Shown: positions 1-32,362 of the stretch, piece after piece | Position numbering within the stretch: the first letter of the stretch is position 1 | Layout: every line of letters starts with the position of its first letter | DNA from: Candidatus Vogelbacteria bacterium | GTDB taxonomy: Bacteria; Patescibacteriota; Minisyncoccia; Phycocordibacterales; JACRKE01 | Direction of reading: 5' to 3' | Assembly (NCBI GenBank): GCA_016215335.1 | Contig: JACRKE010000025.1 | Location: 1 to 32,362, forward strand | DNA: 32,362 nucleotides | Notes under the pieces: generated by a model | What the model saw: the letters and a program-made list of their open reading frames with translations, nothing else | Database searches by the model: none | Told to the model about the DNA's origin: nothing | Program-made: the position numbers and the translations under genes

Positions 1-1
1 A

Positions 2-106
2 CTGAATCCGGCTAAAATGAAACGAGAAATTGACCTCCTTACCAAACAACTCTATGATATTCAAAAGCGATTCGGAAACTCGCAGAAATTAACAGAAAAT
101 GCTTGA
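2..106 (+). CDS. C-terminal end of an unidentified protein (partial)
   Basis: An open frame enters from the left edge and ends at a TGA. The visible 34 residues are charged and helical (for example MKREIDLLTKQLYDIQKRF), with hydrophobic residues spaced like a short coiled coil. The gene starts outside the window, so family and function cannot be named. No intrinsic terminator follows directly; the large hairpin at 150-262 comes 44 bases later. It could be a chance open frame, but the amphipathic composition argues mildly for a real gene end. Confidence 0.45.
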   Translation: MNPAKMKREIDLLTKQLYDIQKRFGNSQKLTENA

Positions 107-149
107 GAGGTTCGGTGACGTTTTATTATTATCTACTGCGGAGTGTTTT

Positions 150-262
150 GAATTACGAAATGATGAGCAAAACCGTTTTCTCCGAGGTCTTTCCTCGGGT
201 ACTCTCGAGGTGAGACCTCTGTGTATTGGAGAAAACAGGTTTTGTTGCTGATTTCGTAATTC
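150..262. repeat. Large imperfect inverted repeat (nested hairpin)
   Basis: The outer arms GAATTACGAAAT (150-161) and ATTTCGTAATTC (251-262) are perfectly complementary. Pairing continues inward, imperfectly, through GCAAAACCGTTTTCTCC and its partner. A second helix GAGGTCT/AGACCTC (184-190 with 213-219) encloses CCTCG/CGAGG (193-197 with 206-210). The whole folds as one rod of about 113 nt. It may be a structured RNA, a terminator-like structure, or a small non-autonomous repeat element. Confidence 0.6.
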
Positions 263-318
263 AAAATTCAAAGTTCAAAGTAGGCTAGATTTGAAATATT
301 GAAATTGATATTTGTATG

Positions 319-386
319 CATACACAAGACTGCCTTGTGTATGAAAAAAAAGACGGCCGGCGCTCTCCCTGGGGGGAGCGCCGGCC
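319..386 (-). terminator. Intrinsic terminator of the HIT-like gene at 416-1012
   Basis: On the minus strand a GC-rich stem (355-369 with 374-386, core GGCGCTC/GAGCGCC flanked by GGCC) is followed by an uninterrupted run of eight T (344-351 read in reverse). This is a textbook intrinsic terminator about 30 bases after the stop codon. A second hairpin, CATACACAAG/CTTGTGTATG at 319-343, lies just beyond the T run. Confidence 0.85.
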
Positions 387-415
387 TATGCGCCGTATCG
401 GCAGTGCAGACCCGG

Positions 416-1012
416 CTAGTGTTTGGGTCCAAGGTTTACATCTTCGATTTTACCATTCTTGACCCAATCATTCTTTGTTCTCAACAACAAATCGTACAAT
501 CCACCGATTACGCCAAAGCGCTTCTTCTTGAATGCACCTGTCACGATTTCAAGGTATGTTGTGAGTGAATTGTCCTTGTAGAAGACTGCAATGCAGGGGC
601 CAGTCTTGTCTGGAACTTGGACCTGACAGTGAAGGTGGGCAATCGTAGCTGAGGTCAGATCGAAGTCGCCACTTCTCATGACGAGGTTACGGCCGGTGAG
701 ATTGAAGTGCTTCTTGATGAATCGCTGTCCCTCTCCAAATTCGATCCATCCCTCATCCGTAATTTCGTCCGCATCAGTCCAGTGGGGTATGGCGACGAGC
801 ATCACCTGATTGGCTTGATGTGGGTATTTGCACGGATGATCCCACACTTGCCACAGTTTCCGCGGACTCTCCCATAGTACGATGTTCACAGGGTGAAGTG
901 GCGGACAAAATGTGCATTTGCCTCTAGCGATGCCTTCCATAAGCCCACGCTGGAAATCACTTCGCGCGTTCTCAATTCGTCCCAGTTCTTCGGGCTTCTT
1001 GTTGTCTGACAA
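416..1012 (-). CDS. HIT-like nucleotide-binding protein (transferase-type HxHxQ motif)
   Basis: The 198-residue product has an N-terminal CTFCPP motif (Cys-x2-Cys, probable zinc ligand) and near residues 126-134 the motif HLHCQVQVP. The histidine triad fold uses HxHxHxx in hydrolases. A third position of Gln (HxHxQ) is typical of the GalT / Ap4A phosphorylase branch, which forms a nucleotidyl-histidine intermediate, so a nucleotidyl transfer or dinucleotide-cleaving role is plausible. The start is TTG, chosen because GGAGG lies 10 bases upstream on the minus strand. It is followed by a strong terminator. A second HIT gene lies just upstream, so the two may be old paralogues. Substrate unknown. 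Confidence 0.8.
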   Translation of the reverse strand: MSDNKKPEELGRIENARSDFQRGLMEGIARGKCTFCPPLHPVNIVLWESPRKLWQVWDHPCKYPHQANQVMLVAIPHWTDADEITDEGWIEFGEGQRFIKKHFNLTGRNLVMRSGDFDLTSATIAHLHCQVQVPDKTGPCIAVFYKDNSLTTYLEIVTGAFKKKRFGVIGGLYDLLLRTKNDWVKNGKIEDVNLGPKH

Positions 1013-1125
1013 ATTTATCGATCCTCCAATCTGCGCCTAGCGCATTAAATGAATTGTTACCGGCCTGCTAGTTCTTAGTCCACAGAAAATATACTCACGA
1101 CTACACGTGAGTCAAATGTTCAAAG

Positions 1126-1162
1126 GGCTGACACTTGGAAGCTCGGCTTCCAAGTGTCAGCC
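1126..1162. repeat. Perfect 17-bp palindrome overlapping a stop codon
   Basis: Arms of 17 bp (1126-1142 and 1146-1162) pair perfectly around a 3-base TCG loop. The right arm includes the TGA stop and the last Gly codon of the HIT gene at 1157-1645, so the gene ends inside the element. The core CTTGGAAGC/GCTTCCAAG resembles the hairpin at 32281-32303. It could end transcription of the thyA-HIT unit, but the downstream minus-strand sequence is poor in T. Confidence 0.7.
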
Positions 1163-1645
1163 AACTCTCGCAATCACTCCCGGCATGGTTTTCGGATTTT
1201 TGTACTCTTTGTGGTCTGGGTCCGATTGAATAATATGTGCATGCAGGTGATTCACAGATGCTCCGGTAAAATGAGTATCGCCGAAGCGGAGCATGAGTGA
1301 GCCGCCTTGAACATTTTTCTGTTTTGAAAGTTTTTTAATTGTTCGCTGAAGTTCAAGCCATGCGTCTTTTGTGATCTCCGAAATGTGCTCTATGTGCTTC
1401 TTGTGAATCAGAAGTAAATGATGCTTCACGGCTGTGTATGGATACATATTCTTGGTCACGAGCCAAAACTTACCTTTCATTTCGATAGGATTTTTGTGAT
1501 ACTTTGCTAACTTGTCAGGACAAAAAGGGCATACACCATCTTTCACAATATTTGAAATGACGCTATGGTAGCTGTGACCTGGGCGCGCGTTATTTAAATC
1601 AACAAAATTCTTTGGAGTTTTGTGTTTTGAGCTTTGTGCTTTCAT
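1157..1645 (-). CDS. HIT family hydrolase
   Basis: The 162-residue product carries the canonical histidine triad NHLHAHIIQ (HxHxHxx) near residue 133 and an N-terminal CPFC pair, with AVKHHLLLIHKKH matching the second strand and helix of the HIT fold. HIT hydrolases cleave nucleoside phosphoramidates or dinucleoside polyphosphates; the substrate here is not evident. The ATG lies four bases after the thyA stop codon, so the gene is probably co-transcribed with thyA. Its last codons and stop lie inside a perfect palindrome (1126-1162), suggesting the C-terminus was rewritten by insertion of that element. Confidence 0.88.
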   Translation of the reverse strand: MKAQSSKHKTPKNFVDLNNARPGHSYHSVISNIVKDGVCPFCPDKLAKYHKNPIEMKGKFWLVTKNMYPYTAVKHHLLLIHKKHIEHISEITKDAWLELQRTIKKLSKQKNVQGGSLMLRFGDTHFTGASVNHLHAHIIQSDPDHKEYKNPKTMPGVIARVG

Positions 1646-1649
1646 TAAT

Positions 1650-2561
1650 TTAAACCGGTGTCGGTATCAACATTTTCTCGTGTGGCTTATAATCCGCGAG
1701 ATCGAACTGTTTTGGGCGAATAGCAAAAATGTTTTTGAGCTCGGTATTCATGGTGACTGTTGGGAGTTTTCTTGGTTCGCGTTCGATAAGTTGCTTCACA
1801 AACGGAATCTGACTTTCGTAAATGTGCGCGTCGGAAATTGTGTGAATCAGACGCACGAATTTGTAGCCTAGAACTTGCGAAACTGCCATTCCAAGCGAAG
1901 CGTATTGTACAATGTTGAATGGCACGCCTACCGGCATGTCACCTGAGCGCTGGAAGTGGTGTAGTGAAAGTTCTTTTTTATCAGGCGAAATCATGAAGTG
2001 AAGCCAACCATGGCAGGGAGCTACGACAACTTTCCGTGGTGGTAAACCTTTGTGCTGAATGGTGTAAGGCGGAATCCAAGGAGAGATAATATGCGTGCGC
2101 AGAAATGGTCGCTCCTTCATCTGCGCCATTACTTCTTTGAATTGGTTGAAGGGTTCTCCGATTGGATTCGGGAAATCATGAAAGGCTGCACCGTAAGAGC
2201 CCGGACCAAGATCACCTTCTGGTAATTTGAAAATGTCACACTTTTCTTTAGTCACCCACTTCTTCCACCACTTGCACCCGTATTTCTCGAGACCAGTCTG
2301 TGTGTGTTCGCCATTAAGAAACGCAGCGATTTCACCGATGGCCCCAGCCATGAAGTTGCCTGACATGTCGCGCTCGGTGATAAGAGGGAAGCCATTTTCC
2401 ATTTCGTATCGAAGTTGAACGCCTACAAGCATCTTTGAGCGTCCGCCCTGAATTGGATTCACCCACTCGCCTTCCTTTAGAATTTTCCTAAGCACATCCC
2501 GATATTGAGTATCTGGCTTTCTCGACTTGAACGATTTGTATGCGTAGATGTTTTTTGACAT
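1650..2561 (-). CDS. thyA: Thymidylate synthase
   Basis: This 303-residue protein converts dUMP to dTMP using methylene-tetrahydrofolate. The catalytic Cys183 sits in VVVAPCHGW, followed by QRSGDMPVGVPFNI (204-217), the conserved dUMP-binding block. The Asn of PFNI that recognises uracil is kept, which favours dUMP over dCMP. Some usual motifs are diverged: the YGxQWR region reads SYGAAFHDF, and the SAWNP region reads SPWIPP. The ATG at 2561 begins MSKNIYAYKS; the frame is open further upstream but shows no homology there and would run through folA. It is divergent from folA, which regenerates the folate it oxidises, and a HIT gene follows four bases after the stop. Confidence 0.93.
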   Translation of the reverse strand: MSKNIYAYKSFKSRKPDTQYRDVLRKILKEGEWVNPIQGGRSKMLVGVQLRYEMENGFPLITERDMSGNFMAGAIGEIAAFLNGEHTQTGLEKYGCKWWKKWVTKEKCDIFKLPEGDLGPGSYGAAFHDFPNPIGEPFNQFKEVMAQMKERPFLRTHIISPWIPPYTIQHKGLPPRKVVVAPCHGWLHFMISPDKKELSLHHFQRSGDMPVGVPFNIVQYASLGMAVSQVLGYKFVRLIHTISDAHIYESQIPFVKQLIEREPRKLPTVTMNTELKNIFAIRPKQFDLADYKPHEKMLIPTPV

Positions 2562-2586
2562 GTTGTTTTTGTAATGATTTTTCTGA

Positions 2587-2592
2587 ATTATA
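2587..2592 (-). promoter_or_regulatory. -10 box for thyA
   Basis: A consensus TATAAT on the minus strand lies 25 bases before the thyA ATG, giving a short leader of roughly 19 nt. The -35 region is weak. Confidence 0.5.
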
Positions 2593-2617
2593 TTCTTCCA
2601 CCTACAGCTCTGCCATA

Positions 2618-2645
2618 TTGTCACTCTGTGAAGCCGTGGTATATT
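2618..2645 (+). promoter_or_regulatory. folA promoter, predicted leaderless
   Basis: TTGTCA (2618-2623), a 16-bp spacer and TATATT (2640-2645) form a good sigma-70-type promoter. Only six bases separate the -10 box from the ATG at 2652, so transcription should begin at or next to the start codon. It lies in the same 90-bp gap as the divergent thyA promoter. Confidence 0.65.
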
Positions 2646-2651
2646 ACAGAA

Positions 2652-3185
2652 ATGATCCTGTCCCTCATCGTTGCGTACGATAAAAACCGCGTCATTGGCC
2701 ACGGAGGCAACTTGCCTTGGAATATTCCCGCTGACATGCGCTATTTTCGAGACGTGACGCGCGGTAAACCTGTAATAATGGGGCGCAAAACGCACGAATC
2801 TATAGGTCGTGCATTGCCGAAGCGCGCAAATATTGTGGTGACGCGGCAGATTGAATATAAACCAGCCGAGGGATGTGTGGTCGCGAGATCGCTTGAAGAA
2901 GCCGTTGAAATCGCTAAAGAAGCGGCACAAGAAGTAACCGCCTCGGCTGAAGGCTTCGGCGAGTCAAAGGAAGTAGTGGTTATTGGCGGGGGAGAGCTCT
3001 ATCGTCAGGCGTTGCCACTTGCAGACAAAATTTACGCGACAGAAATAGAAGCCGAATTTCCAGGCGACACTACATTTCCAATTATAGACATGGAAGAATG
3101 GCAGATTGAATCTGAGAAAAAACAAAAAGACGCGGATACGGCTAATCTGAATATAAATTTTGTTACACTTCTGAGAAAGAAATAG
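2652..3185 (+). CDS. folA: Dihydrofolate reductase
   Basis: This 177-residue enzyme reduces dihydrofolate with NADPH, completing the dTMP cycle with the divergent thyA. It shows the family motifs: N-terminal strand MILSLIVAYDKN, GNLPWNIPADMRYFR with the catalytic acid Asp28, GRKTHESIGR (44-53) for NADPH phosphate binding, and IGGGELYRQ (111-119). The ATG at 2652 was chosen because the conserved N-terminus begins there and a -10 box ends six bases upstream; an upstream in-frame ATG at 2574 adds 26 non-homologous residues. Residues 97-107 (ASAEGFGESKE) are an extra stretch before the IGGG motif, encoded by a 34-base module that also occurs in ileS. Confidence 0.93.
   Translation: MILSLIVAYDKNRVIGHGGNLPWNIPADMRYFRDVTRGKPVIMGRKTHESIGRALPKRANIVVTRQIEYKPAEGCVVARSLEEAVEIAKEAAQEVTASAEGFGESKEVVVIGGGELYRQALPLADKIYATEIEAEFPGDTTFPIIDMEEWQIESEKKQKDADTANLNINFVTLLRKK
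2938..2971 (+). repeat. 34-base in-frame module, copy in folA
   Basis: This stretch matches 4863-4896 in ileS at 29 of 34 bases by eye. Both copies are read in the same frame and encode ASAxGxGExKE, yet the host proteins are unrelated. It looks like a dispersed, translated repeat. Confidence 0.65.
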
Positions 3186-3224
3186 GGAAATGGTGTCGGA
3201 CGCTGTTTACCTATTTCATTTTTT
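3179..3224 (+). terminator. Probable folA terminator
   Basis: GAAATAGG (3179-3186, containing the stop codon) pairs with CCTATTTC (3210-3217), followed by a run of T. The loop is long (23 bases), so this is a weak candidate. Confidence 0.45.
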
Positions 3225-3237
3225 CAACTAAATAAAT

Positions 3238-3279
3238 ATAAAATAAATTAAAGATGGCCGGCCCCTGCTGGGGCCGGCC
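3238..3279 (-). terminator. Intrinsic terminator of the kinase-like gene
   Basis: A perfect 10-bp stem GGCCGGCCCC/GGGGCCGGCC (3256-3279, loop TGCT) is followed on the minus strand by the T-rich ATCTTTAATTTATTTTAT. It lies 20 bases after the stop of the gene at 3299-4000. Confidence 0.8.
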
Positions 3280-3298
3280 TGACTTGTCGAAAACTCGA

Positions 3299-4000
3299 CT
3301 ACGCACTGCGAAGCTTGTCACACACGATCTTCAGAAGCGCGATGGCAGTCTGCTGTCGGCTCAAATTCGATGTGTCGATGACACTACCCTTATCAAGCGA
3401 GAATTCTCGAAACGAAGTCGGGAACACTTGGTGAAGAGCAGCCAGAAGCTCCTTATTCACCGTGTCGCCCTCGTTGTGGACTAGTTTCCACATTGCTTCA
3501 CGCTTGAGCGCGATTCCTGGCGAGCAAGTGAGCAAGAAAGCGTGGTCGATCATCTCATGAAAAGTGTTCTGCGTCAGATAACCAACATTTCTCTCCGCGT
3601 CCTCACTAGACACCTTGTTGATCGCGGCGAAGGTTCTGAACCAGCAAGCCCTGTCGAATGGTCCGCGGTCTAGAAGTAGCACATCGATATGCGGGTCATC
3701 CGTAAATTGTGTGAGAACCTCCACGGCGTAGGCGCCAAGTGCGACATTGTATCGCATGGTACTACGCTTCAGGTGCTTCGGTACTACTACAGGACCTTCG
3801 GGTGGAGTATGGGTGAGCAGCCTATGACGCCGGAAGAAGTGATCAACAATCTCGATTACAGTTGTCTTGCCAGCGTTCGGCAGACCTGCGATCTCAATTG
3901 TGAGCGGCCTGCCCGCTCGTTGCTTGAACCTCTTCACGCCGTCAATAATGGCATTTCCCATAGAGGAAATGAAATCCTCCAACTCTTTGTCGATTTGCAC
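3299..4000 (-). CDS. P-loop kinase-like protein (nucleoside/nucleotide kinase type)
   Basis: The 233-residue product has a Walker A loop GLPNAGKTT (39-47) and an LLLDRGPFDR motif (108-117); the Asp-Arg pair matches the DR(Y/S/G) signature of deoxynucleoside kinases and thymidylate kinases. A later YLTQNTFHEMIDHAFLLTC segment fits the strand following the lid region. Because thyA, folA and HIT genes are close by, a nucleotide phosphorylation role is plausible, but the P-loop family is broad and the substrate cannot be read from the sequence. The start is GTG, supported by GGAG six bases upstream, so this gene looks conventionally led rather than leaderless. A clear terminator follows. Confidence 0.75.
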   Translation of the reverse strand: MQIDKELEDFISSMGNAIIDGVKRFKQRAGRPLTIEIAGLPNAGKTTVIEIVDHFFRRHRLLTHTPPEGPVVVPKHLKRSTMRYNVALGAYAVEVLTQFTDDPHIDVLLLDRGPFDRACWFRTFAAINKVSSEDAERNVGYLTQNTFHEMIDHAFLLTCSPGIALKREAMWKLVHNEGDTVNKELLAALHQVFPTSFREFSLDKGSVIDTSNLSRQQTAIALLKIVCDKLRSA

Positions 4001-4080
4001 TCTAGTCTCCTCTCAAGACGTAAATTTATGCATAATTGTCCAATGTTCTGATGGAATAATATGCTACAAGCACCTGGGAG

Positions 4081-4665
4081 TCAAAGAAGTGTTGCTCCAA
4101 CTTCTTTCCATGAAGACAATATTGGGATCCCTGAATTCACAATGATCTTTTGTTCTCGGGCTAGATTGTAATTATCAAAAAAAGCTCCGGTAGAAAATTC
4201 ATTGACCTTTTCAGCAACTTGAATTTTATCGTCCAAATACCAATCTAATCTCATGTCTAATATCTTTTGAATTTTGCTTCCAGTGTCCGCCGTAAATATA
4301 ATATTGTTTTCTTTGAAGCCAGTTTTTTCAAAGAAACGTTCTTTCGTTAGATACTCAAGCGCATATTTCTCGTGGCCGTCCCTCCTGGCACATACAATAT
4401 AAAGATCTCTATATTTGTTAATAAGTTCCTTGATTGTGTCTACGGCATCATCAAAAAAGACTGCATCAAAGGTTCTAATCGAATATATCTCTTCCTGAAT
4501 AGATTCCTTTAGTTTTTTCGGGATAAAATTTGACCAGACGTTACTGTTCGTCTGAGCCTTTTCAAGGAGGACGCCCTCAGCCTTTGCTAAATCAATAATA
4601 GTCTCCGAATGGTCAATCATCGTTCCATCAAAATCTAATCCAATTTTTTTGTATTTTACTTGCAT
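4081..4665 (-). CDS. HAD-superfamily phosphatase-like protein
   Basis: The 194-residue product opens with LDFDGT (Asp11 nucleophile, Asp13 acid/base), the HAD motif I. Motif IV is WYLDDK (Asp145/Asp146) and a Lys for motif III lies near 131-134. Motif II, normally Ser/Thr, falls at IVCARRDG with Cys92. The inserted cap between motifs I and II is small and helical, as in 5'-nucleotidase or phosphoglycolate phosphatase relatives. Substrate unknown. The ATG at 4665 faces away from ileS across an 82-base gap that holds both promoters. Confidence 0.8.
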   Translation of the reverse strand: MQVKYKKIGLDFDGTMIDHSETIIDLAKAEGVLLEKAQTNSNVWSNFIPKKLKESIQEEIYSIRTFDAVFFDDAVDTIKELINKYRDLYIVCARRDGHEKYALEYLTKERFFEKTGFKENNIIFTADTGSKIQKILDMRLDWYLDDKIQVAEKVNEFSTGAFFDNYNLAREQKIIVNSGIPILSSWKEVGATLL

Positions 4666-4732
4666 TTAATTATGCGTCAGTTTTACTGAACAATATAACA
4701 CGCTCGAACTACTTTTACCTTTTTCTTGCGTA

Positions 4733-4741
4733 TGGTATCGT
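4733..4741 (+). promoter_or_regulatory. Extended -10 box for ileS, predicted leaderless
   Basis: TGG-TATCGT forms an extended -10 element whose hexamer (4736-4741) ends six bases before the ATG at 4748. No Shine-Dalgarno sequence is present. Confidence 0.5.
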
Positions 4742-4747
4742 TTAAAA

Positions 4748-7700
4748 ATGGAAGAAAATGTAAAAAACTTGACTGCCAATGAGCGTGAGTTACGCATTCT
4801 TAAATTCTGGGAAGAGAATAAGATGTTTGAAAAGTCTCTTGAGAAAACAGCTAGCAAAGGTGCCGCCTCCGCCAAAGGCTCCGGCGAGCCAAAGGAGTTC
4901 GTCTTTTACGAAGGTCCGCCGACGGCAAACGGAAAACCTGGCATCCACCATCTCGAAGCACGCGCGTTCAAGGATGTAATTCCGCGCTACAAAACCATGC
5001 AGGGTTTCCATGTGCGAAGAAAAGGCGGATGGGATACTCACGGACTTCCTGTAGAGCTTCAGGTTGAGAAAAAACTCGGTCTCAATTCAAAAAAAGCCAT
5101 TGAAGAGTACGGTATCGCAAAATTTAACAAAGAGTGCAAGGAAAGCGTCTGGCAGTATCTAGAAGATTGGAACAAATTTACGACACGCATCGGCTTTTGG
5201 GTTGATCAGAAAAATCCGTACGTTACTTATGAAAACAACTACATTGAATCAGTTTGGAATATTGTAAAGACTGTAAACGAAAAGAAGTTACTTTTTAAAG
5301 ACTACAAAGTAGTGCCATGGTGTCCGCGTTGTGGCACCGCGCTTTCGTCGCATGAGCTAGCACAGGGATATCAGGATGATAAGGATATTGCGGTGAAGGT
5401 GAAATTCAGGGTGATTGAAGGAAAAGCACGAAGCACTAAATCTGAAGCACGAAACAAGCACGAAGCACTAAATTCAAATATACAAACTGGGAATACGTAC
5501 ATTTTGGCTTGGACGACGACTCCGTGGACGCTACCGGGGAATGTCGCCTTGGCGGTAGGAGAAGAGATTGAATACGTGAAGGTTAGAAGTCAGAATCTGG
5601 AAACTGGAATCTTGAATAATTACATACTTGCAAAAGCAAGACTGGATACGCTTGGCGCGCCTTATGAGATAATTGAAAAACTCAAAGGCAGAGATTTGCT
5701 AGGGCTCGAGTATGAACCGCTTTATCCGTTTACCGAAAATTTGATCGAAGGCAGTGAGAAAGAGAAAATGGTTAATGCTTATAAGATTTATCCCGCGAAA
5801 TTTGTAACCACAGAGGACGGTACAGGCGTAGTGCACACTGCCGTCATGTACGGTCCCGACGACTTTGAACTCGGTAATCTAGTCGGCCTTCCGAAGCACC
5901 ACTTAGTAAAACTGGATGGAACCTTTGTTCATGGCACAGGATTTCTCGAAGGCCGATTTGTAAAAGATGAGGCGGTTGCCGTCGACATAATCAAAGATTT
6001 GGCGCACCGAGGGCTACTCCTCAAGAAAGAAAAGTACGAACACACTTATCCGCACTGCTGGAGATGCACGACACCACTCATCTATTACGCGAGAGACTCA
6101 TGGTATATTCGCATGTCATCCCTTCGCACCGAACTCGTAAAAGAGAATGAAGGAATCAACTGGGAGCCTGATTATATTAAAGAAGGGAGATTTGGTGAGT
6201 GGCTTCGTGAGATTAAGGATTGGGCCATCTCTCGCGAGCGTTACTGGGGAACACCTTTGCCTATTTGGACTACCGAGAGTGGAAAGATAGAAGTCATCGG
6301 AAGTATTGAGGAGATAAAAAAGAAAGTTAAAAAGTCAGGCAACAAATACATTCTGGTCCGTCATGGCGAGTCCGAGGCGAATGTTCTGGATATTTTCAAT
6401 TGCGATCCTACGGCTCCAGTGCATCTCACTGAAAAAGGCAAGACAGAGGTTAAAGATTTGGCTGCCAGATTAAAGAGTTCAAAGATTGATCTGGTGGTTT
6501 CATCTGACTTTGTTCGCGCCAAAGAGACGGCGAAGATTATTTCAGACCATCTAGACATTTCGGGAGAGAATCGACTTACTGAAGCTCGTTTCGGTGAAGT
6601 AAATTTTGGAGAATTCAACTTAAGACCGACTTCGGAATATAGGGGCTTTTTCAAAACGCCGGAGGAGCGGATGACTATAACTCCCGCCGGAGGCGAGTCA
6701 TACATGGATGTGCGCAAACGTGTGATGTCTGCCCTGGAAGACATGGAAACAGCATACAAAGATAAAACTATTTTGATTGTCGGTCACGGCGGTCCACAAT
6801 GGACTCTGGTCAACGGTTGTCATGGCGAGACTGCGAAAGAGATGGCGAAAGAGGCTCAAAATGGCGCGAGTATCAAATTGGGAGAGATATATAATATTGA
6901 CTACTCGCCATTTCCCCACGACGAAGATTTCGTCCTCGACTTGCACAAACCATACATAGACGAGATAGAACTTGTCTCGGATTCCGGCGAGCCGATGAAA
7001 AGAGTGAAGGAAGTAATGGATGTCTGGTTCGACTCGGGGGCCATGCCTTTTGCGCAGGATCACTATCCTTTCGACACCAAAGAACCAATTTATCCTGCGG
7101 ACTTCATCTCTGAAGCCATAGATCAAACTCGCGGTTGGTTCTATACGCTTCATGTAGTCGGTATTCTCATGGGACGTGGCAAGGCGTACAAAAATGTAAT
7201 CTGTCTCGGACACATCTTGGATGCGCAGGGTAAAAAAATGTCGAAGTCGGTCGGGAATGTTGTAGACCCTTGGCTCATGATGGAAAAATACGGCGTCGAT
7301 ACGCTAAGGCTCTGGATGTATTCAGTTAATCAACCCGGTGAATCGAAGAATTTTGATGAAAAGACAGTAGCTGAGCTTCATAATAAATTTTTCAACCTGC
7401 TTTACAATGTTCTCGCATTCTACGAATTGTATGCAGGGACACCCGGTGTCCGGATGCATTTGGACACCGGGTGTCCAAAATCTTCGAATGTTCTCGATCA
7501 GTGGATAGTGGCTAAGCTGGACGATTTAATTCAATCAATCACAGAAAGCATGGATGCGTACCAAACCTTCGGGCCGGTTCGCATGACAAAAGACTTTATA
7601 GACGATCTTTCAACTTGGTATCTGCGTAGAAGTCGTGACAGATTGAAAGATGGAGACAAGGATGCCAAGGCGACGCTTCACTATGTTTTAATTACGCTTT

Positions 7701-8284
7701 CTAAACTAATTGCTCCATTTGCACCATTTGCCGCCGAAGATATTTGGCTAAGACTTAGAGATGATGGTGATCAAGAAAGTGTGCATTTGGCGGAGTGGCC
7801 AGAATTGGAAACTAGAGACTGGAAAATGGAAACTGGAATAATTCAGGACATGAAGCTAGTGCGGGAGATCGTTACAATGGGCCTCGAAGCTCGCGCTAGG
7901 GCAAATATAAAAGTCCGCCAGCCCTTGTCTTGTATCAAGCTACTAGCTACTAACTACCAACTACCAGCTACTTTTTTGGAACTCATAAAAGAAGAGCTTA
8001 ATGTTAAAGAAGTTGTATTTGTTGATTCATTGGAAACTCCAGTCGAGCTTGATCTGAAAATTACTCCCGATCTGGATGCCGAAGGCAATGTACGTGAGCT
8101 TATGCGTTCAATTCAGGAAATTCGTAAAACGAGTGGTCTACAACCGCAGCAAGAAATTAATCTTACTCTACCCGAGCGATACAAGACCAATGTACTCAAG
8201 TTTGAGCAGCTACTTCAGAAAACTCTAAAAACAAAGCAGATTAAATTTAGAGACCAGTCAGATCCTACAATCGAGGTGGTTTAG
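4748..8284 (+). CDS. ileS: Isoleucyl-tRNA synthetase with inserted histidine-phosphatase domain
   Basis: This 1178-residue class I synthetase charges tRNA-Ile. It has the archaeal/eukaryotic-type signature: GKPGIHH (62-68) in place of bacterial HIGH, WTTTPWTLPGN in the CP1 editing region, Cys pairs in WCPRCG and HCWRC, and KMSKS at 830-834, followed by the helical anticodon-binding domain. Unusually, residues about 531-725 form a histidine phosphatase domain (LVRHGESEAN with His539, SSDFVRAKETA with Arg590, VGHGG with His680), inserted between PLPIWTTESGK and LDLHKPYIDE of the synthetase core. The usual catalytic residues are all kept, so the domain may be active. The gene also holds several short in-frame modules (near 4863, 5424, 5585, 7437, 7805 and 7938) that lengthen normally tight loops. 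recO starts two bases after its stop. Confidence 0.96.
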   Translation: MEENVKNLTANERELRILKFWEENKMFEKSLEKTASKGAASAKGSGEPKEFVFYEGPPTANGKPGIHHLEARAFKDVIPRYKTMQGFHVRRKGGWDTHGLPVELQVEKKLGLNSKKAIEEYGIAKFNKECKESVWQYLEDWNKFTTRIGFWVDQKNPYVTYENNYIESVWNIVKTVNEKKLLFKDYKVVPWCPRCGTALSSHELAQGYQDDKDIAVKVKFRVIEGKARSTKSEARNKHEALNSNIQTGNTYILAWTTTPWTLPGNVALAVGEEIEYVKVRSQNLETGILNNYILAKARLDTLGAPYEIIEKLKGRDLLGLEYEPLYPFTENLIEGSEKEKMVNAYKIYPAKFVTTEDGTGVVHTAVMYGPDDFELGNLVGLPKHHLVKLDGTFVHGTGFLEGRFVKDEAVAVDIIKDLAHRGLLLKKEKYEHTYPHCWRCTTPLIYYARDSWYIRMSSLRTELVKENEGINWEPDYIKEGRFGEWLREIKDWAISRERYWGTPLPIWTTESGKIEVIGSIEEIKKKVKKSGNKYILVRHGESEANVLDIFNCDPTAPVHLTEKGKTEVKDLAARLKSSKIDLVVSSDFVRAKETAKIISDHLDISGENRLTEARFGEVNFGEFNLRPTSEYRGFFKTPEERMTITPAGGESYMDVRKRVMSALEDMETAYKDKTILIVGHGGPQWTLVNGCHGETAKEMAKEAQNGASIKLGEIYNIDYSPFPHDEDFVLDLHKPYIDEIELVSDSGEPMKRVKEVMDVWFDSGAMPFAQDHYPFDTKEPIYPADFISEAIDQTRGWFYTLHVVGILMGRGKAYKNVICLGHILDAQGKKMSKSVGNVVDPWLMMEKYGVDTLRLWMYSVNQPGESKNFDEKTVAELHNKFFNLLYNVLAFYELYAGTPGVRMHLDTGCPKSSNVLDQWIVAKLDDLIQSITESMDAYQTFGPVRMTKDFIDDLSTWYLRRSRDRLKDGDKDAKATLHYVLITLSKLIAPFAPFAAEDIWLRLRDDGDQESVHLAEWPELETRDWKMETGIIQDMKLVREIVTMGLEARARANIKVRQPLSCIKLLATNYQLPATFLELIKEELNVKEVVFVDSLETPVELDLKITPDLDAEGNVRELMRSIQEIRKTSGLQPQQEINLTLPERYKTNVLKFEQLLQKTLKTKQIKFRDQSDPTIEVV
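4863..4896 (+). repeat. 34-base in-frame module, copy in ileS
   Basis: This is the partner of 2938-2971 (29 of 34 bases identical by eye). It encodes ASAKGSGEPKE between the N-terminal helix and the FVFYEGPP strand, where related synthetases normally have only a short loop. Confidence 0.65.
5424..5473 (+). repeat. Direct repeat of 18 bases inside ileS
   Basis: AAGCACGAAGCACTAAAT occurs exactly at 5424-5441 and 5456-5473, with a related GAAGCACGAA between them. It encodes a low-complexity stretch (KARSTKSEARNKHEALN) just before the conserved TYILAWTTTPW strand. Confidence 0.75.
5585..5622 (+). repeat. Low-complexity module in ileS, first GGAAACTGG copy
   Basis: TGGAAACTGGAAT at 5598-5610 recurs exactly at 7827-7839 in the same gene. 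It encodes an extra NLETGIL-like loop in the editing region. Confidence 0.55.
7437..7476. repeat. In-frame 15-bp inverted repeat inside ileS
   Basis: GGACACCCGGTGTCC (7437-7451) and GGACACCGGGTGTCC (7462-7476) pair perfectly across a 10-base spacer. The element encodes GTPGVRMHLDTGCP between FYELYA and the conserved NVLDQWIV helix, where other synthetases need few residues. Each arm is itself nearly palindromic. Confidence 0.75.
7805..7844 (+). repeat. Low-complexity module in ileS, second GGAAACTGG copy
   Basis: A run built from TGGAAACT/GACTGGAAA units encodes LETRDWKMETGI shortly before the MKLVREIVTMG helix. It shares an exact 13-mer with 5598-5610. Confidence 0.55.
7938..7972 (+). repeat. 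CTA-CCA low-complexity module in ileS
   Basis: Tandem units of the form CTACTAG/CTAACTACCA encode LLATNYQLPATF in the C-terminal part of the synthetase. The sequence is almost free of G and is unlike its surroundings. Confidence 0.55.
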
Positions 8285-8286
8285 CT

Positions 8287-8859
8287 ATGTATCGTATCTA
8301 TACGTCAGAGGCTTTTATTTTGAATGCGCGAATTCAAGGCGAGGCGAATTTGACCGTGAATGCTCTTACTAGAGATTACGGACTCATTCGAGCCATGGCA
8401 CAGGGTGCGATGTTTATTAAATCCAAGAATCGATTTTCTCTACAAAAACTTGCCTTGAGCGAACTTTCATTTGTGCGAGGTAAAGAGATTTGGAGAATCA
8501 CCACCACAAGGCCGATTAGTGCCGTTCACACGTTGTGCCGAGAGTCAAAATCTTCAATGGCCAGAGTTTTCTCAATTGTGGAACGACTGGTGCATGGCGA
8601 AGAGAAAGATCAGAAACTTTTTGAACTATTGCTCGATTACTACGAGTTTATAAGTAATAACGATACTTATGATCATAAATCAGAACTAGTAATACTATTT
8701 AGAGTTTTGCACCACCTCGGGTATATAGGCGATTTATACGAATTCAGAGAGTTATTGTTAAGTGAGAAGATTAGTGCGACACTTCTCAACTCAATTTATG
8801 GCAAAGAGAGAGATGTACGAAATATTATTGAACACTCACTTACTGCCACACAGTTGTAG
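8287..8859 (+). CDS. recO: DNA repair protein RecO
   Basis: The 190-residue product has the RecO N-terminal OB-fold pattern: SEAFILNARIQGEANLTVN, then TRDYGLIRAMAQGA and a Lys-rich KSKNRF. The helical C-terminal part follows. RecO mediates loading of RecA onto SSB-coated DNA in the RecFOR pathway; recA and ssb are both in this window. It is shorter than typical RecO (about 240 residues) and no Cys4 zinc site is visible. It begins two bases after the ileS stop, so it is probably co-transcribed with ileS. Confidence 0.8.
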   Translation: MYRIYTSEAFILNARIQGEANLTVNALTRDYGLIRAMAQGAMFIKSKNRFSLQKLALSELSFVRGKEIWRITTTRPISAVHTLCRESKSSMARVFSIVERLVHGEEKDQKLFELLLDYYEFISNNDTYDHKSELVILFRVLHHLGYIGDLYEFRELLLSEKISATLLNSIYGKERDVRNIIEHSLTATQL

Positions 8860-8865
8860 ATGTGG

Positions 8866-8871
8866 TACAAT
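8866..8871 (+). promoter_or_regulatory. -10 box, predicted leaderless
   Basis: TACAAT ends six bases before the ATG at 8878. The intervening ATTTAG is identical to the spacer before the gene at 12266. Confidence 0.55.
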
Positions 8872-8877
8872 ATTTAG

Positions 8878-10794
8878 ATGTCGAATGAGTTAAACGAAGG
8901 CAGGCTTACAAAGGCCGAAGAGATATTGAATAACCCTCAATCCGGAACTTTAGAGCGTAGGAGAAGTGGAGTAATTGAAAATCCACCCGAAATAGAACAC
9001 GCATGGAATCTTAAAAAAAATGATATGGGCACAAGGAAAAAAATAAAAGGTGCGAAATTCGTATTCATGATTGCCGCTCTATTCTTTTTGGTCGCCATAG
9101 GGATTGCGGCATTTATGTATTCAGGTGGCGGAAATGTTGTTTCCGGCAACAATATAGACATAGCTTTGGGCGGACCGCTTAGCGTAAAGGGGGGAGAAGA
9201 GGTTACTTTTAATTTGTCTATAGTGAATAATAACAGTATTGGGTTAGAACTAGCCGATATTACAATGACTTTCCCTGAAGGCACGAGGACTGCCGATTCT
9301 AAGTCGCTTACCTACTATCGAAAGAGCATTGGCACCATCGGTTCAAATCAGTCAACGAATGAAACCATTAAGGCTGTATTTTACGGCAAAGAAAATACAG
9401 ATAAAGTCGTGGCGGCAAGTTTGGAGTACAGAATTGCGGGTTCCAATGCTATTTTTGCCAAGGAGAAAAAGTTTTATTTTAAAATGGAAAGCTCCCCACT
9501 CACCATAACGTTAGACGCTCCGGCTGACGCGAACTCGGGACAGGAGATTATTTTAAATTTAAGAGCCGTCTCAAATTCAAAGACACCGATAAAGGGTTTG
9601 ATCATGCAGTTGCGTTATCCACCAGGATTTATTTTTAAGTCATCAGTACCGAATCCAATATCCGGTTACACAGATACTTGGAACATCGGAGATATGCAGG
9701 CAGAAGGACAAAGAGCTGTAGTCGTTAAGGGTATCGTAAATGGGCAAGATGATGAGGTCAAAAGTTTCAACGTTACCGTGGGAACTGTTGCCGAGAGTGA
9801 CTCGAGTAAGATTGGCACGGCATACAATCAAGCAAGTCAGACTATAATGATTAAGAGACCTTTTGTAGGTCTTCACATCGGCATAGATGGAGCCGATGTT
9901 TCCGGCGATACGTTTACGGCAGAAAGTTCGACTGTACTTAGAAATTCGATCACTTGGAGTAATGACATGCCGTCTAGAATTATGGACGGTGAGCTTGTGG
10001 CAAAATTATCCGGATTGGTTTTGGACCAAAGTTCCGTGAATGTGGATGATGGATTTTACCGTTCGGGCGATAACACAATCATCTGGGATAAATCGACTTT
10101 GCCCAGTATGGCTGAAATAGCTTCAGGCGCAAAAAATAAATTAGACTTTACTTTTCAAACTTTACCTCTCATTACTTCGGGCAATTCTATTTATCCAAAT
10201 CCGGAAATAGACATAGATTTCGTGTTCACCGGCACCAGGGTCGCAGACTCTAGCGGTAATGCGGGACGAGTTGAGACCAAGGTTTCGAAGAAAATTAAAT
10301 TCAGCACAGTGGCACAGTTGGTGTCACGTTCCGTCCACTATGTTGGCCCGATTCCGAACAGGGGACAGTTGCCGCCGAAGGTGGGCGCAGAGACTACTTA
10401 CACGGTAATATGGTCGCTTGTAAATTCCTCAAATAATCTTTCTGGTGCGGTGGTGAAGGCAAGCTTGCCAAGCTACGTGAAGTATACTGGGCAGTTCCTT
10501 CCAAGCTATGAGAAAGTCGCATATGATGGAAGGACGGGGCTCGTAACATGGGATGTCGGAAATCTTAAAGGTGGAACCGGACTTACTCTTCCGGCGAGGG
10601 AAATTGCATTCCAGATAGCGTTGACTCCAAGTATTAGTCAGTCGGGTCTTGTGGTTCCATTGACGGGCGACTCCACGCTCACGGGAAAAGATGATTTCAC
10701 CGCCGTGCAAAGAACAAATTCGAAACGTGGGCTTACCACAGAACTGACAACCGACGAACGATCAAGAGACGGGGAGTATCGGGTGGTGCAGTAA
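8878..10794 (+). CDS. Membrane-anchored surface protein with CARDB/DUF11-like repeats
   Basis: The 638-residue product has a charged cytoplasmic segment of about 58 residues, one membrane helix (about 60-81, FVFMIAALFFLVAIGIAAFM) and a long extracytoplasmic region. That region holds beta-sandwich segments of the type seen in CARDB/DUF11 surface proteins: VKGGEEVTFNLSIVNNNS near 105, ANSGQEIILNLRAVSNS near 220, and TYTVIWSLVNSSNN near 505. There is no cleavable signal peptide, so it should stay anchored with the N-terminus inside. Such proteins are common in CPR genomes but have no assigned function; adhesion or envelope architecture is a guess. Confidence 0.7.
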   Translation: MSNELNEGRLTKAEEILNNPQSGTLERRRSGVIENPPEIEHAWNLKKNDMGTRKKIKGAKFVFMIAALFFLVAIGIAAFMYSGGGNVVSGNNIDIALGGPLSVKGGEEVTFNLSIVNNNSIGLELADITMTFPEGTRTADSKSLTYYRKSIGTIGSNQSTNETIKAVFYGKENTDKVVAASLEYRIAGSNAIFAKEKKFYFKMESSPLTITLDAPADANSGQEIILNLRAVSNSKTPIKGLIMQLRYPPGFIFKSSVPNPISGYTDTWNIGDMQAEGQRAVVVKGIVNGQDDEVKSFNVTVGTVAESDSSKIGTAYNQASQTIMIKRPFVGLHIGIDGADVSGDTFTAESSTVLRNSITWSNDMPSRIMDGELVAKLSGLVLDQSSVNVDDGFYRSGDNTIIWDKSTLPSMAEIASGAKNKLDFTFQTLPLITSGNSIYPNPEIDIDFVFTGTRVADSSGNAGRVETKVSKKIKFSTVAQLVSRSVHYVGPIPNRGQLPPKVGAETTYTVIWSLVNSSNNLSGAVVKASLPSYVKYTGQFLPSYEKVAYDGRTGLVTWDVGNLKGGTGLTLPAREIAFQIALTPSISQSGLVVPLTGDSTLTGKDDFTAVQRTNSKRGLTTELTTDERSRDGEYRVVQ

Positions 10795-10812
10795 ATCAAT
10801 CAAGTTGTTGAT

Positions 10813-10840
10813 TTGACTTTTGACATTTGACCAGTAAAAA
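10813..10840 (+). promoter_or_regulatory. Promoter of glycyl-tRNA synthetase gene, predicted leaderless
   Basis: TTGACT (10813-10818) and an A-rich -10 TAAAAA (10835-10840) are separated by 16 bp. The -10 ends seven bases before the ATG at 10848. Two further TTGAC-like words in the spacer make the exact -35 uncertain. Confidence 0.4.
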
Positions 10841-10847
10841 TGCACAT

Positions 10848-12233
10848 ATGCAAGAACTGACCACTATGGAGAAGATTGTTGCGCTTTGTAAGCGGCGCGG
10901 TTTTATCTATCAAGGCTCGGAGATCTATGGCGGTATGGCAGGCATGTACGACTTTGGTCCGTACGGAGTAGAACTTCTTAATAATCTGAAAGCGGCTTGG
11001 TGGAAAGAGCACGTTCAAATTCGCGAGAACTACTTCGGACTCGACTCGGCGATGTTTAAGGACCCGCGCGTGTGGGAAGCCTCTGGTCATACGAGTGGTT
11101 TTTCTGACCCGCTTTCGGAGTGTAAAAAATGCAACACCCGCATTCGTGTTGATAAAGAGCTTGAGAATGTGGGGGTGGTCGCTGATGAGAAGATGTCTGA
11201 AGTTGAGCTTGGGGCGCTCTTTACTGAACACAAGGCAAAGATACATTGCCCGAAATGCGGGACAAACGAATTCACGCCGGTGCGAGCCTTCAATCTTTTG
11301 GTCAAAACAAACATGGGCGATTTTACTGGAGAGAATCAAGTGCCCGTATATCTCCCTGGGGAAGCCTGCCAAGGCATATACCTTAATTTCAAAAACGTCA
11401 TCGATACCACGCGCGCGAAGGTGCCGTTTGGCATCGCGCAGATCGGCAAAGCATTCCGTAACGAGATTTCACCGCGCAATTTTCTCTTCCGGACTCGGGA
11501 ATTGGAGCAAGCAGACACGCAATTTTTTGTACGTCCGCACGAAAACAAGGACGCGTATGAGAGAATTAAGCGGGAGCGTTTTCAGTGGTATCGCAATATG
11601 GGTATACGTGAAGATAACTTGCGCTGGAAACAGCATGCGAACCTGGTCTTCTATGCTTCAGATGCTTGGGATATCGAGTACAATTTTCCTACGCTCGGTT
11701 TTGATGAATTGGAGGGTATCCACGATCGGACGGATTACGATCTGACCCAGCACGGCAAATATTCAGGTGTCGATCTTTCTTACACTGATCCGCACACGGG
11801 AGAAAAATATGTCCCGTGGATTTTGGAAACTTCCGTGGGGCTGGGACGAATGTTTCTCGCCTTCCTTTCGGATGCATATACCGAAGATAAACTTGGTGGT
11901 GAAACGCGAACGGTGCTTAGGCTGGCTCCGTCCCTAGCGCCCATTAAGGTTGCTGTATTTCCGCTTCTAAAAAACAAACCTGAACTTGTTAGCAAAGCCA
12001 AAGAGATTTACAAAACCCTTCAGCCCATATTCATGACTGAGTTTGATGATAATGGAAATGTGGGAAAACGTTACCGCAGACAGGATGAGATCGGAACACC
12101 ATATTGCGTGACTGTAGATTTTGAAAGTCTGGAAGACGGGACTGTTACTATTCGAGACAGGGATACTGGAAGCCAAGAGCGGGTAAAAATCGATAAGCTC
12201 ACCGCAGTTCTTCTAGACAAACTCAAAAGCTAG
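10848..12233 (+). CDS. glyS: Glycyl-tRNA synthetase (dimeric alpha2 type)
   Basis: This 461-residue class II synthetase charges tRNA-Gly. It begins with the family's GFIYQGSEIYGGMAGMYDFGPYG block, has FRNEISPRN (motif 2 region) followed by FRTRELEQADTQFFV, and ends with the motif 3 region ETSVGLGRMFLAFL and an HGTP anticodon-binding domain (IKVAVFPLLKNK onward). Cysteine pairs in CKKCNTR and CPKCGTNEF probably hold zinc. This is the single-chain alpha2 type, not the bacterial GlyQ/GlyS tetramer. The ATG at 10848 is preferred; an upstream in-frame TTG at 10827 would add seven residues but overlaps the promoter. Confidence 0.95.
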   Translation: MQELTTMEKIVALCKRRGFIYQGSEIYGGMAGMYDFGPYGVELLNNLKAAWWKEHVQIRENYFGLDSAMFKDPRVWEASGHTSGFSDPLSECKKCNTRIRVDKELENVGVVADEKMSEVELGALFTEHKAKIHCPKCGTNEFTPVRAFNLLVKTNMGDFTGENQVPVYLPGEACQGIYLNFKNVIDTTRAKVPFGIAQIGKAFRNEISPRNFLFRTRELEQADTQFFVRPHENKDAYERIKRERFQWYRNMGIREDNLRWKQHANLVFYASDAWDIEYNFPTLGFDELEGIHDRTDYDLTQHGKYSGVDLSYTDPHTGEKYVPWILETSVGLGRMFLAFLSDAYTEDKLGGETRTVLRLAPSLAPIKVAVFPLLKNKPELVSKAKEIYKTLQPIFMTEFDDNGNVGKRYRRQDEIGTPYCVTVDFESLEDGTVTIRDRDTGSQERVKIDKLTAVLLDKLKS

Positions 12234-12253
12234 CGTAAAAACGTCTTAAAGCG

Positions 12254-12259
12254 TAAGAT
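12254..12259 (+). promoter_or_regulatory. -10 box, predicted leaderless
   Basis: TAAGAT is followed by ATTTAG and then the ATG at 12266, the same layout as at 8866-8880. Confidence 0.45.
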
Positions 12260-12265
12260 ATTTAG

Positions 12266-13333
12266 ATGCCACTAAACGAAAAAAGCTTACTTACGGTGAG
12301 CACCGGAACCATGATTAGAGCTGGCCTTGTTGTAGTTTTTTTTGCAATATTTTTCGCTTTGAGCGATGTGATCCTTCTTATTTTAACGGCGATTGTGATT
12401 GCGTCCGCCATTGAGCCGTTTGCGAAGAAATTGACTTCATACCATGTCCACAGAACCGTAGCAGTGCTCCTAATTTATCTCATCGTTATTGGAATATTCG
12501 GGGGAATTATTTTCTTTTTCCTGCCGCCTCTTTTTGATGATGTAGCCCAGTTGTACAGAGCCTTCCCACAGATTGCAAAGGATTCAAGCCTTCTTACCCC
12601 GGTGTTCGAAAGATTTCCGAGCATAAGCGAGTATTTTAAAAGTGGTTTTTCCGTAACGGAAATCTTGCCGGGGAGTGCAGAAGTAGCATCTGATATAGGT
12701 AGTAAGCTTATCGGAACGGCTAGCGCAATTTTTAAAGGATTTGCTGGATTTGTACTAATGATCGTCCTTTCTTTTTATCTAGCGGTACAGGAGGACGGAA
12801 TTACCAATTTCTTAAGACTTATATCTCCTCCCAAGCACGAAGAGTATATAGTGAGTTTATGGAAACGATCCAGACACAGAATAGGGCTTTGGATGCAGGG
12901 GCAGCTATTGCTTGGAGTTCTTATAGGCGTGTTTGTCTATCTGGGCCTTGCCATATTCGGCATCAAGTATGCTTTATTGCTCGGAGTTATCGCCGGAATA
13001 TTTGAAATAATTCCTGTCTTCGGACCAATTATGGCGGCGGTACCGGGAGTACTTGTCGGATTTTCGAGCAGTCTTGCCACGGGACTGTTTATTCTCGCTT
13101 TCTATATCATCATCCAACAGTTTGAAAATCATCTTATATACCCGCTTGTGGTCAGAAAAATTGTAGGAGTGCCTCCGCTCCTCGTCATAATAGCGCTTGT
13201 GGTTGGCATGCAGCTCGCAGGTTTTCTCGGAGTAGTGCTCGCGGTGCCGGCGGTTACGGTAATAGTGGAGCTTGTCGATGATTTTGAAAAACACAAGAGA
13301 AGTTTGAGCGCACTCAAAGAGAATAATGGATAA
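12266..13333 (+). CDS. AI-2E/PerM family membrane protein
   Basis: The 355-residue product has a paired hydrophobic N-terminus (AGLVVVFFAIFFALSDVILL and IYLIVIGIFGGIIFFFLPPL), a helical periplasmic-type segment, and a hydrophobic C-terminal half containing EIIPVFGPIMAAVPGVL and LVVRKIVGVPPLLVI, which are hallmarks of the AI-2E transporter (UPF0118/PerM) family. Members have been tied to export of small molecules or Na+/H+ antiport; the substrate here is unknown. Its last eight bases overlap the start of metG, so the two are translationally linked. Confidence 0.88.
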   Translation: MPLNEKSLLTVSTGTMIRAGLVVVFFAIFFALSDVILLILTAIVIASAIEPFAKKLTSYHVHRTVAVLLIYLIVIGIFGGIIFFFLPPLFDDVAQLYRAFPQIAKDSSLLTPVFERFPSISEYFKSGFSVTEILPGSAEVASDIGSKLIGTASAIFKGFAGFVLMIVLSFYLAVQEDGITNFLRLISPPKHEEYIVSLWKRSRHRIGLWMQGQLLLGVLIGVFVYLGLAIFGIKYALLLGVIAGIFEIIPVFGPIMAAVPGVLVGFSSSLATGLFILAFYIIIQQFENHLIYPLVVRKIVGVPPLLVIIALVVGMQLAGFLGVVLAVPAVTVIVELVDDFEKHKRSLSALKENNG

Positions 13334-14750
13334 GAGAATTTATATCACTACCACGTTGCCATACGTGAACGCGAAGCCTCACATGGGGCACGCGCTTGAA
13401 TTTGTGCGCGCCGATGTGTACGCGAGATATTTCAGAAAAGTCGGATACGAAGTTTTCGCCAACTTCGGCACTGACGAGCATGGCAAAAAAATTTATGAAA
13501 AGGCTGTTGAAGCAAAACAAACGCCGCAGGAGTATGTGGACTTTTATGCCGGAAAGTTTTTGGAAATTAAAAAACTTCTTAATTTATCTTTTGATAACTT
13601 CATACGCACTACCGATGCGAATCATGTAGACGCCGCAATCGAGTTCTGGAAAGTGTGTTGGAATAATGGAGATATATACAAAAACAAATACAAAGTTAAA
13701 TATTGTGTCGGTTGCGAGCTTGAGAAACAAGACTCGGATCTCGTAAATGGTGAATGTCCGGATCATCTTGGAAGAAAGATTGAAGAGATTGAAGAAGAGA
13801 ACTACTTTTTTAGATTTTCAAAATACGAGAAGCAGTTGCTAGAACTTTACGCAAAGAATCCGGATTTTGTGGTGCCGGAGAGCAGGTTTAATGAGATCAA
13901 GGCTTTTGTGTCGCGAGGACTTTCTGATTTTTCGGTTTCGAGACTTAAATCCAAAATGCCCTGGGGTATTGATGTTCCGGGGGACCCAGAACAAGTTGTT
14001 TACGTCTGGTTCGATGCGCTTGTGAATTATATTGCTGCTATCGGTTGGCCCGTGGACATGGAGAAATTCGAGAAATGGTGGCCGGTAGTGCAGTTTTGCG
14101 GCAAGGACAATCTTCGGCAACAATCAGCAATGTGGCAGGCCATGCTTATGTCTGCAGGGCTTCCACCGTCCGAGAAGATTTTTATAAATGGCTTTGTTAT
14201 TAGCGGCGGCCAGAAGATGAGTAAGACTATTGGGAACACTATTGATCCGGTAGAACTTGTCGAAGGTTATGGAACTGATGCTTTGCGCTACTATGTGACT
14301 CGCGGAATGTCCATTCATGAAGACTCGGATATGACGGAGGAGACTTTTAAATTGGCTTACAATTCAGGTCTCGCCGGCGGGGTAGGGAATCTTACCAATC
14401 GAATACTTAAGATGGCGGAGGATTGTTTGAGCGAACCGCATGTGCCGAAAGTGGGTGAATACGAAGATAATTTCAAAAAACTTGTCGAAAGCTACAGACT
14501 GAACGAGGCAATGGATTTGATTTGGAAGAAGGTTACAGAGCTAGATCAACGAATTCAAAAAGATCAGCCATTCAAACTAGTAAAGACCGATAAGGAGAAA
14601 GCAGCCCAAGTCGTACGTGAGCTCATTGATGGTCTGGCGTGGATAGCAGAACATCTAGAAATTTTTCTGCCGGACACTTCGGCAAAAATGGCGCAGGCGA
14701 TCAAGAAGGGTAAGAAACCAGAAGTTCCACTTTTCGCCAGAAAAGATTAG
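13326..14750 (+). CDS. metG: Methionyl-tRNA synthetase (short form)
   Basis: This 474-residue class I synthetase charges tRNA-Met, including the initiator. HMGH (19-22) is the ATP-binding signature and KMSKT (297-301) the second one; TLPYVNAKPHMGHALEF, GTDEHGKKI and VYVWFDALVNYI are strongly conserved. A Cys pair (YCVGCE) and a later ECPDH suggest a single zinc knuckle. The C-terminal EMAP-like tRNA-binding/dimerisation domain of longer bacterial MetRS is absent, as is common in reduced genomes. The start overlaps the end of the upstream membrane protein by eight bases (ATGGATAA). Confidence 0.95.
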   Translation: MDKRIYITTTLPYVNAKPHMGHALEFVRADVYARYFRKVGYEVFANFGTDEHGKKIYEKAVEAKQTPQEYVDFYAGKFLEIKKLLNLSFDNFIRTTDANHVDAAIEFWKVCWNNGDIYKNKYKVKYCVGCELEKQDSDLVNGECPDHLGRKIEEIEEENYFFRFSKYEKQLLELYAKNPDFVVPESRFNEIKAFVSRGLSDFSVSRLKSKMPWGIDVPGDPEQVVYVWFDALVNYIAAIGWPVDMEKFEKWWPVVQFCGKDNLRQQSAMWQAMLMSAGLPPSEKIFINGFVISGGQKMSKTIGNTIDPVELVEGYGTDALRYYVTRGMSIHEDSDMTEETFKLAYNSGLAGGVGNLTNRILKMAEDCLSEPHVPKVGEYEDNFKKLVESYRLNEAMDLIWKKVTELDQRIQKDQPFKLVKTDKEKAAQVVRELIDGLAWIAEHLEIFLPDTSAKMAQAIKKGKKPEVPLFARKD

Positions 14751-14800
14751 TCGCCACAAGAGTAGAAATACTTGATCACGACAAAAGTGTTCATTGATTC

Positions 14801-14823
14801 ACCGCCGGCCTCGTGCCGGCGGT
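14801..14823 (+). terminator. GC-rich hairpin between metG and tatD
   Basis: ACCGCCGGC (14801-14809) pairs with GCCGGCGGT (14815-14823) around CTCGT. It follows metG but lacks a T tract and sits 7 bases before the tatD -10 element, so it may act as a weak terminator or only separate the units. Confidence 0.4.
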
Positions 14824-14829
14824 TACTTA

Positions 14830-14838
14830 TGCTAGAAT
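14830..14838 (+). promoter_or_regulatory. Extended -10 box for tatD, predicted leaderless
   Basis: TGC-TAGAAT ends seven bases before the ATG at 14846. This supports the ATG at 14846 as the true start rather than the in-frame ATG at 14829 or upstream codons that fall in the hairpin. Confidence 0.55.
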
Positions 14839-14845
14839 TATTCAT

Positions 14846-15763
14846 ATGCAATTAAAATACATCGACGTTCATTCACACCTGCAGTTTTCAGCTTTTGATG
14901 CCAATCGAGAGGAGATTTTGGAGCGCATGCGCGCTGCTTCCGTAGGAACAATTGTTGTAGGAACTCAAAAAACCACCTCAAAATCATCAATCGAATTGGC
15001 ACATAGGACTTATCCACATACAGAGGGTTCCCCTCTGTATGTGGATAAGATGTGGGCAACAGTGGGCTTGCATCCTATACATACTTCTAAATCGTTCCAT
15101 GACGAAGCTGAACTCGGTGGCGGGGAAGCGGCGAAGGCTTTCACTTCACGTGGTGAAATTTTTGACTACGACACTTATTTGGAGATGGCACGAGATCCTA
15201 GGGTTGTTGCAATAGGCGAGTGTGGTCTTGACTACTACGAGCAAGTTGATGCTGAGGATCGTGAGACTAGGCTTGGAGCAGATTGGCGAGAGCGACAAAT
15301 CGATGCATTCTTGGGCCAGATTAAAGTTGCAAACGAAGTGAGGAAGCCCCTCATGTTGCATATTAGGCAAGTTAAAGGCTATGGAGGTGGCAAGGCCTAC
15401 GATGATGTGCTCGAGTTGCTCAAAAAATATTCAAAAACCCAAGCTCACGTGCACAGTTTCTGTGGGGACCCGGAAACTGCAAAAAAGTTTATAGACTTCG
15501 GTTGCACTCTCTCGTTTACCGGCGTTATTACATTTAGGCCTGAATACGCTGAAGCGGTCAAAGCCGTACCGCTCGATCGTATAATGGCTGATACCGACAG
15601 CCCTTACCTTTCACCTGTGCCTTACAGGGGTAAACAGAACGAGCCCGCTTACGTAGTTGAAATAATCAAGAAAATCGCTGAAATCAAGGAGTTGGATTTC
15701 GAAACAGCGAGAACCGCAATTTTAGAAAACTCATTTAGAGCCTTCAAGCTCGAACATCGTTAG
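14846..15763 (+). CDS. tatD: TatD family metal-dependent DNase
   Basis: The 305-residue product keeps the TatD metal-site motifs: DVHSHL (7-12), AIGECGLDYYE with the metal-bridging Glu, LMLHIRQ, HVHSFCGDP and ADTDSPYL. TatD enzymes are 3'-5' exonucleases acting on single-stranded DNA and RNA in repair or turnover. Residues 55-68 (TYPHTEGSPLYVDK) are an extra loop just before the conserved MWATVGLHP strand, encoded exactly by a 41-base perfect palindrome that also exists between genes elsewhere in the window. The loop is on the barrel surface in the family, so activity could survive. The 3' end overlaps the convergent ABC gene by 20 bases. Confidence 0.92.
   Translation: MQLKYIDVHSHLQFSAFDANREEILERMRAASVGTIVVGTQKTTSKSSIELAHRTYPHTEGSPLYVDKMWATVGLHPIHTSKSFHDEAELGGGEAAKAFTSRGEIFDYDTYLEMARDPRVVAIGECGLDYYEQVDAEDRETRLGADWRERQIDAFLGQIKVANEVRKPLMLHIRQVKGYGGGKAYDDVLELLKKYSKTQAHVHSFCGDPETAKKFIDFGCTLSFTGVITFRPEYAEAVKAVPLDRIMADTDSPYLSPVPYRGKQNEPAYVVEIIKKIAEIKELDFETARTAILENSFRAFKLEHR
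15009..15049. repeat. Palindromic element inserted in frame in tatD (two DnaA boxes)
   Basis: Arms CTTATCCACATACAGAGGG (15009-15027) and its exact complement (15031-15049) flank a TTC loop. Each arm contains a perfect DnaA box TTATCCACA (15010-15018 and, inverted, 15040-15048). Related copies with the same CAGAGGG-TTC-CCCTCTG core lie at 31148, 32018 and 32200, all outside recognised genes. Here the element is read through as 14 codons. Confidence 0.9.
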
Positions 15764-18110
15764 TTTCAACTTTTCTTATCATCCGAATCAGTTTAATTGA
15801 ATCGGCGGGTCTGTCTTCGAGTGTTGGGTCAATCATTTTTTCGTCATTGCTTACGCAGATTATTGTAAGTCTAGGATTCGATAGGTGAAGTTCGTAGATC
15901 ATTTTTCTCACTTCTGAAGCTATATTTGGATCAAGGCCATTAGTCGGTTCATCAAGAAGTAAAATTTTGGGTTTTCTCAAAAGTGCTCTTGCTAGAGCGA
16001 GTTTGGTTCGTTCTCCTTTTGAAGGTTTTAACGGGGGCGGCAAGTCTATGCTCGCACTTAAATAGGGTAGTCCAACTTTGTTTAAGACTTCTTTGATTTC
16101 GTTCTCTGAACTCTCTTCGGCATTCCACATTGTGAGATTTTTCTTGAGAGAGACGTCATTTAGAAAGTTCGGTTCGACATTCGCGTAACCCATTACAGTG
16201 TAAAGTGAATCTCTCCCATAATGTTTAATATTCTCTACATCAACTCCACCGAGTAAGACTTCGCCGTGTTCCGGATTGTATAGTCCAAGCATGCTCCGGA
16301 GCAAGCTTGTTTTGCCTGAAGCATTATCGCCGCCTATTACTACATATGAGCCAAATGGAATGGTTTCAGAAACAGCTTCGCGCATATATTTGTGGTGAAC
16401 ATCATTTAGTACTATATTCAAGTTTTCGAGTTCGCTCACACTGGTTCTTGCCGCCTCAACTGGTCCATCCGGTTTATCAAGTTCTTCATATTTACCTAAT
16501 TTCTCTTCGAGTCTTCTAATCTTTTCGACTTTATCCGGTAAGGTATTCATCCATGCATCTAATATCTTATTGAGACTTTTTTTCAGGTAGCCGATTGATT
16601 CAATGCTTGCAAGAACGTCGGGACCAGTCAATTTGCCTTGCAGGTATCTCACGTACCCAACTGTTGCTATTAAAACTTTTGCCAGTTTATTAAGACTCCT
16701 TTCCACAAGCCACTGTTTTTGGTTTTCCAGCCACCTGTCATCTGAGTTAATAGTAGCTTCTCGCTGTATTCCGAGAAATTCGCCCAAGACAGATTCTTGT
16801 AAAGGGGAACTTTTAACTTCTTCTAAGGCGGCTGTAAGCCCATCTATTCTCTTCTTGGACCTAGCTTGATCGTGATTTTGTTCCTTCTGCGCTCTTCTCT
16901 TTGAGTCAGCTTCAGCCTTATTCGCGTATAGATTGATAGGCAGATATACCAGACCTGAAATTCCTGTTATTGGGTCTATTTTTGTAATTAATGTGAGCGA
17001 TGTAATAAGGCCTGCTATAGCCGGTAACTGATGTATGAATAGTTCTTTAATCAGATCTACCGATGCCTCTATACCATCATGTAAAATCATGGCCTCTTTA
17101 GGATCGTCCTTTTTTCTAAGTAGCTCTTCAAAACTTACATAGAACAAATAGTGCGTAATCCTTTCTTGTATTTCTGCCTTTATTTCGCGCTCAATCGAAT
17201 GTGACACATCTCTTGATTTGACGTCAATCCAGTCAGATAACCCTCTTACCATCTCGTGTTCAATGAAGGCGGCGAGATTTAGTTTTCCATCCACAATAAT
17301 CCTACTTGAAAAAAATGGTGATATCTTCTCCATTACTTCAGATAGAAAATAGCCAAGCGAAATCTTGCTTGCCTTGCCGGCGAACTTGTCCAGTTTATAA
17401 GTTTTCCACAGTTCTCCAGCCACCTGAATAATGTCCGAAACGTTGTAACCATTTTTGTATTTAGTTTTTCCGCCGTGAAGTTTGGCAAGAATATGCAATT
17501 CAGTTTGACTCAGGCCGTAGTTTGATTTGACTCTGCTTGAAAAAGCCTGGATGGCCGCCTCGTCAGGAGTCGCATTGTTTCTATCGAATTCAGTGAAATC
17601 TTTTAGAATTGAACTCGTATTGACCGCTCTCGCCATGGACTCAAAATATTGCCAGCATACGCTTTCAATGTACCCGATCTGTTCATTGGTCAGTTCAGGA
17701 TTGTGTCTTTTTACATCACTTACGACTATCTCAAGCCACGAATTTATTAAGCTTTCGAACTCTCGAGAATTCACATTTATGGCCTCGCGTTCTGATACAT
17801 TCTCGCCATTTTCTATGCTAGTAAAAAATCGAATTCTCTCTATTATGGCGTTATATTTATCTATAGTTGCTTGTTCCAGAATATCGCTTAATCTCACCTC
17901 TTTGTAATGCTCCCTGCTCTCGCTGTTTTCTGTATCAAGCGACTTATTCATCGCAGATACGAGGGTGTGTCGAAGTGACTTCGCATGGTGGGCCAGAGAT
18001 AATTTTTGATCTCCCTTGTCACCTGCTGTATTTCGAGTTTTCCGCCTTACGAGTTCCTCATGTATTTCTTCAAATTGTTCAGAGCTACCCATATGCTCAT
18101 CATTATACAT
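15744..18110 (-). CDS. Divergent ABC-exporter-like ATPase with long helical N-terminus
   Basis: The 788-residue product ends in an ABC ATPase: Walker A GGDNASGKTS (about 592-600), signature SKGERTKLALARALL (about 698) and Walker B ILLLDEPTNGLD (about 715-726). The H-loop His is missing; the position reads VSNDE. Before it, residues about 335-560 align in pattern with an ABC exporter membrane domain, but only one or two stretches (LPAIAGLITSLTLITKI, LIATVGYVRYLQGKLTG) are hydrophobic. The first 330 residues are charged and helical with no recognised family. Transport is doubtful; a cytosolic or peripheral mechanical role is equally possible. The ATG at 18092 may be the true start, because TATAAT lies inside the codons just before it. 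Confidence 0.72.
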   Translation of the reverse strand: MYNDEHMGSSEQFEEIHEELVRRKTRNTAGDKGDQKLSLAHHAKSLRHTLVSAMNKSLDTENSESREHYKEVRLSDILEQATIDKYNAIIERIRFFTSIENGENVSEREAINVNSREFESLINSWLEIVVSDVKRHNPELTNEQIGYIESVCWQYFESMARAVNTSSILKDFTEFDRNNATPDEAAIQAFSSRVKSNYGLSQTELHILAKLHGGKTKYKNGYNVSDIIQVAGELWKTYKLDKFAGKASKISLGYFLSEVMEKISPFFSSRIIVDGKLNLAAFIEHEMVRGLSDWIDVKSRDVSHSIEREIKAEIQERITHYLFYVSFEELLRKKDDPKEAMILHDGIEASVDLIKELFIHQLPAIAGLITSLTLITKIDPITGISGLVYLPINLYANKAEADSKRRAQKEQNHDQARSKKRIDGLTAALEEVKSSPLQESVLGEFLGIQREATINSDDRWLENQKQWLVERSLNKLAKVLIATVGYVRYLQGKLTGPDVLASIESIGYLKKSLNKILDAWMNTLPDKVEKIRRLEEKLGKYEELDKPDGPVEAARTSVSELENLNIVLNDVHHKYMREAVSETIPFGSYVVIGGDNASGKTSLLRSMLGLYNPEHGEVLLGGVDVENIKHYGRDSLYTVMGYANVEPNFLNDVSLKKNLTMWNAEESSENEIKEVLNKVGLPYLSASIDLPPPLKPSKGERTKLALARALLRKPKILLLDEPTNGLDPNIASEVRKMIYELHLSNPRLTIICVSNDEKMIDPTLEDRPADSIKLIRMIRKVETNDVRA

Positions 18111-18136
18111 TAAGCCTTTATTAAATGCCTATACTG

Positions 18137-18165
18137 TTGCGTTTAGTAACTAGATTTGATACCAT
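18137..18165 (+). promoter_or_regulatory. Promoter of the rpsF-ssb-rpsR cluster
   Basis: TTGCGT (18137-18142), a 17-bp spacer and an extended -10 TGA-TACCAT (18160-18165). The -10 ends ten bases before the rpsF ATG, giving a leader of only a few bases. Confidence 0.55.
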
Positions 18166-18175
18166 AGCTTCACTT

Positions 18176-18655
18176 ATGGACGACGAGACAAAACTATACG
18201 AAATAGGTTATTTACTGCTCCCGATGCTCTCGGAAGAGTCGGTTCCTGCGGAAATGGAGGCCATTCGAGGAATAGTTGAAAAACAAGGAGGCGTTATCGA
18301 ATCTGCCGAAGTACCTAAATCGCGTCCTCTGGCGTATCCAATTTCGAAAAAGATTGCAAACAAGCGTCAAGAATTTACACAGGCCTATTTTGGATTTATT
18401 CAATTTAAAGTGATCTCGGAAGTCGTACCTTCCATAAAAAGCGAAATCGAAAAGCTCGATAATATATTACGCATGATGCTTGTCGAGACCGTAAAGGTGG
18501 TACCTGTCGTAAGAAGAATTCCAACTCCGCAGATTGATACTGAATTAAAACCGGAAAGCGTAAAAGACGTTTCGAAAGAATCCAAAACAGTGGAACCTCT
18601 CACTTCCGAGCAGATTGACAAGGAGGTGGAAGGTTTGATTGCCGAAGTGTTATAA
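18176..18655 (+). CDS. rpsF: Ribosomal protein bS6
   Basis: The 159-residue product shows the S6 fold: YEIGYLLLP, then a helix with IVEKQGGVIESAEVPKSRPLAYPISKK, and the strand AYFGFIQFKV, ending with DNILRMMLV. S6 binds S18 and 16S rRNA on the small-subunit platform, and S18 is encoded two genes downstream. An acidic, Ser/Thr-rich tail of about 50 residues extends past the usual core. The ATG at 18176 is chosen by homology; an upstream in-frame ATG at 18125 lies ahead of the promoter. Confidence 0.92.
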   Translation: MDDETKLYEIGYLLLPMLSEESVPAEMEAIRGIVEKQGGVIESAEVPKSRPLAYPISKKIANKRQEFTQAYFGFIQFKVISEVVPSIKSEIEKLDNILRMMLVETVKVVPVVRRIPTPQIDTELKPESVKDVSKESKTVEPLTSEQIDKEVEGLIAEVL

Positions 18656-18656
18656 T
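18648..18656 (+). promoter_or_regulatory. Extended -10 box for ssb, overlapping the rpsF stop
   Basis: TGT-TATAAT (hexamer 18651-18656) contains the rpsF TAA and ends seven bases before the ssb ATG. It should drive a leaderless ssb transcript inside the cluster. Confidence 0.6.
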
Positions 18657-18663
18657 ACAAAAC

Positions 18664-19116
18664 ATGTATTTAAACAAAGCATTGGTGATTGGGAACTTGA
18701 CTCGCGATCCTGAAGTGAGGGCTATGCCTACGGGTAATAAAGTCTGCTCTTTCTCGGTTGCGACCAATAGAGTCTGGAAAGACAAAGAGGGTGCGAAGCA
18801 AGAGGCATCAGATTTTCACAACATTGTGGTTTTCGGAAGGCAAGCGGAGACGTGCGGACAGTATCTTAAAAAAGGCCAAAATGTAATGGTCGAAGGCAGA
18901 ATGCAGACAAGATCTTGGGATGACAAGACAAGCGGAGAAAAGAAATACAGGACAGAGATTGTGGCTGATAGAGTGCAGTTCGGGCCTAAATCGATGGGTG
19001 GAGGCAATAACTCGACACAAAGTGGCGCACAGGCAAATAGCAGTGCCGCGCCCGTTCTGATAGATACGATCGAGTATCCGACCGAAGAAAGTAATCCGGA
19101 GGATATTCCATTTTAA
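18664..19116 (+). CDS. ssb: Single-stranded DNA-binding protein
   Basis: The 150-residue product has the OB-fold hallmarks of SSB: MYLNKALVIGNLTRDPEVR, FSVATNRVWKD, DFHNIVVFGRQAETCGQYLKKG and VEGRMQTRSW. A Gly/Asn/Ser-rich linker leads to the acidic tail EDIPF, the docking site for RecO, polymerase and other repair partners. It sits between rpsF and rpsR, the conserved bacterial arrangement. Confidence 0.96.
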   Translation: MYLNKALVIGNLTRDPEVRAMPTGNKVCSFSVATNRVWKDKEGAKQEASDFHNIVVFGRQAETCGQYLKKGQNVMVEGRMQTRSWDDKTSGEKKYRTEIVADRVQFGPKSMGGGNNSTQSGAQANSSAAPVLIDTIEYPTEESNPEDIPF

Positions 19117-19186
19117 TTACAAGTAAGTAGGTTGTGGATCGTATTGAGTAGAAAATACGAATCCGCATTTCCTACAAACTACTTTT

Positions 19187-19396
19187 ATGAACACAACCAA
19201 ACAATGCTATTTTTGCAACAATAACGTGAAGCATATCGATTACAAAGACGTAGACGCTTTAAAGAAGTTTATGAATCCCTACGCAAGAATGCTTTCAACC
19301 AGAAAGACAAACACCTGCTCGCTTCATCAAAGAAAACTCGCGACGGCCATCAAGCGCGCACGATTTATTGCGCTTGTGCCATTTGTGTCGAGGTAA
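19187..19396 (+). CDS. rpsR: Ribosomal protein bS18
   Basis: The 69-residue product has the S18 core IDYKDVDALKKFMNPYARML and KLATAIKRARFIALVPFV. The N-terminal CYFC pair with a later CSLH suggests the zinc-binding form of S18. S18 pairs with S6 on the small subunit. A clear terminator follows 18 bases after the stop. Confidence 0.96.
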   Translation: MNTTKQCYFCNNNVKHIDYKDVDALKKFMNPYARMLSTRKTNTCSLHQRKLATAIKRARFIALVPFVSR

Positions 19397-19414
19397 GTTT
19401 TTAAATTCAACGAA

Positions 19415-19448
19415 AACGAAAAATCGCCCCAAAAGGCGATTTTTCGTT
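19415..19448 (+). terminator. Terminator of the rpsF-ssb-rpsR cluster
   Basis: AACGAAAAATCGCC (19415-19428) pairs perfectly with GGCGATTTTTCGTT (19435-19448) around CCAAAA. The T run is inside the stem, so it may work on both strands. Confidence 0.8.
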
Positions 19449-19452
19449 GAAA

Positions 19453-19481
19453 TGGACATATCTAACTAAATCTGTTATAAT
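19453..19481 (+). promoter_or_regulatory. Strong promoter of the small-peptide island
   Basis: TGGACA (19453-19458), a 17-bp spacer and the extended -10 TGT-TATAAT (hexamer 19476-19481). It is the best promoter in the window. The predicted start near 19488 gives a leader of about 37 nt before the small ORF, containing the hairpin GCAC/GTGC. Confidence 0.7.
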
Positions 19482-19524
19482 ATATTAAGGGTTATTGCAC
19501 CGCCAAGTGCGGGAAAGGACTCTT

Positions 19525-19653
19525 ATGGAAGGACTAGTGTTTGGGTGTCTTTGGGGCTTGTTCATGTGCGGAATCTACTGGTTCGGGTGTTACGTTAACA
19601 ACCCGAACGCCACATGGAACGATCCCGCGCGGTGCTACAGGCGCCGCCAGTAG
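19525..19653 (+). CDS. Small membrane peptide of 42 residues
   Basis: The ORF begins MEGLVFGCLWGLFMCGIYW and ends with a basic CYRRRQ. Residues 3-24 form one hydrophobic, Trp/Cys/Gly-rich helix, followed by a polar NNPNATWNDPAR tail. AAAGGA lies about six bases upstream of the ATG and a strong promoter precedes it, so it looks expressed. It uses CGG, AGG and CGC Arg codons and is GC-richer than its neighbours. I do not recognise the family. A type I toxin, a membrane regulator or a coding-free structured RNA are alternatives; part of the ORF (around GGTTCGGGTG and its complement) can also fold as RNA. Confidence 0.5.
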   Translation: MEGLVFGCLWGLFMCGIYWFGCYVNNPNATWNDPARCYRRRQ

Positions 19654-19716
19654 AGACTTCTGGGAAAAGTCTCGAACCATACCCCGGACCGCAAAGCGGT
19701 CAGGGGTAGCTTTGTT
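19653..19716 (+). terminator. Hairpins ending the small-peptide transcript
   Basis: GAGACTT/AAGTCTC (19653-19673) overlaps the stop codon. A second stem, ACCCCGGACCGC with GCGGTCAGGGGT (19681-19707, one mismatch, AAA loop), is followed by AGCTTTGTT. The second is the likelier terminator. Confidence 0.55.
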
Positions 19717-19773
19717 ACAACATCACACAAGGTCCGACCCTGTAACAGGGTCGGACCTTGTGTGATGTTGTAA
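19715..19773. repeat. Perfect 28-bp hairpin with 3-base loop
   Basis: The arms 19715-19742 and 19746-19773 are exact complements around TAA. It is the longest perfect inverted repeat in the window and shares the long-stem, three-base-loop design of the elements at 1126 and 15009. It lies between the small-peptide terminator and the convergent efp gene; no T tract follows directly on either strand. Confidence 0.85.
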
Positions 19774-19808
19774 TATCGAGATTTTTAGACTCGCAAAGTA
19801 CCTTTGAT

Positions 19809-20378
19809 TTATTTATTTGAAACTCTTTCCACGTAGTCGCCCGTAGTAGTATTGATTCGGAGTACATCACCTTCATTTACAAAAAGCGGCGCGTTGATTA
19901 TCGCTCCCGTTTCCAGAGTTACTTGCTTGGTACCACCCTTAGCTGTGTCACCTTTTACGCCAGGCGCTGCTTCTTTGACCACAAGATCCATCTTTATAGG
20001 TAGTTCAACCCCAAATATTTTTTCTTCAAAAATTCTAACGTCAACTAGCATGTTTGGCTTCATAAACTGTTTGGCATCTCCAATCATATCGGGCGAGAGC
20101 TGAAAGCGTTTACTCGGATCATTGATTTCGCAGAACCAAAACTCACCTTTGTTGGTATAAAGGAATTTTACCTGGCGTTTTTCGATATCAGCTTCTTCAG
20201 CCTTGTCGCTTACATGGAATGAATATTCAACCACGCGGCCAGACATTAAGTTTCTTAATTTGGTCGCATTTACAGGTTTTCTTTGTTGTTTTCGAAAGAC
20301 GTGTGACGTCAGCACTTCGTACGGTTCGCCTTCGAAAATAATAACTTTATGTACGGTAATTTCGTTGTATTCGAGCAT
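19809..20378 (-). CDS. efp: Elongation factor P with an unusual tip loop
   Basis: The 189-residue product has the three-domain EF-P pattern: an N-terminal KOW-like domain (IIFEGEPYEVLTSHV), then VEYSFHVSDKAEEADIEKRQVKFLYT, and a C-terminal OB domain with LFVNEGDVLRINTTTGDYVERV. EF-P relieves ribosomes stalled on polyproline. The tip loop, usually PGKGxA with a modified Lys, reads RKQQRKPV here (residues 29-36); simple alignment puts Gln at the Lys34 position, with Lys/Arg on both sides. No epm-type modification gene is visible nearby. The start is ATG; no Shine-Dalgarno sequence is seen. Confidence 0.93.
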   Translation of the reverse strand: MLEYNEITVHKVIIFEGEPYEVLTSHVFRKQQRKPVNATKLRNLMSGRVVEYSFHVSDKAEEADIEKRQVKFLYTNKGEFWFCEINDPSKRFQLSPDMIGDAKQFMKPNMLVDVRIFEEKIFGVELPIKMDLVVKEAAPGVKGDTAKGGTKQVTLETGAIINAPLFVNEGDVLRINTTTGDYVERVSNK

Positions 20379-20404
20379 GGGATTTGGTTGGATTTAAGAT
20401 TTAG

Positions 20405-20440
20405 GATTTAGGAATAATGCACCGATTTTATTCCTAAATC
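20405..20440. repeat. Inverted repeat upstream of efp
   Basis: GATTTAGGAATAA (20405-20417) pairs with TTATTCCTAAATC (20428-20440). Flanking sequence repeats GATTTAGG/TTAAGATTT words. It could be a transcription regulatory site for efp or a leader hairpin. Confidence 0.5.
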
Positions 20441-20544
20441 TTACTTCTTAAATCTGTTAAGTTCTAATCCGGCTAAGATACTATATTTTTAAGTAAAAAG
20501 GAAGAGAGAGCATAGGAGCGACCTAGAAAACAAGGAGTGTAATC

Positions 20545-20595
20545 ATGACTGTGTTTTCGGAAGTACTCTTGTGGTACAACTTTTTTCCACGTTAG
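20545..20595 (+). CDS. Possible 16-residue minigene upstream of the sigma factor
   Basis: An ATG with AAGGAG seven to eight bases upstream opens a frame encoding MTVFSEVLLWYNFFPR. A TATATT box at 20482-20487 could start the transcript. It may be a leader peptide for the sigma gene or a chance frame; it is too short for homology. Confidence 0.25.
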   Translation: MTVFSEVLLWYNFFPR

Positions 20596-20620
20596 AGAGT
20601 TATACAAAAAATAGGCTACT

Positions 20621-20629
20621 TGATATAAT
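20621..20629 (+). promoter_or_regulatory. Extended -10 box of the sigma factor gene, predicted leaderless
   Basis: TGA-TATAAT is a perfect extended -10 element whose hexamer (20624-20629) ends six bases before the ATG at 20636. Confidence 0.65.
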
Positions 20630-20635
20630 AAATTC

Positions 20636-21262
20636 ATGTTTGGAACCAATTTTTTGACTAGTCGTAAGGAGAGAAAGGAGATCGACATTGCATACAAGTC
20701 AGATGAAGAGTTACTGGTGCTTTCAGTAAAGCATCCAGCGATGTTTAGTTTTATCATAAAACGCTACGAGCAGGCCTTTAGGCGTAAGGTCGTTAGAATA
20801 ATAGGTGATAGAGATGAAGTAGAGGATGTACTTCAGGAAGCATTTACGCGAATTTACATGAACGCCTCAAAGTACGAAAAAAGAGTAGGGGCCACGTTCA
20901 GTTCATGGGCGTACACGATTCTTTTAAACGTTGCGCTCACGTATTATGCGAAGTTAAAGAAGCAATCATTTAGACAACTGAGTCTTGATTCTGATGCTTT
21001 TACAACCTATCTGGAGCCAAGCGAAGATAGGTCAGAAGAAAAAGAGGCTGAAGACCATGTGGTATCAATTCTTGTGCGAATGCCACGAATGCTTTCAAGA
21101 ATACTCAGCCTTCATTTTATTGAAGACAAACCGCAGGAGGAGATCGCAAATAGTCTTCACATATCGGTAGCGGCTGTAAAGTCTAGAATACACAGAGCAA
21201 AGCGAGAGTTTAGGAAATTGGACCAGCGTTTAAGTTTGGCACAGGCTGAAAATAACAAATGA
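20636..21262 (+). CDS. ECF-type RNA polymerase sigma factor
   Basis: The 208-residue product has sigma region 2 (FSFIIKRYEQAFRRKVVRIIGDRDEVEDVLQEAF, with the DVLQE core at about 63-67 and FSSWAYTILLNVA) and region 4 (MPRMLSRILSLHFIEDKPQEEIANSL then VAAVKSRIHRAKREFRK, the HTH that binds -35 DNA). Regions 1 and 3 are missing, as in ECF factors. The stop overlaps the start of the next gene as ATGA, so a small membrane protein is made in step with it. The target genes are unknown. Confidence 0.9.
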   Translation: MFGTNFLTSRKERKEIDIAYKSDEELLVLSVKHPAMFSFIIKRYEQAFRRKVVRIIGDRDEVEDVLQEAFTRIYMNASKYEKRVGATFSSWAYTILLNVALTYYAKLKKQSFRQLSLDSDAFTTYLEPSEDRSEEKEAEDHVVSILVRMPRMLSRILSLHFIEDKPQEEIANSLHISVAAVKSRIHRAKREFRKLDQRLSLAQAENNK

Positions 21263-21591
21263 CAAATACGTATATAAATAAATCAGTGATGCGCCGTGTC
21301 TATTTAATTTGGGCTTATCGTCTGATGGTCAACAAATTTACGGCGAAGATTGCCGCTCTCGGCATATTGGCATGGGGGCTCACAATGTATGTAGTTATTG
21401 AATCAGTCATGACTAACGCCTCCAGATTAAGCGGGTTTGATTACGCCGCCTACTACTGGAATGCGTTTCTCGGTACCGGTTTTTTTGTAGAAACGATACT
21501 TGTTGCGGCTGTTTTGATAGCTGCTCTTATTGTTCTAGACACTTTAAGCAACATAAAAAACGTTACTTTCGCAATTTTCAGAAGAGTGTAA
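21259..21591 (+). CDS. Small two-helix membrane protein coupled to the sigma factor
   Basis: The 110-residue product has a basic N-terminal segment (about 28 residues), a first membrane helix near 28-50 (IAALGILAWGLTMYVVIESV), a short outside loop and a second helix near 74-97 (VETILVAAVLIAALIVLDTL), ending in a basic tail. Its ATG overlaps the sigma stop. In known ECF operons the next gene is often a membrane anti-sigma factor, so that role is possible, but no zinc-binding HxxxCxxC or other anti-sigma motif is present. No known family recognised. Confidence 0.65.
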   Translation: MTNTYINKSVMRRVYLIWAYRLMVNKFTAKIAALGILAWGLTMYVVIESVMTNASRLSGFDYAAYYWNAFLGTGFFVETILVAAVLIAALIVLDTLSNIKNVTFAIFRRV

Positions 21592-21657
21592 TTTGTGTTT
21601 GTATGAAGCTGCCTCTTGGGGTTTTAAGGTCATTCTTCTGTGAGTCTGAACTCCGCG

Positions 21658-22734
21658 CTACTCTTCAGGCTCTGCCTCGTCTTCTTTGTCTGGCTTTACC
21701 GGGTTTACTATTTTAAGTGCATCATTAAGAAGCGCCTCTTTGATTTTTGATAGAATTTCTTCTTTAAGCTTGGCATTTTCTTTGAGGAATGTGCGTGTGG
21801 CGTCGTAGCCTCTGCCAAGTTTTTCAGATCCATATGAGTATGATGAGCCGCTTTTTGTCATTACACCCATCTTTTCGCCGAGTGCAATTATCTCGCCCTC
21901 GGGAGAGATTCCCTCGTTGTATATTATGTCGAACTCTGCGAGTCGAAACGGTGCCGCAACTTTATTCTTCACTACTTTGGCGCGTGTGCGAGAACCCACT
22001 ACCTCTTCACCCTTTTTAATCTGCGCGATTTTCCTTATATCAATTCTCACCGATGAATAAAATTTGAGAGCCTTGCCACCAGGAGTGGTTTCAGGATTTC
22101 CGAACATCACCCCAATCTGCATACGGATCTGGTTAATGAAGATTACAACTGTCTTTGATTTGGCAACAATTGCAGTCATCTTGCGGAGAGCCTGCGACAT
22201 TAGTCGTGCCTGTTTGCCCACATGGAAGGCTCCCATGTCACCCTCAATCTCGTCTTTTGGTGTCAGTGCCGCCACGGAGTCAACCACGATTACATCAATC
22301 TCTCCGGAACGCACGAGGCTATCGGCAATCTCTAAAGCCTGTTCTCCGTTGTCTGGTTGAGAAATGAGAAGGTCGTCAATATGAACTCCAAGCTTTCTAG
22401 AGTAGTCCGGATCCATGGCGTGTTCAGCGTCTATAAAAGCGCATATTCCACCCTTCTTTTGTGCTTCAGCGATTACATGCAAGGCGAGCGTAGTCTTACC
22501 TGACGATTCGGGGCCGTAGATCTCTATAATTCTTCCACGTGGCATGCCCCCGACTCCAAGTGCTATATCTAAGCCCACAGATCCGGTAGGTATTACATCC
22601 ACGTCAACCTTTGGTTTGTCGCCAAGTTTCATTATGGCGCCTTCTCCAAACTTACTCTGAAGGTTTTTTAAGGTGCTTGCAATTTTAGATTGTCTCGCAT
22701 TATCGCTGCTAACCGGAGCGGTTTTCTTGATCAT
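21658..22734 (-). CDS. recA: Recombinase RecA
   Basis: The 358-residue product is a canonical RecA: Walker [10 protein letters not shown] (74-82), [28 protein letters not shown] as Walker B region, loop L1 [17 protein letters not shown], and [22 protein letters not shown] as L2. An acidic EDEAEPEE tail closes it. RecA forms the filament for homologous recombination and repair, served by the recO and ssb products in this window. No intein is present. It is downstream of ftsK on the same strand. Confidence 0.97.
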
Positions 22735-22767
22735 GAGTAGATTAGGTTATTTATTTGTACATGCCTG

Positions 22768-22773
22768 ATTATA
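22768..22773 (-). promoter_or_regulatory. -10 box for recA
   Basis: A consensus TATAAT on the minus strand overlaps the stop codon of the gene at 22769-23170 and lies 33 bases before the recA ATG, giving a leader of about 27 nt. No SOS box of Escherichia or Bacillus type was seen in this gap. Confidence 0.45.
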
Positions 22774-23170
22774 ACTGACTTCCCGTTAGTCTCGCCACCT
22801 CTTCTACGCGAGCCGTAGAATCTCCGGATTTGTAAACTATTTGAAGATGCTTGACTGCGGTACGGTCCATCTTGTCTACAGCTTTGACCTCTATCAGATT
22901 GTATCCATCAAGGAGCAGAACATTTTCTACGAACTGACCGTTCACGTCTGTGAATATTCTGCGCCCATTAAGAAATAGCGATGAGATGTCTTTGCTCTCA
23001 CCCTCTATTTTGAGCTCCCCGTTTGCCAAGAGAGAACCATTTTTAGGTGAATTTATTGTAATTTGGGGCCCCCATACAACACCTCTGAATTGATAAATTC
23101 CGTATGAGGCTATCGCAACAAATATGAAAACGTAAATTATGTATTTTATGATATGTGTGTTTGGTCCCAT
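22769..23170 (-). CDS. Membrane-anchored Ig-like protein between ftsK and recA
   Basis: The 133-residue product has one N-terminal membrane helix (residues about 9-27, KYIIYVFIFVAIASYGIY) and a single bacterial Ig-like beta-sandwich: ITINSPKNGSLLANGELKIEGES, then LFLNGRRIFTDVNGQF and GYNLIEVKAVDKMDR. This pattern fits the glucodextranase-B-like/Big_9 Ig type. It should face outside. It starts 12 bases after the ftsK stop, so the two probably share a transcript; a link to division or envelope is inference only. Confidence 0.7.
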   Translation of the reverse strand: MGPNTHIIKYIIYVFIFVAIASYGIYQFRGVVWGPQITINSPKNGSLLANGELKIEGESKDISSLFLNGRRIFTDVNGQFVENVLLLDGYNLIEVKAVDKMDRTAVKHLQIVYKSGDSTARVEEVARLTGSQL

Positions 23171-23182
23171 TTCTCTTACATC

Positions 23183-25543
23183 TTAGCTCTGGTTTTCTTC
23201 CTCCGCCGCTTTCTTAGCCGCGAGCTCTTTCTCAAGTGTATCAAATTCTACATTGCCTGAATACCCGCCGCCGAACTCTCCCTGTGGACTAGACCCACCA
23301 TAAACTTCTCTAGGTTTTGAACCTTCACCAGGACCTACCACTCCACGCTCTTCGAGAATATCAAGAAGTCTTGCGGCCCGCGCGTATCCAACTTTGAGTT
23401 TTCTTTGCAGATACGAAGAGGATGCCTTTCCCGCTTTAAGCACTGCTTCTCTTGCTTCTTCGTAAAGCTCGTCATCATCACCTCCATCATCAAGACCAGA
23501 AGAAGAATTTCCGCCAATACTACCTCCTGCCATGTTGTCTCTACCGCTCACCTCTTGCAGGTTGATTTCTGAAGGTGGGACATCTTCGTACTGTTTCGAT
23601 AGATATTTTACGACATCTTTCACCTCTCCTTCTGTTATATAAGCGCCCTGGATGCGAATAGGCTTAGACATATCAGCTCCGAGATAAAGCATATCTCCCG
23701 AACCCAGCAGTTTTTCCGCACCGGGCATGTCTATTATGGTGCGTGAATCGATTTGTGAAGGAACCTGTAGTGCTAGACGTGCTGGAATATTTGCCTTGAT
23801 TAGTCCCGTGATAACTTCAGTCGAGGGTCGTTGAGTGGAGAGTACAAGATGTATTCCGACCGCACGAGACATCTGAGCCAGTCTCACAACCGCCGCCTCC
23901 AATTCTCGCGGATATGTCGACATTATGTCCGCAAGTTCATCAATAATAATGACAATATAAGGCATTGCGGCAGGCGAATCATTATCTGTGGGTTTGTGAG
24001 TTGAAGGTTCAAAAATGGTTTTGTGGTATGACTGAATATCGCGCACGGATTTTTTTTCCAGAATATCGTATCTTCGATCCATCTCTTTTGCCGCCCACCT
24101 TAGGGTGAGAATTGTTTTCTTGGCATCGGTAATTACGGGCGTAAGCAGATGAGGGATTTTGTTGTAGAGAGTGAGTTCGACTCTCTTTGGATCGATCATA
24201 ATAAAACGCAAATCCTCAGGAGGATTTCTGTAAAGTAGCGATGCAATCAGAGTGTGAATGACCACAGATTTTCCACTGCCGGTCGCTCCTGCTATAAGCA
24301 GGTGGGGTGCTTTTGCTAAATTAGTGAAATGCGCGTGTCCGGAGATACTTCTTCCGAGTGCAATATATAGAGGTAATGATGCATCTCTGAAAGCGCCTTC
24401 TCCGAATATGGAACCCGCGCGAACAATTGTTTTTGTCGTATTCGGCATCTCTATCCCCACGAGTGCTTTACCGGGTATCGGAGCTTCGATACGAAGTGGG
24501 TGAGCAGCCAGAGCAAGGGACAGGTCATTTTGGAGTGCGACGATTCGAGAGAGTTTAACTCCTTCCGCGGGCTTCATCGCGTAACGTGTGATCGATGGTC
24601 CTATGGAAATTTCATCCATCTCTACATCAATACCGAAATTCATGAGTGTCCTTTTTATAATGTTAGCGTTCGCTTTAATATCACCAACTCCCGGCTTGCC
24701 TGAATCTCGCTCGAGTAGTTCTAATGGAGGCGGAGTGAATTGTCCCCGAGCTCTGAAGTCTACATTTATCTCGCCACCTCCTTCATCTTCAGTCCCGAAC
24801 ATTTTAGCGACTACACTTTTCTTCTTGTTCGCCTTAGGCGCCTCATCTTTTTTGTTATCTATTGCAGCCTGAGTCATCGCGACAGGAGTGGTATCAAGGA
24901 CAGGTATTGGCCCGGATTCATCAAGGACATCGTCTAGTGTGTCTTTTTGATCTGTTTCTTCGTCCTCACCCCAAAGCCTTTTGCCGAAAAGTTTTGGCTC
25001 TATTGTTACATGTGTATCAAAAAGAATTAGAATCGATACCACAACGATAGCAGAAAGAATGACCAGGCTGAGCAATGGATCAAACAATTTCGTAAATGGC
25101 AGAGAAACAGCATGTCCTAAATAGCCTCCAGTGATTGACTCAGAGGTCGGTGCTCGAAAGAAAATATCAACCATTGCAAGAGTCGAAAGAAAAAATATGA
25201 GACCCCCAAGCAGTGAGGTGAAAACAATATGCGGCCGAACCAGTTTAATAAAGGCCCAAGATAGCATTAAGAAGGCGAGCGGGAACAAGAAATATCCGGC
25301 ACCAAAGAAAAGATCTAGGTAGTAGTATGAAAACTGTCCAGCAGGGCCTGCAACATTCACATAGGACAGCACTAAGAAGATGGAAATAATAAGACAAAGA
25401 ATCGCCAGGATTCCGTGCTTGGTTTTTTCACTTAAACTTTGACTCAATTTACTTCCTCCGCTAGTCTTTCCTTCATTATCGTTGCTATCGACAATTTTGT
25501 TTTTTACTTTGTTATTTTTCAGTTCTTTTTTCTTGCTTGGCAT
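23183..25543 (-). CDS. ftsK: DNA translocase FtsK/SpoIIIE
   Basis: The protein of about 786 residues has four membrane helices in its first 185 residues (starting GILAILCLIISIFLVLSYV), an acidic Lys/Asp-rich linker, the RecA-like motor with Walker A AGATGSGKS (about 417-425) and Walker B IIIDELADIM, and a C-terminal winged-helix gamma domain (YLQRKLKVGYARAARLLDIL) that reads KOPS-type sites. It pumps chromosome ends through the septum for dimer resolution. The ATG at 25543 is preferred because TATACT ends six bases upstream; ATG 25549 and GTG 25561 are alternatives. The spacer to the Ig-like gene is 12 bases. Confidence 0.95.
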   Translation of the reverse strand: MPSKKKELKNNKVKNKIVDSNDNEGKTSGGSKLSQSLSEKTKHGILAILCLIISIFLVLSYVNVAGPAGQFSYYYLDLFFGAGYFLFPLAFLMLSWAFIKLVRPHIVFTSLLGGLIFFLSTLAMVDIFFRAPTSESITGGYLGHAVSLPFTKLFDPLLSLVILSAIVVVSILILFDTHVTIEPKLFGKRLWGEDEETDQKDTLDDVLDESGPIPVLDTTPVAMTQAAIDNKKDEAPKANKKKSVVAKMFGTEDEGGGEINVDFRARGQFTPPPLELLERDSGKPGVGDIKANANIIKRTLMNFGIDVEMDEISIGPSITRYAMKPAEGVKLSRIVALQNDLSLALAAHPLRIEAPIPGKALVGIEMPNTTKTIVRAGSIFGEGAFRDASLPLYIALGRSISGHAHFTNLAKAPHLLIAGATGSGKSVVIHTLIASLLYRNPPEDLRFIMIDPKRVELTLYNKIPHLLTPVITDAKKTILTLRWAAKEMDRRYDILEKKSVRDIQSYHKTIFEPSTHKPTDNDSPAAMPYIVIIIDELADIMSTYPRELEAAVVRLAQMSRAVGIHLVLSTQRPSTEVITGLIKANIPARLALQVPSQIDSRTIIDMPGAEKLLGSGDMLYLGADMSKPIRIQGAYITEGEVKDVVKYLSKQYEDVPPSEINLQEVSGRDNMAGGSIGGNSSSGLDDGGDDDELYEEAREAVLKAGKASSSYLQRKLKVGYARAARLLDILEERGVVGPGEGSKPREVYGGSSPQGEFGGGYSGNVEFDTLEKELAAKKAAEEENQS

Positions 25544-25549
25544 AGACAT

Positions 25550-25555
25550 AGTATA
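25550..25555 (-). promoter_or_regulatory. -10 box for ftsK, predicted leaderless
   Basis: TATACT on the minus strand is followed by six bases and the ATG at 25543, matching the layout seen at many other genes here. Confidence 0.45.
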
Positions 25556-25765
25556 CGCCACATTAGAGTAAATTAGGAGTGGAATAGTAAAACGTTTTTT
25601 AGAGCGTAACGTCTTAAATTAAAAGACATGGCAAGATTGATTTTTAGCTTACCCGGAATATACTGAGACCTATATAAAATTCCAAAAAGACAAAAAATTT
25701 ATTTTATAAAAGACGCACGGTGACGCTAGTTATTAAGGACATGACTTTGACCGTTAGAGTGGAGA

Positions 25766-25771
25766 TATATA
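25766..25771 (+). promoter_or_regulatory. -10 box of the winged-helix gene, predicted leaderless
   Basis: TATATA ends six bases before the ATG at 25778. The gap 25562-25777 between this gene and ftsK also repeats the words TAAAAGACATG and ATAAAAGACGC, and holds no other gene. Confidence 0.4.
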
Positions 25772-25777
25772 AAAGAC

Positions 25778-26620
25778 ATGAGTATTGAAACAAGTAATAA
25801 AATTGAAAACATTCCAAACGATGTCCGATTCGCGTCCTTAAAGACAGAAAAACTTGTTACCGCATTGTATATGGTGACCAATATGCTACCCCAAGAGGAG
25901 CCATTAAAATGGAGAATTCGAGAAACTGGGATTAGATTACTAAACGACATTTCTTGCGCTGACGTTAATGTACTTGAGAGTCATGCGAGGTCGGTTAATG
26001 TCCTTAAAAGAATTTCCGGCGGTATAATTCCACTGATGTCTTTTTTGCAAATAGCGCGTTTCTCGGGAAGTTTGTCTGAAATGAACATCGCTCTTTTGCA
26101 AAAAGAGTTTGAAGGTCTTCTCAAGTTCATTGATGACGTAAAGATTTCTGAAGATACTGTTTTTGCAAACAAGATTGAGTCCGAACTGATTGTCGCTATG
26201 GAAGTTTCAGGGTCTGATAATTCGCATAAAAATCGTAATGAAAATCAAAATGTTATAACCGGGAGTCAGCTTAAAGATCATGTTATCTCTCCAGAGTACA
26301 AAGGATTGTCCGTTACGAATTCTGTGAAAAATGGATATACTCAAAAATCTGAGCCTATTGTTATCAAGGCTGAAGACGGTATTAAAAAAGACGAAACTTC
26401 AGTCCAATCTAAAAGCACGTCAATTCATGTAGAAATGGGACGCAAAGAAAGCATACTCGGCTTTATAAAGACAGGTATCGAGTACACCATAAAAGATGTG
26501 GCCAAAGAGATTCAAGGCGTGAGTGGTAAAACCATTCAGAGAGACCTTCAGGCTCTTGTGTCTGCGGGTTTGCTTCACCGTAAGGGAGAGCGGCGCTGGA
26601 GCCGTTATTTTAGGCCTTAA
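25778..26620 (+). CDS. Winged-helix DNA-binding protein of unknown role
   Basis: The 280-residue product has a helical N-terminal domain of about 130 residues, a polar Ser/Lys/Asn-rich linker (about 145-215) and a C-terminal winged helix: GRKESILGFIKTG, then YTIKDVAKEIQGVSGKTIQRDLQALVSAGLLHRKGERRWSRYF. The last part matches the DeoR-type HTH pattern, in which the recognition helix is followed by a basic wing. The N-terminal domain matches no family I know. It lies directly upstream of the S-layer-like gene and its long leader, making it a candidate regulator of that gene. Confidence 0.65.
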   Translation: MSIETSNKIENIPNDVRFASLKTEKLVTALYMVTNMLPQEEPLKWRIRETGIRLLNDISCADVNVLESHARSVNVLKRISGGIIPLMSFLQIARFSGSLSEMNIALLQKEFEGLLKFIDDVKISEDTVFANKIESELIVAMEVSGSDNSHKNRNENQNVITGSQLKDHVISPEYKGLSVTNSVKNGYTQKSEPIVIKAEDGIKKDETSVQSKSTSIHVEMGRKESILGFIKTGIEYTIKDVAKEIQGVSGKTIQRDLQALVSAGLLHRKGERRWSRYFRP

Positions 26621-26907
26621 TACTGCTTATTTTAGCCAGAGCTCTCAACTGTATTTTGATATTGTTTACTCCCTACCGTCTACTGCCTAGCCAGATTGCT
26701 TTTCCACCTTAATTAATGTACTATTAACGAACCTGTAAGGTATGCCAGAAACAGGCCGATTGTCAAAATCTGTCTGTTAAAGGCAAATTGAAAATGACGT
26801 GAAAATGTATTGGCTTAGGCCAAACACACGTCATAGATGGAGTAAGATGTTTGTGTGTCTTGTCTCAACATGACAAGAATGTATACGTTCTTATCCACAC
26901 AAAGGTT

Positions 26908-26936
26908 TTGCAGGATTGCTACAATAATAATATACT
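26908..26936 (+). promoter_or_regulatory. Promoter of the S-layer-like gene with overlapping palindrome
   Basis: TTGCAG (26908-26913), a 17-bp spacer and TATACT (26931-26936). The inverted repeat TGCTACAA (26917-26924) / TTGTAGCA (26937-26944) brackets the -10 box like an operator. The predicted start near 26943 gives a leader of about 360 nt. Confidence 0.5.
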
Positions 26937-27016
26937 TTGTAGCAGGATCATTCCGTGTTCCGTTTTGGGGCACCGAAGGTTCTAAAGCTCTCCGTGCGAT
27001 ATATTGAACGGAGAGG

Positions 27017-27058
27017 ATGATGAACTTTGACAATAAAATAGCGCACATTCACAAGTAA
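27017..27058 (+). CDS. Possible 13-residue leader minigene
   Basis: GGAGAGG directly precedes ATGATG; the frame encodes MMNFDNKIAHIHK and stops. It sits just after a hairpin in the S-layer leader. It may be a leader peptide or chance. Confidence 0.2.
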   Translation: MMNFDNKIAHIHK

Positions 27059-27208
27059 TAAGATTGTGGCACAAAATAATTAACAGACACAGAACGAACG
27101 TTCTCGATTTTGTCGGTAACGAAAGCAAGACAAATTGAAACTTAGATTCATTTTCACAAAAGGTGATTAATTTAAAAAATTTAAAAATCATCCGGAGTGA
27201 TTTGATAA

Positions 27209-27256
27209 ATGTACACAAGGGTAGCAATGTCGAAGCTGCAACTCCGAATGTACTGA
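27209..27256 (+). CDS. Possible 15-residue leader minigene
   Basis: CGGAG lies 10-12 bases before the ATG; the frame encodes MYTRVAMSKLQLRMY. CGGAGT (27193-27198) can pair with ACTCCG (27241-27246) inside the frame, which would hide its ribosome binding site. Weak candidate. Confidence 0.2.
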   Translation: MYTRVAMSKLQLRMY

Positions 27257-27303
27257 CGGCATCAATTACAATAAAGAGATGCTGATTATTAGAGAGCAAT
27301 ATT

Positions 27304-30300
27304 ATGAATATATTTAAGAAAACGAAAGTTACAAAAGTCGTCGCGGTTTTCGCAGGTTTGATGACAGCCGTAATGATGCTTGGTGGAGTGGCAGTATTGC
27401 CGGCTTCAGCAGCAACAGCAGCTGAACTTCAAGCACAGATTCAGGCGCTTTTGGCACAGGTAGCGGCATTACAGGCACAGACAGGTGGTACGACAGTATC
27501 ATCGTCATGTCCCGTAGCCTACACATTCCCAGCAATGAACTTGAAGCTTGGAAGTAAGGGCGAGGCGGTCTGGAATGCACAGAAGGTTATGAACTTAAAT
27601 GCGGGAACGATGGTAGCACTTTCAGGTGCTGGATCTTCAGGCATGGAGACAATGACCTTTGGTCCTCTCACAAAGAGAGCGGTTACAAAGTTCCAGGAAT
27701 TTTACGCAGCTGACATCTTGGCCCCGCTCGGTCTGAGCGCTGGAACAGGAACAGTTGGTCCTTCAACACGTGCAAAGATGCAGTCAGTACTTGATGCGGC
27801 AGTTGCAGCATGTACAGCGCCTTCAACCGGCGGTACTACAACGGGTGGAACAAGCACCGGCGGTACTACAACGGGTGGAACAACAACAGGTGGAACCACA
27901 GCAGTGGCAGGTTCACTTGCGGTCGCCCCGGGCACCCAGCCGGCCAACTCGCTTGCACCACAGAGTGCTGCTCGACTCCCATACACTCGAGTTACATTCA
28001 CAGCCGGAGCATCCGATGTGGTTGTGAACGGTATTACAGTTGAGAGAGCGGGTCTTGCACAGGATGTTGTTTTCGCGGGAGTTTCACTCCTTGACGAGAA
28101 TGGTATCCAGCTCGGTATCGCAAAGACACTAAACTCAAACCACCAGGCAATTGTAGGTGAGCCGTTTACAGTAAAGGCTGGAACATCTCGCACAATGACA
28201 ATTGCAGGTAACATGGCAGCTTCACTTGCAAACTACGCAGGTCAGGTTGCAACATTGAAAGTCGTAGGAGTCAATACAACAGCGGCAGTTTCAGGCAATC
28301 TTCCAATAGAAGGTGCACAGCACACAGTGAACGCAACCCTTTCTATGGGTAGTGCAACATTGGTCGTGTCCTCATATGATCCAAACGGTGCTCAGACAAA
28401 GAACGTTGGTGATGTGAACATGAAATTTGCGGGCCTTAAAATGACAACAGGTTCGACAGAGAAAGTTTACTTACACTCAATTCGATGGAACCAATCAGGT
28501 TCAGCGGCATCGGGTGACCTCGCGAACTTAAAGACATACATTGACGGAACAGCATACGACACGGTCGTATCGGCTGACGGCAAGTACTTCACTTCCACAT
28601 TCGGTGCAAGTGGTATCTTGGTTGACAAAGGTTTCTCAAAGGACATCTGGATTCAGGGTGATATCGTAGGGTCAGGTGTCGCTGGAAGGACAGTGCAGTT
28701 TGATCTCTATAAGACAACCGACATTTACATGTCAGGTGAGACTTATGGATACGGTATTACACCAACACCGGGTGGTAATACTGCAGCAGCAGCGACAACC
28801 GGTTCACAGTTCGTTACAAGCAATGGTACAACTTCAGGAACAGCCGGTACCCCTTGGTACAGTGGTTCAACATTCACTGTAAACGCGGGAACAGTATCGA
28901 GTGTCCAGAAGGCAAATTCAGTAGCTGCGGCGAACGTTGCGGTGGGACTCGCGAATACAATTCTTGGTGGCTACGAAGTCAACTTGAAGGGTGAGCCAAT
29001 TTCAGTTCAGCAGTCAATCTTCCGTTACTCAACAACAACAGCAGCAGCCTTCCTCATTACCAACATAACAATCACTGACCAGAATGGTAAGGTTGTTGCC
29101 GGTCCGGTTGATGCGATAGTTGACACGAGCAGTCCATCTAAGGGCAAGGCTACATTCACGGACACCATAACCTATCCTACGGGTGTTTCTGTTTACACAA
29201 TCAAGGGCAAGGTTCCAACAACTGCCGGAAACAATGCGACAATTACGTTTGAGACCACCCCTTCAACAGATTGGTCAACAATCACAGGTCAGACAACCGG
29301 TAATTCTATAAGCTTGTCTTCGCTTTCAGGTTTGGTTCAAACGAACGCCCAGACAGTGAAAGCAGCATCAATCGCAGTTACAGTCTCCGGTACACCGGCG
29401 GCACAGACGCTCACAACCGGTTCCAACAAGCACTTGGCAACAATCAACTTAAGCACTACTGCTTCTGGTGAAGGAGTCAAATTCTCTTCGATTGTTCTAG
29501 GTCTTATTGGTAACTTGACGGCAACCACAACACAGCTCACAACTTGTGGACTGTATGATGGGGATGCGACTACTCCGCTAAACGGCACATCGGTAACTCC
29601 GGCCGCAACGGACACCACAATGACATTTTCGTTCGACAACGCTTTGATTGTTCCTAAGGGAATAACAAAGAATTTGAAGGCGAGATGCAATGTTTCAAGT
29701 GTGGGTACAAGCGCTAAATTCGTTCAGATTGGTGTTGCGAGTGGCACAGGTTCAAGTGTAATTTCGTCAGCAACAGGAGTTGACTCTTCTGCATCCGCGA
29801 CAGTTACATCAACATTGAACAACGGCCAGGCAATGACATTCGGAACAGCTTCTTACACTGTTGTGCTTGATTCCAACATGGCTTACAAGTCAGTTGAGGC
29901 GGGTACTACAGGTGTTACGGCAGCGGCGCTCAAATTCACAGCATCCAATGACGCTATTGACGTTGATAAGCTTGCTTTGATCCTTACCAATTCTGCCTCA
30001 AGTTCGCAGTCAGACCTCACTAAGGTAACTGTCTACGATGCAGCGGGTCAGAAACTAGCAGAGGATATATTCACTTCGGACGCTTACACTAAACAGCTTA
30101 CATTGTCTCCAAGACTTCATGTAAACAAGGACGCGTCAGCTACACTTACTGTGAAGGTTGATACAGCAACCATTGATTCAAACACAGCCTCAAGTCGTGA
30201 AGGTGCATTTATCGCAGTCAACTACGATAACGGTGCTACAAACGCAACAACGGCTTATGGATCTGATGGTGCGGTAGCGACGGACAGTTCAACTGCAGAC

Positions 30301-30978
30301 ACAGCGTCTTCAGGCTTCAGAATGTTCAAGGCGGTTCCGACAGTTGTGGTAAAAACAACTACAACCACATGTCCCGACTTGGCAACCAACTATCGATCAG
30401 GTGTGGCAAGTGCTGATAAAGTACTGTACTGCTTCACAGTATCAGGTGGTGGTGCGACAACGAACGGAGTTTCACTTCGCGAGTTTGTGATGAACATTGC
30501 AACTTCAACCAACTCATTGGCTGCAGGAAGTACAACTGTTACAAGTTTGTACGCGAAGGCCTATGACGAGAATGGTTCAGTGATAACAAATGCAAACTGG
30601 ACGAGTGACAGGTTTGTGACAGCCATATCAGCCTTGTTGGCTTCAGGCGACAACGTTATGGCCGCCGCAACTACTCCTCTGATGATTCCGGCAGGAAAGA
30701 CATACACAGTAAAGGTGTACGGAACTGTCACACATGTTGATGGTACCGATACTGGTGTAGCCGGATCAGTGATTGCGAAGATGAAACAGGATTCATCCTG
30801 GATGTCATCGGCAACCAAGATGATTGCATACACAACAGCTATGTCTAACTTCATCTGGTCACCGAACTCAACCACAACAACACCGGGCAATGGTCACGTT
30901 GATTGGGGTAACGGTTACGGTATTACAGGCGCATGGGGAACATACGCACCTGAATACGCAATCGGAGTTGTTCAGTAA
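27304..30978 (+). CDS. Large secreted S-layer-like protein with peptidoglycan-binding domain
   Basis: The 1224-residue product has a Sec signal peptide (cleavage likely after ASA, near residue 37), a short Ala/Gln coiled coil (AAELQAQIQALLAQVAALQ), and a PG_binding_1 domain at about 80-165 (LKLGSKGEAVWNAQKVMN, TFGPLTKRAVTKFQEFYA, TVGPSTRAKM). A Gly/Thr repeat linker (GGTTTGGTST) leads to a long run of beta-sandwich domains rich in Thr, Ser and Ala. This is the typical layout of the main surface proteins of Parcubacteria, proposed S-layer or cell-wall-bound proteins. Codon use is strongly biased (ACA, GCA, TCA, GGT), unlike its neighbours, as expected for very high expression. A strong terminator follows. 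Confidence 0.85.
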   Translation: MNIFKKTKVTKVVAVFAGLMTAVMMLGGVAVLPASAATAAELQAQIQALLAQVAALQAQTGGTTVSSSCPVAYTFPAMNLKLGSKGEAVWNAQKVMNLNAGTMVALSGAGSSGMETMTFGPLTKRAVTKFQEFYAADILAPLGLSAGTGTVGPSTRAKMQSVLDAAVAACTAPSTGGTTTGGTSTGGTTTGGTTTGGTTAVAGSLAVAPGTQPANSLAPQSAARLPYTRVTFTAGASDVVVNGITVERAGLAQDVVFAGVSLLDENGIQLGIAKTLNSNHQAIVGEPFTVKAGTSRTMTIAGNMAASLANYAGQVATLKVVGVNTTAAVSGNLPIEGAQHTVNATLSMGSATLVVSSYDPNGAQTKNVGDVNMKFAGLKMTTGSTEKVYLHSIRWNQSGSAASGDLANLKTYIDGTAYDTVVSADGKYFTSTFGASGILVDKGFSKDIWIQGDIVGSGVAGRTVQFDLYKTTDIYMSGETYGYGITPTPGGNTAAAATTGSQFVTSNGTTSGTAGTPWYSGSTFTVNAGTVSSVQKANSVAAANVAVGLANTILGGYEVNLKGEPISVQQSIFRYSTTTAAAFLITNITITDQNGKVVAGPVDAIVDTSSPSKGKATFTDTITYPTGVSVYTIKGKVPTTAGNNATITFETTPSTDWSTITGQTTGNSISLSSLSGLVQTNAQTVKAASIAVTVSGTPAAQTLTTGSNKHLATINLSTTASGEGVKFSSIVLGLIGNLTATTTQLTTCGLYDGDATTPLNGTSVTPAATDTTMTFSFDNALIVPKGITKNLKARCNVSSVGTSAKFVQIGVASGTGSSVISSATGVDSSASATVTSTLNNGQAMTFGTASYTVVLDSNMAYKSVEAGTTGVTAAALKFTASNDAIDVDKLALILTNSASSSQSDLTKVTVYDAAGQKLAEDIFTSDAYTKQLTLSPRLHVNKDASATLTVKVDTATIDSNTASSREGAFIAVNYDNGATNATTAYGSDGAVATDSSTADTASSGFRMFKAVPTVVVKTTTTTCPDLATNYRSGVASADKVLYCFTVSGGGATTNGVSLREFVMNIATSTNSLAAGSTTVTSLYAKAYDENGSVITNANWTSDRFVTAISALLASGDNVMAAATTPLMIPAGKTYTVKVYGTVTHVDGTDTGVAGSVIAKMKQDSSWMSSATKMIAYTTAMSNFIWSPNSTTTTPGNGHVDWGNGYGITGAWGTYAPEYAIGVVQ
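27825..27899 (+). repeat. Gly/Thr linker tandem repeat
   Basis: Near-identical units CCGGCGGTACTACAACGGGT and GGTGGAACAACAACA repeat in tandem and encode the GGTTTGGTST linker between the peptidoglycan-binding domain and the beta domains. Such repeats can change length by slippage. Confidence 0.8.
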
Positions 30979-31036
30979 AGTTTATTTACCTCTTGTGATT
31001 GCGCAGTCGGTTTAATTACCACTGTGTGATAGGTAC

Positions 31037-31068
31037 CAAAAGCCCCCCGCCAAGGCGGGGGGCTTTTG
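31037..31068 (+). terminator. Strong terminator of the S-layer-like gene
   Basis: CAAAAGCCCCCCGCC (31037-31051) pairs perfectly with GGCGGGGGGCTTTTG (31054-31068). The A/T blocks at the stem base let it work on both strands. It lies 58 bases after the stop codon. Confidence 0.9.
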
Positions 31069-31075
31069 CGTGTCT

Positions 31076-31113
31076 GGAATATTCCAAAATCCAGAATGGT
31101 TGAACCATTCTGG
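31076..31113. repeat. Two short palindromes after the terminator
   Basis: GGAATATTCC (31076-31085) is fully palindromic. CCAGAATGG (31091-31099) pairs with CCATTCTGG (31105-31113) around TTGAA. Neither is followed by a T tract. Confidence 0.6.
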
Positions 31114-31147
31114 GAGTATCAAGAGGTCTTTCTTACGGCAATACACA

Positions 31148-31180
31148 ATACAGAGGGTTCCCCTCTGTATGTGGATAATA
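31148..31180. repeat. Palindromic element, intergenic copy 1
   Basis: ATACAGAGGG-TTC-CCCTCTGTAT (31148-31170) matches the core of the tatD element. Its right flank GTGGATAA completes one DnaA box TGTGGATAA (31170-31178); the left arm outside the core has diverged. Confidence 0.85.
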
Positions 31181-31223
31181 AGTGTATAACATGTGCATCG
31201 AGCAAAATTGTGACAGGATTTCC

Positions 31224-31251
31224 TTGCGGATCTTTTGTTTAATAGTAGAAT
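31224..31251 (+). promoter_or_regulatory. Promoter of the TPR protein gene
   Basis: TTGCGG (31224-31229), a 16-bp spacer and TAGAAT (31246-31251). The -10 ends ten bases before the ATG, leaving a leader of about four bases. Confidence 0.5.
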
Positions 31252-31261
31252 TAAAGCCACC

Positions 31262-31999
31262 ATGGAAAACAATAAAAAGATTTTAGGATTGGTGCTAGCG
31301 GTTCTCGTTATAATTTTGATCGCCTTGCTTATATCTAAAAGCAGGTCAAATGATGCCTCTAATGCTCAAAATAATGGCACGGGGACAACGACAGGTGCGG
31401 GCGTGAGTGCCAGGGCACCGAGTTTGGATAGGCAGCTTGTCATTCCAAAAGAGTACAGCAAGATTATTAAAAGCAAGATCGAAGCAGGAGTGCAAAGTGC
31501 GATCTCAAAAATCAAGTCCGATCCGGACAACATTGACAACTGGTTTAATCTCGCCCTTTGGTACAAAATGGCGAATGACTATCTTGGAGCGGAGGAGATT
31601 TGGCTTTATGTGAGCAAGATAAATCCGGAGAACAGAACGGCCCAAAGTAATCTAGGCGACTTATACAAAAACTCTCTGATTGATTACGCAAAGGCGGAAG
31701 CCGCTTGGTTGAGAGTGGTTGCAATCGATCCAACATATATTGATGCATACAATGAGCTCTATTTGCTTTACAGATACAATATTTCGGAAAAAACTGCAGA
31801 AGCTTCTAAGATTTTAATGACAGGTATAGAAAAGACCAAATCGCCAACGCTTATGTACCAGCTCTCGGAATATTACGGAAGTATTCCGAATAAGCCGCTC
31901 GCCATAGAGTGGTACAACAAAACCAAAACTGCCGCCAAGTCAATAGGCGACACGAAACTAATGAAATCAGTAGACGAAGCACTCAGCAAGCTCAAGTAA
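31262..31999 (+). CDS. Membrane-anchored TPR-repeat protein
   Basis: The 245-residue product has an N-terminal membrane helix (about 6-26, ILGLVLAVLVIILIALLIS), a Gly/Thr/Asn linker and then tetratricopeptide-like repeats from about 80 onward (WFNLALWYKMANDYLGAEEIW, AQSNLGDLYKNSLIDYAKAEAAW, AYNELYLLYRY, LMYQLSEYYGSIPNKPLAIEW). TPRs mediate protein contacts, here probably outside the membrane. The ATG at 31262 is chosen; the frame also reads back to a TTG at 31235 that overlaps the promoter. Partner unknown. Confidence 0.8.
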   Translation: MENNKKILGLVLAVLVIILIALLISKSRSNDASNAQNNGTGTTTGAGVSARAPSLDRQLVIPKEYSKIIKSKIEAGVQSAISKIKSDPDNIDNWFNLALWYKMANDYLGAEEIWLYVSKINPENRTAQSNLGDLYKNSLIDYAKAEAAWLRVVAIDPTYIDAYNELYLLYRYNISEKTAEASKILMTGIEKTKSPTLMYQLSEYYGSIPNKPLAIEWYNKTKTAAKSIGDTKLMKSVDEALSKLK

Positions 32000-32017
32000 A
32001 AACATACAGCACATACT

Positions 32018-32051
32018 CACATACAGAGGGTTCCCCTCTGTATGTGGATAA
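32018..32051. repeat. Palindromic element, intergenic copy 2
   Basis: CACATACAGAGGG (32018-32030) and its exact complement (32034-32046) flank TTC. TGTGGATAA (32043-32051) is a perfect DnaA box. It lies 19 bases after the TPR gene stop and may also end its transcript. Confidence 0.88.
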
Positions 32052-32062
32052 AGTGTTGATAA

Positions 32063-32221
32063 ATGTTTCTCTCTAGGATTCAATGGATATTTTCTCGCGT
32101 CCGTCTGTACCGTATTCACTCCCATACTGAAGCCACTCGTCGTGAAAATCAGAAAAATCATTTACATTTGCAAAATATTCTGGAAAAGCATCTCTGTGCT
32201 ACAGAGGGTTCCCCTCTGTAG
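32063..32221 (+). CDS. Possible 52-residue small protein ending in a palindromic element
   Basis: An ATG opens a basic, helical frame (MFLSRIQWIFSRVRLYRIHS ... LQNILEKHLCATEGSPL). The last six residues TEGSPL come from the palindrome at 32200-32220, in the same frame as in tatD. No Shine-Dalgarno sequence or good -10 box is visible, so this may be a chance frame or a decayed gene. Confidence 0.25.
   Translation: MFLSRIQWIFSRVRLYRIHSHTEATRRENQKNHLHLQNILEKHLCATEGSPL
32200..32220. repeat. Palindromic element, intergenic copy 3 (short)
   Basis: TACAGAGGG-TTC-CCCTCTGTA keeps the core, but the flanks have diverged: GGTGTATAAT replaces GTGGATAA, so the DnaA box is lost and a TATAAT-like box appears. 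Confidence 0.8.
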
Positions 32222-32280
32222 GTGTATAATACGCGTAGCGATTTCCTCGCGGCTCTGCCGCGATGACCTTGGAGGAAGGT

Positions 32281-32303
32281 TTGGAAACCCTCGGTTTCCA
32301 AGT
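32281..32303. repeat. Hairpin resembling the element at 1126-1162
   Basis: TTGGAAACC (32281-32289) pairs with GGTTTCCAA (32293-32301) around CTC. The string TCGGyTTCCAAGT is shared with 1143-1155, suggesting a second, smaller palindrome family. A GC-rich CGCGG/CCGCG hairpin lies just upstream. Confidence 0.55.
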
Positions 32304-32314
32304 AGAATAGAGGG

Positions 32315-32362
32315 ATGCCCGTCAAGAAAACATGGCACAATGCGTACGATACCCACTACCAC
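32315..32362 (+). CDS. Start of an unidentified gene (partial)
   Basis: An ATG preceded by AGAGGG opens a frame that runs off the right edge; the 16 visible residues are MPVKKTWHNAYDTHYH. This is too short to assign. Confidence 0.4.
   Translation, partial: MPVKKTWHNAYDTHYH

Follow-up and report, generated by a model that had tools for sequence, protein, structure and literature searches.

A histidine phosphatase domain inserted into the type-2 isoleucyl-tRNA synthetase of Patescibacteria

The stretch of DNA analysed here (32,362 nucleotides, hereafter referred to as the window) derives from a Candidatus Vogelbacteria bacterium whose genome sequence is 836 kb in size and 91% complete. It contains ileS, an open frame on the forward strand (4748-8284, no internal stops) that encodes a 1178-residue isoleucyl-tRNA synthetase (IleRS). 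The product scores 866.7 bits with the curated equivalog model TIGR00392 (E 1.8e-260), above the cut-off of 621.4. Because this is the sole IleRS of the source genome, the enzyme is expected to charge tRNA(Ile). In its body, CP1 editing domain, KMSKS motif, and anticodon-binding and C-terminal domains, the protein resembles type-2 enzymes such as IleRS2 of P. megaterium (8c8u/8c8v/8c8w) and the IleRS of T. thermophilus (1ile). Both class I signatures are present, although HIGH has its two middle and last residues exchanged to read GIHH (the swapped form). This variant is functional in IleRS2 and confers mupirocin hyper-resistance in other IleRS2 enzymes (PMC10485003). GIHH was found in 46 of the 160 insert-bearing IleRS frames and is therefore independent of the insert. 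The coordinates of all features are listed in Table 1.

Table 1. Features of the ileS gene and its predicted product, with their positions in the window
Feature	Residues	Position	Strand	Basis
ileS, type-2 IleRS with embedded histidine phosphatase, 1178 aa	1-1178	4748-8281, stop codon 8282-8284	+	TIGR00392, AlphaFold
Synthetase part 1: N-terminal half of catalytic fold, CP1 editing domain, start of CP2	1-527	4748-6328	+	PF00133 (17-530); alignment to 8c8w and 1ile
HIGH signature, swapped form GIHH	65-68	4940-4951	+	
Inserted histidine phosphatase (HP) domain	~530-722	6335-6913	+	PF00300; model; closest fold PhoE 1h2e
RHGE motif, Arg538 and phosphate-accepting His539		6359-6370	+	R and H in 160/160 IleRS inserts
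S586..R590 of SSDFVRAKET, phosphate-binding arginine	586-590	6503-6517	+	S and R in 160/160
Glu617, expected general acid/base	617	6596-6598	+	E 158, D 2 of 160
E650 (GGE) and R658, conserved in HP domain	650-658	6695-6721	+	E in 158/160, R in 159/160
His680, second catalytic His (IVGHGG)	680	6785-6787	+	160/160
Synthetase part 2: remainder of CP2, second half of catalytic fold, KMSKS, anticodon-binding and C-terminal domains	731-1178	6938-8281	+	PF09334, PF08264, PF19302; alignment to 1ile
KMSKS	830-834	7235-7249	+	

The additional domain is a histidine phosphatase (HP). PF00300 (branch 1) matches residues 535-710 with an E value of 1.7e-32 and 113.1 bits, compared with a gathering cut-off of 21.7. 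The original prediction, that this IleRS carries a complete HP, was borne out, with His539 in RHGE, Arg590 in SSDFVRAKET and His680 in IVGHGG at the positions claimed; the catalytic set also includes Glu617, which had not been named. The domain does lie between the flanks that had been proposed, but its extent differs slightly from the predicted residues 531-725 (6338-6922). It is flanked by PLPIWTTESGK..GSIEEIKK on one side and DLHKPYIDE on the other, and the IleRS body picks up again at D731. In alignments, the insert stands in for the loop at ~481-487 of T. thermophilus IleRS and that at 477-480 of P. megaterium IleRS2. Because the published catalytic core of the latter consists of residues 40-168 and 513-632 (PMC10485003), the HP domain belongs to the connective peptide CP2, outside the nucleotide-binding fold. 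CP2 lies between the two halves of the core, and the HP is located at the tip of its knuckle. The earlier placement of the domain in the catalytic core thus requires correction. In relatives, cysteines often flank the insert on both sides (WKCxxC ... CxCGG), as they do in 1ile, and presumably bind zinc. The P. megaterium and T. thermophilus enzymes have no insert at the CP2 tip; in the window protein the phosphatase occupies this position and the cysteines of the knuckle are gone.

Structure prediction gave high confidence to both the synthetase and the phosphatase parts. The AlphaFold model of the whole protein, for which 52 relatives were used, has a mean pLDDT of 89.5 (mostly 90-96 in the insert) and a pTM of 0.83. 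When this model was compared with the PDB, IleRS structures aligned end to end (8c8v, E 3e-87), and the alignment to 1ile spans the insert with a TM score of 0.85, normalised to 1ile as the target. The model therefore agrees with the proposal that the domain protrudes from the body and leaves the fold of the synthetase undisturbed, and the body is predicted to be intact. Modelled alone, the HP domain reached a pLDDT of 95.6 and a pTM of 0.91, and a structure search found it closest to PhoE of Bacillus stearothermophilus (1h2e, TM 0.79/0.77). Thus, the inactive fold lacking a pocket that had been considered at the outset did not appear in the prediction, in which the phosphatase fold is intact.

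Several other features were observed in the window and the source genome. Residues 222-251 of the IleRS (RSTKSEARNKHEALNSNIQTG, window 5411-5500) are a translated interspersed repeat, of which eight other partial copies are present in the genome; the pLDDT falls below 50 at residues 228-246 within it. Stretches resembling this translated repeat interrupt the CP2 knuckle in three other sequences (L039, L040 and L042). An open frame of 1224 aa at 27304-30978 of the window has no Pfam match. The second PF00300 gene of the source genome (L002:108-395, minus strand, contig 43) encodes only 95 aa and has no second His; its neighbour resembles a 5'-deoxyribonucleotidase by eye.

Judged by its profile, catalytic set and predicted fold, the insert is a member of branch 1 of the HP superfamily. 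The nearest chains by profile are PhoE, PspA and CobC, which share with it the fold and the full catalytic set (1h2e, 4ij5 and 6e4b, respectively). However, these enzymes are free-standing, whereas the insert of the window is embedded and remains below every curated equivalog cut-off: 93.9 of 162.9 bits for the alpha-ribazole phosphatase CobC (TIGR03162), 73.8 of 225 for the 2,3-bisphosphoglycerate-dependent phosphoglycerate mutase dPGM (NF038349), 58.5 of 350 for the phosphoserine phosphatase PspA (NF045917) and 38 of 74.5 for the phosphohistidine phosphatase SixA (TIGR00249). Among known composite proteins, the IleRS described by NF040702 (ileS_w_GNAT) also carries an added small enzyme domain, but that domain is an acetyltransferase, and the window protein scores 312 of 1999 bits, far below the cut-off. 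Mycobacterial MutT1 (Nudix plus RHG domain) and the RNase H/acid phosphatase fusions (PRK07238) likewise join a branch-1 HP to a nucleotide or nucleic-acid enzyme; in these proteins the HP is C-terminal, whereas here it is inserted. We found no paper in the open-access literature that couples IleRS with a histidine phosphatase, and nothing relevant there on IleRS with a phosphoglycerate mutase domain or on CPR fusions or insertions, although domain-architecture databases may well list the combination.

The conservation of the insert is concentrated in its active site. Among the 160 HP domains of IleRS-type frames, which include near-duplicates and a few tandem copies and hence do not represent 160 independent cases, R538, H539, G564, S586, R590 and H680 are invariant. 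The mean pairwise identity is 0.37 for the insert versus 0.49-0.57 for the catalytic and editing parts of the synthetase. Six further inserts are shortened. None of them has lost RHGE, the second Arg or His, or the Glu, although five (L041, L171, L179, L183 and L187) lack the greater part of the HP cap, which extends from E617 to E650. This pattern indicates that the HP active site is under selection. It also bears on the idea that the domain has a structural or accessory role without enzyme activity. A precedent exists in MutT1, the C-terminal RHG domain of which has no detectable phosphatase activity of its own (PMC11784022), and one copy of the HP found in valyl-tRNA synthetase (ValRS), described below, has lost the second His (L094). 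In the IleRS inserts, however, the catalytic residues remain invariant while the remainder varies, the shortened copies retain exactly the catalytic set, and a free-standing gene form exists. We therefore regard an inactive domain as very improbable.

The Paceibacteria, within the Patescibacteria, form a large group of very small bacteria, most of which have not been cultured. In a survey of IleRS sequences of the kind proposed with the original prediction, an HP was found at the same site in 80 of the 86 IleRS read from the same order, a set that was not randomly drawn, because the six insert-free sequences were deliberately sought. In the class as a whole, approximately 156 of the 238 genomes sampled contain the insert (152 matching a flank-insert-flank profile at E below 1e-62, plus four recognised on closer reading; hand-counted from the table). 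Outside the class, the insert occupies the usual site in 19 of the 223 genomes from the rest of the phylum and another site in one more (G417). Scanning of named genomes yielded insert-bearing records of Nomura-, Zambryski-, Taylor-, Lloyd-, Adler-, Yonath-, Colwell-, Giovannoni-, Yanofsky- and Buchananbacteria and of other Parcubacteria/Paceibacterota. These matches were obtained with an alignment of the closer set (A3), since alignment A2 was too divergent for scanning, and the window's own insert as a query gave no match in the named genomes. The same scan also matched stand-alone phosphatases of Clostridia; in four clostridial sequences (L186, L188, L189 and L191), two such genes are adjacent to each other.

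In the IleRS tree, insert-free sequences are scattered among insert-bearing ones, although some of the rows labelled 'no_insert' have a shortened insert or are cut at a contig end, so that the count of changes is too high. Two of the 60 relatives compared at the genome level (G029 and G055) have neither the insert nor any HP, and the HP function is therefore dispensable there. The insert is a trait of the whole lineage, beyond the source genome. The possibility of an assembly or sequencing chimera at the junctions, raised with the original prediction, has a negligible probability and was rejected, because the insert recurs at the same junctions in many genomes from many independent projects; in the window, moreover, it is part of a single open frame without stops.

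As the HP superfamily includes phosphoglycerate mutases, and iPGM is absent from 46 of the 60 relatives, the insert might be thought to supply the glycolytic mutase. The source genome indeed has no iPGM, but it also has no detectable enolase. Enolase is missing from 32 of the 60 relatives, nearly all of which keep the insert, while in other relatives iPGM and the insert occur together. Given the missing enolase and the low dPGM score, a glycolytic role was rejected for most carriers, and we consider it extremely unlikely overall.

In some genomes, the HP is a separate gene. Seven genomes of the class (L201, L203, L204, L205, L207, L212 and L215) have an insert-free ileS preceded by a free HP gene of the same subfamily, which in turn follows argS, with all three genes on one strand. 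The HP stop codon overlaps the start of ileS or is separated from it by no more than about 20 nt. One additional locus (L211) contains argS-HP only. The identities of ArgRS, HP and IleRS were confirmed by Pfam in those argS-HP-ileS loci that were scanned. Since argS is immediately upstream of ileS in 52 insert-bearing loci as well, the free HP gene adjoins the very gene that elsewhere contains the HP. In the HP tree, the operon HPs cluster with the IleRS inserts (99/90; the 53 members comprise 39 IleRS, 8 operon and 6 other HPs) and are distinct from the majority of the other free-standing HPs in the phylum. The operon HPs form one related group. Since the argS-ileS order is common in these bacteria, the adjacency of HP and ileS may be traceable to a single ancestral event whose outcome was retained by a few families. 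With this reservation, the argS-HP-ileS arrangement is the best evidence, although indirect, for a functional connection between HP and IleRS.

HPs were also found at the equivalent CP2 site of ValRS in other Patescibacteria (L093, L094, L095, L097, L098, L099, L209, L230 and L231). They belong to other HP lineages and occupy three or more distinct positions in the HP tree, indicating that ValRS captured an HP more than once. These parallel captures lend further indirect support to a function linked to IleRS. One of these enzymes (L097) has two HPs in tandem, and IleRS of family f228 (L100, L101 and L111; 1467-1551 aa) contain two tandem HP domains of different lineage. More complex forms are an IleRS with a GNAT domain at residues 666-764, in which the HP follows KMSKS and precedes the anticodon domain instead of occupying CP2 (L096), and a ValRS with inserted HAD, serine hydrolase and HP domains (L099). 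HPs are also attached to proteins other than synthetases, being C-terminal to a D-2-hydroxyacid dehydrogenase (L102:1988-3643) and to a VTT-domain membrane protein (L103:1323-2660).

Such diversity is relevant to the view that the HP is a passenger, that is, a general metabolic phosphatase (with a substrate such as phosphoserine, a vitamin precursor or a sugar phosphate) lodged at the CP2 tip because this site can accommodate insertions and ensures steady expression in a reduced genome. HP enzymes dephosphorylate a broad range of small molecules, and PhoE, PspA and CobC are the closest relatives of the insert by fold and profile. Furthermore, the IleRS-borne HP is the only PF00300 protein of the genome in 18 of the 60 relatives, unrelated enzymes (GNAT, HAD and serine hydrolase) also reside inside single synthetases, and the HP is joined to a dehydrogenase and a membrane protein as well. 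However, the free form of the HP adjoins ileS, and IleRS and ValRS are repeated hosts, whereas no HP was seen in any other synthetase of the 60 relatives. We consider the passenger explanation unlikely, although it is the strongest of the alternatives.

Another explanation is that the HP acts on a macromolecule, dephosphorylating the synthetase itself, tRNA (e.g. a 3' phosphate) or another translation factor, for example to reverse the action of a kinase toxin. SixA is a small protein-phosphohistidine phosphatase whose architecture has no cap over the active site, and some inserts without this cap keep the catalytic residues and have a SixA-like shape. The HP domain is also held beside a tRNA-binding enzyme. 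Because the cap is kept in most inserts and the SixA equivalog score is not reached, a macromolecular target seems improbable.

The poor fit to a mutase and to every equivalog model, together with the 18 genomes in which the IleRS-borne HP is the only one (two insert-free relatives have none), leads us to favour the view that the HP is an active phosphomonoesterase working on behalf of the synthetase. The phosphatase job is probably connected with tRNA charging, because the HP is located either inside IleRS or, in relatives, in a separate gene directly before ileS. We therefore propose, with a probability of roughly one half, that the protein is bifunctional, consisting of a type-2 IleRS and a catalytically competent HP on the CP2 tip that would serve the synthetase by clearing a small phosphorylated compound. 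By analogy with the family, the phosphate, bound by R538, R590 and H680, would pass to His539 while Glu617 donates a proton to the leaving group, and the phosphohistidine would then be hydrolysed. The beneficiary would be the synthetase and not some unrelated pathway, as the HP would remove, on the spot, a compound that is formed at the IleRS active site or blocks it. A nucleotide, a tRNA end and a misacylation by-product, which had been suggested with the original prediction, are candidate substrates. Our first guess for the substrate, somewhat less than an even bet if the bifunctional reading is right, is a nucleotide-type phosphate such as AMP, a diadenosine polyphosphate product or a phosphorylated aminoacyl-nucleotide-like inhibitor. 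Several points speak against the bifunctional reading: hydrolysis of AMP would be wasteful, a fused RHG domain can be inactive, as in MutT1, the function is dispensable in the two relatives that lack both insert and HP, and the proximity of HP and ileS may have arisen only once. Soluble pyrophosphatase (PF00719, the only such family covered) is present in 33 of the 60 relatives and not in the source genome, and the insert occurs both with and without it. More tentatively, the charging of Ile, and in some lineages of Val, may need or benefit from a dedicated in-place phosphatase step in Patescibacteria, provided either inside the synthetase or by a coupled upstream gene.

Few enzymes have been studied as thoroughly as the aminoacyl-tRNA synthetases, whose known extra activities are mostly those of editing hydrolases that remove wrong amino acids. 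That an HP with an invariant active site is conserved in the IleRS of a very large uncultured lineage, and is encoded next to ileS as a coupled gene in other members, suggests that Ile charging involves a chemical step or hazard not recognised so far. If this is true, aminoacyl-tRNA synthetases would perform a phosphatase-based clearance or quality control that is not known elsewhere. As a single protein that can be expressed and assayed, the IleRS-HP offers an experimentally accessible route to the biology of Patescibacteria.
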